NCBI RefSeq assembly: GCF_011762155.1
Contig: NZ_JAASQL010000008.1
Location: 1-46,637 of the forward strand
Source: Wenyingzhuangia heitensis
GTDB lineage: Bacteria > Bacteroidota > Bacteroidia > Flavobacteriales > Flavobacteriaceae
Direction: 5' to 3'
DNA: 46,637 nucleotides
Shown: in pieces, positions 1-46,637 of the stretch
Numbering within the stretch: position 1 is the stretch's first letter
Layout: each line of letters opens with the position of its first letter
Notes under the pieces: generated by a model
What the model was told of the DNA's origin: nothing
Databases searched by the model: none
The model's input: the letters and a program-made list of their open reading frames with translations, nothing else
Position numbers and translations under genes: made by a program

Positions 1-292
1 TAGCTCCAAATGATACAATTTTTAAAATTACATCCTTATCTTTAGTTATAGCTTTTAAACCTCTTGAAAAAAATGAGTCTTTAGAAGAGAATAAATTTGA
101 AAAAGTTAGTGTTTCACTCAAGTTTTTTACTTGAATAATCTCTGTTAATTTACCCTTAGAATCGAATATATCTAAATCTTCGTATTTACCTTCAGGCTTA
201 TATTTATATGTTTTATTAGTTTCACTAATTATATTATATAGTGTATATAAAAATTGCGTTCTATATCCTCTTAAAGCTGAAATTGCACTCAT
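1..292 (-). CDS. Cap4/DUF4297-like dsDNA nuclease, N-terminal part (gene runs off the left edge)
   Basis: The minus strand is open from an ATG at 290-292 to the window edge, giving 97 residues with no stop. The start reads MSAISALRGYRTQFLYTLY, followed by PEGKYEDLDIFD and then EIIQVKN. An acidic cluster followed by (I/V)QVK is the PD-(D/E)xK nuclease arrangement of the N-terminal domain of Cap4/DUF4297-type proteins, which in anti-phage systems is usually fused to a sensor or ATPase domain. The rest of the gene is outside the window, so the effector partner is unknown. It lies in the same mobile element as the mob genes, the usual place for defence cargo. An AT-rich, gene-free stretch (293-479) upstream probably holds its promoter. 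The nuclease fold is inferred from a short motif, so the family is likely but not certain. Confidence 0.6.
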   Translation of the reverse strand, partial: MSAISALRGYRTQFLYTLYNIISETNKTYKYKPEGKYEDLDIFDSKGKLTEIIQVKNLSETLTFSNLFSSKDSFFSRGLKAITKDKDVILKIVSFGA

Positions 293-479
293 TCACGAAA
301 CTATTTTTTTAAAATAAATATACATTTATTTATTAGTTTAATAATTGTCATAAAAATTCCATTAAGGATTTAAAATAATTAGGATAGTGTTTTATGAAGT
401 TTTTTCGTAGAAATCGTTTGTTCTTTCCCTTTTAATGTTGTCAATATATCCTTAAAAATGATATAAGATGTACTAGCTT

Positions 480-516
480 AAAAAGCAGTAAAATCAAACT
501 GATTTTACTGCTTTTT
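480..516. terminator. Strong bidirectional hairpin terminator
   Basis: Seventeen perfectly paired bases (480-496 with 500-516) enclose a three-base loop. The arms begin and end in A5/T5, and a further T run follows on the plus strand. It lies just past the stop of the minus-strand relaxase gene and before the promoter region of the left-edge nuclease gene, so it probably insulates the two. Confidence 0.8.
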
Positions 517-560
517 AGGTTTTTTTAGCATTTAGAACAATTGGTATAATTAACACTAAA

Positions 561-1421
561 TTATCTTGATATTATATGTTTGTTAGTTACAATACGTGAC
601 TTTTCTAGTTTTTCATTTAATTCATGTTTTTGTTCTGGACTTCCATTTTTTAAAATGTTTTGATTTACAAATTGTTCTAACAACGGTCTCTTGTAGTTAA
701 AGATTTTATCGAAGATGGCTTCATTTCTTTCTATCCATTTTAACCTATCGAAACCAATACTGTAACTATTTCCGTTTATTACTCTGTTGATAGTGTGTTT
801 TTCGTTTGCTAAGGGACTCAATTTCATTTTCTGAGTAATATCCTTTCTACTTACTACTAAATGAATATGGCTGTTTAAACCAGGTTTGTTGTTCCCTGAA
901 TTATAACTACCATTTTTTACTTCAGAATCATGCCCTTTAAACTTTCTGTAATGTTCCACTTTTCCAAAATAAACCAAATCAGCTCCAGATTTTAATCCTT
1001 TGTCTTGACGATTAAAATTAACAGCATAATTATCCATAACTTTTTTAGCATATTGTTTAATCAAGCTATTGTATTTTAAAAACTCTTTGGTGTTAAATTC
1101 CGAAATTTCTTTTACCACTTTACTTGAGGCTATTTTAGATAAATGTTCAAGTTCACTCTGACTAAAATTAATTGTTGGAGCAAAGTATTTAGCATCCTCT
1201 TTTCCAAGTTTCTTTTTATTGTTATCTATTTTATCGATGACGTCAATGGCATTAAAATCATTCCGTTCATGATTAAAAAAAGGTTGTTTTTTTATTTGAA
1301 ACTCGCTAAAGTCTAATTTTTTTTCTAATTCGATGTTTTCTTTCTCTAGGTACATTACCAAAGAATAAGAGCTACCTGTATTGGTAGCTCCTAAAGTACT
1401 ATGAGGTTTGCTTATAGGCAT
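561..1421 (-). CDS. Mobilization relaxase (MobB/DUF5712-like)
   Basis: This 286-residue protein probably nicks the element's transfer origin and stays bound to the DNA end during conjugal mobilization. The metal-binding histidine pair is seen as SHIHLVVSRKD (H185, H187), typical of relaxases. Upstream, around residue 132, DNYAVNF holds a tyrosine that could be the nucleophile. The overall pattern resembles the DUF5712 mobilization proteins of Bacteroides elements. The first codon overlaps the stop of the upstream BfmA/BtgA-like gene by one base, so the two are translated as a unit. No type IV secretion genes are visible, so the element is more likely mobilizable than self-transmissible, unless they lie to the left. 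The exact relaxase family is inferred. Confidence 0.75.
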   Translation of the reverse strand: MPISKPHSTLGATNTGSSYSLVMYLEKENIELEKKLDFSEFQIKKQPFFNHERNDFNAIDVIDKIDNNKKKLGKEDAKYFAPTINFSQSELEHLSKIASSKVVKEISEFNTKEFLKYNSLIKQYAKKVMDNYAVNFNRQDKGLKSGADLVYFGKVEHYRKFKGHDSEVKNGSYNSGNNKPGLNSHIHLVVSRKDITQKMKLSPLANEKHTINRVINGNSYSIGFDRLKWIERNEAIFDKIFNYKRPLLEQFVNQNILKNGSPEQKHELNEKLEKSRIVTNKHIISR

Positions 1422-1885
1422 TACTTAAATATATTTTGAATGTTAGAAATAAGTCCATTTTTATTCTTTTTATCTAAAAAGTCTGAAATGATAATTAAAG
1501 CTTTTTGTTGCTTTTCTAATTGAAGTAAAATTGATTGATTTCTTAGGTGGTTATTTTTATCTATCTGTTTTAATATATCAATCGTTTTAGTCTGATTGTT
1601 AGAAATTAAGTGTTCTTGTTTTTTATAATAATCAAATACTTCTTGTCTTAAAGGCTTTAAAATGTCCCTTTCCTGTACCTTTAGAAAAGAGACTAATCTC
1701 TTATCTAAATTTTGTAGCTTTTCTGAAGCACTATAATTTTTTACATCGCAAGGGTTATTGCCAGATTTTCTGAAGTAATTAACCATATCTTCTATGAATG
1801 CTCCGTAATTTCTACCGAAGCCTTTTGCTAATTTTTTTAACTCATTGTGAGCTGTGTCATTAATGATAATACTTTTCTTTGCCAT
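1421..1885 (-). CDS. BfmA/BtgA-family mobilization accessory protein
   Basis: This 154-residue basic protein has an N-terminus, MAKKSIIINDTAHNELKKLA, typical of ribbon-helix-helix-like relaxosome accessory proteins. A long charged, probably coiled-coil C-terminal half follows (VQERDILKPLRQEVFDYYKKQ region). In Bacteroides elements this family pairs with the relaxase, binds oriT and enhances nicking. The gene sits immediately upstream of the relaxase gene with a one-base overlap, and a large inverted repeat lies just upstream of it (1945-1990), a sensible place for the binding site. Family assignment is by N-terminal pattern and context. Confidence 0.75.
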   Translation of the reverse strand: MAKKSIIINDTAHNELKKLAKGFGRNYGAFIEDMVNYFRKSGNNPCDVKNYSASEKLQNLDKRLVSFLKVQERDILKPLRQEVFDYYKKQEHLISNNQTKTIDILKQIDKNNHLRNQSILLQLEKQQKALIIISDFLDKKNKNGLISNIQNIFK

Positions 1886-1944
1886 GTGTTAATTTTTAAT
1901 ACTGAATATCAATTACTCATATTTTTGTAGAATATTTAGGTGTT

Positions 1945-1990
1945 AAGTATTCGAGTTCAAATTTGTTGAACAACTTAAACTCGAATACTT
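1945..1990. repeat. Large inverted repeat, candidate oriT
   Basis: Two perfect 13-base arms (1945-1957 AAGTATTCGAGTT and 1978-1990 AACTCGAATACTT) enclose 20 bases that contain a smaller palindrome, TTGTTGAACAA. It lies between the mob genes and the ATPase gene. No T run follows it on the minus strand, the direction of all neighbouring transcription, so it does not look like their terminator. Position and structure fit an origin of transfer or a relaxosome binding site. That role is inference. Confidence 0.5.
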
Positions 1991-2014
1991 TCTTTTTCTC
2001 TAAACGAGACTCTT

Positions 2015-2614
2015 TTAAAACCGTCTAGAATTTCCTGTTAGTTCCATAAAATTGAACATTTCATATAACCTGTCCATCACCCTTTCTCCATACTTTAGCT
2101 GTAATTCTTTGTGAGTAAGATTGGTAGTTATATAGGTTTTAAGTCCGTTAGATTTATAATTCATGTAGCGTAGCTCTATTATTCTGCACATTATATTTTC
2201 TTTAATACCCCAATAATTTGCAATTTTCTCTGAACCTAAATCATCAAATAGAACCGTTCCTGTTACGTAATTGTTTATGAAGAATTCCCCTTCAGTTTCA
2301 AATTTTGAAACAAAATCTTTGGTGTGAATAATTCTATGCCACAAATGTTTTAAATCATTATTTTTTCTACTCATGTTTTGAATAACATTAAATAGAGAAG
2401 ATTTACCTGTTCCATGAGTTCCCATGATTAATAATCCTTTACGTAATTCACCATTATGTTTTTCTTCAAACTCTAATGAATTGTTAAAATAAAGTGATAT
2501 TTTATGGAGAAATTTTTCATTGTTGTTATCTACAACAAATGTTCGATTCATTTTTGAAAAATAAATTTTAGACTCCAAATAGAATATTTTTTTAAACTTT
2601 TCTAAATTATACAT
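2015..2614 (-). CDS. DnaC/IstB-like AAA+ ATPase
   Basis: A 199-residue P-loop ATPase with Walker A GTHGTGKS (residues 65-72) and Walker B TVLFDDLG (D124, D125), followed by a sensor-like ITTNLT segment. The architecture matches DnaC-type helicase loaders found in Bacteroidota mobilizable elements and plasmids, where they help load the replicative helicase at the element's own origin. Its start overlaps the end of the upstream helix-turn-helix gene by 13 bases, so the two are co-translated and probably work together in element replication. A transposition-helper (IstB) role is less likely because no transposase is next to it. Confidence 0.75.
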   Translation of the reverse strand: MYNLEKFKKIFYLESKIYFSKMNRTFVVDNNNEKFLHKISLYFNNSLEFEEKHNGELRKGLLIMGTHGTGKSSLFNVIQNMSRKNNDLKHLWHRIIHTKDFVSKFETEGEFFINNYVTGTVLFDDLGSEKIANYWGIKENIMCRIIELRYMNYKSNGLKTYITTNLTHKELQLKYGERVMDRLYEMFNFMELTGNSRRF

Positions 2615-3105
2615 CCTCTTTGATTTTGATTATTTTCTTTTTTTTCTAAAAGATTAGTATTACTATTTATTTTATTACTATGTTTAATAGTATCCTTCAA
2701 GATTTCTTTAATAGGCCTGTCTATATTTTTTGAATAGGGTATGCCATTTATGGTTATGTACCTATTCAAAATATGCTTAGTACCTTTTTTGTAAACAAGA
2801 TGTCTTTTGATGTACTTATTATCTTCTAGGTTCTTTAGCCAATTATTTATAGTTTGTACAGATACATTGTATAGCTCCATAAAATGATGATTGCCACAAT
2901 AACAAAATCCATACTGAGTGCTTAATGCCTTGATTTCCGCAAACAATAATTTTGCTGAGGGGATGATCTTTTTATCATATCTTATGTTTGCAGTTACAAT
3001 TGCATAATATGAAGGAGAGTCTTTGTTAGGTTTAACGATGTTAGTATTGTCATTAACAGCGTTTGTCTTTTTAAGATCCTCTCTTGATTTTGAGTGATTT
3101 TCCAT
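2602..3105 (-). CDS. Helix-turn-helix replication/regulatory protein
   Basis: This 167-residue protein has a clear winged helix-turn-helix of the kind in element-borne replication and primosome proteins. YYAIVTANIRYDKKIIPSAK is followed by LLFAEIKAL, then HHFMELYNVSVQTINNWLKNL, EDNKYIKRHL and a hairpin wing. Low-complexity polar residues occupy the N-terminal 30 positions and the last 25. It starts just after the DUF3853 gene and overlaps the ATPase gene, so it belongs to one minus-strand operon. The likely role is binding the element's origin to start replication or recruit the ATPase. No specific name can be assigned. Confidence 0.65.
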   Translation of the reverse strand: MENHSKSREDLKKTNAVNDNTNIVKPNKDSPSYYAIVTANIRYDKKIIPSAKLLFAEIKALSTQYGFCYCGNHHFMELYNVSVQTINNWLKNLEDNKYIKRHLVYKKGTKHILNRYITINGIPYSKNIDRPIKEILKDTIKHSNKINSNTNLLEKKENNQNQRGCII

Positions 3106-3107
3106 AC

Positions 3108-3416
3108 CTATTTATTGTTTTTGTTATGCTCTTTGATTAATTCTAAAGCCATATCAGCGTTCACAATAATTTTTCTGGAGTTTTGAATGATAGCATCATT
3201 TATAATTCCAGATTTTTTCATTCTGTTAGCTGTTGAACGACTACATCCTAAAAGATTTTGAATACCTCTTATTCCATAAACATATTTGTTATTTAGAGTA
3301 CTAGGTGTTGTCTCAATGATTTTTTCATTAGTTTTGTTATCGATGCTTAAGAGAAATAGAAACTCTTCAACAGTCAATTGAAATAGTAGTTTTGTCTTTA
3401 ATACTTCTACATTCAT
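3108..3416 (-). CDS. DUF3853-family small DNA-binding protein
   Basis: This 102-residue protein has the family pattern YVYGIRGIQNLLGCSRSTA, NRMKKSGIINDAI and RKIIVNADMALELI. The middle segment is an excisionase-like helix-turn-helix (IQNLLGCSRSTANRMKKSG). DUF3853 proteins are common just upstream of replication and mobilization genes in Bacteroidota mobile elements. They probably act as an excisionase or a transcriptional switch. This is the first gene of the operon that runs to the ATPase, with a two-base gap to the next gene. A palindrome and G-rich region lie upstream (3482-3598). Confidence 0.7.
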   Translation of the reverse strand: MNVEVLKTKLLFQLTVEEFLFLLSIDNKTNEKIIETTPSTLNNKYVYGIRGIQNLLGCSRSTANRMKKSGIINDAIIQNSRKIIVNADMALELIKEHNKNNK

Positions 3417-3481
3417 AGTGTTAAATTTTGATTAAACTAAAACTGTGTACATCAGCTTTTAATTCGTTCGAACACTTACAA

Positions 3482-3598
3482 ATATGGGAAGATTTTGGGG
3501 TGGGGTGTATGTGGAAATATAAACACCCTATAATGCTAGATTACTAACATTATAGGGTGTCTTATCGTGGGGGTAGAGTGGGGGTTGAATCTAAAGAA
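3482..3598. promoter_or_regulatory. Palindrome flanked by G-rich tracts upstream of the replication operon
   Basis: A perfect 13-base inverted repeat (3523-3535 ACACCCTATAATG and 3548-3560 CATTATAGGGTGT) has a 12-base loop. G-run-rich stretches flank it on both sides: 3485-3517, with GGG, GGGG and GGGG, and 3568-3588, with two GGGGG runs. G runs are rare elsewhere in this AT-rich element. The block lies between the unknown 304-residue gene and the DUF3853 gene. It could end the former's transcript or be a replication or excision site. The function is not determined. Confidence 0.45.
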
Positions 3599-3628
3599 CT
3601 CTTATGAGGCTAATTTATGCATATGGTT

Positions 3629-4543
3629 TTAAAATAATTTACCAACTTTGTTTGCAAAATCTTTATTCTCATCAGAACTGCCTTTCCAGGCTACAGATCT
3701 GTATTTACTTAGATAATATTTCTTGGTAATTCTAATTTCTTTTAGAATACTAGGTAACCATAGAGCACTTGCTTTGTTATCTAATAAATTATTTAATCTG
3801 TCAATAATGTATAAGAATTTTTGCATATCTTTTATCTTAAGATGTTTTATCGAGTTTTGTAAATTCAAAATCTTATATAGCTCTAATTCTGTAATTTCTT
3901 CAAAAAGGAAACCTGAGTATTCTTTTTCGATTAAGTGAATTATTCCCATATTAAAGAAAATGTTATGATGAATCATTAAATAATTTGAATTATACTTGTA
4001 GTACGATTTAAAATTATTCTCAATTTGTTCTATTATATACAGGCTATAATGGTATATTTCTTCATGATAGTTATGTTTAAGAAAGCCTATTTCTTTATAT
4101 AAGCTTGAATTAAAATATTCCTCTCTAAGTTTTGGTTCAGCCATAGAATTAAAAATAAGCTCAAGCTCATGGTCTGTTTTATCACTTGTTGAGTAATTTC
4201 TCCTTCTAAATTCATCAATCATCAATTTTTGTCTTGGAAGTTTTTCAAAAGAAGAAATGTATTTATCATAAAGATTAATATTAGTACTAACAGACTCTTT
4301 TAGACTCTCTAGTAATACATTCCTTTCTTCTTTTTCTAGCTCAGGATCTATTTTTTCAATTAGTTCAACTTTTAAAAGAATGTTTTTAAATAGGTGACAA
4401 TATATGTCTTGTGAGTCAAAGTCAAAAGAATCTCCCTTTGTATTAATTTCTTTCGTCCAGTAATTGTTTACATCATCATACACTTTTTTTAGTAATACAA
4501 TATTTCCATCAATATTGTTCACATTAATTTTTTCTTTTACCAT
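3629..4543 (-). CDS. Uncharacterized element-borne protein
   Basis: I do not recognise this 304-residue protein. It is soluble-looking, very rich in Lys, Glu, Ile, Leu, Asn and Tyr, with no signal peptide and no membrane segment. Notable stretches are HEEIYHYSLYIIEQIENNF and YLMIHHNIFFNMGIIHLIEK in the middle, and a C-terminus KYRSVAWKGSSDENKDFANK. The composition is that of an all-helical regulator. It lies between the replication operon and the integrase and is transcribed in the same direction. An RteC-like excision regulator was considered, but the C-terminal helix-turn-helix of RteC was not found. No function is claimed. Confidence 0.6.
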   Translation of the reverse strand: MVKEKINVNNIDGNIVLLKKVYDDVNNYWTKEINTKGDSFDFDSQDIYCHLFKNILLKVELIEKIDPELEKEERNVLLESLKESVSTNINLYDKYISSFEKLPRQKLMIDEFRRRNYSTSDKTDHELELIFNSMAEPKLREEYFNSSLYKEIGFLKHNYHEEIYHYSLYIIEQIENNFKSYYKYNSNYLMIHHNIFFNMGIIHLIEKEYSGFLFEEITELELYKILNLQNSIKHLKIKDMQKFLYIIDRLNNLLDNKASALWLPSILKEIRITKKYYLSKYRSVAWKGSSDENKDFANKVGKLF

Positions 4544-4878
4544 ATTTGTTTTTTTAGCAATTAATAATTATCAAATGTTCTCACTATGTGTGCATTGTAT
4601 ATGCATTTTTAATAAAGAATTGTACAATTATTGAATTTCTAAAATAGTAGAGGAGTTAAGAATAGGGCTTGTAAAATCAGAATAATGATATTATATGTTG
4701 CGTATAGTATCCAAAGAAAATAAAAAGCAGAAATGATGTTTTAACTATTTCTGCTTTTAAGTTGTGTATTTAAGTTAAAGCACTTATTTCATGGTTGGCA
4801 ATTTATTGACAATTGAGAAATAAGTAGAATTTGGAGTTACCCTTAAAATAATACTTGTGAATACTGATATACTCTTAA
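4544..4878 (-). terminator. Gene-free spacer with integrase terminator hairpin (4723-4758)
   Basis: These 335 bases contain no credible coding sequence. A 12-base-pair hairpin (4723-4734 AAAAGCAGAAAT with 4747-4758 ATTTCTGCTTTT, loop 12) is followed on the minus strand by a T-rich stretch. It lies after the integrase stop and probably ends its transcript. The remainder is plain AT-rich sequence that may hold the promoter of the downstream 304-residue gene. Confidence 0.6.
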
Positions 4879-6165
4879 TCATAATAGATTAAATTTATTC
4901 ATTTCACTTTTTTTAGTTTCATCAGCTATGTCAATATAAGGTTTCATTGATTTGTAATCAGAATGTCCAGTCCACTTCATTACAACTTGTACAGGAATTC
5001 CAATAGACAGAGCTGTACAAATAAAGGTCCTTCTGCCTACATGTGTACCTAAGAGTTCGTACTTAGGTTTATCCTCATTGTATCTTTTATTACCTACATA
5101 ATAAGTTTGTCTTGTAGGTGTATTTATCTCTGCTAGCTCTCCTAATTCTTTAATGTAATCATTCATTTTTTGATTAGAAATAACAGGTAGAGCTTTTTCA
5201 TTTTCATAAGGAATATCTTTATATTTCTGTATAACGGCTTTACTATACTTATTAAATTCAATGATTAAATTATCACAAGTTTTAATCGTAGTAGTATCAA
5301 TATGATTCTCTTTAATATCACTTCTTTTTAAATTATAGATATCTGAATATCTAAGACCTGTATAGCAAAGTAAAATTAGGATATCACGGACTCTGTGTAA
5401 ATACTGTTTTGATTCAGGAATATAAACTTCTATTATTTTTTTCTTTTCTTCTTCTGTTAAAAAAATAATAGTTTTTGGAGCATCTTTCAGTTTTGGTTTA
5501 AAAATTTTGTAATCCTCATTTTGATGATGGTTATTTTCATTAGACCATCTTAAAAACCATTTTAAAAAACCCAGCTGTTTTTTAATGGTACTATTTCTCA
5601 TGAGTTTTTCAGTTCTAAGAAATATCAAATAATCAGCAAGTCCTTCTTGATTCATGTCAGAAAACTTTAATTCAGGATTAAAGGTATGTAAATGTCTTTT
5701 AACTGTTAAGAGTTTGCTAATTGTGGCTTCACTCCAATCATTAAGTTTTTTATTTATTTTCACGAATAAATCAAAGACTTCAAAAAGAGTAATTTCATTT
5801 TTTTCTTGAAGTCCTGATACACCTTTAGTTTTATAGTTTTTAACAATTGTTTTTATTTCTTGAGGAGTAGGTATTCTTTCTTCTACTTCACAAGATTTAA
5901 ATAAATCTTCAATAACTATTTCTAGGTCAGAAATTCCTGAATTGATATCTGAAGAACTTTGTCCTCTTTTGTTAAAAGCTCCATTTTTTACTTTTTCTTT
6001 ATCACTATTCCATTTAGCAATATCAATACGATATCCTGTTTGTAAATCCACCCTGTTTCCATGATAGTTTATACGTAGACGAATAGGAACATTTTCAGAA
6101 ATAAGAATTCCCTCTTTTTTTCGTTTTTCTATTGAACGAATTAAGTTTCTTTTTATTTGAATCAT
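4879..6165 (-). CDS. Tyrosine recombinase/integrase of the element
   Basis: This 428-residue site-specific integrase catalyses integration and excision of the element. An N-terminal arm-binding domain (residues about 20-60, RLRINYHGNRVDLQTGYRID) is followed by a SAM-like core-binding domain (about 125-220). The catalytic domain shows R272 (CYTGLRYSDI), K295 as a candidate lysine, H375 and R378 (THVGRRTF), H401 (TGHSDYKS) and the nucleophile Y410 (MKPYI). All catalytic residues are present, so it is probably active. The gene starts about 140 bases from a remnant of a tRNA-Ser 3' end, the usual placement of an integrase next to its attachment site. Confidence 0.92.
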   Translation of the reverse strand: MIQIKRNLIRSIEKRKKEGILISENVPIRLRINYHGNRVDLQTGYRIDIAKWNSDKEKVKNGAFNKRGQSSSDINSGISDLEIVIEDLFKSCEVEERIPTPQEIKTIVKNYKTKGVSGLQEKNEITLFEVFDLFVKINKKLNDWSEATISKLLTVKRHLHTFNPELKFSDMNQEGLADYLIFLRTEKLMRNSTIKKQLGFLKWFLRWSNENNHHQNEDYKIFKPKLKDAPKTIIFLTEEEKKKIIEVYIPESKQYLHRVRDILILLCYTGLRYSDIYNLKRSDIKENHIDTTTIKTCDNLIIEFNKYSKAVIQKYKDIPYENEKALPVISNQKMNDYIKELGELAEINTPTRQTYYVGNKRYNEDKPKYELLGTHVGRRTFICTALSIGIPVQVVMKWTGHSDYKSMKPYIDIADETKKSEMNKFNLL

Positions 6166-6249
6166 ATTAGCAATTTACACCGAAAAAAACACCCGTTTTT
6201 TGTGAATACAAGTGAGATTTTATGGAATTAGAATACAAATATAAATAAC

Positions 6250-6273
6250 AAATCCCTTATTTAAAAGGGATTT
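6250..6273. repeat. Short palindrome upstream of the integrase gene
   Basis: A nine-base perfect inverted repeat (6250-6258 AAATCCCTT and 6265-6273 AAGGGATTT, loop 6) lies between the integrase start and the tRNA remnant. It could be a recombination arm site, a hairpin ending leftward readthrough, or a decayed anticodon-arm remnant. The role is not determined. Confidence 0.4.
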
Positions 6274-6301
6274 TGTACTTAACAATACTCTGTGATACAC
6301 T

Positions 6302-6326
6302 AGGTTCAAGAGCCTCTTTCTCCGCA
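6302..6326 (+). other. tRNA-Ser 3'-end remnant, candidate attachment site 1
   Basis: The stretch GGTTC..CCTCTTTCTCCGCA matches the T-arm and acceptor 3' strand of a Bacteroidota tRNA-Ser(UGA), whose usual end is TCGAATCCCTCTTTCTCCGCA. No tRNA body precedes it. It is 137 bases from the start of an intact integrase gene and is followed directly by a terminator hairpin, as a real tRNA gene would be. This is the pattern left when an element integrates into a tRNA 3' end. Two similar remnants lie near 20.3 and 20.4 kb. Confidence 0.6.
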
Positions 6327-6330
6327 AAAA

Positions 6331-6356
6331 AAACCTACAACATTTGTTGTAGGTTT
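6331..6356 (+). terminator. Rho-independent terminator after the tRNA-Ser remnant
   Basis: An 11-base-pair perfect stem (6331-6341 with 6346-6356), loop ATTT, is followed by a long T run on the plus strand. It directly follows the tRNA-Ser 3'-end remnant, so it was probably the tRNA terminator. Confidence 0.85.
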
Positions 6357-6610
6357 TTTTTTGTTTCTAAATTTAAAGTAATATTTTTTTAATCTGTAAT
6401 AACAGTACACTCCATTAATCTAAATTGTATTTATAGCTAAATTTTTATGTAGATAGCTCAAAAAAAAGTCTTTAAGAAACATATTTAAAACTTGAATGAA
6501 ACCTGTTAGTAATGAGTATTACCCTATGACTCCAAGAAGTATAAATATAGTTACTTGGTTAAAAAAAGAACAACCAAAAGAGTTTAAAAGGCAATAAATC
6601 ATAGTCTTAT
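6357..6610. other. AT-rich gene-free stretch
   Basis: Nothing credible is coded here. Short open stretches are broken by stops. It leads into the remnant of a SusC-like receptor and may itself contain unrecognisable remains of the same locus. Confidence 0.5.
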
Positions 6611-7119
6611 AATTTTTCTACCGGTATTTTTGATCAGGAATCAACATTGATCAATTCTGATTTTAAAAGATATAATGTACGTGCTAATGCAAAACTAACT
6701 ACAGGGGCTTTTACTTTTACGCTTGGAGTTTCTTTTCAGTATGAAAACGGTAATTCAGTACCAGCTACAGTTTATAAAAGTGCTATAGTGCTATTGGGTC
6801 AGATATAAAACTAGTAGAACTAGAATTGTCTAGTTTTACTACTAATGGAGCTATTATTCAAGATGTTTATGGTGTATTAAAGGCTTTTAATACAAATACC
6901 GAAAAAAAGAGAATACGTTTATCTTTTAGCAATCATACACAAGTTAAAGTAACAGATGATTTATCTATTATTTCTAATTTAGGATATACACAAGATATAA
7001 CAATTTCAGATAATTATGTAGCAAGATTAAGTTTGTTTGCACCAAGTAAAAGGATAGATGAAATAGAAAGATCTAATAATAAAGGAACAGATGGAAGTCG
7101 TCAATTTGATTATAAATGA
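6611..7119 (+). pseudogene. SusC/RagA-like TonB-dependent receptor remnant
   Basis: Two open segments in different frames (6611-6808 and 6826-7119) together read like the internal part of a SusC-type outer-membrane receptor. The first contains LINSDFKRYNVRANAKL and the second RIRLSFSNHTQVKVTDDLSI, LGYTQDITISDNYV and RSNNKGTDGSRQFDY. Segments of the kind 'xFKRYNxRANxxxKxT' and 'xxRxxFxNxxxxxVTDxLxxxxxxGYxxD' are typical of the region after the plug domain. There is no start, no signal peptide, no plug and no full barrel. A frameshift or deletion at about 6808-6826 and stops at both ends show that it is dead. The assignment is by pattern and by location next to polysaccharide-degradation genes. 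Confidence 0.55.
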
Positions 7120-7164
7120 CAGGGGTTTAAAGTAGAACACATTTTTCTACTAAGTTTAAAGATA

Positions 7165-7837
7165 AATTTAAAGTACCCCCCAAGTACTTATGCTAAAAAA
7201 AAAATGGAAAAGAGAGTCTAGACGATTTATGGGCGATCATATTTTTATAGAAAGCGACTTAACAGGTCATGCTCATTTTGAAGATGCGGTTGGTTATGGT
7301 GGTTGGTCTTTAGATGAACATAACCCAGGAAGAATTGAAAACCTTGTCCATCCACCAAGTTTTTTTATGAAAAGTTTTCCAAGGTATATGAAATTCCCTT
7401 TCCGAGTTTGTATTCTGTTAATGTACCAAATTTAATCCTTGCAGGAAAAAATATAAGTGTGAGTCATATAGCGCTTTCAGGGGATCTGTGCAACAATGGG
7501 ACAAGCAGTAGGAAATGCAGCAGCACTTTGTTTTCATAAAAACATAGATGTCCGAGAATTAAGAAGAAAATCATCGTTGATATTTGCAAGTTCAACAAGT
7601 TTTGGAGATGCAACTTCATTAAATAATGTATCTTCAAGAGATGTTCAAGAAACAAAAGTAATCAATCACTGGCAGTTGGAATTTTTACCTGCGAATGTTG
7701 TATTGGAGTGGAAGTACCCTCAAAGTATTTCTAAAATAGAAATAAAATGCGATACCAATACTCGAAAAAACATTTTAATGCTACATGATTCTAGAGATAA
7801 TTTGAACAGTTTACGAATACAGTTCCTCCGAAAATGA
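7165..7837 (+). pseudogene. FAD-dependent oxidoreductase (FAD_oxidored, PF12831-like) remnant
   Basis: Three collinear open segments in two alternating frames give the C-terminal half of an FAD_oxidored-type protein. The first is KRESRRFMGDHIF... HFEDAVGYGGWSLDEHNPGR (7190-7371), in which the family pattern RExRRxxGD and AVxxGGWxxDxH is clear. The second is KVYEIPFPSLYSVNVPNLI and LAGKNISVSHIALSG (from 7381). The third is MGQAVGNAAALCFHKNIDVR (from 7496), followed by a discoidin-like tail. A small deletion has removed the segment between HIALSG and ATMGQAVG. Such enzymes occur in flavobacterial polysaccharide loci. There is no intact start and no N-terminal FAD-binding Gly motif. Confidence 0.7.
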
Positions 7838-8006
7838 TGCTATAGAATATGAAAATTGTGATTAAAAAAAATAGAACTAAACTATAAAAGCTTCGTTATA
7901 ATTTATATAGTTTTTTCTTTCAAGTAAGCATACCAGAGGAACTTAAGACAAACATTTTTGTTTAAAAAACAACAGTTAATCTGTTTTTTTTAAAGTATAT
8001 AAACTG

Positions 8007-9152
8007 TTATTTATCAATAAACTCAATTTTTTCTAGTTCAGAATTTAGTCCCGTTCTTTTATAACCTGTAACTTTAAACAATGCGTTAAATTGTTTAGTG
8101 TCTTTAGGAAATTGAGCATAAAATTTTTTAAGCCAAGTTTGATTCGTAAAATTTTTAGTTGTACTAATTACTCCAATATCGTGATTTGAATAAAAAAATA
8201 GGACACTATTGCCATTGTCCATTTTTCTGTAAGATACCATAGCATAATCTAGAGATTTATCAGACTTTCCGTTGTTAAAATACTTTATTGTTTCGTTACC
8301 TAAATTATATATAAATCGTCCTTTGTTGTTGCTAAAAACTTTACTGTTATCTAAAAATAAAGTTTCTGATTTGTGTAGCGATGAAAATTGACCAATAAAA
8401 ATAAGATTTGCATTTTTTAAATCGTCATATTTAAAATCACTTTCTAATTCAATCGAAAAATCAGCATTGTTTTCCCAAAATTTTCTAGATAGTGATTGAA
8501 TAGCAATAGGAGCCATTTTTGTAACATATGAGAAATTAACTAAAGTATAAGCAGTATCCTTTTTTTTAGCTTTGTAAATATTCAATTCAGCCTCGTTATC
8601 AATTTCTGAAATGTGAGAAAACACATTATGACGACCTTCTTTTTTAGAAACAATATATTGGTCAGATATAAAACATATTGTTTTGTTTTTAGAGTTAAAA
8701 AAAGAAGTCCATAAATAATGATCTGTTTTTAGGAGTGTGTTTATTAAATAAAACAGTAAAAAACTAGTAAATAATAATACAATCCATTTTAGTAGAGAAA
8801 AACTAAATTTATTTTTTTTTATTTTTTTAAAAGTAATATTATACTGTCCTTTTTTTATTTCAAATTGTATCTTATCAACCTTTCCTTCATTGGCATAATA
8901 CTCAATTAATTTTTGACGTAGTTGATACATATAAACCCTAACCTTACTATTTCTTTCATTAGGATCGTAATCTTTTTCAAATAATTCAAATCCAACAACA
9001 TGTTCTTTAACAAATTCCTTTTTTAAGGCTTTGTTAGTAAGAAATTTTAGCAAACGAGAATTCCTTCCAGAATTAGCAAAACTTTTGCTGTTGCAAATTT
9101 TACTTAACGCAAAGGTGATTTCTTCGGTTTTAATATCATTCATAGTAAACAA
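8007..9152 (-). CDS. Membrane-anchored winged-helix transcriptional regulator
   Basis: This 381-residue protein begins with a cytoplasmic DNA-binding-type domain. The pattern SFANSGRNSRLLKFLTNKAL, KEHVVGFELFEKDYDPNERN, SKVRVYMYQLRQKLIEYYAN and FEIKKGQYNITF (residues about 20-105) is the signature of OmpR-like winged-helix domains found in many putative membrane regulators. One transmembrane segment follows (about 118-142, KWIVLLFTSFLLFYLINTLL). The C-terminal 240 residues would be outside the cytoplasm and could sense a ligand. It diverges from the first sulfatase gene, with a possible operator between them (9234-9262), so it probably controls the polysaccharide genes. The ligand and DNA site are unknown. 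A second ATG lies three codons in. Confidence 0.7.
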   Translation of the reverse strand: MFTMNDIKTEEITFALSKICNSKSFANSGRNSRLLKFLTNKALKKEFVKEHVVGFELFEKDYDPNERNSKVRVYMYQLRQKLIEYYANEGKVDKIQFEIKKGQYNITFKKIKKNKFSFSLLKWIVLLFTSFLLFYLINTLLKTDHYLWTSFFNSKNKTICFISDQYIVSKKEGRHNVFSHISEIDNEAELNIYKAKKKDTAYTLVNFSYVTKMAPIAIQSLSRKFWENNADFSIELESDFKYDDLKNANLIFIGQFSSLHKSETLFLDNSKVFSNNKGRFIYNLGNETIKYFNNGKSDKSLDYAMVSYRKMDNGNSVLFFYSNHDIGVISTTKNFTNQTWLKKFYAQFPKDTKQFNALFKVTGYKRTGLNSELEKIEFIDK

Positions 9153-9233
9153 ATATAGCTAAAATCAATTTATTTATTAGTTAGAGTTATTATGCTTTAG
9201 ATGTTTTATTTATAGTGTTTTAAATAGGTTTTT

Positions 9234-9262
9234 AACGGTTGATTTACGGCTAAAATACCGTT
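9234..9262. promoter_or_regulatory. Candidate operator between the regulator and sulfatase genes
   Basis: AACGGT (9234-9239) and ACCGTT (9257-9262) form an inverted repeat with 17 bases between, and TACGGC lies inside. It is in the divergent spacer between the membrane regulator and the sulfatase operon. The match is short, so it is only a candidate binding site. Confidence 0.3.
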
Positions 9263-9348
9263 TTAAAAGGTTAAAGTAATGTACTTCATGTATTTGATTG
9301 TTATTTAGCACCGACTTTAAAAATATTTAGAATTAACAAAGGAAATCA

Positions 9349-10824
9349 ATGAGGGGAAAAAACGATATCTATTGTTTTTTATTGAGAGTTTTAGTTTCTG
9401 GAATAGTATTTTCTATGACTACTGTAAATTCTCAGAAAAAGAATATTTTATTTATAGCGGCAGATGATCTTAATTGTGACATAAATGCTTACGGAGTTTC
9501 TCAAGTAAAAACACCAAATTTAGATCGTTTGGCAGCTATGAGTATGCAATTTAACAACGCTTATTGTCAACAACCACTTTGTGGACCTAGTAGAGCTAGT
9601 GTAATGACAGGATTAAGACCTAATAATATTGGGGTTTTTAGACTGAATGATAAACTCCGTAAGGAAAAACCAGATGTTATAACTCTTGGACAATTCTTTA
9701 AAAATAAAGGATATTATTCTGGTCGTGTAGGTAAAATATATCATTATGGAAATCCATCTGAAATAGGAACCAACGGACATGATGATGAGGCTACTTGGAG
9801 CGAACGATTTAATCCTGCAGGGATAGATAAAACTCGAGAGAATGAAATTATAAGTTATGGTAACAATACTAAAGCAGTAAAAAGACAGCTTGGTATTTCT
9901 ATGGCTTGGTGGGATCCTGTGAGTGAAGATGAAGAACATACAGATGGTATGGTGGCAACTAAGGCTATTGAAATGATGGAGTCACATAAAAAGGAACCTT
10001 TTTTTATAGCAGCAGGTTTTTTTAATCCACACTGTCCCTATATAGCTCCCAAAAAATATTTTGATATGTATGATATAAAAGATATCGAAATGCAAGATTT
10101 ACAAGAGGCTAAAAAAGATTTAGAAGATGTGCCTGCTATGGCTATTTCTCGTGATTTAAAAGCATGGCCTTATTATTTTGATGGTGTTTCTGTAAAAGAA
10201 GCCAAACAATGCAAATTGGCTTATTATGCTTCAATTTCGTTTGTAGATGCGCAAATAGGGAGATTGTTAGATGCGTTGGAAGAAAAAGGCTTGATGGACA
10301 ATACGATTGTTATCTTTTGGTCAGATCATGGTTACTTTCTTGGCGAAAAAGGACTTTGGTATAAACGTAAAGCTTTTGAACGTTCAGCACGAGTTCCTTT
10401 GTTTGTAAAGGTTCCTAAAGGACCAGAAGGAGAAATTTCAAAAGAACCTGTGGAATTAATTGACATGTACCCAACAATCGTCGATTATGCTGGTTTTAAT
10501 GTTCCAAAAGAGTTGGATGGAAATAGTATGCGTCCATTGTTAACTGGGAAATCAAAAGATTGGAAAGATTTTGCCATCACACAAATTCATTACAAACCAA
10601 ATGAACAAGGGTATTCTTTACGTACCAAAAAATGGAGGTATACAGAATGGAATAAAGGAGAGGCGGGAAGAGAACTTTACAATCATGTGAACGACCCTGA
10701 AGAAGTCACAAATCTAGCTGAGGATAAAAAGTATAAGAAATTGATAGATAGGATGAGTCGTAAATTACGTGAGTATAGTGATACTTACAAACCAAACCCG
10801 TCTAAAAAGAAAAAGAAGCACTAA
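9349..10824 (+). CDS. Exported sulfatase, iduronate-2-sulfatase-like (S1 family)
   Basis: This 491-residue type I sulfatase hydrolyses sulfate esters on polysaccharides, probably algal. A signal peptide (residues 1-28, cut after VNSQ or nearby) is followed by the sulfatase fold. The metal aspartates are AADDL (D39, D40). The formylglycine site is LCGPSRASVMTG (C78, the CxPxR core). NPHCP carries H228, and WSDHGYFLGEKGLW carries D326 and H327. The wording of this last block and of QQPLCGPSR resembles the S1_7 (iduronate-2-sulfatase-like) group. C78 must be oxidised by a formylglycine maturase, which is not in this window. The gene is followed after 26 bases by the GH3 gene. The C-terminal tail is Lys-rich (KPNPSKKKKKH), as in related flavobacterial sulfatases. 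Confidence 0.9.
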   Translation: MRGKNDIYCFLLRVLVSGIVFSMTTVNSQKKNILFIAADDLNCDINAYGVSQVKTPNLDRLAAMSMQFNNAYCQQPLCGPSRASVMTGLRPNNIGVFRLNDKLRKEKPDVITLGQFFKNKGYYSGRVGKIYHYGNPSEIGTNGHDDEATWSERFNPAGIDKTRENEIISYGNNTKAVKRQLGISMAWWDPVSEDEEHTDGMVATKAIEMMESHKKEPFFIAAGFFNPHCPYIAPKKYFDMYDIKDIEMQDLQEAKKDLEDVPAMAISRDLKAWPYYFDGVSVKEAKQCKLAYYASISFVDAQIGRLLDALEEKGLMDNTIVIFWSDHGYFLGEKGLWYKRKAFERSARVPLFVKVPKGPEGEISKEPVELIDMYPTIVDYAGFNVPKELDGNSMRPLLTGKSKDWKDFAITQIHYKPNEQGYSLRTKKWRYTEWNKGEAGRELYNHVNDPEEVTNLAEDKKYKKLIDRMSRKLREYSDTYKPNPSKKKKKH

Positions 10825-10850
10825 AAAACAATAAACCAGAAATAAAACAA

Positions 10851-13064
10851 ATGAAAAATATTAGCATACTAATAGCATTTTTAACTCTTGGAGTCTTAAG
10901 CGCTCAAGAAAAAAGCATAGAACAACGAATAGATTCAGTGATGAGTCTAATGACCTTACAAGAAAAAATAGGTCAGATGAATCAAGTAAATGGACGTAGT
11001 GCTATTACTGGACCTAATACTTATGAACCAGAGTTCGAAAAAATAATTAAAAAAGGAATGCTTGGTTCTGTTTTAAATGCTTCTGGTGTTGATTATACCA
11101 GAACTTTACAGAAACTTGCTGTTGAAGAAACACGATTAGGAATTCCTTTACTATTTGGTTATGATGTAATTCATGGTTGGAAAACAATTTTCCCTATACC
11201 GTTAGCAGAGTCAGCTTCTTGGGATTTAGAAGCAATAGAAAAAGGAGCTAGAATTGCTGCAATAGAGGCTTCTGCTGCGGGTCAACATTGGACATTTGCT
11301 CCTATGGTAGACATTGCTAGAGATTCTAGATGGGGTAGAATTATGGAAGGAGCGGGTGAAGATCCTTATTTGGGATCAAAAATAGCCGCCGCTAGAGTAC
11401 ATGGTTTTCAAGGGAATGATTTATCTGCTAATAATACCATTGCCGCTTGTGCAAAACATTTTGCAGCCTACGGAGCTGCTGAAGGTGGACGTGATTACAA
11501 TACTGTAGATGTATCTGAACGTACATTACGTGACATTTATTTACCTCCTTTTAAAGCTGCTCTAGACGCAGGAGTGCAAACATTTATGAGTGGTTTTAAT
11601 GAAATTTCAGGAGTGCCAGCAACAGGAAATAAATTTTTATTAGATCAGATTTTACGCAAAGAATGGGGGTTTGATGGTTTTGTAGTTTCTGATGCAAATT
11701 CAGTAGCAGAAATGATCAATCATGGTTTTACTGAAAACGAATATGAAGCAACTAAACTTGCTGTTAATGCAGGGTGTGATATGGATATGAGTTCATTATC
11801 TTATTATAATGAATTAAAAAAAGCAATACATGCAGGTGATGTACCCATGGTTAAGGTGAATAATTCTGTTCGTAGAATTCTTCGTGTCAAATTTAAGTTA
11901 GGTCTTTTTGATGATCCTTTTAAGTATTGTGATAATAAGCGAGAGAAAGAGATGATACTTTCAAAAGAACATAAAGATATTGCTAGAGATGCTGCACGTA
12001 AATCATTCGTGTTATTAAAAAATGAAAAACAAATTTTACCACTTAATAAAGAAATTAAAAAAATTGCTGTTATAGGCCCTTTAGCAGATTCTAAAAGAGA
12101 TATGATTGCTGGTTGGAAAGCCAAGGGAGAACCAAAAGATGTAATTACATTGTTAGATGGGTTGAAAAATTCAGTGGCTAGAAAAAGTGAGGTATTATAT
12201 GCCAAAGGTTGTGAAATAGAAGGTGATAATAAAAGTAAGTTTGGTAAAGCAATTGAAATTGCTAAAAAATCAGATGTGATTGTTTTAGCAATTGGAGAAG
12301 GCTTTGGTATGAGTGCAGAAAATAGAAATAGAGCAGATATTAATATACCAGGAGTACAAGTAGAATTGGCAAAAGAATTATCTAAATTAAACAAGCCAAT
12401 TGTTGTGGTTTTATTTAATGGTAGGCCGTTAACTATGCCATGGATTTCAGAAAACGTTCCCTCTATTTTGGAAGCTTGGTTTCCAGGTGTACAAGCAGGA
12501 AATGCTTTAGCTGATGTTATTTTTGGAAACTATAATCCTTCAGGAAAACTTCCTGTTTCTTTTCCAATACATGTAGGTCAAACACCAATGTATTATAATT
12601 ATAAAAATACAGGACGTCCAATTAGAGAAGATTCATTTAACTGGCAAACAAAGTATTTAGATGTTCCAAACCGTCCATATTATCCGTTTGGTTTTGGTTT
12701 AAGTTATACAACGTTTCAATACTCTGATTTAATTTTAAGTAAAAAAGGAGTAGGTTTTGATGAAGAATTTGAAGTTCGTGTGAAACTAAAAAACACAGGA
12801 AAATACGATGGTTCCGAAGTTGCTCAGCTATATGTTAGAGATCTTTTTGGAAGTGTTACTCGACCTGTAAAAGAATTAAAAGGTTTTGAAAAAGTATTTT
12901 TAAAAGCAGGAGAAGAAAAAGTAGTCACTTTTAAGTTAATAAGTGATGATTTTAGATTTCATAATATAGATATGGATTTTGTTGCTGAACCAGGAGAATT
13001 TAAAGTGTTTGTAGGAGGGAATAGTAATAATGTAATTGAAACTGATTTTTTTTTAGTTAAATAA
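10851..13064 (+). CDS. Glycoside hydrolase family 3, BglX-like exo-glycosidase
   Basis: This 737-residue exported enzyme has a signal peptide (MKNISILIAFLTLGVLSAQ). A GH3 barrel domain (about 25-350) carries the conserved AKHFAAYGA and the nucleophile D281 (GFVVSDANS). The second alpha/beta domain (about 375-580) carries the probable acid/base E490 (FGMSAENRNR) and a glycine-rich NPSGKLPVSFP stretch. A C-terminal fibronectin-III-like domain runs from about 640 to 735. Length and order are those of periplasmic beta-glucosidases such as BglX; beta-xylosidase is possible, since GH3 specificity cannot be read from sequence alone. It follows the sulfatase gene by 26 bases and is probably co-transcribed with it. 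All expected active-site residues are present and the gene looks intact. Confidence 0.92.
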   Translation: MKNISILIAFLTLGVLSAQEKSIEQRIDSVMSLMTLQEKIGQMNQVNGRSAITGPNTYEPEFEKIIKKGMLGSVLNASGVDYTRTLQKLAVEETRLGIPLLFGYDVIHGWKTIFPIPLAESASWDLEAIEKGARIAAIEASAAGQHWTFAPMVDIARDSRWGRIMEGAGEDPYLGSKIAAARVHGFQGNDLSANNTIAACAKHFAAYGAAEGGRDYNTVDVSERTLRDIYLPPFKAALDAGVQTFMSGFNEISGVPATGNKFLLDQILRKEWGFDGFVVSDANSVAEMINHGFTENEYEATKLAVNAGCDMDMSSLSYYNELKKAIHAGDVPMVKVNNSVRRILRVKFKLGLFDDPFKYCDNKREKEMILSKEHKDIARDAARKSFVLLKNEKQILPLNKEIKKIAVIGPLADSKRDMIAGWKAKGEPKDVITLLDGLKNSVARKSEVLYAKGCEIEGDNKSKFGKAIEIAKKSDVIVLAIGEGFGMSAENRNRADINIPGVQVELAKELSKLNKPIVVVLFNGRPLTMPWISENVPSILEAWFPGVQAGNALADVIFGNYNPSGKLPVSFPIHVGQTPMYYNYKNTGRPIREDSFNWQTKYLDVPNRPYYPFGFGLSYTTFQYSDLILSKKGVGFDEEFEVRVKLKNTGKYDGSEVAQLYVRDLFGSVTRPVKELKGFEKVFLKAGEEKVVTFKLISDDFRFHNIDMDFVAEPGEFKVFVGGNSNNVIETDFFLVK

Positions 13065-13137
13065 TCTTATAATTAGGTCTATTTTAACGAGTTTGATCCT
13101 TGCGAAGCTATTTTAAATTATAGTAAATAATAATGAT

Positions 13138-14142
13138 ATGATTGTTAGAGTTAAAATGTTTGTTGTCAATTTAGTTGTGGTTTTATTAATGATTTCTTGT
13201 AAATTAGAACAAAGTAAAATTACATATCCTTATATGTTTAAGGCAGAAACAAATCCTTTTGTAAAACATATAAGAACAGCCGATCCAGATGCTCATGTTT
13301 GGAAAGATGGAAAATTGTGGGTGTATACATCACAAGATCATGTTCCAGATAGTACTCTAATTACAGCTCCGTGGCATGTATATAATAAAATGGACGGATA
13401 TCATGTGTTTTCTACTGAAAATATGATTGATTGGACTGATCATGGAGAAATATTACATTCAAAAAATGTTGAGTGGGGACTTAAAGAAGGTGGTTTTATG
13501 TGGGCACCAGGAGGAGCTTACAAAAACGGAATTTACTATTTGTATTTTCCTCATATGGATAAAGAAAACAAATTTAGAACTGGAGTAGCTACTAGTAAAT
13601 TTCCACAAGGACCTTTTGTAGCAGAACCAAATTTTATTGAAGGAACTAGTGGAATTGATCCGATGTGTTTTATAGATGATGATGGTCAGGCTTATCTTTA
13701 TTTTGGAAGAATGATGGTTGCAAAATTATCTGATGATATGTTAACCTTAGCTGAAAAACCTAAACGTATTAATGCAGGAAATGAGAAAATAATGGAAGGG
13801 GCATTTATGCATAAACGTAATGGTAAGTACTATTATTCATATACAAATCATAAGGAAGAAATAAACCATGGTTTTTATTCTATAGGAGACAATCCTTATG
13901 GACCGTTTGAATATAAAGGACCTGTAAACCCTTAGCCTCCAGGATCTCAAGATCATCATGCTATAGTAGCGTTTAAAGGAGACTGGTATTATTTTTATCA
14001 TTTAGGAAATTTTGTAAATGCCAAAGGTGAAAAGGGAAATGGACATATGAGAAATGTTTGCGTTGATAAACTATATTATAATGATGATGGTACCATTAAG
14101 TTATTAAAGCAAACAAAAAATGATGTGTTTGATGAAAAATAA
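13138..14142 (+). pseudogene. GH43-family glycosidase interrupted by one in-frame amber codon
   Basis: The reading frame is 335 codons from the ATG at 13138 to the TAA at 14140-14142, with a single TAG at 13933-13935 (codon 266). After the TAG the frame continues unbroken with family-like sequence, PPGSQDHHAIVAFKGDWYYF, YHLGNFVNAKGEKGNGHMRN and more. Five-blade propeller GH43 signatures are seen: TADPDAHVWKDGKLWVYTS with the base Asp, EGTSGIDPMCFIDDDGQAYL with the second Asp, and IMEGAFMHKRNGKYYYSYT with the acid Glu. A lipoprotein signal ends in LMISC (Cys21). GH43 enzymes attack xylosyl, arabinosyl or galactosyl linkages. Without the TAG the protein would be full length. A recent nonsense mutation is likeliest; a sequencing error or readthrough is possible. 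Confidence 0.8.
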
Positions 14143-14267
14143 AATATTTTAATAATCCATACTGATGAAAATTTTGAAACAAAGAATGAAAGATTATGAT
14201 GAACCTATATTGTTACAGAAGAAACCAATAATCTTAGAATAAATAATAGCCATATAATTATAATTTT

Positions 14268-15845
14268 ATGAAAATCATTAGAGTAATTACGTATTTATTT
14301 TTGTTAGGTATTTCAACAATAAATGCACAGAAAAAGAAGAATATAAAACCAAATATTATCTTAATTTATGCAGATGATTTAGGAAGAGGAATGTTAGGTA
14401 ATTACGGACAAAAGTATTTAACTACACCTAATATTGATAAGTTAGCTGACAAAGGTATGCGTTTTAACAATGTGTATGGATGTCAGTTTTGTGCACCTGC
14501 ACGTGCTAGTTTAATAAGTGGTATGCATGATGCACATATGCAACCATGGTCACTTACAAAAGCAGGTATTTATGTAAAAGAGGCCAAAGAAATTAATTTA
14601 GAGGAAATTTATAAGAAAATTGATAAAGTATCTAAGCCTGCAAAAGAAAACGAAATATTTTTAGGTACAGTTGCACAAAAACAAGGGTACACAACCGCAG
14701 AATTTGGAAAACTAGAATGGGGTTTTGCAACAACTGCGCAAAGAGTGAAAAGTCATGGTTGGGATTATCATTTTGGTTATTATGACCATGTTAGGTGTCA
14801 TGGATTTTTTCCTCCTTTTTTATTCGAAAATGGAAAACTTGTAGAAATACCTGGAAATACGCGTATTGATTGCGGTAAAACGTTTGAAAGTGAGTCTCCT
14901 GAGAATTATAAAGAAAGATGGGATATGACAGGTAAAGTAAAATATTCGGAAGATATTTTTATAGAAAAAATGCTTGGTTTTATTGATGAGAATAATCCAA
15001 AGAAGACCGATAGGCCTTTCTTTATTTATTATCCAACACAATTGCCTCATGGACCAATATCTGTTCCTGCTGTAGATCCAGAACTAAAAAACAATCCCAA
15101 TTTAACAGAGTTTGAAAAAGAATATGGAACCATGGTAAAATTACTAGACGAAAGTGTAGGGAAAATATACCATCATTTAGATAAGCTTGGGATTTTAGAC
15201 AATACGATAATTGTTTTTACGGGAGATAATGGTCATGAAGTATACACAAAGCAAGAAGGGAAAACTGAAAATACTAGAAGTATACTAGGAGGAGGTAAAT
15301 TTGATAATATTACAACCAAATATTATAGTGATATTAATGGAGATATTTTTGATGGAAATGATGGAATGGCAGGATTAAAAAGAGACAATTGGGAAGGTGG
15401 AGTAAGAGTTCCTATGTACTGGTATTGGAAAGATAAAATTAAAGGAGGAACGGAAAGTAATCAACTTATTGCGAATTATGACATACTAAATACAATATCA
15501 GAATTAATCGGAGGTAAAAATTACGATGAAAAGGATAGTAAATCTTACGCTAAGACATTGCTTGGAGGTAAAAGTGAAGAGCATGAATATACAGTTTATG
15601 CTTCTAATTTGGGACCTGCAATTGTAACAAAAGAAGGTTGGAAGTTAAGATATCAAAAAACAACAAAAATATTTCAATTGTATTTTTTACCAGATGATTA
15701 TAGAGAAGAAAAGGTTTTGAATGATAAATACCCAAAGAAAGTTAAAAAGTTAACAGCACTTTTAATTAAAGAATGTGATGGAGATTTAGAAAATGGGAGT
15801 CATGCTGTTTTTGTAAGGCCCGAAGTTAAAAATAAAAAAAAGTAG
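14268..15845 (+). CDS. Exported sulfatase (S1 family), arylsulfatase-like
   Basis: This 525-residue sulfatase has a signal peptide (MKIIRVITYLFLLGISTINAQ). The metal aspartates are YADDLGRGMLGNYG (D36, D37). The formylglycine site is FCAPARASLISGMHDAH (C75, CxPxR). QLPHGPISVP carries an active-site His, and FTGDNGHEVYT carries the distal metal Asp and Asn. It is unlike the first sulfatase in wording and length, so it belongs to another S1 subfamily and probably acts on a different sulfate position. About 125 bases of non-coding sequence separate it from the broken GH43 gene. The gene looks intact. A maturase elsewhere in the genome is needed. Confidence 0.9.
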   Translation: MKIIRVITYLFLLGISTINAQKKKNIKPNIILIYADDLGRGMLGNYGQKYLTTPNIDKLADKGMRFNNVYGCQFCAPARASLISGMHDAHMQPWSLTKAGIYVKEAKEINLEEIYKKIDKVSKPAKENEIFLGTVAQKQGYTTAEFGKLEWGFATTAQRVKSHGWDYHFGYYDHVRCHGFFPPFLFENGKLVEIPGNTRIDCGKTFESESPENYKERWDMTGKVKYSEDIFIEKMLGFIDENNPKKTDRPFFIYYPTQLPHGPISVPAVDPELKNNPNLTEFEKEYGTMVKLLDESVGKIYHHLDKLGILDNTIIVFTGDNGHEVYTKQEGKTENTRSILGGGKFDNITTKYYSDINGDIFDGNDGMAGLKRDNWEGGVRVPMYWYWKDKIKGGTESNQLIANYDILNTISELIGGKNYDEKDSKSYAKTLLGGKSEEHEYTVYASNLGPAIVTKEGWKLRYQKTTKIFQLYFLPDDYREEKVLNDKYPKKVKKLTALLIKECDGDLENGSHAVFVRPEVKNKKK

Positions 15846-15858
15846 CCTAAAAATAAAT

Positions 15859-16157
15859 ATGATGATATTAAAACATCAAATACTAGTTTGCTTTTTAATT
15901 TGTTGGTCAACACAAATATTTTCACAAGCACAAAATAAAAGAGATATCAACACTGATTGGTATTTTCAAAAAGGGTAAGTATTCTTATCGTAGTTAAAAA
16001 TCCAGCTTTATATACGGTAAAAACGGAGTTATATCTTGATAAAAAGTTAATAGACATTGTTATAGAAACAACTGGGTTTAGAACGGTTGCTGTATAAGGA
16101 CAAAGGCTTTTTTTTAAATGATAAATCTTACCCTTTGTACGGAGCTGCAATACATTA
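15859..16157 (+). pseudogene. GH2 beta-galactosidase remnant (N-terminal and linker pieces)
   Basis: An ATG at 15859 starts a signal peptide (MMILKHQILVCFLICWSTQI) and NKRDINTDWYFQKG, the N-terminal beta-sandwich opening of GH2 enzymes. A stop follows at 15976-15978. In another frame, 15993-16097 reads VKNPALYTVKTELYLDKKLI and then IETTGFRTVAV, the GH2 linker ahead of the catalytic barrel. Just after, GQ.FFLNDKSYPLYGA can be pieced together across frames. About 250 residues between these two pieces and the whole catalytic barrel are missing. The gene is therefore dead. Confidence 0.65.
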
Positions 16158-16167
16158 GTATTACCTA

Positions 16168-16415
16168 GGAGTTGGATCGGCAATGCGTAAAGAGTTTTTT
16201 AAAGATGGAAATTCAGAGTTATACAACTTACAAAAAGATCTTTTAGAAACTAAAAATCTTGCTGAAATAGAAGTGAAAAAAGCAAAAAAACTTTTAAAAC
16301 AACTTCAAAAATGGCGGGTTTCAGTGGGGCTCAAATGCCAGTTTTAAATCCAAATATGGATTTAGAAAAAGATAAAAAAAGTCAAAAAAGAAAAACAAAG
16401 AAAAAAACTAAATGA
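16168..16415 (+). pseudogene. Sulfatase C-terminal remnant
   Basis: The frame from 16168 reads GVGSAMRKEFFKDGNSELYN followed by LQKDLLETKNLAEIEVKKAKK, with a frameshift near 16315. In the next frame it reads GAQMPVLNPNMDLEKDKKSQ and a Lys-rich tail ending at the TGA 16413-16415. The ELYNLxxDxxExxNLA segment and the GAQMPxxNPNxD ending are the usual C-terminus of S1 sulfatases. It directly abuts the GH2 remnant, so a deletion has joined the front of a GH2 gene to the tail of a sulfatase gene. Its stop overlaps the ATG of the next gene (ATGA). Confidence 0.65.
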
Positions 16416-19348
16416 TTATTTCAAAATTTATAAACTTCATAAAATCTATTGCAATTTTTTTTATAGTACTATTTTCTTTGGCATGTTTTTCAAAAAATCA
16501 ACCAAATGCATTAAGTTCAGATAGTCAAGAAATAATTTTACTAGATGGTAGTTGGAAACTTGCGCTTGATTCAAACAAGTCTTTAAAAACGATTCCTGTT
16601 TTGTCTGATTTAAAATTTGATAGTTCAGTAGTTCTACCTGGTTCTTTATCTGAAAATAAAAAAGGAACTCTAAATAATAATCATGAAGTTTGGGGGAATC
16701 TATCTTTATTATATTCTTTTGAAGGAACTGCTTATTATCAACGAACGATTATCATTCCAGCTAATTGGAATGATAAGAGAATTGTTTTTAAAATGGAAAG
16801 AACTCGAAAAACTGCAGTTTGGATTGATGGAAAATTGATAGGAACCAATCCTTATTTATCAACAGCACAATTATATGAATTAAAGAACCTTAAACCAGGG
16901 AAACATGAATTGATAGTTGCAGTAGATAACATGGTTAAAGAACATCCTGCGGGAAGGTCTCATATGAATGAAGAGTCAACACAAACCAATTGGAATGGTA
17001 TTCTGGGGCAAATTCAATTGGAAGCAACTCCTAAGATTTTTATCAGTAAAATTCGTGTTTTTCCTAATCTTAAAAAGAAGCAGGCAACGTTAGAATTGAC
17101 ATTAAATAATAATATTGGTAATGCTCAAAAAGGGAAAATAAAAATAATTACAACTAGTTTCAATTCAGCTAGAAAACATACCCCTAAACAAGTAGTTTTT
17201 GATTTTACAATAAACGAATCTAATGAGAAGGTTGAAGCAACTATTGTATTTGGAGAAAAAATGCTTTTATGGGATGAATTCAACCCCACTCTTTATCAAA
17301 CTAAGGTTTTCTTAGAGTTAGAAAATGGTGATACACAACAATTAGAACGATCTTTCGGAATGCGATTGTTTACCCAAAATAAATCGCAATTTGTAATTAA
17401 TAGAAATACTACTTTTTTACGAGGTAAACACGATGCTTGTGTCTTTCCTTTAACAGGTTATGCACCAATGGAGGTAAAAGAATGGGTGAGAGTTTTTAAA
17501 ATAGCAAAAAATTATGGAATCAATCATTATCGTTTTCATACTTGGTGTCCTCCAGAAGCTGCTTTTGCAGCTGCTGATTTAGTAGGTATTTATCTGCAAC
17601 CAGAATTACCATGCTGGGGAGAGTTAGATGCACAAGAAAAAGGGGTGTCTTTTAAAGATATTAATGCTGTTGCTTTTGGATCTGAAAAAACAAAAAAAGG
17701 AAAAAAATTTAACTCTAAAATAAAAACGCAAGCCGAAAAGTATTTTCAGAAAGATTCAGAACATATTTTAGATGATTATGGTAATTATGCCTCTTTTGTT
17801 ATGTTTGCACTCGGAAATGAACTAAAAGGAAATGTTGAGGTAATGGAGCGTTTAGTTGATGAAATTCGTTCATATGATAGCAATCGTAGGTTGTATGCAC
17901 AAGGATCTAATAATAATTTTAGAGATCCTAAAAAAGGAAAAAATGATGATTATTTTACAACAGTAAGAACATCTGCTAAAACATGGGAAAATTATGATAA
18001 TAATACGCGTATCTCTTATAGTAGAGCTGACCAATTTGATGGTGGAATTGTAAATCATTTGAGACCTACAACACGTACTAATTTTTCCAAAGCACTTCAA
18101 AATACAAAAGTACCCATTATCGGACACGAAACAGGACAATATTCTTATTATCCAGATTATAATGAAATAAAAAAATACAAAGGTGTTACAAAAGCTTGGA
18201 ATTTACAATTGGGAGAAAAACTTCTTAAAGAAAAAGGAATGTACAAGCAATGGCCAGATTTTTTTAAAGCAACAGGGAAATGGGCATCAATACTTTATTG
18301 TGAAGATATGGAATCAGGTATTAGAACCCCAGGTTTTGGAGGCTTTCAGCTACTTGATTTACAGGATTATCCTGGGCAAGGAACTGCAATTGTTGGACCT
18401 TTAAATACTTTTATGGAGTCAAAAAGAACAATTACTCCAAAAAAATGGCGTGAATTTTCTGCTCCTATAACAATACTCGGCGAATTTGATCAATATACAT
18501 TAACTGCTGGAGAAGAGTTTTTAGCAGATATAAATATTGCGAACTATTCGAATAAAAACTTAAAAGGAAAATTAAGTTGGTCTGTTAAAGGAATTGGCCA
18601 GGGTGAATTTATGTTTTCATCAAAACAAGGAATGATTTCAAATGCAGGACAGATAAAAATTAAATTACCCAACTTAAAAGAAGCAAAGCAAACAACTTTA
18701 TATTTAAAACTGAATGGCTCTAAAATTATAAAATCTTATCCCTTGTGGATATATCCAGTAAAGAAAAACATTGTTATACCAGAGAATGTTATCGTATCAA
18801 AAGAATTAGACGACAGTACTTTGAGAAAACTTGAAGCTGGTGGACGTATATTATTGATTCCTGAACATGATGCTATAAAAGAAAATAGTGTTGGAGGGTT
18901 GTTTATGACAGAATTTTGGTCTTATAAAATGTTTTATAAAATAGCAGTGAATAAAGGGGTTGAGCCTTCTCCAGGTACTTTAGGTTTGTTAATTGATGAT
19001 AAACACAAAGCATTAAAAGGCTTTCCTACAGAATATCATACCAATTGGCAATGGTGGAGTGCTGTGCATAACTCACGTCCAATTATTTTAGACGATGCAC
19101 CAAATGGTTACAAGCCAATTGTACAGAGTATTGATAATATGTGGCGTTCTCATAAATTAGGAACATTGTTTGAATTTAAAGTTGGTAAAGGAAGTGTTTT
19201 AGTAAGTTCTATTGACTTAACTGCAATTGAAAATACCATAGAAGGAAATGCTTTATATCAATCTTTATTACATTATGTGGGTTCAAATAATATGAAGCCT
19301 AAAACAGAAATTAAAGCAGAAGAATTAATAAGACTGATCTATAAATAA
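16412..19348 (+). CDS. GH2-like exo-glycosidase lipoprotein
   Basis: This 978-residue protein has a lipoprotein-like signal (SLACFSKNQ, Cys25). A jelly-roll sugar-binding domain (about 40-205, LDGSWKLALDSN, YYQRTIIIPANWNDKR, KTAVWIDGKLIGTNPYLS) is followed by an immunoglobulin-like domain (about 210-320) and a TIM barrel. The barrel carries the expected acid/base E470 (MFALGNELKGN) and nucleophile E573 (IIGHETGQYS), as in GH2. About 300 further residues form accessory domains. The residues HYRFHTWCPPEAAFAAADLV and GIYLQPELPCWGELD fit the barrel core. It starts within the stop of the sulfatase remnant. Substrate specificity (galactosidase, glucuronidase or other) cannot be fixed by eye. It looks intact. 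Confidence 0.85.
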   Translation: MIISKFINFIKSIAIFFIVLFSLACFSKNQPNALSSDSQEIILLDGSWKLALDSNKSLKTIPVLSDLKFDSSVVLPGSLSENKKGTLNNNHEVWGNLSLLYSFEGTAYYQRTIIIPANWNDKRIVFKMERTRKTAVWIDGKLIGTNPYLSTAQLYELKNLKPGKHELIVAVDNMVKEHPAGRSHMNEESTQTNWNGILGQIQLEATPKIFISKIRVFPNLKKKQATLELTLNNNIGNAQKGKIKIITTSFNSARKHTPKQVVFDFTINESNEKVEATIVFGEKMLLWDEFNPTLYQTKVFLELENGDTQQLERSFGMRLFTQNKSQFVINRNTTFLRGKHDACVFPLTGYAPMEVKEWVRVFKIAKNYGINHYRFHTWCPPEAAFAAADLVGIYLQPELPCWGELDAQEKGVSFKDINAVAFGSEKTKKGKKFNSKIKTQAEKYFQKDSEHILDDYGNYASFVMFALGNELKGNVEVMERLVDEIRSYDSNRRLYAQGSNNNFRDPKKGKNDDYFTTVRTSAKTWENYDNNTRISYSRADQFDGGIVNHLRPTTRTNFSKALQNTKVPIIGHETGQYSYYPDYNEIKKYKGVTKAWNLQLGEKLLKEKGMYKQWPDFFKATGKWASILYCEDMESGIRTPGFGGFQLLDLQDYPGQGTAIVGPLNTFMESKRTITPKKWREFSAPITILGEFDQYTLTAGEEFLADINIANYSNKNLKGKLSWSVKGIGQGEFMFSSKQGMISNAGQIKIKLPNLKEAKQTTLYLKLNGSKIIKSYPLWIYPVKKNIVIPENVIVSKELDDSTLRKLEAGGRILLIPEHDAIKENSVGGLFMTEFWSYKMFYKIAVNKGVEPSPGTLGLLIDDKHKALKGFPTEYHTNWQWWSAVHNSRPIILDDAPNGYKPIVQSIDNMWRSHKLGTLFEFKVGKGSVLVSSIDLTAIENTIEGNALYQSLLHYVGSNNMKPKTEIKAEELIRLIYK

Positions 19349-19351
19349 TTA

Positions 19352-19557
19352 AGATGAAAGGTGGTAAAAAAGCACTTTGGTATGATTATACTTTGCCAGA
19401 AGTACTATTAGATAAGGCTACCAATTATATTTTTAATAACCTGTGATATTTATGCTCCTGGTATGTCATATCCTAGATTTGAAGGAATATTAAAATTAGG
19501 GATGCGTGGAGACAATGTAGTCAATTAGATTGGTTTGTTGGTGAGCTTATGAAAATG
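19352..19557 (+). pseudogene. Unrecognised coding remnant
   Basis: Short broken frames follow the GH2-like gene: MKGGKKALWYDYTLPEVLLD KA.. (stop after about 30 codons) and, in another frame, DIYAPGMSYPRFEGILKLGM RGDN. They look like pieces of a real protein, but I do not recognise the family. It is probably the stump of another gene of the polysaccharide locus. Confidence 0.3.
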
Positions 19558-19831
19558 CCGCTTTATCATCAATTACGTTACGCAATCCACGTTCACTTGT
19601 GCTATCTGCTTGAATCATTTTTACCATAGTTTATGTCAATCTACTAACCATTCTACCATCAGAAGTATTCAACAGGAGTAACCTCAGAGCAGTTTGTAGT
19701 ACTTTACCTGCTTTACCAGCCCTTCCAAATTCAGAATCATTTTCACGTGCCAAATGACCATCTTTGGTTTTGTGAAAGGTAATATCTCCAATAGTACCTT
19801 TTAGTTTAATTATGTCTTTTTGTCTTGTCAT
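19558..19831 (-). pseudogene. DUF6266-like Flavobacteriales protein, truncated and internally deleted
   Basis: The minus-strand ATG at 19831 starts MTRQKDIIKLKGTIGDITFH KTKDGHLARE, then NDSEFGRAGKAGKVLQTALR and SDGRMVSRLT, then a stop. It continues in frame-like fashion as KMIQADSTSERGLRNVIDD. This wording is that of a widespread flavobacterial family that, from memory, is about 190 residues long. The segment normally between LARE and RENGSEFGR is missing, as if lost by recombination between two similar short repeats, and a stop follows RLT. Its function in any genome is not known to me. It sits in the island's decayed right end. Confidence 0.5.
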
Positions 19832-20239
19832 AATTTTTCATTTTTTGATTATACATTTAGAATGTTGAGGTACACTCTTTCAAACCGTATAAATCAAATC
19901 ACGATGCATCTAAAACCGATTTACAAGAACAGATCTTTCATTTCAAATTGATAATCAAAAAGCACCTTAAAAAGCAAGAGTATGAGTTCATTTCTATTGA
20001 TGAATTTTGCCAATATACAGGGCTTAAATTTGAGGAAGTAAACCTTTTGATAGTTGTTGGATAATAGTTTAAGAGTTAAACCTCTTAAATAGTCTTTTTT
20101 TTTGTTAAAAACAAGTTCATTAAGTAGTTCGCTATTTGGATTTAACTCTTGTGATTTCAAGGATTTATTGTACTATTTACAGATACAGTTTAATGTTCTT
20201 TATGGATATTTGATAGTGACCTATTGAAACATATTACAG
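19832..20239. other. Gene-poor stretch with possible coding fragments
   Basis: No intact gene is supported. A plus-strand fragment (about 19899-20064) reads ASKTDLQEQIFHFKLIIKKH and then EFCQYTGLKFEEVN, which looks like a real protein piece. A minus-strand piece (about 20040-20160) reads MKSQELNPNSELLNELVFNK. Both are short, overlap each other, and have no recognisable family. They are probably remains of genes lost from the island. Confidence 0.35.
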
Positions 20240-20240
20240 C

Positions 20241-20297
20241 GAAATCCTTGAAAACACTAGCATAATAAAGAGGAGTACAAATACCTCTTTCTCTGCA
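20241..20297 (+). other. tRNA-Ser(UGA) remnant including the anticodon arm, candidate attachment site 2
   Basis: TCCTTGAAAAC (20245-20255) matches the anticodon loop of tRNA-Ser(UGA), with TGA at 20249-20251. The 3' end ATACCTCTTTCTCTGCA (20281-20297) matches the T-arm and acceptor strand with a few changes. The distance between them is about ten bases shorter than in a real tRNA-Ser and there is no 5' half, so this is a decayed partial copy. A weak hairpin with T run follows (about 20328-20355). Confidence 0.5.
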
Positions 20298-20399
20298 ATC
20301 AAGCGCAAAGCTTGAAAAATAAAAACCACTAAGTTTTACTTGAGTGCTTTTTTGCTTTTTAAGACTTAAGCATTTGCAAAATATTGTAAGAGAAATCTT

Positions 20400-20423
20400 G
20401 GGACAAAATCCCTCTTTCTCCTC
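20400..20423 (+). other. tRNA-Ser 3'-end remnant, candidate attachment site 3
   Basis: GGGACAAAATCCCTCTTTCT and the following CCTC match the tRNA-Ser T-arm and acceptor 3' strand (AATCCCTCTTTCTCC identical). It lies about 110 bases after the second remnant and, like the others, is followed directly by a terminator hairpin. Confidence 0.5.
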
Positions 20424-20432
20424 AAAAACCTT

Positions 20433-20455
20433 AAACCTTTACTTGAAGGTTTTTT
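20433..20455 (+). terminator. Hairpin terminator after the third tRNA-Ser remnant
   Basis: AAACCTT (20433-20439) pairs with AAGGTTT (20446-20452), loop six, followed by T bases. It also lies downstream of the minus-strand Fur-family gene and may end that transcript in the other direction. Confidence 0.6.
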
Positions 20456-20507
20456 ATGTTTAAAATTTAGTGTTTGTAAAACGATAAGCTTTTTTATTTT
20501 TTTTAGA

Positions 20508-20882
20508 TTAAAAACAATCCTTACAAGTACCTGTTAAAACACAATTAACATTTTGAACAGTGTATTTGTCTGGAATCGAAAAATTAACTTCAGTAGGAAG
20601 GCATTCTATGGTTTCACATTTAACACATCTAAAGTGAAAATGATTGATAGATTTATGGATATTGTCGCAATCTAAACATAATGCAAAGTATTGCTTACCG
20701 TCTTCAGCAACAACTTTATGCAAAACTCCATCTTCACAAAAACGATTTAAAACACGGTAGATAGTTGCTCTGTTTATATCAATGTTTATTTTTTTCTCAA
20801 TCGCATCTTGACTCATTGCTTTTCCTGTCTTAGTAATCACATCTAAAACAGCTTCTTTTGTTGGAGTACTTCTTCTTTTCAT
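20508..20882 (-). CDS. Fur-family metalloregulator, probably Zur-like
   Basis: This 124-residue repressor has the Fur winged helix (TPTKEAVLDVITKTGKAMSQ, INRATIYRVLNRFCEDGVLH) and a metal-binding dimerization half with FRCVKCETIECL and a final TCKDCF. The CxxC pairs hold the structural zinc. The ATG at 20880-20882 is chosen: a TTG seven codons upstream would put the operator repeats inside the gene. It diverges from the plus-strand metal locus, and AT-rich repeats containing TTGCAAT/ATTGC lie between them, so it probably represses both. The downstream set (COG0523, FolE, ZnuD-like receptor) points to zinc as the effector; iron or manganese cannot be excluded. Confidence 0.82.
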   Translation of the reverse strand: MKRRSTPTKEAVLDVITKTGKAMSQDAIEKKINIDINRATIYRVLNRFCEDGVLHKVVAEDGKQYFALCLDCDNIHKSINHFHFRCVKCETIECLPTEVNFSIPDKYTVQNVNCVLTGTCKDCF

Positions 20883-20891
20883 GTTAATGCG

Positions 20892-20954
20892 ATATGTTTG
20901 CAATTATTATTGCGATTCTATTGCAATATTATAAAATATATAATATGTTTGCAA
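20892..20954. promoter_or_regulatory. Repeated operator, probable Fur/Zur-type binding region
   Basis: The spacer holds overlapping inverted repeats TTGCAAT-TATT-ATTGCGA (20898-20915) and TTGCGAT-TCT-ATTGCAA (20910-20926). The 12-base direct repeat ATATGTTTGCAA occurs exactly at 20892-20903 and 20943-20954. The region spans the promoters of the divergent Fur-family and flavoprotein genes. The second copy overlaps the plus-strand -7 box, so a bound repressor would block transcription. Confidence 0.6.
20921..20951 (+). promoter_or_regulatory. Bacteroidota-type promoter of the metal locus
   Basis: TTG at 20921-20923 is followed after 20 bases by TATGTTTG (20944-20951), a full TAnnTTTG -7 box. 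It points to the flavoprotein gene at 21021 and is embedded in the operator repeats. Confidence 0.6.
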
Positions 20955-21020
20955 ACTATTTAATGCGACTATGTTGCTTTAGAAGTAAAGAGTGAATTAC
21001 TTAGTTGAAAATTTAAGTTT

Positions 21021-21932
21021 ATGAAAGAAGATAATTTTTTTGAAGTTGTTATCATAGGAGGTAGTTATTCTGGTCTTTCTGCCGCTATGGCATTAGGTCG
21101 TTCTTTAAGAAAAGTTCTTGTTATAGATAATAATAAGCCATGCAATAGGCAAACACCACATTCACAAAATTTTTTAACGCAAGATGGTAAAACACCTAAA
21201 GAAATAGCCACAATAGCTAAAGAACAAGTGCAAAAATATAATTCGGTATCATTTTTAAATGATTTTGCAGTAAGTGTTAAAAAAGGAACAAATACGTTTG
21301 AGGTTAAAACAGAATTAGGAAAAACGCTTGTTGCTAAAAAAATAATTATAGCAACAGGAATTAAAGATATAATGCCTAATATAAAGGGGTTCTCTAATTG
21401 TTGGGGGATTTCTGTAATACATTGTCCTTATTGTCATGGATATGAACATAAAGCTGTAAAAACAGCAATTATAGCTAATGGAAATGAAGCACTAGACCGT
21501 ATTCCTTTAATAAAGAATCTTACCAATAATTTAACCATGCTAACCAATGGGGAAATGAATTTTAATCAGGGGCAATTAAAAAAACTTAAGGAGTATAATA
21601 TTGCAGTAACGGAGAAAGAAATTGTAGAAATAGAGCACAAAAAAGGACATGTTGAAAAAGTAATTTTTAAAGATGGTACCCAACAAGATTTTTCTGCAAT
21701 GTATGCCGTAATTCCTTTTGAACAACATACTTTAATTCCAGTAGATTTAGGGTGTGAACTAACGGAACAAGGACACATTACGGTTAATTCATTGCAACAA
21801 ACTACTGTTGATGGTGTGTTTGCTTGTGGAGATAACTCTACTCCAATAAGGTCGGTTGCATATTCAGTAGCTACAGGAAATATAGCAGGAGCAATGATTA
21901 ATAAAGAACTTTCTGACGAAGTTTTTAAATAA
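21021..21932 (+). CDS. Thioredoxin-reductase-like NAD(P)/FAD oxidoreductase
   Basis: This 303-residue flavoprotein has an N-terminal FAD-binding GGSYSGLSAA (residues 13-22) and a redox-active dithiol HCPYCHG (C135, C138). An ATG motif (IIATGIKD) and a C-terminal GVFACGDN, which binds the FAD ribityl chain, complete the pattern. This is the low-molecular-weight thioredoxin reductase fold, though a thioredoxin partner is not next to it. It is the first gene of the plus-strand metal run, behind the operator, with the MerC-like gene 26 bases later. It may keep cysteine ligands reduced during metal handling. The physiological substrate is unknown. Confidence 0.8.
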   Translation: MKEDNFFEVVIIGGSYSGLSAAMALGRSLRKVLVIDNNKPCNRQTPHSQNFLTQDGKTPKEIATIAKEQVQKYNSVSFLNDFAVSVKKGTNTFEVKTELGKTLVAKKIIIATGIKDIMPNIKGFSNCWGISVIHCPYCHGYEHKAVKTAIIANGNEALDRIPLIKNLTNNLTMLTNGEMNFNQGQLKKLKEYNIAVTEKEIVEIEHKKGHVEKVIFKDGTQQDFSAMYAVIPFEQHTLIPVDLGCELTEQGHITVNSLQQTTVDGVFACGDNSTPIRSVAYSVATGNIAGAMINKELSDEVFK

Positions 21933-21958
21933 TGGTTTAGAAAACAAATTTATAAAAA

Positions 21959-22351
21959 ATGAAAATAAAAAATAACACTATCGATATAATAGCATTCTCC
22001 AGTTCATTAATTTGTGCGGTGCATTGTGCGGCTATCCCTGTAGTACTTTCGTTTTCATCTTTAAGTAGTCTACATTTTTTAGAAAACCCATATATTGAAT
22101 GGACATTTGTAAGTTTAGGACTTGTGTTTGTTCTGCTTTCTTTATTACCTAGTTATAAAAAAGTGCATCATCATACAAAGCCTCTGTTGTTTGCTAGTAT
22201 AGGTTTTTTGTTTATTGCTTTGGGTAGGCTAAATTTAACGGAGTTGTTCGAAATTGTAAATACAGTTGTTGGAGCTTCTTTTGTTTCATGGGCTCATTAT
22301 TCTAATTGGAAATTATTAAATACGGAAGACTGCCGTAAACATCAATCTTAA
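21959..22351 (+). CDS. MerC-domain inner-membrane protein
   Basis: This 130-residue protein has about four transmembrane segments and the MerC signature SSSLICAVHCAAIPVVLSF (a Cys pair, CxxxC, within the first segment), with a short His stretch (KKVHHHTKP) in a loop. MerC proteins of mercury operons carry Hg(II) across the inner membrane. In Bacteroidota, MerC-like genes often stand beside Fur-family and TonB genes without any mer genes, as here, suggesting another thiophilic metal such as zinc. It is spaced 26 bases from the flavoprotein and 30 from the next gene. Confidence 0.8.
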   Translation: MKIKNNTIDIIAFSSSLICAVHCAAIPVVLSFSSLSSLHFLENPYIEWTFVSLGLVFVLLSLLPSYKKVHHHTKPLLFASIGFLFIALGRLNLTELFEIVNTVVGASFVSWAHYSNWKLLNTEDCRKHQS

Positions 22352-22381
22352 TCTTTTTAGACTATATCAGCTCGCTAATTA

Positions 22382-22687
22382 ATGAAACCGAATCGTATTA
22401 AAAATAGCATTACTTTCTTGTTTCTTGCTCTATTTTTTTTAATGAAAATAGCAGGACTACATGCACTGATTCATATAGATGATGAGCACGAAGAGCAATG
22501 TGTTGTTTGTGAATATGCGATTTCATACAATTTAATACCTATACTTTCTCCCGATGTTGAAGATTTTAGTGTTGAAAACACAGACTTAGTTGTTTGTGAA
22601 AAAAAGACTATAGACTACATTTTTAGTTTTTTAACCACTATTACTACAGATCAACTTTTCTCTAGACCTCCACCTTTCTTATTATAA
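22382..22687 (+). CDS. Small membrane-anchored Cys/His protein
   Basis: This 101-residue protein has an N-terminal hydrophobic segment (residues about 10-28, SITFLFLALFFLMKIAGLHA), which may be a signal anchor. A compact metal-ligand-rich stretch follows, HIDDEHEEQCVVCEYAIS, with two His, several acidic residues and a CxxC. The rest is hydrophobic and of unknown fold. I do not recognise a named family. Its position in the metal locus just before the TonB receptor suggests a periplasmic metal-binding role. The gene uses an ATG 30 bases after the MerC-like gene. Confidence 0.6.
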   Translation: MKPNRIKNSITFLFLALFFLMKIAGLHALIHIDDEHEEQCVVCEYAISYNLIPILSPDVEDFSVENTDLVVCEKKTIDYIFSFLTTITTDQLFSRPPPFLL

Positions 22688-22895
22688 GTTTCCCTATACA
22701 CTACACGGTTTATTGTTTGATTGATTTAACGATTTTTTAGTTGTTGCAAAACTTCTAAAACCTAGTTTTCTTAAAACACAAGAAATACTACAATGGTTAG
22801 CTCATCAAAAAATAGAGTCTTTGTACATCGCTGTATAGGTTTTTGAATTTTCCCTTATGCAGGGAATTTGTTTAAAAATTCTAGAATACCCAATT

Positions 22896-25265
22896 ATGTT
22901 TTATAAAACACTGAGTATATGGTTGCTTTGTAGCCTATATTCAATTGCATTTGCACAAAATACATCTCAAATAAAAGGAGTTGTTGTTAGTGAAAACACA
23001 TTAACTCCTATAGCTGGAGCCAATATTATAGGTAAAAACCTATTGTCTATATCATCAACAAATGGTGAGTTTGTTATAGATCATGTACACACAGATTCCT
23101 GTTCTTTTGAGGTGTGTTGTTTAGGTTATGCATGCAAAACCGTTGTTGTACATGCTGATGACGATAAAAACGCTGTTAAAATTTATTTAAAACAAGCTTC
23201 TACAGATTTAAAGGAAGTAAATATTTCTGCAAAATCAAAACAAAGAAAAGCCTTAGAAACACCAATGGTTTCTCAAACTGTATCTAAAGATTTTTTAGAT
23301 AAAAATAGAGAGAATAGTTTAATGCAAACTTTAAGTAAAATACCTGGAGTTAGTACTATTAACATTGGTTCTGGGCAATCTAAACCTGTAATTAGAGGTT
23401 TAGGATTTAACAGAGTTGCGGTGGTTCAGAACGGAATAAAACATGAAGCACAACAATGGGGAAATGACCACGGATTAGAAATAGATCAGCAAGGAATAGA
23501 AAACATTCAAATAATAAAGGGGCCTGCTTCTTTATTATATGGTTCTGATGCTATTGCGGGAGTGGTAGACATTCAGCCAAATAAAATTCCGTTACAGCAT
23601 TCTTTTAAGGGAGAGGTTAATGTACTGGGAGAAAGTAATAACGATTTGTTGGGAATATCTACTGGAATAGAGTCTAGAAAAGAAAAATGGTTTTACCGTG
23701 GGAGATTCACTTACAGAGATTATGCAGATTATAAAGTTCCTACAAATAAAATTAATTACGAAAATTACATTTTTGAATTGCACGATAATAACCTAAGAAA
23801 TACAGCAGGTAAAGAAATAGATGGAAGTGTTAGTGTTGGTTATGTTGCTAAAAACATAAAATCGGAAACAGTGTTTAGTAATGTAAATGCTAAAAACGGA
23901 TTTTTTGCCAATGCACATGGGTTAGAGGTAAGAACATCAAAAATAGATTATGACAGTTCTAATAGAGATATTGATTTGCCTTTTCATAACGTAAATCATT
24001 TTAAAATTACCAACAATACGTCTTTAGATTTTGGGAATCATACCTTGTTTTTTGATGTAGGTTTTCAGAACAACCACAGAGAAGAACATACAGAGCCAAC
24101 CGCTCATGGTTACATGCCAAAACCATCGGGTTCAAAAGAACGTGTGTTTAAAAAGAACACGTATTCTTTAAATGTAAAAGATTCGTTTACACTTAATAAA
24201 AAGCACGATGTGGTGTTGGGGGTAAACATGGAGTATCAAGATAATAATATTGGGGGGTGGGGATTTTTAATTCCAGAATATGATCGTTTTACTGCGGGTG
24301 TATTTGCTTATGACCAATTTGAAATTAATTCAGACTTACATTTTTTAGCGGGAATGCGTTATGATTTTGGTAAAGTAGACACCAAGGCTTATTACGATTG
24401 GTATCCTTCTACAGTAAGAAATGAAGACAATTCTACTTCTGATGTGTATTTGCAAAGAGCTCAAAACAAAAGTCTAAATTTTGGCAACTTGAGTGCTTCT
24501 GTAGGACTTAGTTACATTCAAAACCAAACGAGTTATAAACTAAATGTTGGTAGAAGTTTTAGAATGCCTTTGGCAAGTGAGTTGGCATCAGACGGAGTTA
24601 ATTATCACATGTATCGTTACGAAAGAGGAAATTTAGATTTAGATCCAGAGGTATCATATCAATTAGATGTAGAGGTAGACCATACCACAAAACTGTTTAG
24701 TGTTGGGGTTAGCCCATTTGTAAATCTGTTTGATAACTACATCTATTTAAACCCAACACCTACTTATTTTGAAACTTTGCAAATTTATGAATACACGCAA
24801 AGCAAAGTTTTTAGAATAGGGGGAGAGGCTAGAGCTAGTGTAAACCTTTATAAAAACTTGCAGTTAACTACTTCTGTAGAATATGTATACTCTAGACAAA
24901 CTAGTGGGCCTAAAAAAGATTTTACATTACCATTTTCACCACCCTTATCAGTATTGTTTTCTGCAAACTATCAGTTTAAAGACTTTTTGTTTTTTAAGAA
25001 ACCACAATTTATGGCAGATTATAGAATAACAGCATCGCAAGAAGAAATTGTGCCACCAGAAGAAATAACAGATGGTTTTCAGGTATTAAATATGTCTTTT
25101 ATCTCTAAAATGGATGTGTTTAAAAATGAAAATCCGATGGATGTACGTGTAAAATTAAATAATGTATTCAATACCAAATATTTTAACCATACCAGTTTTT
25201 ATAGGTTGATAGATGTGCCGGAAGCGGGTAGAAATATATCCTTATCACTAACAATACCTTTTTAA
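22896..25265 (+). CDS. ZnuD-like TonB-dependent outer-membrane receptor
   Basis: This receptor of about 789 residues starts at the ATG 22896 (MFYKTLSIWLLCSLYSIAFA signal peptide); an in-frame ATG at 22857 would add 13 residues before the signal and is less likely. Next come a carboxypeptidase-regulatory-like domain (IKGVVVSENTLTPIAGANII), a plug domain with the TonB-receptor pattern PVIRGLGFNRVAVVQNGI and KHEAQQWGNDHGLEIDQQGI, and a 22-strand type barrel ending ISLSLTIPF. The QQWGxDHGxEID wording is typical of ZnuD-like zinc receptors, and a His-containing loop (NNHREEHTEPTAHGYMP) is plausible for metal capture. It lies between the small Cys/His gene and the DUF4625 lipoproteins. Confidence 0.85.
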   Translation: MFYKTLSIWLLCSLYSIAFAQNTSQIKGVVVSENTLTPIAGANIIGKNLLSISSTNGEFVIDHVHTDSCSFEVCCLGYACKTVVVHADDDKNAVKIYLKQASTDLKEVNISAKSKQRKALETPMVSQTVSKDFLDKNRENSLMQTLSKIPGVSTINIGSGQSKPVIRGLGFNRVAVVQNGIKHEAQQWGNDHGLEIDQQGIENIQIIKGPASLLYGSDAIAGVVDIQPNKIPLQHSFKGEVNVLGESNNDLLGISTGIESRKEKWFYRGRFTYRDYADYKVPTNKINYENYIFELHDNNLRNTAGKEIDGSVSVGYVAKNIKSETVFSNVNAKNGFFANAHGLEVRTSKIDYDSSNRDIDLPFHNVNHFKITNNTSLDFGNHTLFFDVGFQNNHREEHTEPTAHGYMPKPSGSKERVFKKNTYSLNVKDSFTLNKKHDVVLGVNMEYQDNNIGGWGFLIPEYDRFTAGVFAYDQFEINSDLHFLAGMRYDFGKVDTKAYYDWYPSTVRNEDNSTSDVYLQRAQNKSLNFGNLSASVGLSYIQNQTSYKLNVGRSFRMPLASELASDGVNYHMYRYERGNLDLDPEVSYQLDVEVDHTTKLFSVGVSPFVNLFDNYIYLNPTPTYFETLQIYEYTQSKVFRIGGEARASVNLYKNLQLTTSVEYVYSRQTSGPKKDFTLPFSPPLSVLFSANYQFKDFLFFKKPQFMADYRITASQEEIVPPEEITDGFQVLNMSFISKMDVFKNENPMDVRVKLNNVFNTKYFNHTSFYRLIDVPEAGRNISLSLTIPF

Positions 25266-25302
25266 AATAAATAATTAATAACAATCATTAAAATTAAATC
25301 AA

Positions 25303-26133
25303 ATGAAAACAAAGAGTATCAAAACAAATTTTAAATTTTTAGCAATCATTGCTTTTTTAGCATTGACTTTTCAATCATGTAATAACGACGACGATAGTAT
25401 TGAATTAGGAGGTCCTGTTATTTCTGAGTTTGAATATGGAGAAGGTCATCATGGAGAGGATGAAGATCATGACCATGAAGAAGAAGCATATGCTTACAAA
25501 GGATCTGACATGCATTTAGAAGCAACAATTACTTCAGATGTAAAAATAGCAAGTATTTCACTTTCTGTACATACGCATGATGTAGAACCAGGTGACGATG
25601 AAGTAGAGTGGGATTTTGAAAAAGTATTTACAGACGAAAAATATTTAGTTCTAAATCCAACATTTCACGAGCATATTGACATTCCAAGTAACATTCCTGC
25701 TGGTGAATACCACGTAGAATTAGTAGTTACTGATGAAGATGGAAAAAGCACTGAAGTAGAAGGACATGTTGATATAATGGAACCTATTACCATTAGTGAG
25801 CCTTCTGTAGATACTACTGTAACTAGAGGAGATGATTTTCATGCAGAGTTCATGATAAATGCTGTTAAAGGTATTCACAATGTTTCTGTTGATGTACATG
25901 CGCATGGGTTAACTGTTGCTGAAGGAGAAGTAGAATGGGATTTTGAAAAAGAGTTTGAGGATAAGTACCATGAAAAAACAGAAGTAGAATTCCATGAACA
26001 CATAGATGTTCCTGCTACTGCACCTGCAGGAGAATACCACATTATTTTTACAGTTAAAGATGAAGATGGGAATACTCAAAAGTACGAAACTCATATAGAT
26101 GTTACCAAAGAGGGAGCAATTACTAAAGCATAA
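25303..26133 (+). CDS. DUF4625-type lipoprotein with duplicated His/acidic domains
   Basis: This 276-residue lipoprotein has a lipobox FQSC (Cys about 26) followed by NNDDDS. A His/Asp/Glu-rich stretch, GEGHHGEDEDHDHEEEAYAY, follows. Two tandem copies of one domain come next. Each has VEWDFEK, then FHEHIDxPxxxPAGEYHxxxxV, then DEDGxxxxxExHxDI, so the gene carries an internal duplication. The residues suggest zinc binding on the cell surface or in the periplasm. It follows the TonB receptor by 37 bases, precedes another DUF4625 lipoprotein, and a hairpin separates the two. DUF4625 proteins are not functionally characterised. Confidence 0.78.
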   Translation: MKTKSIKTNFKFLAIIAFLALTFQSCNNDDDSIELGGPVISEFEYGEGHHGEDEDHDHEEEAYAYKGSDMHLEATITSDVKIASISLSVHTHDVEPGDDEVEWDFEKVFTDEKYLVLNPTFHEHIDIPSNIPAGEYHVELVVTDEDGKSTEVEGHVDIMEPITISEPSVDTTVTRGDDFHAEFMINAVKGIHNVSVDVHAHGLTVAEGEVEWDFEKEFEDKYHEKTEVEFHEHIDVPATAPAGEYHIIFTVKDEDGNTQKYETHIDVTKEGAITKA

Positions 26134-26145
26134 AACACAAATTAA

Positions 26146-26177
26146 AACCCTTGTCGCTTTTTAAAGTGACAAGGGTT
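26146..26177 (+). terminator. Intercistronic hairpin between the two DUF4625 genes
   Basis: AACCCTTGTC (26146-26155) pairs with GACAAGGGTT (26168-26177), loop about 12. It is not followed by a long T run, so it may be a partial terminator or a transcript-stabilising hairpin that sets different levels of the receptor and lipoprotein mRNA against the downstream genes. Confidence 0.5.
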
Positions 26178-26191
26178 AAATAACAAAAGGT

Positions 26192-26671
26192 ATGAAAATT
26201 ATTAAAAATTATTTATTTTATTTTCTTGTAGCATCGCTTTTTATAGCCTGTACAAGTGATGACGGTTTTGATAAAGATGAAGAAAAACCAACCATTAGTG
26301 TAAATTATACCAATGGTTTTCCTCAGGGTTGTACTCAATTAACAAAAGGACAAACGTATAGCTTTAGAGCTCAGGTTACAGACAACAAAGAATTAGCGGC
26401 TTATAGTCTAGATATTCATCATAATTTTGACCACCATACACATGACGACCAAGTTACAGAATGTGATTTGGGAGCTATTAAATCATCTGTAAATCCTTAT
26501 TTACATGTAGAAAATTATACGATTACAGAAGGGTTAACGGCTTATGAAATAAACATCAGCATTACTATTCCTGATGATGTTGATACTGGTGATTATCATT
26601 GTGCTTATTCTGTAACAGATAAAACAGGTTGGCAGTCTAGAACTTCTATAGATATAAAAATTGTAGAGTAA
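26192..26671 (+). CDS. DUF4625-like lipoprotein, single domain
   Basis: This 159-residue lipoprotein has a lipobox SLFIAC (Cys20), followed by TSDDGFDKDEEKP. One domain follows, with YSLDIHHNFDHHTHDDQVTE as a His-rich loop and IPDDVDTGDYHCAYSVTDKT near the end. The order resembles each repeat of the preceding lipoprotein, so the two are probable paralogs. It stops nine bases before the COG0523 gene, so the two are co-transcribed. A metal-binding surface or periplasmic role is inferred from the histidines and location. Confidence 0.72.
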   Translation: MKIIKNYLFYFLVASLFIACTSDDGFDKDEEKPTISVNYTNGFPQGCTQLTKGQTYSFRAQVTDNKELAAYSLDIHHNFDHHTHDDQVTECDLGAIKSSVNPYLHVENYTITEGLTAYEINISITIPDDVDTGDYHCAYSVTDKTGWQSRTSIDIKIVE

Positions 26672-26680
26672 AATAAGACA

Positions 26681-27880
26681 ATGAAAAAATTACCCGTAAC
26701 TGTTTTAAGCGGTTTTCTAGGAGCAGGAAAAACCACATTATTAAATCATATTTTACATAATAAGCAGGGCTTAAAAGTGGCTGTTATTGTAAATGATATG
26801 AGCGAAGTAAACATTGATGCTCAGTTTATAGAAAATGAAAACACACTTTCTAGAACCGAAGAAAAACTAGTAGAAATGTCTAACGGATGTATTTGTTGTA
26901 CGTTGCGTGAAGATTTAATGGTTGAGGTAGAAAAATTAGCGGCTCAAAATAAGTTTGATTATTTACTAATAGAAAGTACAGGTATTAGCGAACCTATTCC
27001 TGTTGCCCAAACATTTACGTTTGAAAGTGAGGATGGTACTATAGATTTAAGTCGATTTAGTTATATAGATACGATGGTTACCGTATTAGATGCTTTTAAT
27101 TTTTTAAAAGACTTTTCTAGCGCTGATTATTTAGCCACTAGAGAACTTACCAATATTGATGGAGATGATAGAACGATTGTTAATTTGTTAACAGATCAAA
27201 TTGAGTTTGCCAATGTCATTATCATTAATAAAATGGATTTGGTTACCAAAGAAGAGTTAGAAGAACTAAAAAGTATTGTTCATAAACTAAACCCAGAAGC
27301 TAAAATTATTTTTGCCAATCAATCTAACGTAGCCTTAAAAGAGGTTATTGATACAGGTTTGTTTGATTATGACAAAGCAGAAGCTTCTGCAGGTTGGATC
27401 AAAGAACTAGAAAACGAACATACTCCAGAAACCGAAGAATACGGTATTGGTTCTATGGTGTTTAAAAGTAAAAAACCGTTTCATCCAGAGCGTTTTTTAA
27501 CCTACTTAAATACAGACTTTCCACAAAATATTATACGTAGTAAAGGGTTGTTTTGGATGGCATCAAGATCTGGGCAAGCCTTGGTGTGGAGTTCTGCTGG
27601 TGGTTCTTGCAAGGCAGATTCTGCAGGAGATTGGTGGGCATCTATGCCGTATAGTGAGCGAATCAATCATCCGATGTTTCATGAAAACAAAGACCAGTTA
27701 GAAAGTGATTGGGATTCTGTTTTTGGAGACAGAAAAATAGAACTAGTATTTATAGGACAACACATAGAAAAAGAAAAAATGAGAACTCATTTAGAAAAGT
27801 GCTTGCTAACGGATGAAGAAGTCTCAGTTTGGAAAAATGAATTGTTCCCTCAAAAAGACCAATGGCCTATTGTTAGATAA
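26681..27880 (+). CDS. COG0523/CobW-family GTP-dependent metallochaperone
   Basis: This 399-residue P-loop GTPase has Walker [12 protein letters not shown] (residues 11-21), the family's metal-binding CxCC at [11 protein letters not shown] (C70, C72, C73), the STGISEP switch motif and INKMDL as the guanine-specificity motif. A C-terminal CobW_C domain follows (from about 255). Members near Zur-type repressors hand zinc to client enzymes under zinc limitation; a cobalt or nitrile-hydratase role is unlikely here. It lies nine bases after the second lipoprotein and 21 before the ABC ATPase. The presence of a folE gene downstream is a recurrent partner of zinc-type COG0523 proteins. Confidence 0.9.
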
Positions 27881-27901
27881 AAAGAAAACCTATAAATTTA
27901 T

Positions 27902-28531
27902 ATGATACAAATAAACAATCTTACGTTTCAATACCCAACCAAAGAACACGTTTTTAAATTCCCTAATATCCATTTAAAAGAACAAGAAAATTTACTTGTC
28001 TTAGGAAAATCTGGAGTAGGAAAAACAACGTTGTTACATATATTAGCAGGTTTATTACAACCTACTCAAGGAACTGTTAAGATTGATGATGTGTCTATAC
28101 ATTCTTTGTCTCATCAAAAGTTAGATGCTTTTAGAGGACAAAATATAGGGCTTGTTTTTCAAAGTAATCATGCCGTAAATTCTTTAACTGTTTTAGAAAA
28201 CTTACAGGCTCGTCTTTTTTTTAGCAAACAACCTGTTGACCCTAAAAAGATTGATGTCTTGTTAGAAGAATTGGGTTTAATTCAGCTTAAAAAACATTAT
28301 ATAAATGAACTCAGTCAAGGACAATTACAAAGATTGGCCATTGCATTGTCTGTAATTCACAATCCTAAAATTATTTTGGCAGATGAGCCTACATCTAGTT
28401 TAGATGATGACAATTGTAAGGTAGTAATAGAACTACTTAAAAAAAAAGCGGAGCAGACCAATGCTAATCTTGTGGTAATTACACACGATCAAAGAGTAAA
28501 GTCATTATTTTCTAATACCCTTACATTATGA
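27902..28531 (+). CDS. ABC transporter ATP-binding protein (LolD/MacB type)
   Basis: This 209-residue ATPase has Walker A GKSGVGKTTLL, the Q loop LVFQSNHAVN, a signature LSQGQLQRLAIALS (close to LSGGQ), Walker B ILADEPTSSLDDD and a switch His (VITHDQRV). The Q in place of the first G in LSGGQ is unusual but tolerated. It overlaps the next gene by four bases (ATGA) and so is coupled to the FtsX-like permease. Its order, ATPase then permease then DUF3299-like exported protein, is that of the Zur-controlled Pseudomonas PA4064-PA4066 genes and Vibrio Zrg genes. A role in zinc-related transport is inferred from this. Confidence 0.85.
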   Translation: MIQINNLTFQYPTKEHVFKFPNIHLKEQENLLVLGKSGVGKTTLLHILAGLLQPTQGTVKIDDVSIHSLSHQKLDAFRGQNIGLVFQSNHAVNSLTVLENLQARLFFSKQPVDPKKIDVLLEELGLIQLKKHYINELSQGQLQRLAIALSVIHNPKIILADEPTSSLDDDNCKVVIELLKKKAEQTNANLVVITHDQRVKSLFSNTLTL

Positions 28532-29751
28532 GAATCTGGAAAATAAGCCTACAAAACATCAAAAGCAAAAAAGGCTATACACTTGTGAGTATATTTACCT
28601 TGGCATTAAGTAGTATGCTTCTTTTAGGAATTCAGCAACTAAAAAAAACATTTCAATATCAAGTAAATAATAATATTGAAAAGATAGATATGGTGGTGGG
28701 AGCTAAAGGAAGTCCACTACAATTGGTGTTGTCATCAGTCTTACATATGGACAATCCTACAGGGAATATTCTATACAACGATGCCAAAAAAATTGGTGAG
28801 AGTAGACTGATAAAAACGGCCATTCCTATTTCTTATGGTGATAATTACAAAGGATATAAAATTGTAGGAACCACCAAAGAGTTTGCTAGTCTTTACAATG
28901 CAGTGTTAGATAAAGGACGTGAGGTAAACAAAGCTATGGAAGTGGTATTAGGACATGATATTGCTAAAAATTTAGAATTAGAGTTAGGGGATACTTTTTT
29001 AAGCTCTCATGGTCTGTTAGAAAATGATCTAGATGTTCATTCGGAATATTTAACCGTTGTGGGTATTTACAAACAAACTAACAAAGTAATAGATAGATTA
29101 ATTATAACGGATTTAGAAAGTATTTGGGAGGTTCATCATCATGAAAAAGAAGAACATCATCATGATGATGGGGAGCACTACCACAAAACAGAACATCATT
29201 CTGAAAAAGAAATAACCTCTTTGTTAGTGACTTTTAAATCTCCTACAGGGCTTTTAACAATGCCTAAAAGAATTAATAAAAACACCAATATGCAGGCAGC
29301 ATTGCCAAAATATGAATTAGATAAATTGTATGAATATACAGGAGTAGGATTTACAATTATTTCTGTAATTGCCTATGTTATCTTTTTAGTTTCTAGCCTT
29401 ATTATTTTCATTAGTATTTACAAAATGATCAAAGAGCAGCGTTTTTACCTAGCTCTTTTTAGAACCTATGGAGCAAGTAATCTTCAGTTGTTGCAAATTA
29501 TAGCCTATGAAACTTTTACCATTGTATCTATTGCTTTTTTGTTAGGAATAGCGATGGCAAAGGGAGGTCTTTATTTTATGTTTTCTATACTAAATGCTAA
29601 CTACCAACAAACTCGTATTCAAGATCTTGCTATTACAGACTACTTAGAGTTAGGAAGCTTGGTTTTTACCGTGGTTGTTTTATCTGTGTTACTGGCTATA
29701 TATCCTATTGTAAAAATGAATATTTCAACAACGTTAAGTCATGAAAAATAA
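28528..29751 (+). CDS. FtsX-like ABC permease with a His-rich periplasmic loop
   Basis: This 407-residue permease has one N-terminal transmembrane segment (about 17-35), a large periplasmic domain, and three more membrane segments (about 273-297, 325-350 and 370-395), the LolE/MacB topology. The periplasmic domain contains ten histidines in 22 residues: H203-205, H210-212, H217, H219, H223 and H224, mixed with acidic residues (EVHHHEKEEHHH). This is not usual for LolE-type proteins and suggests metal contact. It is translationally coupled with the ATPase and overlaps the following exported-protein gene by 11 bases. Confidence 0.82.
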   Translation: MRIWKISLQNIKSKKGYTLVSIFTLALSSMLLLGIQQLKKTFQYQVNNNIEKIDMVVGAKGSPLQLVLSSVLHMDNPTGNILYNDAKKIGESRLIKTAIPISYGDNYKGYKIVGTTKEFASLYNAVLDKGREVNKAMEVVLGHDIAKNLELELGDTFLSSHGLLENDLDVHSEYLTVVGIYKQTNKVIDRLIITDLESIWEVHHHEKEEHHHDDGEHYHKTEHHSEKEITSLLVTFKSPTGLLTMPKRINKNTNMQAALPKYELDKLYEYTGVGFTIISVIAYVIFLVSSLIIFISIYKMIKEQRFYLALFRTYGASNLQLLQIIAYETFTIVSIAFLLGIAMAKGGLYFMFSILNANYQQTRIQDLAITDYLELGSLVFTVVVLSVLLAIYPIVKMNISTTLSHEK

Positions 29752-30181
29752 AATCATTCTTATAGTGTTTTTGGGAGTTTGTTCGGTGAGTTTTGGGCAA
29801 CAAACTATTACTTGGCAAGATTTAGCAAAGGTAAAATTTACAGAAAAGTATTTTCCTGCATTGAAAGAAACTTTTTTATATCCACATTTTTCTGTCTCGG
29901 TAAAAAGTTTAGAAGGAAAACAAGTACAACTCAAAGGATATTTTTTAGATGTAGATCCTCAAGGAAAATTATATGTATTGTCTAAAGGACCTATGTCTTC
30001 CTGTTTCTTTTGTGGAGAAGGTGGCCCCGAAACTGCTGTAGAAATACAATTGGCATCTGCAGCTAATTTTAAAACAGATGACGTGTTAGTGGTTACCGGA
30101 ACTTTGTACTTAAATGCAGATGATATTGAGCATTTTAATTACATTTTAAAAGATTGTAGAGCAAAACGAATTGACAAATAA
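29741..30181 (+). CDS. Exported DUF3299-like protein
   Basis: This 146-residue exported protein has a signal peptide (MKNKIILIVFLGVCSVSFGQ). Its body reads KSLEGKQVQLKGYFLDVDPQ and GKLYVLSKGPMSSCFFCGEG. The GYFL and a conserved Cys after the core strands resemble DUF3299, the family that sits directly after the FtsX-like permease in Zur-controlled operons of Pseudomonas (PA4066) and Vibrio. The CFFC pair could bind metal or form a disulfide. Its 11-base overlap with the permease gene places it in the same unit. Family membership is by resemblance and gene order. Confidence 0.65.
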   Translation: MKNKIILIVFLGVCSVSFGQQTITWQDLAKVKFTEKYFPALKETFLYPHFSVSVKSLEGKQVQLKGYFLDVDPQGKLYVLSKGPMSSCFFCGEGGPETAVEIQLASAANFKTDDVLVVTGTLYLNADDIEHFNYILKDCRAKRIDK

Positions 30182-30199
30182 ATTTTAAAAAATAAAAAG

Positions 30200-30856
30200 G
30201 TGGAAAATAAAAATTTTGAAGAAATGGGAGACAGTCATCAAATGACTTCTTTAGAAACACCTTTAAGATCAGATGCTTTTAAAAAATCTGATGAAGAAAA
30301 AATAAAAGCCATTCAACAACATTTTTCTAAAATTATGGAAGAGTTGGGGTTAGATTTAACCGATGATAGTTTAAAAGGAACTCCTTATAGAGTAGCAAAA
30401 ATGTATGTAAAAGAATTGTTTATGGGATTAAACCCCGCCAACAAACCCAAACTATCTGTGTTTGACAATAAGTACGATTATAACAAAATGTTGGTAGAAA
30501 GTGACATTACTTTTAATTCATCGTGCGAACATCACTTTTTACCTATTGTAGGAAAAGCTCATGTGGGGTATGTATCTAGCGGAAAAGTAATAGGATTGTC
30601 TAAAATTAATAGAGTAGTAGATTATTATGCAAAAAGACCTCAGGTACAAGAGCGTATGAGTTTGCAAATATTTAACGAATTAAAAGAAGTATTAGATACA
30701 GACAATGTAATTGTGGTGGTAGAAGCAGAGCATTTATGTGTGTCTAGCAGAGGGATTAACGATAAAACATCTAAAACAACTACTATAGAATACGCAGGAG
30801 TTTTTAAAGATGCTAACACAAGAAATGATTTTTTTAAACTGATGAATCCTAAATAA
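30200..30856 (+). CDS. folE: GTP cyclohydrolase I (FolE type IA)
   Basis: This 218-residue enzyme converts GTP to dihydroneopterin triphosphate, the first step of folate and pterin synthesis. The zinc ligands are C109 and H112 (SSCEHHFLP) and C180 (EHLCVSSRG), at nearly the same positions as in Escherichia coli (C110, H113, C181), so it is the zinc-dependent type IA, not the zinc-sparing IB. The start is GTG at 30200; an ATG nine codons later is possible. It is in a zinc-limitation locus rather than with folate genes, so it is probably a second copy kept active by the nearby COG0523 chaperone. That is inference. Confidence 0.9.
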   Translation: MENKNFEEMGDSHQMTSLETPLRSDAFKKSDEEKIKAIQQHFSKIMEELGLDLTDDSLKGTPYRVAKMYVKELFMGLNPANKPKLSVFDNKYDYNKMLVESDITFNSSCEHHFLPIVGKAHVGYVSSGKVIGLSKINRVVDYYAKRPQVQERMSLQIFNELKEVLDTDNVIVVVEAEHLCVSSRGINDKTSKTTTIEYAGVFKDANTRNDFFKLMNPK

Positions 30857-30862
30857 TAATTT

Positions 30863-31279
30863 GTGGAAGCCAGAAATATTTTAAAGCAACACTCTTTACG
30901 AGCTACCTCTCATAGGTGTAAGGTATTAGATTATATGATACAATCTAACCGTGCCTTAACGCATTTAGATTTAGAGGGAAATTTTAAGAATAAAATAAAC
31001 AGGGTAAGTTTGTATAGAATGTTGTACTCGTTTTCTGAAAAAAATATTGTGAATGAAATTATAGACTCTAACAGGGTCACTAATTATATTTTTAACAAGC
31101 AATTAAAAAAGCACGTACAACATTCTTATTTTAAATGTAAAACATGCAATAAGGTGATAAAACTACCAGCATTGCCTATAGAGTATGTAAAATGTTTTGA
31201 GCATATACACATAGAAAAACTAAATGTGTTGGCAGAAGGAACTTGTAAAACCTGTTGTACAAAAATTACTGACAATTAG
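30863..31279 (+). CDS. Second Fur-family regulator
   Basis: This 138-residue Fur-like protein starts at GTG 30863, six bases after folE. The N-terminal half (LKQHSLRATSHRCKVLDYMI, then HLDLEGNFKNKINRVSLYRM) is the Fur winged helix, and the C-terminal half has FKCKTCNKVIKL and GTCKTCC, two CxxC sites as in the first Fur-family gene. It diverges clearly from that one and lies at the end of the same plus-strand run, so the locus is bracketed by two Fur-family regulators. It may be autoregulatory or sense another metal. It is followed by the convergent nadB gene. Confidence 0.8.
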   Translation: MEARNILKQHSLRATSHRCKVLDYMIQSNRALTHLDLEGNFKNKINRVSLYRMLYSFSEKNIVNEIIDSNRVTNYIFNKQLKKHVQHSYFKCKTCNKVIKLPALPIEYVKCFEHIHIEKLNVLAEGTCKTCCTKITDN

Positions 31280-31335
31280 CCGACATTGAGTTCGTGTTTA
31301 AAATACAAAAATCAGGTTTTATCTAAAAGCTAAAA

Positions 31336-32919
31336 TTACTCACAATCCTGATTGTAAAAACCTCCTTTGTTTTGTTTACGCTCCATAGATGCTTGTATAA
31401 TAAGGTGTGCGTTGGTAATTAAATTTCGCAATTCACAAATGGGTACAGAAAGTTTTGCGTTTTTGTACAACTCTTTATTTTCTTGATATAAAATTTCTAA
31501 ACGGTTGGCAGCTTTTTGCAAACGAATGTCAGAACGGACTATACCTACATAGTTGCTCATTATTTTCTGGATGTCTTTTCTGTCGTGCGTAATTAAAATG
31601 TTTTCTATGTTTTTAGAAGTGTTGGTGTCATCCCAACCAGGAATATCGGATCTAAATTCTAAAGAATTAAAAATAGAAGTCCCGTGTTTAAAACTTTTAT
31701 GTGCATACACAATAGCTTCTATTAAAGAGTTAGAGGCTAATCTATTTGCACCATGCAATCCGGTTCTAGAACATTCTCCGCAAGCATATAAGTTCTCTAT
31801 AGAAGTTTGTCCGTTTTTATTAACAGCAATTCCTCCACAAATATAATGAGCAGCAGGAGTAATGGGTATAAAATCTTTGTGAACATCAATCCCAATAGAT
31901 TTACATTTTTCGGTAATATTAGGAAAGTGATTTATAAAATGTTCTGGGTTTATATGTGTACAATCTAAGTAAGCATAATCTTCACCTGTAATCTTTAATT
32001 CGGTATCAATAGCTCTTGCAACAATATCTCTAGGAGCTAGTTCTAAACGGTCATCATAACGTTCCATAAAACGTTCTCCGTTGCTGTTTCTAAGAATTCC
32101 ACCTTCACCTCTAACGGCTTCGGTAATTAAAAAAGCAGGAGATTGTGCAGGTTCTTGGTGTAATGCTGTTGGATGAAACTGAATAAATTCTATATCCTGA
32201 ATTTTAGCTTTAGCTCTATAAGCCATGGCAATACCATCACCTGTGGCAATTTTAGGATTGGTGGTGGTTCTATACACTTGTCCGCTACCACCAGCAGCTA
32301 ATAAGGTGATTTTTGCCTGTATGGTTTTTATTTCTTGTGTAGCCTCATCTAAAACATAAGCACCGTAACAAGTAATATGGTCTCTGTGAGTAACTGTTTT
32401 TTCGTGACCTTGTGCTCTTAGTATATGATGATCTGTAATAAAATCTACAGTAAAATGATCTTCTAACAAAGTAATGTTAGGAGTGTTTTCTACTTTTTGT
32501 AACAAAGCACGAGCAATTTCGTACCCTGTAATATCTTTGTGATGTAAAATCCTGTTTTGTGAGTGTCCTCCTTCTCGACCTAAACTGTAATCTCCTTTGT
32601 TGGTTTTGTCAAACTGAGCTCCCCAAGCAATTAATTCATCTAAACGTTTAGGGGCTTCTTCTACCACCATTCTAACCACTTCTTCGTCACACAAACCGTC
32701 ACCTGCAATAAGTGTATCTTGTATGTGTTGCTCAAAAGAGTCTATGTCTGTATTGGTTACAGTGGCAATACCACCTTGTGCATATTTGGTATTGCTTTCT
32801 TCTTTTTGTGCTTTTGTAACTAAAGTAATGGTTGCTTGTTTGTGAAAACTAGCTACTTTTAAAGCGTAAGAAAGTCCTGCAATTCCGGATCCAATAACTA
32901 AAAAATCTGTTTTAATCAT
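31336..32919 (-). CDS. nadB: L-aspartate oxidase
   Basis: This 527-residue flavoenzyme makes iminoaspartate in the first step of de novo NAD synthesis. The FAD-binding VIGSGIAGLSYAL is at the N-terminus. The succinate-dehydrogenase-like core has TKYAQGGIATV, FIQFHPTAL and EAVRGEGGILRN, followed by HGANRLASNSLIEAIVYA. The C-terminal helical domain is present, and the length is typical. It starts only four bases after the stop of nadA in the same direction, so nadA-nadB form an operon. No nadC is seen in the window. Confidence 0.95.
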   Translation of the reverse strand: MIKTDFLVIGSGIAGLSYALKVASFHKQATITLVTKAQKEESNTKYAQGGIATVTNTDIDSFEQHIQDTLIAGDGLCDEEVVRMVVEEAPKRLDELIAWGAQFDKTNKGDYSLGREGGHSQNRILHHKDITGYEIARALLQKVENTPNITLLEDHFTVDFITDHHILRAQGHEKTVTHRDHITCYGAYVLDEATQEIKTIQAKITLLAAGGSGQVYRTTTNPKIATGDGIAMAYRAKAKIQDIEFIQFHPTALHQEPAQSPAFLITEAVRGEGGILRNSNGERFMERYDDRLELAPRDIVARAIDTELKITGEDYAYLDCTHINPEHFINHFPNITEKCKSIGIDVHKDFIPITPAAHYICGGIAVNKNGQTSIENLYACGECSRTGLHGANRLASNSLIEAIVYAHKSFKHGTSIFNSLEFRSDIPGWDDTNTSKNIENILITHDRKDIQKIMSNYVGIVRSDIRLQKAANRLEILYQENKELYKNAKLSVPICELRNLITNAHLIIQASMERKQNKGGFYNQDCE

Positions 32920-32923
32920 ATTG

Positions 32924-33922
32924 TTATTTAGAAAGCGCTAACATTTTCTCGATAGGAATTAATGCAGCTGCTGCTAATTTTTCTTCTACCTCAATGGCAG
33001 GCAATTCGTGTTCTAAACATAAGAATAATTTTTTCATGGTATTCATACGCATGTAAAAACATTCGCTACAAGCACAACTGTTGTCTTCTTCCGATGGAGC
33101 AGGAATCAATTCTTTGTTAGGTACTTGTTTAATCATTTCGTGTAAAATACCAGCTTCGGTAGCCACAATAAATTTGTGATTTTTACTTTCTCTAGCGTAT
33201 TTTAACAAACCAGCAGTAGAACCAATATAGCTTGCTGTTTTTAAAATATGTGAAGGAGATTCTGGATGTGCAATAATTTCAGCATCAGGATGTTCAGAAG
33301 CTAAGGTTAATAGTTTTTCGATAGAAAAAGCTTCGTGTACCATACAGGCACCGTCCCATAAAACCATGTCTCTACCTGTTTCTTTATTTAAATAATCACC
33401 TAAGTTTTTATCGGGAGCAAATATTATTTTTTGATCTTCAGGAAATGAGTTGATGATTTTTACGGCATTAGAAGACGTACAAACAATGTCACTCATGGTC
33501 TTAATTTCTGCAGAACAGTTAATATAAGTAACTACTTTATGATCTGGATACTTTGCCTTAAATGCTTTAAAATCTTCTGGCGGACAAGAGTCTGCTAAAG
33601 AACAACCCGCATTTAAATCGGGTAATAAAACTTTCTTTTTTGGATTTAATATTTTAGCGGTTTCTGCCATAAAATGCACTCCACAAAATACAATAATATC
33701 GGCACTAGTTTTAGCTGCTTCTTGTGCTAACTGTAAACTGTCTCCTACAAAATCTGCAATATCTTGTATGGCTTCTTCTTGATAATAGTGTGCTAGAATT
33801 ACAGCGTTTTTTTCTTTTTTTAGTCGATTAATTTCAGCAACATAATCGGTATTGCTTTGGGTATCGATATCTAAAAATCCTTTTTTATTTAAGTTGTCTT
33901 TTGCTTGAGCTAAAGTGTCCAT
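32924..33922 (-). CDS. nadA: Quinolinate synthase A
   Basis: This 332-residue enzyme condenses iminoaspartate with dihydroxyacetone phosphate to quinolinate, using an oxygen-sensitive [4Fe-4S] cluster. Candidate cluster cysteines lie in [22 protein letters not shown] and [18 protein letters not shown]. The first-domain substrate motif [20 protein letters not shown] is present. It is the first gene of the minus-strand nadA-nadB pair. The length fits the family. Confidence 0.95.
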
Positions 33923-33953
33923 TAAAAATAGTTTTGAGGTACAAATTTACAAA

Positions 33954-33977
33954 AAAAGAGCCTATAAAGGCTCTTTT
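33954..33977 (-). terminator. Terminator after ilvE
   Basis: AAAAGAGCCT (33954-33963) pairs with AGGCTCTTTT (33968-33977), loop ATAA. On the minus strand it is followed by seven T bases, and it lies just past the ilvE stop. Confidence 0.9.
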
Positions 33978-33995
33978 AATTATATGTCGATTTGG

Positions 33996-35069
33996 TTATA
34001 TAGATCTTACAGCATATTTCCATCCAAATGGATCTTCTACTTTACCTGTTTGTATATCGGTAATTTTCTTTTTGATACTTGAAGCATAACTATCTTCTAA
34101 TTTAGGAAGATTGTAATCGTTTCCTTTAAAGTTAAAACTAACAATAGGATTAATTACGGCAGCTGTTCCTGCACCAAACATTTCTAGTAAGGTTCCGTTT
34201 TTAGCAGCATCTTCAACTTCATATACAGAAATATCTCTTACTTCAACTTTATAACCTTCTTTTTCTGCAATTGCAATTACACTTTTACGAGTAATACCAT
34301 CTAAAATTCTATCAGATGTTGGAGCCGTAATTAGCGTGTCACCAATTCTAAAGAAAACATTCATTGTTCCTGCTTCTTCTAAATTTTCGTGTGTGCTAGA
34401 ATCTGTCCATACTACTTGTTGATAACCAGCATCGTTTGCTAATTTAGTAGGATAAAATTGTCCGGCATAGTTACCCGCACATTTTGCAAAACCTACACCA
34501 CCACTAGCAGAACGGCTATATTTATCAGCAAATAATACTTTTACCTCTCCGCTGTAATAAGATTGTGCGGGAGATAAAATAAACATAAACTTATAACGCT
34601 TAGCTGGAGAAGCCGAAACTCCTTCCTCTGTAGCAATAATAAAAGGACGGATGTACATCGAACTTCCTTCAGAAGTTTGGATCCATTCTTTATCAATATT
34701 TAACAAAATTTCCATTCCATCAAAAAATAAATCTTTAGGAAATTCTGGAATAGCCAAACGTATAGCAGATTTGTTTAATCTGATTAAATTTTCTTCAGGT
34801 CTAAATAACCAGACGGCACCATCAACAGATTTGTAGGCTTTCATTCCTTCAAAAATTGCTTGACCGTAGTGAAAAACTTTAGCAGATGGGTCTAGAGAAA
34901 TAGGACCGTAAGGTCTCACTTGTGCATTTGTCCATTTTCCATCAATATAATCACATTCAAACATGTGATCTGTAAAGTTTTCTCCAAACGATAAGTTGTT
35001 AAAATCTACCTCATTAATTTTTGTAGTTGTAGATTTTGTAATCGTGATGTTCTGGTTGTTAATTCCCAT
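33996..35069 (-). CDS. ilvE: Branched-chain amino acid aminotransferase
   Basis: This class IV aminotransferase (357 residues from the ATG at 35067-35069) makes the last step in Leu, Ile and Val synthesis. The PLP lysine is in VGFAKCAGNYAGQFYPTKLA, a typical BCAT motif. FHYGQAIFEGMKAYKSVDGA, MYIRPFIIATEEGVSASPA and DRILDGITRKSVIAIA match the fold-IV enzymes. The frame is open 22 codons farther upstream, but that stretch contains a -7 box (35103-35110), so the start at 35069 is preferred. It is not in an operon with other branched-chain genes here. Confidence 0.93.
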   Translation of the reverse strand: MGINNQNITITKSTTTKINEVDFNNLSFGENFTDHMFECDYIDGKWTNAQVRPYGPISLDPSAKVFHYGQAIFEGMKAYKSVDGAVWLFRPEENLIRLNKSAIRLAIPEFPKDLFFDGMEILLNIDKEWIQTSEGSSMYIRPFIIATEEGVSASPAKRYKFMFILSPAQSYYSGEVKVLFADKYSRSASGGVGFAKCAGNYAGQFYPTKLANDAGYQQVVWTDSSTHENLEEAGTMNVFFRIGDTLITAPTSDRILDGITRKSVIAIAEKEGYKVEVRDISVYEVEDAAKNGTLLEMFGAGTAAVINPIVSFNFKGNDYNLPKLEDSYASSIKKKITDIQTGKVEDPFGWKYAVRSI

Positions 35070-35102
35070 GATTTCGTTTGTAAAAAAATATTTATAGAAG
35101 AA

Positions 35103-35110
35103 CAAAAGTA
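35103..35110 (-). promoter_or_regulatory. ilvE promoter -7 box
   Basis: On the minus strand this reads TACTTTTG, a TAnnTTTG box, with a TTG about 22 bases upstream. It points to the ilvE start at 35069, which supports that start. Confidence 0.45.
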
Positions 35111-35285
35111 AATATAAAAATTGTAATGTATGCAATAAAAATACTTTTTAGTTATGGGTTTTTATGGGATGTATTTTAAAGAGGATTTTCTTGTTTTTTT
35201 TAGTTGATGAATGTAAGATAAAGGTGATTTAGAATAGGCTTTGTTAAATAAATAAGACTGATTAAACAATCAATCATTAACACAA

Positions 35286-35314
35286 TTGACGATGAAATAT
35301 AATACCTATATTTG
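35286..35314 (+). promoter_or_regulatory. mnmD promoter
   Basis: TTG (35286-35288), an 18-base spacer and TATATTTG (35307-35314) make a near-ideal Bacteroidota promoter, followed by CAGCAA. Transcription would begin at about 35321, so the mnmD reading frame upstream of that is not translated. Confidence 0.7.
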
Positions 35315-35333
35315 CAGCAACAATTCAATCGTT

Positions 35334-35999
35334 TTGAAAAGAAAAATTATTCTTACATCGGATGGGTCTACCACCATTCATATACCCAGTTGGAATGAAA
35401 GTTATCATTCTACACATGGAGCTATACAAGAAGCCTATCATGTTTTTATAGAGATGGGGTATAAAGCTGTGGAAAAAAACGATATTTCTATTTTAGAAAT
35501 TGGTTTTGGTACGGGACTAAATGCCTTTATTACATTGTTAGAAACAGCCAAAGAAACTCGTACAATTAATTATGTTGGAGTAGAAGCGTATCCGGTAAGA
35601 GAAGATGAATTGTTGGCGTTAAATTATGTGTCGGAATTAGATACAAGAAACTTATCGCACAAGTTTGAAGAAATGCACTTAACTCCTTGGAACAAACCTC
35701 AAAAAGTTACAGATAATTTTACGTTGACCAAACGTCAAATGTTTTTTCATAATATTACAGATATAAACACTTTTGATTTAATTTACTTTGATGCTTTTGG
35801 TGCTAAAGTACAGCCCGAATTGTGGTCTGAAGAAATTTTTGAAATTATGTTCAAAGCCATGAAACCCGGAGGGAAAATAGTAACCTATGCTGCTAAAGGA
35901 AGTGTGCGTAGAGCTATGCAAACGGTAGGTTTTGTAGTAGAAAGATTGCCTGGTCCTCCAGGAAAAAGAGAAATGTTAAGAGGAACAAAAACAGTATAA
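35334..35999 (+). CDS. mnmD: tRNA mnm5(s2)U34 methyltransferase domain (MnmD-like)
   Basis: This Rossmann-fold methyltransferase adds the last methyl group in 5-methylaminomethyl-2-thiouridine of tRNA wobble positions. Seen are KRKIILTSDGSTTIHIPSWN, ISILEIGFGTGLNAFITLL (SAM loop), FDLIYFDAFGAKVQPELWS and RLPGPPGKREMLRGTK near the end, the stand-alone MnmD form without the FAD-dependent MnmC2 domain. The TTG at 35334 gives 221 residues, the usual length. An ATG at 35292 would add 14 residues but lies in the promoter, before the likely transcript start. A small membrane-protein gene follows after one base. Confidence 0.85.
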   Translation: MKRKIILTSDGSTTIHIPSWNESYHSTHGAIQEAYHVFIEMGYKAVEKNDISILEIGFGTGLNAFITLLETAKETRTINYVGVEAYPVREDELLALNYVSELDTRNLSHKFEEMHLTPWNKPQKVTDNFTLTKRQMFFHNITDINTFDLIYFDAFGAKVQPELWSEEIFEIMFKAMKPGGKIVTYAAKGSVRRAMQTVGFVVERLPGPPGKREMLRGTKTV

Positions 36000-36000
36000 A

Positions 36001-36135
36001 ATGACAGAGTTTTCTAGATTAAAAAGAAAAAAGCCAAATAGACTAAGAGTAATTTTATTGGTAGTAGTATTGTTTGTTGTGTTGTATTTATTAAAAAATG
36101 CAGATGGCTTAGTTTCTCAGTTTTTTGGAAAATAA
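36001..36135 (+). CDS. 44-residue single-pass membrane protein
   Basis: A short gene with ATG one base after the mnmD stop. It encodes a basic N-terminus (MTEFSRLKRKKPNRLRV) and one transmembrane segment (ILLVVVLFVVLYLL), then NADGLVSQFFGK. No family is recognised. It is probably co-transcribed with mnmD. The Lys/Arg-rich start facing a hydrophobic core is good evidence for a real, cytoplasm-anchored protein. Confidence 0.6.
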   Translation: MTEFSRLKRKKPNRLRVILLVVVLFVVLYLLKNADGLVSQFFGK

Positions 36136-36144
36136 AATATTAAA

Positions 36145-36498
36145 CTATTTCTTTAAGTGTTTTAATTTGTATTCGGTTATTGGAAGGACTAAAATTAAAG
36201 AGATGACTCCAATAACAATACCTGTTACGATAACGATTTTATAATTTCTTTCAGGTATTTTAAGCATTGATCCAATTATACAGATGAGTAATAGTATTCC
36301 TCCTATTTGGATCATTTTTTTTGCTGAATATTTTTGAGCAAAATTCCAATTAAATATACTAGACATTGATTGTTTAGTTCTATATCCATAAAACATGTTT
36401 ATGTGTTTAGGAGGGAATTTTAGCATAATAACTCCCATTAAAATTGAAATGATACTTATAGCATAAGGAGTTATGAATGGCATGAGTTGGTTTTGCAT
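36145..36498 (-). CDS. SdpI-family membrane protein
   Basis: This 117-residue protein has three transmembrane segments (about 11-25, 64-79, 87-107) and the family pattern PPKHINMFYGYRTKQSMSS and FNWNFAQKYSAKK between the first two. SdpI-like proteins confer immunity to a peptide toxin in Bacillus; in other bacteria the role is unknown. It converges with the mnmD operon (nine-base gap) and is spaced 26 bases from the glycosyltransferase gene on the same strand. Confidence 0.75.
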   Translation of the reverse strand: MQNQLMPFITPYAISIISILMGVIMLKFPPKHINMFYGYRTKQSMSSIFNWNFAQKYSAKKMIQIGGILLLICIIGSMLKIPERNYKIVIVTGIVIGVISLILVLPITEYKLKHLKK

Positions 36499-36524
36499 AT
36501 TTTTTTTGATTACAGGTTTGATAT

Positions 36525-37610
36525 TTATCTTCTAAATACTCTATCTTTCCAAGTATAGCCACCAAATAAAGCTCTAATGCCTATATAAGTATTTATAAAC
36601 GGATATAAAATAGCAATAGGAAAATAGTTCCAAAAATTCGTTTTTTGATTTAATTTTTCGGTAGTTATAAACAGTAAAATTCCATCAACTCCAATTTTTA
36701 AAATCCATAAAAACACGGCTAATAAAGGTTGGTGAAAAAGACTAATTAATAAGGTTAATTGAGTCACTAATACCAACAAACCTACCAATTTGGTAAATAT
36801 ACTTTGGTAATGTGTGCTTTTTGCAGCCCACCTAATACGTTGTTGTGTAACTGCTTTCCAGCTTGTTTCTGGTTTTGTAACAACAATAGCTTCTGTGGTG
36901 TTTAAAAAGTGAACTTTTGCTGGGTTTGTTTTTACAAAAGATTCTAAGGTAAAAATATCATCTCCACTAGCTATGTTAGATTTTGTGTTGTTATGAAGTT
37001 GTAAATAAGCCGTTTTATGAAATCCCATATTTGCAGCATTGCACATTATAGGGTTTTTTAGTCCAAAACTACCCAAAGTAGCACCTAACAAACTTAAAGA
37101 ATCAAACAATTGATATTGATATAGAAATCCTTTTTTATTTTCTAAAACAAGAGGACCTGCAACAAATAAACTTTGTTGTTGTTGAATAATGGTGTTGTAG
37201 GCTTGTAGCCAATTTTTAGGCAATATACAATCTGCATCGGTGGTGATAATCCAATCAAAAGAAGAGGTTTTAATACCTATTTGCAGAGCATCTTTTTTAG
37301 GAGAGTTGCTTTTTCTTTTGTTTTTTAATAAATGAATGTTGGGTATTATTTGTTGCCATTTTTTTACAATCGATTCAGATTTGTCTGTAGAGTTATCATC
37401 AATTAAAAGGATTTCAAAATTATCGGAGTTATACTCTAAATTTTCAATGCTTTTTAAAAGTGTTTCTAAAGAATCTTCTTCGTTTCTAAACGGAATAAGG
37501 ATGCTAAATTTTTGTTGGGGAATAGTGATATCTATTTTTAATGTAGACAAAGAAATTAAGCCAACCACAAAACAAATAATTAAGAAAGTGTATAGGAGTA
37601 AAATAATCAT
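36525..37610 (-). CDS. Family 2 glycosyltransferase, membrane-bound
   Basis: This 361-residue protein has an N-terminal membrane segment, then a GT-A domain with FSILIPFRNEEDSLETLL, the first acidic motif (LLIDDNSTDKS), the DxD (TTDADCILPKN) and QQRIRWAAKS (the QxxRW-like site). Several C-terminal membrane segments follow. Processive-type GT2 proteins use such a QxxRW site. The acceptor and donor cannot be told. Its ATG overlaps the stop of the flippase-like gene by one base, so the two probably act in the same glycolipid or polysaccharide pathway. Confidence 0.85.
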   Translation of the reverse strand: MIILLLYTFLIICFVVGLISLSTLKIDITIPQQKFSILIPFRNEEDSLETLLKSIENLEYNSDNFEILLIDDNSTDKSESIVKKWQQIIPNIHLLKNKRKSNSPKKDALQIGIKTSSFDWIITTDADCILPKNWLQAYNTIIQQQQSLFVAGPLVLENKKGFLYQYQLFDSLSLLGATLGSFGLKNPIMCNAANMGFHKTAYLQLHNNTKSNIASGDDIFTLESFVKTNPAKVHFLNTTEAIVVTKPETSWKAVTQQRIRWAAKSTHYQSIFTKLVGLLVLVTQLTLLISLFHQPLLAVFLWILKIGVDGILLFITTEKLNQKTNFWNYFPIAILYPFINTYIGIRALFGGYTWKDRVFRR

Positions 37611-38500
37611 TAGTTTTCTTTTGAGGTGTAAAATTGTAATAAACTTCCTGTAATAGCTGGAGCTGCATGGTTACATATCCATAAAATAAAATAGGCAATT
37701 AAAATAGAGGCTTGGGAATATCCTATGGGATTTAAGACAAATAAAGCCACACTTCCTTTAATAGCAAAATCTAAAATATTTAAAATGGGTAATAAAGAAC
37801 TTAATAAATATACAGCACAAATCCCGGCATACAATTCGGTTGTGTTTAATGTTGATTGATGTAACAATACCATCAGCAAAAAAGAAAAGAAAATAAATTT
37901 AATAACAGAAAACACAAACAATTGAATATGAACATTTATAGGTATGCTTTTTATGTGTTGTATAATTTTTTTCCTAAAAATAAAACCAACAACAATACCT
38001 ACTAGGGCTGTCGCTATTAAAAATGTTTTTTGATTGAAAGCTCTGGTGTCTATTTTTTCTATCAATTTATAAACTCCCCAACTTCCAAAAAGTAGAGTGG
38101 TTAGCATTTGATAGACTCCTTTACTCAGGTTTAAAAACACAATTTGTTTGCTGTTTTTTTTGGGATAGAATAATATTTTTTTTAAATAATTTCCAGAGTT
38201 AAAAGGAGTAATTAATCCGTAAGTAAAGGCAACCAGTGTTTGATAAGCAGCTTTTTTAAAAGAAATTGGAGCAAAAGTCTGAATGACAATTTTCCATTTT
38301 AAAATTTCAAAAGTCCAATTTCCAAAAGAGCAAATTACAATCAGTAAAAAAGAAACAGGATTTAAAAACGTATATATATCTATGGCACTAAAAGAAATAG
38401 TTACAATTCTGTAACCTATATAAAATAACGCAGCAAAACTAACCGCATATTTTAAAATGCGATTGAGGAGTGATAAATGTTTACGAATTGATTTAAGCAT
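37610..38500 (-). CDS. Flippase-like membrane protein (LPG-synthase TM/UPF0104 type)
   Basis: This integral membrane protein (296 residues from the ATG at 38500; an ATG five codons upstream is possible) has about seven to eight segments. The arrangement, including LVAFTYGLITPFNSGNYLKK and VFLNLSKGVYQMLTTLLFG, fits the lysylphosphatidylglycerol-synthase-type flippase domain. It is coupled to the GT2 gene by the one-base overlap and diverges from ruvC. It may move lipid-linked material across the membrane for the neighbouring glycosyltransferase. Specific function is inferred. Confidence 0.65.
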   Translation of the reverse strand: MLKSIRKHLSLLNRILKYAVSFAALFYIGYRIVTISFSAIDIYTFLNPVSFLLIVICSFGNWTFEILKWKIVIQTFAPISFKKAAYQTLVAFTYGLITPFNSGNYLKKILFYPKKNSKQIVFLNLSKGVYQMLTTLLFGSWGVYKLIEKIDTRAFNQKTFLIATALVGIVVGFIFRKKIIQHIKSIPINVHIQLFVFSVIKFIFFSFLLMVLLHQSTLNTTELYAGICAVYLLSSLLPILNILDFAIKGSVALFVLNPIGYSQASILIAYFILWICNHAAPAITGSLLQFYTSKEN

Positions 38501-38525
38501 GCAGTATGGTAGCATTCATTTTAAC

Positions 38526-38533
38526 TATCTTTG
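38526..38533 (+). promoter_or_regulatory. ruvC promoter -7 box
   Basis: TATCTTTG fits TAnnTTTG. No good -33 element is seen. It lies inside the open frame upstream of ruvC, which argues for a start downstream of it. Confidence 0.4.
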
Positions 38534-38556
38534 CTAAAATAGTTAAATCCACTTTA

Positions 38557-39111
38557 TTGGCCTTAGAAAAAATCATATTAGGAATAGACCCCGGAACTAC
38601 CATTATGGGTTTTGGAGTGATAAAAGTTGTTGGGAAAAAAATGGAATTTGTTCAAATGAATGAATTGTTGTTAAGTAAATACAGCGATCCTTATGTAAAA
38701 TTAAAGCTGATTTTTGAAAGGACTATTGAGTTGATAGAAACATATCATCCTGATGAATTGGCAATAGAAGCACCATTTTTTGGGAAAAATGTACAGTCTA
38801 TGTTAAAATTAGGTAGAGCACAAGGAGTCGCCATGGCTGCAGGTTTGTCTAGAGAAGTTCCGGTGACAGAATATTTGCCTAAAAAAATTAAAATGGCCAT
38901 TACAGGTAACGGAAACGCTAGTAAAGAACAGGTGGCTTTAATGCTAAAAAGTTTGCTAGATTTAAAAACGTTGCCTAAAAACTTAGATGCTACCGATGGT
39001 TTGGCAGCAGCCGTTTGCCATCATTTTAACAGTGGCGTAAAAGTTGGCGGTAAAAACTACAGTGGTTGGGCAAGCTTTGTGAGTCAGAACGAAAGTAAAA
39101 TTGTAAAGTAA
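38557..39111 (+). CDS. ruvC: Holliday junction resolvase RuvC
   Basis: This crossover-junction endonuclease (184 residues from the TTG at 38557) cuts Holliday junctions with RuvAB. The first acidic residue is in ILGIDPGTTIMGFGVIK, the second in LAIEAPFFGKNVQSMLKLGR (Glu), and the third and fourth in LDATDGLAAAVCHHF near the end. An ATG at 38506 is open but its first 17 residues (MVAFILTIFAKIVKSTL) do not match RuvC starts and overlap a -7 box, so the TTG is preferred. Its stop overlaps the hemW start by one base. Confidence 0.93.
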   Translation: MALEKIILGIDPGTTIMGFGVIKVVGKKMEFVQMNELLLSKYSDPYVKLKLIFERTIELIETYHPDELAIEAPFFGKNVQSMLKLGRAQGVAMAAGLSREVPVTEYLPKKIKMAITGNGNASKEQVALMLKSLLDLKTLPKNLDATDGLAAAVCHHFNSGVKVGGKNYSGWASFVSQNESKIVK

Positions 39112-40235
39112 TGGCGGGTATTTATTTACATATTCCGTTTTGTAAAAAAGCGTGTCATTATTGCGATTTTCATTTTTCTACTTCTTTAAAATATAAAAAA
39201 GACTTTTTAGGAGCTTTAGAAAAAGAATTGATTTTAAGAGCAGGTGAGTTTAAAAATGAAACGGTAGAAACTATTTATTTTGGAGGAGGAACTCCAAGTA
39301 TTTTAGAGGTTGATGAGATTACAGCTATTTTAAAAACAATTGAAAAAGAGTACAATGTAATTGAATTTCCTGAAATTACATTGGAAGCCAATCCTGATGA
39401 TTTATCGGATAAAAAAATTAGAGAATTAGCCAAAACAGACATAAATAGACTAAGTATTGGGGTGCAATCTTTTGGAGATAAAGAGTTGCAAATGATGAAC
39501 AGAGCACACAACGCAACCGAAGTAAAGCAATGTTTAGAGACCGCTACCCTGTATTTTAATAATATTACCATTGATTTGATGTATGGAATTCCAGGTTTGT
39601 CTAACGCAGAATGGAAAAAAAATATTGAGCAAGCATTGTTTTATGGAGTCAATCATATTTCGTCTTATGCACTTACGGTAGAAGAAGGTACGGCTTTGCA
39701 TCATTTTATAAAAAATAAAAAATATCCAGAAGTAGATGAAAATGTGGCAGCTGCTCATTTTCATATTTTAGTGTCAGAATTAACGCAAGCTGGTTTTGAT
39801 CATTATGAGATATCTAACTTTGGGAAACCTAATTTTTATTCCAAGCACAACACCTCTTATTGGTTGGCAACTTCCTATTTAGGTTTTGGACCCTCAGCAC
39901 ATTCTTACAACCAAAACACCCGAAGTTGGAACATAGCAAACAATGCTAAATACATAAAGTCTTTACAAAATGATGAGTTGCCTTTAACACAGGAAACCTT
40001 GACTGTAAAAGATAGGTTTAACGAATATATAATGACAGGTTTAAGAACTATTTGGGGTGTTTCTTTGCACAAAATAGAAACAGATTTTGGAGTAGAAATC
40101 AAGGAGTTTTTAGAAAAACAGATAGAGCCTTTTATAGAAAATGGTACTTTGGAGTTGAAACAAAATCAACTAAAAACAACTCACAAAGGAAAGTTTTTAG
40201 CTGATGGAATTGCTTCAGATTTATTTTGGATTTAA
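39111..40235 (+). CDS. hemW: Radical SAM heme chaperone HemW
   Basis: This 374-residue protein, formerly annotated as oxygen-independent coproporphyrinogen oxidase, has the radical SAM CxxxCxxC in FCKKACHYCDFHFSTS and the SAM-binding ETIYFGGGTPSIL, ITLEANPDDL and LSIGVQSF. The N-terminus GIYLHIPFCKKACHYC lacks the additional Cys of true HemN, which points to HemW, a heme-binding chaperone that inserts heme into respiratory enzymes. It is coupled to ruvC and converges with an aldehyde dehydrogenase gene, overlapping its 3' end by four bases. Confidence 0.9.
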   Translation: MAGIYLHIPFCKKACHYCDFHFSTSLKYKKDFLGALEKELILRAGEFKNETVETIYFGGGTPSILEVDEITAILKTIEKEYNVIEFPEITLEANPDDLSDKKIRELAKTDINRLSIGVQSFGDKELQMMNRAHNATEVKQCLETATLYFNNITIDLMYGIPGLSNAEWKKNIEQALFYGVNHISSYALTVEEGTALHHFIKNKKYPEVDENVAAAHFHILVSELTQAGFDHYEISNFGKPNFYSKHNTSYWLATSYLGFGPSAHSYNQNTRSWNIANNAKYIKSLQNDELPLTQETLTVKDRFNEYIMTGLRTIWGVSLHKIETDFGVEIKEFLEKQIEPFIENGTLELKQNQLKTTHKGKFLADGIASDLFWI

Positions 40236-41569
40236 AAGTTGATAACTTTTTCGTTCAAAAAAGTTTTAAAACCAGCCTCTCCTAATTCTTTTCCATATCC
40301 AGATTTTTTAACTCCACCAAAAGGGTAGCGTACATCCGATCTTACAATTTTGTTAATAGTAACAAATCCTACTTCTATTTGTGTAGCCCATTCTTTTGCC
40401 TTTTCTAGGTTGGCAGACCAAATAGCAGTTCCTAATCCGTAGTCTGTATTGTTAATTTCTGAAAGTAAATTAGTTTCATCATCATAAGAAATTATACACA
40501 ATACAGGTCCAAAAATTTCTTCTTTTAAAATAGTATTGTCGTTGTTTACAAGTAACAAAGTAGGTTCAAAAAAAGGAGTTTTAATTTTTCCACCTGCGAT
40601 TAATGTAGCTCCAAGTTCTATGGCTTTTTTTACTTGTTTCTCTAAAACAGGTAAAAATTGAGATTTAGAAATAGGTCCCATTGTTGTTTTTGGGTCTAAG
40701 GGATTTCCTAAAATCAATTCGTCTATTTTAGATTTAAAAAAAGTAATGACTTCTGTTATTTTGTTTTTGGGAACAAATATTCTTTTAGGAGCAATACAAA
40801 CTTGTCCTGCGTTGGTCATTCTAGAATTAAAAGTAGCTGTTAAAGCAGTTTCAAAATCGGCATCTTTAAATAAAACACAAGCATCTGTACCTCCTAACTC
40901 TAAAACCGATTTTTTTAAATATTTTCCTGCTAAACTAGCTACAGAACTACCAGCTTTTGCACTACCCGTAACGCAAACTCCTTGTACAATTGGAGTACTA
41001 ATTACTTGCTCTGTTTGTGAAATATCAATAATTAAGTTGGTAAAAACATTTGAAGGAAATCCTGCTTTTATAAATAATTCCTCTACTGCTTTTCCGCAAC
41101 CAAAAGTGTTAGGAGCATGTTTTAACAAAGCAACATTTCCTCCCATTATGGTAGGAAAAGCGTATCTAAATATTTGCCATAAGGGAAAATTCCAAGGCAT
41201 AATTCCAAATACAGCTCCTGTAGATGTGTAGTTGATATAGGTAGTTGTGTCTAAAAAGGAAGGGCTAAGGAAATTATTCACATTTTGAGTGATGTAATCT
41301 ACCAAATCAGCACATTTTTCTACTTCTGCAATAGTCTGTTTTATGGGTTTTCCCATTTCAGAGCTAATTAAAGTAGCCAATTCTACTTTTTCAGAAAATA
41401 ATAAATCACTTAGTGTTTTTCCTAATTTTATTTTTGTTTCAATCGATTCATTTTTCCAATCTGCATAGGTTTTAGCAACAGCATCAAGTTTTTGTTCTAA
41501 TTCTGTATTTGATAAGTAAGAATATTCTTTTAACTTGTCTTGGTTGTATGGATTAATAGTAACGTACAT
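40232..41569 (-). CDS. NAD(P)-dependent aldehyde dehydrogenase (succinate-semialdehyde type)
   Basis: This 445-residue enzyme has the catalytic Cys in SRMTNAGQVCIAPKRIFV, the general-base Glu in SVLELGGTDACVLF, the NAD-binding PWNFPLWQIFRYAFPTIMGG and a typical C-terminal VRSDVRYPFGGVKKSGYGKE. Length and wording fit the short (about 455-residue) succinate-semialdehyde dehydrogenase group rather than long betaine-aldehyde types. The actual aldehyde is not determined. It diverges from the MmcQ/YjbR gene and converges with hemW, overlapping its end by four bases. Confidence 0.87.
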   Translation of the reverse strand: MYVTINPYNQDKLKEYSYLSNTELEQKLDAVAKTYADWKNESIETKIKLGKTLSDLLFSEKVELATLISSEMGKPIKQTIAEVEKCADLVDYITQNVNNFLSPSFLDTTTYINYTSTGAVFGIMPWNFPLWQIFRYAFPTIMGGNVALLKHAPNTFGCGKAVEELFIKAGFPSNVFTNLIIDISQTEQVISTPIVQGVCVTGSAKAGSSVASLAGKYLKKSVLELGGTDACVLFKDADFETALTATFNSRMTNAGQVCIAPKRIFVPKNKITEVITFFKSKIDELILGNPLDPKTTMGPISKSQFLPVLEKQVKKAIELGATLIAGGKIKTPFFEPTLLLVNNDNTILKEEIFGPVLCIISYDDETNLLSEINNTDYGLGTAIWSANLEKAKEWATQIEVGFVTINKIVRSDVRYPFGGVKKSGYGKELGEAGFKTFLNEKVINF

Positions 41570-41598
41570 TAGGTATCTTAGTTTGTATTTTAAACTTA

Positions 41599-41606
41599 CA
41601 AAAATA
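41599..41606 (-). promoter_or_regulatory. -7 box of the aldehyde dehydrogenase gene
   Basis: On the minus strand this reads TATTTTTG, matching TAnnTTTG, 30 bases before the ATG at 41569. A clear -33 element is not visible. Confidence 0.4.
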
Positions 41607-41656
41607 GATAAGATTCTTAATCCACTTGTATAAGTAGCCGTAAATTTAGATAAAAT

Positions 41657-42016
41657 ATGAATATTGAAGAACTAAGGATTTATTGTGTTGAAAAAAAAGA
41701 AGTTACAGAGAGTTTTCCTTTTGATACTTCTACGTTAGTATTTAAAGTTGCCGATAAAATGTTTGCTTTAATCGGTTTGGATAGAATGCCACATGCAGTA
41801 AACCTTAAATGTAATCCAGATAAAGCCATAGGATTAAGAGAGTCTTACCAAGCTGTTACTTCAGCTTATCACATGAGCAAAAAACACTGGAACACCATTA
41901 CTTTAGAAGATGACATGGATGCAAAAGAGATAAAACAATGGATAGATCATTCTTATAATTTGGTGGTAAACGGGTTAACAAAAAAGAAACAAAGAGAGTT
42001 GGGTTTTATCAAATAG
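41657..42016 (+). CDS. MmcQ/YjbR-family protein
   Basis: This 119-residue protein matches the YjbR/CyaY-like fold family: EESFPF-type start (EVTESFPFDTSTLVFKVADK), FALIGLDRMPHAVNLKCNPD, AVTSAYHMSKKHWNTITLED and WIDHSYNLVVNGLTKKKQ. The family is called a DNA-binding protein, but its function is uncertain. It diverges from the aldehyde dehydrogenase gene and is followed by a GDSL-hydrolase gene after about 70 bases, with a -7 box between. Confidence 0.88.
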   Translation: MNIEELRIYCVEKKEVTESFPFDTSTLVFKVADKMFALIGLDRMPHAVNLKCNPDKAIGLRESYQAVTSAYHMSKKHWNTITLEDDMDAKEIKQWIDHSYNLVVNGLTKKKQRELGFIK

Positions 42017-42056
42017 TTAAATTGCTTGTAATTAGCTGGTAAGAAAAATATTTAGT

Positions 42057-42064
42057 TAACTTTG
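42057..42064 (+). promoter_or_regulatory. -7 box and strong Shine-Dalgarno before the GDSL hydrolase gene
   Basis: TAACTTTG matches TAnnTTTG; no clear -33. Downstream, AGAGGAAGG (42078-42086) stands directly before the ATG at 42090, an unusually good ribosome-binding site for this AT-rich genome. Confidence 0.45.
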
Positions 42065-42089
42065 AAAATCTAACAAAAGAGGAAGGTAA

Positions 42090-42698
42090 ATGTTTTGGTA
42101 TCAAGAAGAATTAGATAGGTTAGAAAAAGAAAAAAAAGAGTTGAGTTATACACCCGATTTGGTGTTTTATGGTAGCTCTTCTTTTACATTGTGGGATGAT
42201 ATATCTGTGTTGTTTAAAGAACATAACCCTATAAATATTGCTTTTGGAGGTTCTACATTAGCAGCTTGTTCTTGGTTTTATAAACAAAATTTTAAAGGAT
42301 TAAATCCCAAAGCAATTCTAATATATGCAGGGGATAATGATTTAGGAGATGGAAGACATCCCGAAGAAATAGTTTTATTTTTTAAGACTTTATTAACACA
42401 AATAAGAGAAGATTACGGAAATATTCCTGTTACTTTTCTTTCTATAAAACCAAGCCCTAGTAGATGGTATTTAGAAGGAAGTATTAGATATACAAATAGC
42501 AATATTCAAGATTTATCAGAAAAAGATGAAAATTTTCATTTTATAGATATTTACAAAGCTACTTTGGATATTTCTGGAAAACCTAATCAGGCTTATTTTT
42601 TAGAAGATGGATTGCATTTAAATAAAAAAGGATACAAAGTTTGGTACGATATTATTTCTAAACATTCCGAAAGTTTTCCAGAATTACAACCTGTATAA
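42090..42698 (+). CDS. GDSL/SGNH-family esterase-like hydrolase
   Basis: This 202-residue cytoplasmic protein (no signal peptide) has the SGNH blocks: LVFYGSSSFTLWDD holds the nucleophile Ser in block I, NIAFGGSTLAACSW the Gly in block II, ILIYAGDNDLGDG the Asn in block III, and FLEDGLHLNKKGY the catalytic Asp and His in block V. It is most like platelet-activating-factor acetylhydrolase-like and rhamnogalacturonan-acetylesterase-like members. The substrate is unknown. It is followed after 18 bases by an alpha/beta hydrolase, so a small esterase operon is plausible. Confidence 0.85.
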   Translation: MFWYQEELDRLEKEKKELSYTPDLVFYGSSSFTLWDDISVLFKEHNPINIAFGGSTLAACSWFYKQNFKGLNPKAILIYAGDNDLGDGRHPEEIVLFFKTLLTQIREDYGNIPVTFLSIKPSPSRWYLEGSIRYTNSNIQDLSEKDENFHFIDIYKATLDISGKPNQAYFLEDGLHLNKKGYKVWYDIISKHSESFPELQPV

Positions 42699-42716
42699 TG
42701 ATGTATAAATAATCTT

Positions 42717-43445
42717 ATGAAAAGAGAATACCATAATTGGTATAGTCCCAATTTAGAAAGAGATATGGAGTTGTTGATTTTTGGACACTCCGGAGCAAAA
42801 GTTCTTTTTTTTCCACCTAGAATGGGTCGTTTTTATGATTATGAAAATTGGAAAGTAATACATGCTTTAGAAGAAAAAATAAACAATGGAGAGCTACAAG
42901 TCTATTGTTTAGATAGTATAGATTTAGAAACTTTTTATAACAATTATGATCATCCTGGTCATAGAATTTACAGACACAATCAATACGAAAATTATATTTT
43001 AAGTGAAGTAATTCCGTTAATGGAAGTGCTTAATGAAAATCCTAATATTATTTCTGCAGGATGTAGTTTAGGAGCTTATCATGCAGTAAATATTGCCATG
43101 AGACATCCCAGTGTTTTTTGTAAAGTTGTGGGCATGAGCGGTCGTTATGATTTAACGGTTTCTAAAGGTTATTTTAATGATTTGTTAGATGGATATCACA
43201 ATGAGTATGTGTATTTTAATATGCCTAATCAATATCTTAAAAACATTAACTGTAAAACACTAATTAGCGAAATAAAAAAGCTAGATATTATTTTGGCAAT
43301 TGGTAAAGAAGATTTGTTTTTAGAAAGCAATTATCATTTAAAAAATATTTTTGATGAGAAAAATATTCAATATCAGTTTTATGAATGGGATGGTGAAGCA
43401 CACAAAGCTAAATATTGGCGAAAAATGGTTCAGATTTACATTTAG
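42717..43445 (+). CDS. Alpha/beta hydrolase, putative esterase
   Basis: This 242-residue protein has a nucleophile elbow GCSLGA (S117), a probable catalytic Asp in LAIGKEDLFLE and His in DGEAHKAKYWRK. PNLERDMELLIFGHSGAKV and VGMSGRYDLTVSKGYF are typical of the esterase-D-like and DUF-type putative esterase family. No signal peptide. It follows the GDSL hydrolase gene by 18 bases and overlaps the OsmC gene on the other strand by four bases at the 3' end. Confidence 0.82.
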   Translation: MKREYHNWYSPNLERDMELLIFGHSGAKVLFFPPRMGRFYDYENWKVIHALEEKINNGELQVYCLDSIDLETFYNNYDHPGHRIYRHNQYENYILSEVIPLMEVLNENPNIISAGCSLGAYHAVNIAMRHPSVFCKVVGMSGRYDLTVSKGYFNDLLDGYHNEYVYFNMPNQYLKNINCKTLISEIKKLDIILAIGKEDLFLESNYHLKNIFDEKNIQYQFYEWDGEAHKAKYWRKMVQIYI

Positions 43446-43897
43446 TTAATTATAGGATTGTGTTTAATGATAAAATTACAAGACCTGGCTATAAAACAAT
43501 AATCTTCTGCTTTAGAAAACAATTCATATAATAGAACAGTGTCTTTGCAAGAGGTTTTAATAACGGGCTGTAACATTACTTTTTCAAACTGTCCGCTACC
43601 GTTAGGGTTTACTTTTAAAAACCCAACAGGGCTATCGTAGTAACTATCTATTTTAATTTTTTGTTTGCTACATAAGTAAAAAAAAGACATCATATAACAA
43701 GAAGCCAATGCAGACAATAACATTTCTTCTGGATTGTATAAGTCTTTATCACCATGAAAAGTAGCATCAGCAGAACCTACAATGTTAGGTTTGTTTTCAA
43801 ATTCTAATTCGTAGGTCTTATCGTACCTGTAATTTTTAGAAACATCAATAGACCCTTTCCAAGTAATTCCAATTTTATATTCATGTAAATTACGCAT
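43442..43897 (-). CDS. OsmC-family peroxide-reducing protein
   Basis: This 151-residue protein has the family core: an N-terminal beta part with GSADATFHGDKDLYNPEEML, the first active Cys in LLSALASCYMMSFFYLC and a second in YCFIARSCNFIIKHNP. OsmC/Ohr proteins reduce organic hydroperoxides with these two Cys residues; the wording is closer to OsmC than Ohr. It overlaps the M20 peptidase gene by eight bases (43890-43897), so the two are translationally linked. Confidence 0.85.
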   Translation of the reverse strand: MRNLHEYKIGITWKGSIDVSKNYRYDKTYELEFENKPNIVGSADATFHGDKDLYNPEEMLLSALASCYMMSFFYLCSKQKIKIDSYYDSPVGFLKVNPNGSGQFEKVMLQPVIKTSCKDTVLLYELFSKAEDYCFIARSCNFIIKHNPIIN

Positions 43898-45290
43898 GTT
43901 CCTCTTTGTATAATTCTGTAAAATGTTTGTAAAAATAAGGAATGGTTTCTATTCCTTTGTAAAAGTTAAACAAACCATAATGTTCGTTAGGAGAGTGGAT
44001 GGCATCACTATTTAAACCAAATCCCATTAATATGGTATGACTTTTAAATACATCGCTAAACAAAGAAACAATAGGAATACTTCCGCCTGAAGGTTGTGGA
44101 ATTGGAGTGTTGGTAAATGTTTCTGCATACGCTTTGTAGGCTGCTTTGTATCCTGTAGAATCTAAAGGAGTTCTGTATGCTTTTCCTCCATGATGAGGTT
44201 TTACGATGACGTTAACAGATTTTGGAGCTAAACTGATAAAATAATCGGTAAACAATTGAGTGATTGTATCTGGATCTTGACCAGGAACTAAGCGCATAGA
44301 AATTTTAGCATGTGCTTTTGATGGTAATACTGTTTTTGCTCCCTGACCAATATAACCTCCCCAAATACCGTTTACATCTAAAGTAGGTCTTATCGTACTT
44401 CTTTCTAGGGTAGTGTAACTTTTTTCTCCCCACTCTTCGTCAATATTTAAAGCTTTGTTGTATTCTTTTTGACTAAAAGGAGCTTTGGCCATTTCTGTTC
44501 TTTCTTCAGATGATAATTGATAGACATTATCATAAAAACCAGGAATGGTAATATGATTGTTTTCATCGTGAAGTTTTGCAATCATTTGATTTAAAATATT
44601 GATAGGATTTGCCACAGCACCTCCATAAAAACCAGAGTGTAAATCTCTATTAGGGCCTGTAATTTCAACTTCTACATAACTCAACCCTCTTAACCCTGTG
44701 GTGATAGAAGGTTGTGTGTTAGAAATCATTCCAGTATCTGAAATTAAAATCACATCATTTTTAAACAATTCGGCATGTTCTTTAATAAAAGGAGCCAAAC
44801 TAGGAGAGCCTACTTCTTCTTCTCCTTCTATCATAAATTTTACATTGCATGGTAATTGATGGGTTTCTATTAAGAATTCAATAGCTTTTACATGCATAAA
44901 TAGTTGGCCTTTGTCATCGCAAGCACCTCTGGCAAAAATAGCTCCATCAGGATGAATCTCTGTTTTTTTTAGAGTAGGTTCAAAAGGAGGAGTTTCCCAA
45001 AGTTCTATAGGGTCCGCAGGTTGTACATCGTAATGACCGTAAACTAATATTGTTGGGAGATTAGAATTTATAATTTTATCAGCATACACAACAGGATTTC
45101 CTTTGGTTGGTAATATTTGTACGTTTTCACAACCCGCATTTGTTAATGCCTGTGCTACGTGCTCTGCAGTTTGTAAAAGCTGAGGTTTGTAGTTAGAATC
45201 TGCACTAATAGAGGGGATTCTAAGCAACTCAAACAGTTCATTTAGAAAACGATCTTTGTGTGTATTGATATAGGTTTCTATGTTTTTCAT
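43890..45290 (-). CDS. M20-family metallodipeptidase
   Basis: This 466-residue dizinc peptidase has the M20 blocks: YGHYDVQPADPIELW (metal His and Asp), RGACDDKGQL (bridging Asp), IEGEEEVGSPSL (catalytic Glu and metal ligand) and LISDTGMIS, plus LHSGFYGGAVANPINILN. The C-terminal DSTGYKAAYKAYAETFTNT and GSIPIVSLF blocks complete the dipeptidase (PepV/CNDP-like) type, with a lid domain between. It cleaves dipeptides in the cytoplasm. It starts 90 bases before the tRNA-Leu gene on the other strand and is coupled with the OsmC gene. Confidence 0.92.
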   Translation of the reverse strand: MKNIETYINTHKDRFLNELFELLRIPSISADSNYKPQLLQTAEHVAQALTNAGCENVQILPTKGNPVVYADKIINSNLPTILVYGHYDVQPADPIELWETPPFEPTLKKTEIHPDGAIFARGACDDKGQLFMHVKAIEFLIETHQLPCNVKFMIEGEEEVGSPSLAPFIKEHAELFKNDVILISDTGMISNTQPSITTGLRGLSYVEVEITGPNRDLHSGFYGGAVANPINILNQMIAKLHDENNHITIPGFYDNVYQLSSEERTEMAKAPFSQKEYNKALNIDEEWGEKSYTTLERSTIRPTLDVNGIWGGYIGQGAKTVLPSKAHAKISMRLVPGQDPDTITQLFTDYFISLAPKSVNVIVKPHHGGKAYRTPLDSTGYKAAYKAYAETFTNTPIPQPSGGSIPIVSLFSDVFKSHTILMGFGLNSDAIHSPNEHYGLFNFYKGIETIPYFYKHFTELYKEEHA

Positions 45291-45329
45291 GATAAAAAAT
45301 TAAAGTAGTACTAAAATATACTATTTCTC

Positions 45330-45359
45330 TTTGCAAATTGTAACTATTGTTTATATTTG
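45330..45359 (+). promoter_or_regulatory. Promoter of tRNA-Leu
   Basis: TTTG (45330-45333), an 18-base spacer and TATATTTG (45352-45359) match the Bacteroidota consensus closely. The tRNA begins 22 bases later. Confidence 0.75.
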
Positions 45360-45380
45360 CAGTCGTTAAAGATTTTAACT

Positions 45381-45462
45381 GCAGGCGTGGTGGAATTGGT
45401 AGACACGCTAGACTTAGGATCTAGTGCCGCGAGGTGTGAGAGTTCGAGTCTCTCCGCCTGTA
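45381..45462 (+). tRNA. tRNA-Leu (anticodon UAG)
   Basis: The 82-base gene folds into a class II cloverleaf. Acceptor arms GCAGGCG and CGCCTGT pair with one G-U at the end, the anticodon arm CTAGA-CTTAGGA-TCTAG carries TAG, a long variable arm follows, and the T-arm is GAGAG-TTCGAGT-CTCTC. The CCA end is not encoded, as usual in this group. A strong promoter precedes it and a terminator hairpin follows. Confidence 0.95.
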
Positions 45463-45463
45463 C

Positions 45464-45497
45464 AAAAAAAGCTCTTGTGAAAACAGGAGCTTTTTTT
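45464..45497 (+). terminator. Terminator of tRNA-Leu
   Basis: A7GCTCTTG (45464-45477) pairs with CAGGAGCT7 (45484-45497) with one G-U pair and a six-base loop. The T run is part of the 3' arm. Confidence 0.9.
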
Positions 45498-45646
45498 ATG
45501 TAAAAAAGAGACGAGAAGTTTATACTGACCGCAGTCAAAGTGAGTCTTTCTTTTTTGCTGTTTATAGACTATTTCTTACATCATTAGAATTTTTCAATTC
45601 TATTAAGGACTTTGGATCAGTCGTAAAAGTTGTGGGATCTGAATAA

Positions 45647-46636
45647 TTAGGCAAAAATATTAGAGAGTCTAAATAGAAAGAAGGGTATATTTCTGACTCC
45701 TCTAAATTGTGCTCTGAAAGCTTTTATCTTGGCGTTAAAAGATTCTGCTGAAGCATTTGTGCTTCTGTTGTTAAAGTAGTTTAATATTCCTTGATAATAT
45801 ATTGACATTGTTCTAGCTATAGAGCTAAAAGATTTAAAACCAGATTGCCTTACTTTTTCATACCAATACGCCAATCTAGTCAACCCTACAGTTTTATCGA
45901 TGGTTTTTTCAAATATCCATGATAAATTTTGTGCTAGGTCATAGGCTTTTTTCATATCAGGATAAATAGAGAATAGTATTTCTGCTCTTTTAGATTGACT
46001 ATGAGTCCACTTACTTGGGTTTTTAAAAAGAAGATAGCGACTTCTAGCTAGTAATTGTTTTAAGGAATCTCCATTGTTTAGAGTGTCAGCAATGTATGCT
46101 GTTCCTTTGCTTCTTGCGTATTCTATAGCCTCATTTTCTTTATTAATAGCCTCCCAACGATGCTTAATCCTTATTTCCTGTACTGCCTCTGAGGCTAGTT
46201 TTTGTACGTGAAATCTGTCAATTACTCTAGCAGCATTTATAAATGAACGTTTGACAATCAATCCCATATTGGCCGCCATATCTAAAGTTACTTCTTCAAC
46301 CTTATTTCTTTTCTTCACAGGTATTTTTGAAAGTATTTTTATGATAGTATCAGCTTTGGTTCCTTTAACCATTGCTACAATTGCTCCTTTTTTACCCTTT
46401 GCTTTTTTATTAGTTACGATAGTGTAAAGTTCTCCATTAGAGAGAGCTGTTTCATCTATAGACAAGTGTTTGCCTATGTTTTCTGGAAACAGTAACCACT
46501 TATCAGCATGAGTTTTTTGTTCCCATGAACTGAACTCACTTAGATAATCTTTATATTGTCTTTGTAGTTTTTTGCCATTAACCCCATAAAAAGCAGCGAT
46601 CGTATTTACGCTAGAGGGATGATTAGAGATGGATCT
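45647..46636 (-). CDS. ISAon1/ISL3-type transposase, 5' end cut by the right edge
   Basis: At least 329 codons of a DDE transposase are seen to the window edge. The open frame continues upstream through ADKWLLFPENIGKHLSIDET, ALSNGELYTIVTNKK, VTLDMAANMGLIVK, INAARVIDRFHVQKLASEAV, and ends RGVRNIPFFLFRLSNIFA. This is the wording of the ISAon1 transposase family (ISL3-like), including the catalytic-domain blocks around LDMA and DRFHV. The N-terminal part (IAAFYGVNGKKLQRQYKDYL) is in the same frame as far as the window goes. An intact 5' end and terminal inverted repeats are not in view. It lies about 150 bases beyond the tRNA-Leu terminator. Confidence 0.85.
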   Translation of the reverse strand, partial: RSISNHPSSVNTIAAFYGVNGKKLQRQYKDYLSEFSSWEQKTHADKWLLFPENIGKHLSIDETALSNGELYTIVTNKKAKGKKGAIVAMVKGTKADTIIKILSKIPVKKRNKVEEVTLDMAANMGLIVKRSFINAARVIDRFHVQKLASEAVQEIRIKHRWEAINKENEAIEYARSKGTAYIADTLNNGDSLKQLLARSRYLLFKNPSKWTHSQSKRAEILFSIYPDMKKAYDLAQNLSWIFEKTIDKTVGLTRLAYWYEKVRQSGFKSFSSIARTMSIYYQGILNYFNNRSTNASAESFNAKIKAFRAQFRGVRNIPFFLFRLSNIFA

Positions 46637-46637
46637 C

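What the first reader, a model, noticed from the sequence alone, without database searches (positions are those of the whole stretch)
20508..31279. A complete, probably zinc-responsive acquisition locus bracketed by two Fur-family regulators
Twelve genes in one plus-strand run, plus a divergent repressor, cover each step: TonB receptor, metal-binding lipoproteins, MerC-like membrane protein, ABC pair, exported CxxC protein, COG0523 chaperone and FolE. The ABC ATPase, FtsX-like permease and DUF3299-like exported protein are in the order of Zur-controlled PA4064-PA4066 and Vibrio Zrg genes as I know them. Here the His-rich partner of those systems is replaced by DUF4625 lipoproteins, and a thioredoxin-reductase-like enzyme and a second Fur protein are added. 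This combination may be an undescribed Bacteroidota zinc system. No canonical ZnuABC is present.
Basis: partly seen in the sequence, partly recalled or inferred. Interest (0 to 1): 0.78.

Follow-up and report, generated by a model that had tools for sequence, protein, structure and literature searches.

The report
Zinc-starvation operon with dithiol-toxin defence
A flavobacterium carries one long operon that probably switches on when zinc runs short, gathering zinc and, in the same stroke, making an enzyme related to those that disarm zinc-stealing antibiotics; its likely switch protein and DNA sites can be named, which makes this testable.

Summary
In detail: twelve plus-strand genes behind one promoter match, with a divergent Fur-family gene (FurA). 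The core (small CxxC membrane protein, TonB receptor, DUF4625 lipoprotein) is complete in 77 of 80 named loci. Zinc is favoured: a near-ZigA GTPase, a FolE paralog keeping its zinc ligands, and ABC/FtsX homologs of PA4064/PA4065. Two corrections. (1) That ABC pair is argued in print to be a MacB-like exporter, so no inner-membrane importer is shown. (2) The "thioredoxin reductase" is not an add-on: 13 of 14 FurA regions from a family draw carry it beside FurA, and its closest characterised solved relatives are the dithiol oxidases DepH and GliT, and 4ntd, not TrxB. In Pseudomonas such an enzyme, DnoP, is induced by zinc starvation and detoxifies zinc-chelating toxins. New here: an operator, TGCRA-N5-TYGCA, in 28 of 28 FurA-ortholog loci; in 25 its right half is the promoter's -33 element. 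The window most likely holds a zinc-limitation operon uniting zinc recovery with dithiol-toxin defence under a local regulator. Metal identity, repression and enzyme activity are inferred.

The parts
20508..20882 (-). FurA: Fur-family regulator, 124 aa from the ATG at 20882 (ORF call starts at 20903)
   Evidence: PF01475 40.4 bits; orthologs 45-82%; HxH and two CxxC pairs conserved
20888..20902 (.). operator box 1, TGCGATATGTTTGCA (TGCRA-N5-TYGCA)
   Evidence: one of 8 places in the genome (reversed control 6), the 6 outside this locus lying inside mechanically called ORFs
20911..20925 (.). operator box 2, TGCGATTCTATTGCA; its right half holds the -33 TTG of the promoter
20921..20951 (+). Bacteroidota-type promoter match TTG-N20-TATGTTTG
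   Evidence: the only + strand match to the pattern within the operon; same box-to-TTG offset in 25 of 28 FurA loci
20964..20978 (.). degenerate box 3, TGCGACTATGTTGCT
21021..21932 (+). FAD disulphide oxidoreductase, dithiol-oxidase-like (HCPYCHGYE)
21959..22351 (+). MerC-family membrane protein, CAVHC motif
   Evidence: PF03203 71.8 bits; CxxHC in 18 of 18 aligned
22382..22687 (+). small membrane protein with HxxxH, CxxC and near-terminal SRPPP
   Evidence: no Pfam family; in 78 of 80 loci; invariant residues in 18
22896..25265 (+). TonB-dependent receptor, 789 aa (ORF call from 22857)
   Evidence: PF00593, PF07715; NCBIfam ZnuD 147.6 and heme receptor 144.7 bits, both far below cut-off
25303..26133 (+). 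DUF4625 lipoprotein, two domains, ten invariant histidines in 39 aligned
   Evidence: model mean pLDDT 85.6
26192..26671 (+). DUF4625 lipoprotein, one domain
   Evidence: 25 aligned
26681..27880 (+). COG0523/ZigA-like GTPase, CICC motif
   Evidence: NF038288 564.8 bits, cut-off 600; motif in 9 of 9 aligned
27902..28531 (+). ABC ATPase, PA4064-like
   Evidence: 32% identity, E 6e-40 to the P. aeruginosa protein
28528..29751 (+). FtsX-like permease with His-rich loop, PA4065-like
   Evidence: 26% identity, E 3e-40; alignment of 16
29741..30181 (+). exported CxxC protein, remote DUF3299 relative, OB-like fold
   Evidence: profile probability 94.5; model and fold search
30200..30856 (+). FolE (GTP cyclohydrolase I) paralog keeping the Cys/His zinc ligands
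   Evidence: 59% to the genome's other FolE
30863..31279 (+). FurB: second Fur-family protein; near ZigA in one of 80 named loci (L088) and one unnamed locus (L029)

Best explanation
A single FurA-controlled operon for zinc limitation. With enough intracellular zinc, metal-bound FurA dimers sit on two or three TGCRA-N5-TYGCA boxes that overlap the -33 element and flank the start site, shutting both its own gene and the operon. When zinc falls, or when a membrane-crossing dithiol chelator strips it, FurA leaves. The cell then makes (a) a GliT/HlmI/DepH/DnoP-like oxidase that closes the chelating dithiol to a disulphide and frees the metal, (b) the outer-membrane receptor with its His-rich DUF4625 lipoproteins and small CxxC membrane partner, to capture zinc, (c) a ZigA-like GTPase and a spare zinc-type FolE, to keep folate synthesis metallated, and (d) the Zrg-type ABC/FtsX/DUF3299-like machine, which more likely exports a chelate or works on the envelope than imports zinc. 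Shown here: gene content, operator and promoter geometry, conservation, family relations. Inferred: zinc as the signal, repression, enzyme activity, MerC as a possible inner-membrane carrier.
For: Operator in 28 of 28 loci with a FurA ortholog of 55% identity or more; 52 sites in 530,643 bases, 50 in the stretch from 60 bp inside to 130 bp outside the FurA ORF start, the other 2 further inside long FurA ORF calls. A promoter match with its -33 TTG in a box's right half in 25 of 28. 8 places in the own genome (control 6); the 6 elsewhere all lie in ORFs. In the family draw the oxidase-like gene is in the divergent run beside FurA in 13 of 14 regions and a box in 13 of 14. HCPYCHGYE in 28 of 29 homologs, the 29th row a gap; TrxB NADPH motifs (recalled) in 0 of 29. 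DepH, 4ntd and GliT score 118-125 bits; structures named thioredoxin reductase other than 4ntd and the putative 4fk1 score at most 75. A TrxB over cut-off (382 bits) is elsewhere in the genome. PMC11317636 (abstract, two whole sections, passages): such an enzyme is induced by zinc starvation. ZigA and FtsX co-occur 12 times, 2.4 expected, p 3e-8. FolE keeps its zinc ligands. PMC10882993 (passages): a Zur operon with cobW1 and a folE paralog carries two Zur boxes.
Against: No expression data. FurA is far from the curated Zur model (19.9 bits, cut-off 167), and two cysteines before its HxH are lost in 3 of 16 orthologs aligned, of 28 (L042, L047, L112). 13 of 14 FurA regions from the family draw lack the receptor module beside FurA. 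In 4 of 5 genomes where FurA lies elsewhere and the receptor's upstream DNA was held (G180, G014, G172, G001) the receptor operon has no box; G019 has two. So the FurA-zinc link is local to a subset. The box pattern also stands upstream of the small protein in 6 of 52 loci without a FurA ortholog, so it is not unique to FurA. 27 of 80 loci carry none of the other partner genes in the DNA held. The receptor scores almost the same as ZnuD and as heme receptors. The best solved relatives of the flavoprotein, 3fbs and 4fk1, are uncharacterised, and 4fk1 is named a putative thioredoxin reductase.
Confidence: 0.53

Rival explanations
1. An ordinary zinc acquisition operon: the receptor brings zinc across the outer membrane, DUF4625 proteins pass it on, the ABC pair imports it, and the flavoprotein only keeps cysteines reduced.
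For: ZigA-like and FolE genes, conserved neighbourhood; Pfam names the ZrgA family a 'zinc uptake protein'.
Against: The permease matches MacB_PCD/FtsX in Pfam and LolF, YtrF, LolE and LolC among solved structures, and its relative PA4065 with PA4064 is argued to export. The flavoprotein lacks the TrxB NADPH motifs and a canonical TrxB exists elsewhere.
Confidence: 0.25
2. Metal specificity is not zinc: FurA senses cobalt, copper or another soft metal, and the operon handles that metal or a metallophore.
For: In P. aeruginosa the related exporter is proposed to move pyochelin-cobalt (PMC11481552, passages); MerC proteins are known for mercury (recalled); the receptor's specificity cannot be read from sequence.
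Against: ZigA-like GTPase plus zinc-ligand FolE; the DnoP enzyme responds to zinc starvation.
Confidence: 0.15
3. Soft-metal or electrophile detoxification: MerC, a flavin CxxC enzyme and metal-binding lipoproteins form a mercury-like defence, de-repressed by FurA.
For: MerC domain 71.8 bits; flavin disulphide oxidoreductase beside it.
Against: No MerA in the locus (MerA model 40.8 bits, cut-off 454), no MerR-type regulator among the operon's proteins; the receptor, ZigA and FolE have no place in it.
Confidence: 0.05

Closest known systems
PA4063-PA4066 of Pseudomonas aeruginosa / ZrgABCDE of Vibrio
   Same: ABC ATPase (32%), FtsX permease (26%) and a DUF3299-like exported protein in the same order
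   Different: No ZrgA/DUF2796 (PF10986) gene; the third gene is not recognised by the DUF3299 Pfam model; receptor, DUF4625, FolE, oxidase-like and local Fur genes added
DnoP (PA4170) zinc-starvation dithiol oxidase; HlmI, DepH, GliT
   Same: Same flavoprotein family, with the CPYCHGYE active site shared with DepH and 4ntd; linked to zinc
   Different: Here it is beside a Fur-family regulator with operator boxes and in one operon with zinc-type genes; dnoP is described as predicted monocistronic with its signalling cascade unknown (PMC11317636, passages and discussion). DnoP itself was not aligned here
Zur-controlled cobW1-folE operon of Cupriavidus metallidurans; ZagA-FolE of Bacillus
   Same: COG0523 GTPase with a FolE paralog; more than one regulator box (PMC10882993, passages)
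   Different: FolE here keeps the ligands of the zinc-dependent type; the box set looks local, not genome-wide; boxes of a sequence I found in no paper seen
ZnuD zinc receptors
   Same: TonB-dependent receptor, best NCBIfam hit
   Different: 147.6 bits against a cut-off of 950, close to the heme-receptor score; accompanied by the small CxxC protein and DUF4625 lipoproteins in 77 of 80 loci

Membership tests
Zrg / PA4063-66 cassette | ABC ATPase and FtsX permease homologous to PA4064/PA4065 | tested here: met
   E 6e-40 and 3e-40; that the record's genes are PA4064/65 is my reading of the order
Zrg / PA4063-66 cassette | ZrgA (PF10986) periplasmic protein | tested here: not met
   no PF10986 hit among the 13 locus proteins scanned; PF10986 found in the Aeromonas and Pseudomonas loci
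Zrg / PA4063-66 cassette | DUF3299 protein | tested here: inconclusive
   no DUF3299 hit in 17 members; profile comparison probability 94.5; PA4066-like structure 4hsp not in the 50 of 853 fold matches shown
Zrg / PA4063-66 cassette | zinc/Zur control | not testable with these tools
   needs expression data
Zur (FurA) | Fur domain with HxH and two CxxC pairs | tested here: met
Zur (FurA) | curated Zur model NF008646 | tested here: not met
   19.9 bits, cut-off 167
Zur (FurA) | zinc-dependent DNA binding | not testable with these tools
   -
Natural-product dithiol oxidase (DepH/HlmI/GliT/DnoP) | CXXC active site | tested here: met
   HCPYCHGYE in 28 of 29, one row a gap; same motif in DepH and 4ntd
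Natural-product dithiol oxidase (DepH/HlmI/GliT/DnoP) | closer to dithiol oxidases than to TrxB | tested here: met
   118-125 bits against at most 75 for named TrxB structures, apart from the putative 4fk1 at 145; no tree was built
Natural-product dithiol oxidase (DepH/HlmI/GliT/DnoP) | dithiol oxidation | not testable with these tools
   -
ZigA | NF038288 curated cut-off | tested here: not met
   564.8 of 600 bits; 0 of 199 genomes of the family draw pass
ZnuD | NF038289 curated cut-off | tested here: not met
   147.6 of 950 bits
ZnuABC | ABC-3 permease in the locus | tested here: not met
   none in the locus; a pair on C1 and a weaker hit on C4
MerC | PF03203 above gathering score | tested here: met
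   71.8 bits, cut-off 27.6

The most novel reading that the evidence does not exclude
FurA and its TGCRA-N5-TYGCA operator form a dedicated sensor of zinc theft. In flavobacteria the basic unit is FurA, operator and a dithiol oxidase, in 6 of 13 regions with a methyltransferase that could S-methylate the same toxins. Zinc-chelating dithiols such as holomycin are perceived as zinc loss, oxidised, and, in lineages like this one, answered in the same transcript by zinc recapture. MerC would be the missing inner-membrane zinc carrier of the operon.
Probability: 0.3. Interest if true: 0.85.

Novelty: new variant of a known kind. Interest (0 to 1): 0.63.

Why it matters
Zinc starvation is reported to induce a dithiol-toxin oxidase in P. 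aeruginosa, but the signalling cascade is stated to be not yet elucidated (PMC11317636, discussion read whole). Here a Fur-family gene, operator boxes and an oxidase of that family sit together and recur in other flavobacterial genomes, so a link between zinc sensing and toxin defence becomes directly testable. It would also give a function to DUF4625 (0 papers in the library searched) and a candidate zinc regulator-operator pair for Bacteroidota.

Tried and rejected
Importer reading of the ABC pair: set aside as default after PMC11481552 (passages) and the MacB/LolF/LolE-type matches. Global regulon of the box: rejected, since the genome count is 8 against 6 for the control and all six sites outside the locus lie inside ORFs. 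Housekeeping thioredoxin reductase: rejected. DUF2946 as the family of the small CxxC protein: no hit in 18 members at E 1, although an Aeromonas protein upstream of a Zrg cassette is a sub-threshold DUF2946 match (20.5 bits, cut-off 23.7). PA4066-like structure as nearest fold of the CxxC protein: not among the 50 matches shown of 853; OB folds were (AspRS, RPA, CST), at TM-score by query length below 0.5. DUF4625 has no clear solved relative by sequence (best E 0.51, 0.048); the model's fold matches are RbmA first by E-value and many Ig-like or related beta-sandwich proteins, all at low TM. Papers on Riemerella zinc, bS21 ribosomes and a Flavobacterium transcriptome (passages) gave nothing on this locus. 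FurB's role was not resolved.
Full report
WHAT IS THERE. The window is contig C8 of a 3.67-Mb assembly in 26 contigs. ORF calling confirms a divergent Fur gene and twelve plus-strand genes. Neighbouring genes are 58 bp apart or less, or overlap, except for 169 bp before the receptor ORF. A Bacteroidota-type promoter pattern, TTG-N18..21-TAnnTTTG (consensus recalled), occurs 8 times on the + strand of the whole window and once within the operon, at 20921-20951; one minus-strand match also falls inside the operon, at 26108. In the own genome DUF4625 is found only here.

CONSERVED CORE. A scan of GTDB species genomes with the DUF4625 alignment found 398 relatives and kept the best 80, mostly flavobacteria by record title. 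By BLAST in these 80: small CxxC protein 78, receptor 78, two-domain DUF4625 at 40% or more 73, any Fur of the FurA type 44, MerC 17, ABC, FtsX and CxxC protein 16 each, oxidoreductase 15, FolE 11, ZigA-like 8, FurB 1. Small protein, receptor and the query DUF4625 stand together in 77 of 80; L052 is cut at a contig end. Fur genes at 55% identity or more are in 28 of 80. With HMMs, 53 of 80 carry at least one of FtsX, ZigA, FolE, MerC, Fur or oxidoreductase and 27 carry none in the DNA held. Confluentibacter sediminis (L062) has nearly the same order: Fur, oxidoreductase, MerC, small protein, receptor, DUF4625 proteins, ZigA, ABC, FtsX, CxxC. In an even draw of 199 genomes from the family, own genome included, DUF4625 is in 30 (one below cut-off), this FtsX in 25, ZigA-like in 19. 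Overlaps are 13 (3.8 expected, p 2.5e-6) for DUF4625/FtsX, 12 (2.4, p 3e-8) for FtsX/ZigA and 8 (2.9, p 2.5e-3) for DUF4625/ZigA; without the own genome p is 8.8e-6, 1.4e-7 and 7.1e-3. These tests ignore phylogeny.

OPERATOR. The intergenic region holds TGCRA-N5-TYGCA boxes at 20888 and 20911 and a degenerate one at 20964. All 28 loci with a FurA ortholog have 1-3 exact boxes: 52 in 530,643 bases, 50 from 60 bp inside to 130 bp outside the FurA ORF start and 2 further inside long FurA ORF calls. In 25 of 28 a promoter match has its -33 TTG in a box's right half, at the same offset as in the window. The 52 loci without such an ortholog have 22 matches; 6 of these are TGCAAC-N3-GTTGCA, four of them by FolE, two with a Fur of about 30% identity alongside and one more within 53 bp of such a Fur, and 6 of the 52 loci have a box within 300 bp upstream of the small protein. 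In the own genome the pattern occurs at 8 places, against 6 for the reversed control; the 6 outside the locus all lie inside mechanically called ORFs. This points to a local operator rather than a genome-wide regulon.

FURA'S CONSTANT PARTNER. Of 15 other genomes with a FurA hit of 45% or more in the family draw, 14 were fetched. In 13 of 14 the oxidoreductase gene is in the divergent run: next to FurA in 11, behind an RidA-like gene in L146 (PF01042), behind two genes in L153; in L150 its ORF is only 175 aa. A box is present in 13 of 14; L152 has neither. Only 1 of 14 (L159) has the receptor/DUF4625 module. In the 80 DUF4625 loci, 11 of the 28 with a FurA ortholog have the oxidoreductase. Six of the 13 also carry a methyltransferase gene (L147-L151, L153, by similar N-termini); the one scanned, in L149, matches Methyltransf_25 and, just over its cut-off, TPMT. 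Against a simple story: in 4 of 5 genomes with FurA elsewhere and the receptor's upstream DNA in hand (G180, G014, G172, G001) the receptor operon has no box; G019 has two. The link of FurA with the zinc module is thus a fusion seen in a subset, which includes the window.

WHAT THE OXIDOREDUCTASE IS. Its characterised relatives among solved structures are DepH (125 bits), GliT (118) and 4ntd (118; deposited as 'Thioredoxin reductase', which I recall to be HlmI). Two uncharacterised structures score higher (3fbs 164; 4fk1 145, named putative thioredoxin reductase); other structures named thioredoxin reductase score at most 75. HCPYCHGYE is shared with DepH, 3fbs and 4ntd and kept in 28 of 29 homologs, the other row being a gap; TrxB NADPH motifs, recalled, occur in 0 of 29. 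A TrxB over its cut-off (382 bits) is elsewhere in the genome. PMC11317636 (abstract, sections 10 and 13 whole, passages) reports that P. aeruginosa DnoP, of the DepH group, is induced by zinc starvation and gliotoxin, detoxifies gliotoxin and related toxins, and that its signalling cascade is not elucidated; it also reports that the deletion was not hypersensitive to TPEN, so the enzyme acts on the toxin and not on zinc supply as such. PMC10500201 (passages) states that reduced gliotoxin and holomycin chelate zinc, and that S-methylation was posited as a back-up protection in S. clavuligerus.

ZINC-SIDE GENES. The GTPase scores 564.8 bits for ZigA against a cut-off of 600; 0 of 199 family genomes pass it. 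FolE keeps both cysteines and the two histidines of CEHH in 12 of 12 aligned; a further histidine is lost in one. It is 59% identical to a second FolE on C4. PMC10882993 (passages) describes a Zur-controlled cobW1-folE operon with two boxes. The ABC and FtsX proteins are homologous to the pair in a P. aeruginosa record with the order DUF2796, ABC, permease, DUF3299, OprG, which I take to be PA4063-PA4067. The same cassette follows a Fur gene in Phaeobacter and a GTP-binding protein, DUF1826 and DUF6525 in Pseudooceanicola. PMC11481552 (passages) argues that this pair is a MacB-type exporter. The two-domain DUF4625 protein has ten invariant histidines in 39 sequences and a confident two-domain beta model. 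The genome also has an ABC-3 pair with an adjacent DtxR-like regulator and a ZIP gene, so other inner-membrane import routes exist.

VERDICT. The strongest additions are the operator-promoter arrangement and the recognition that the regulator's most constant partner is a dithiol-oxidase-like enzyme. Zinc as signal, repression and toxin defence are inferences from families and published relatives. Searches for prior description: (listings); none of the titles or abstract openings listed describes this locus; most subscription papers are not held.

Noticed in passing
L134:3667-7107 (own genome C2): A second metal-type locus: His/Glu-rich lipoprotein, TonB receptor (24% to the window's) and a further Fur-family gene with a Cys- and His-rich stretch, perhaps the genome's true Zur.
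   Followed up: partly
L133:4172-12394 (own genome C1): ABC-3 pair with ATPase, binding protein and DtxR-like regulator, a divergent TonB receptor and a short COG0523-like GTPase; Mn-type by my reading, no family scan done.
   Followed up: partly
L039 (same contig as L012), L050, L065, L093, L096 (same contig as L017), L099: A second operator form, TGCAAC-N3-GTTGCA, mostly near FolE and in several loci beside a different Fur protein about 30% identical to FurA: regulator and operator may have changed together.
   Followed up: partly
L147-L151, L153: FurA, oxidoreductase, in most of them an 81-106 aa 'EVFITN'-type protein without family, and a methyltransferase: a recurrent small unit that may be a dithiol-toxin defence cassette.
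   Followed up: partly
window 30863-31279: FurB lacks cysteines before its metal-site histidines and lies near ZigA in two other loci (L029, L088); its role is open.
   Followed up: no
L102:10470-14064: Between DUF4625 and ZigA this locus carries a further ABC ATPase and two large proteins that look like membrane permeases.
   Followed up: no
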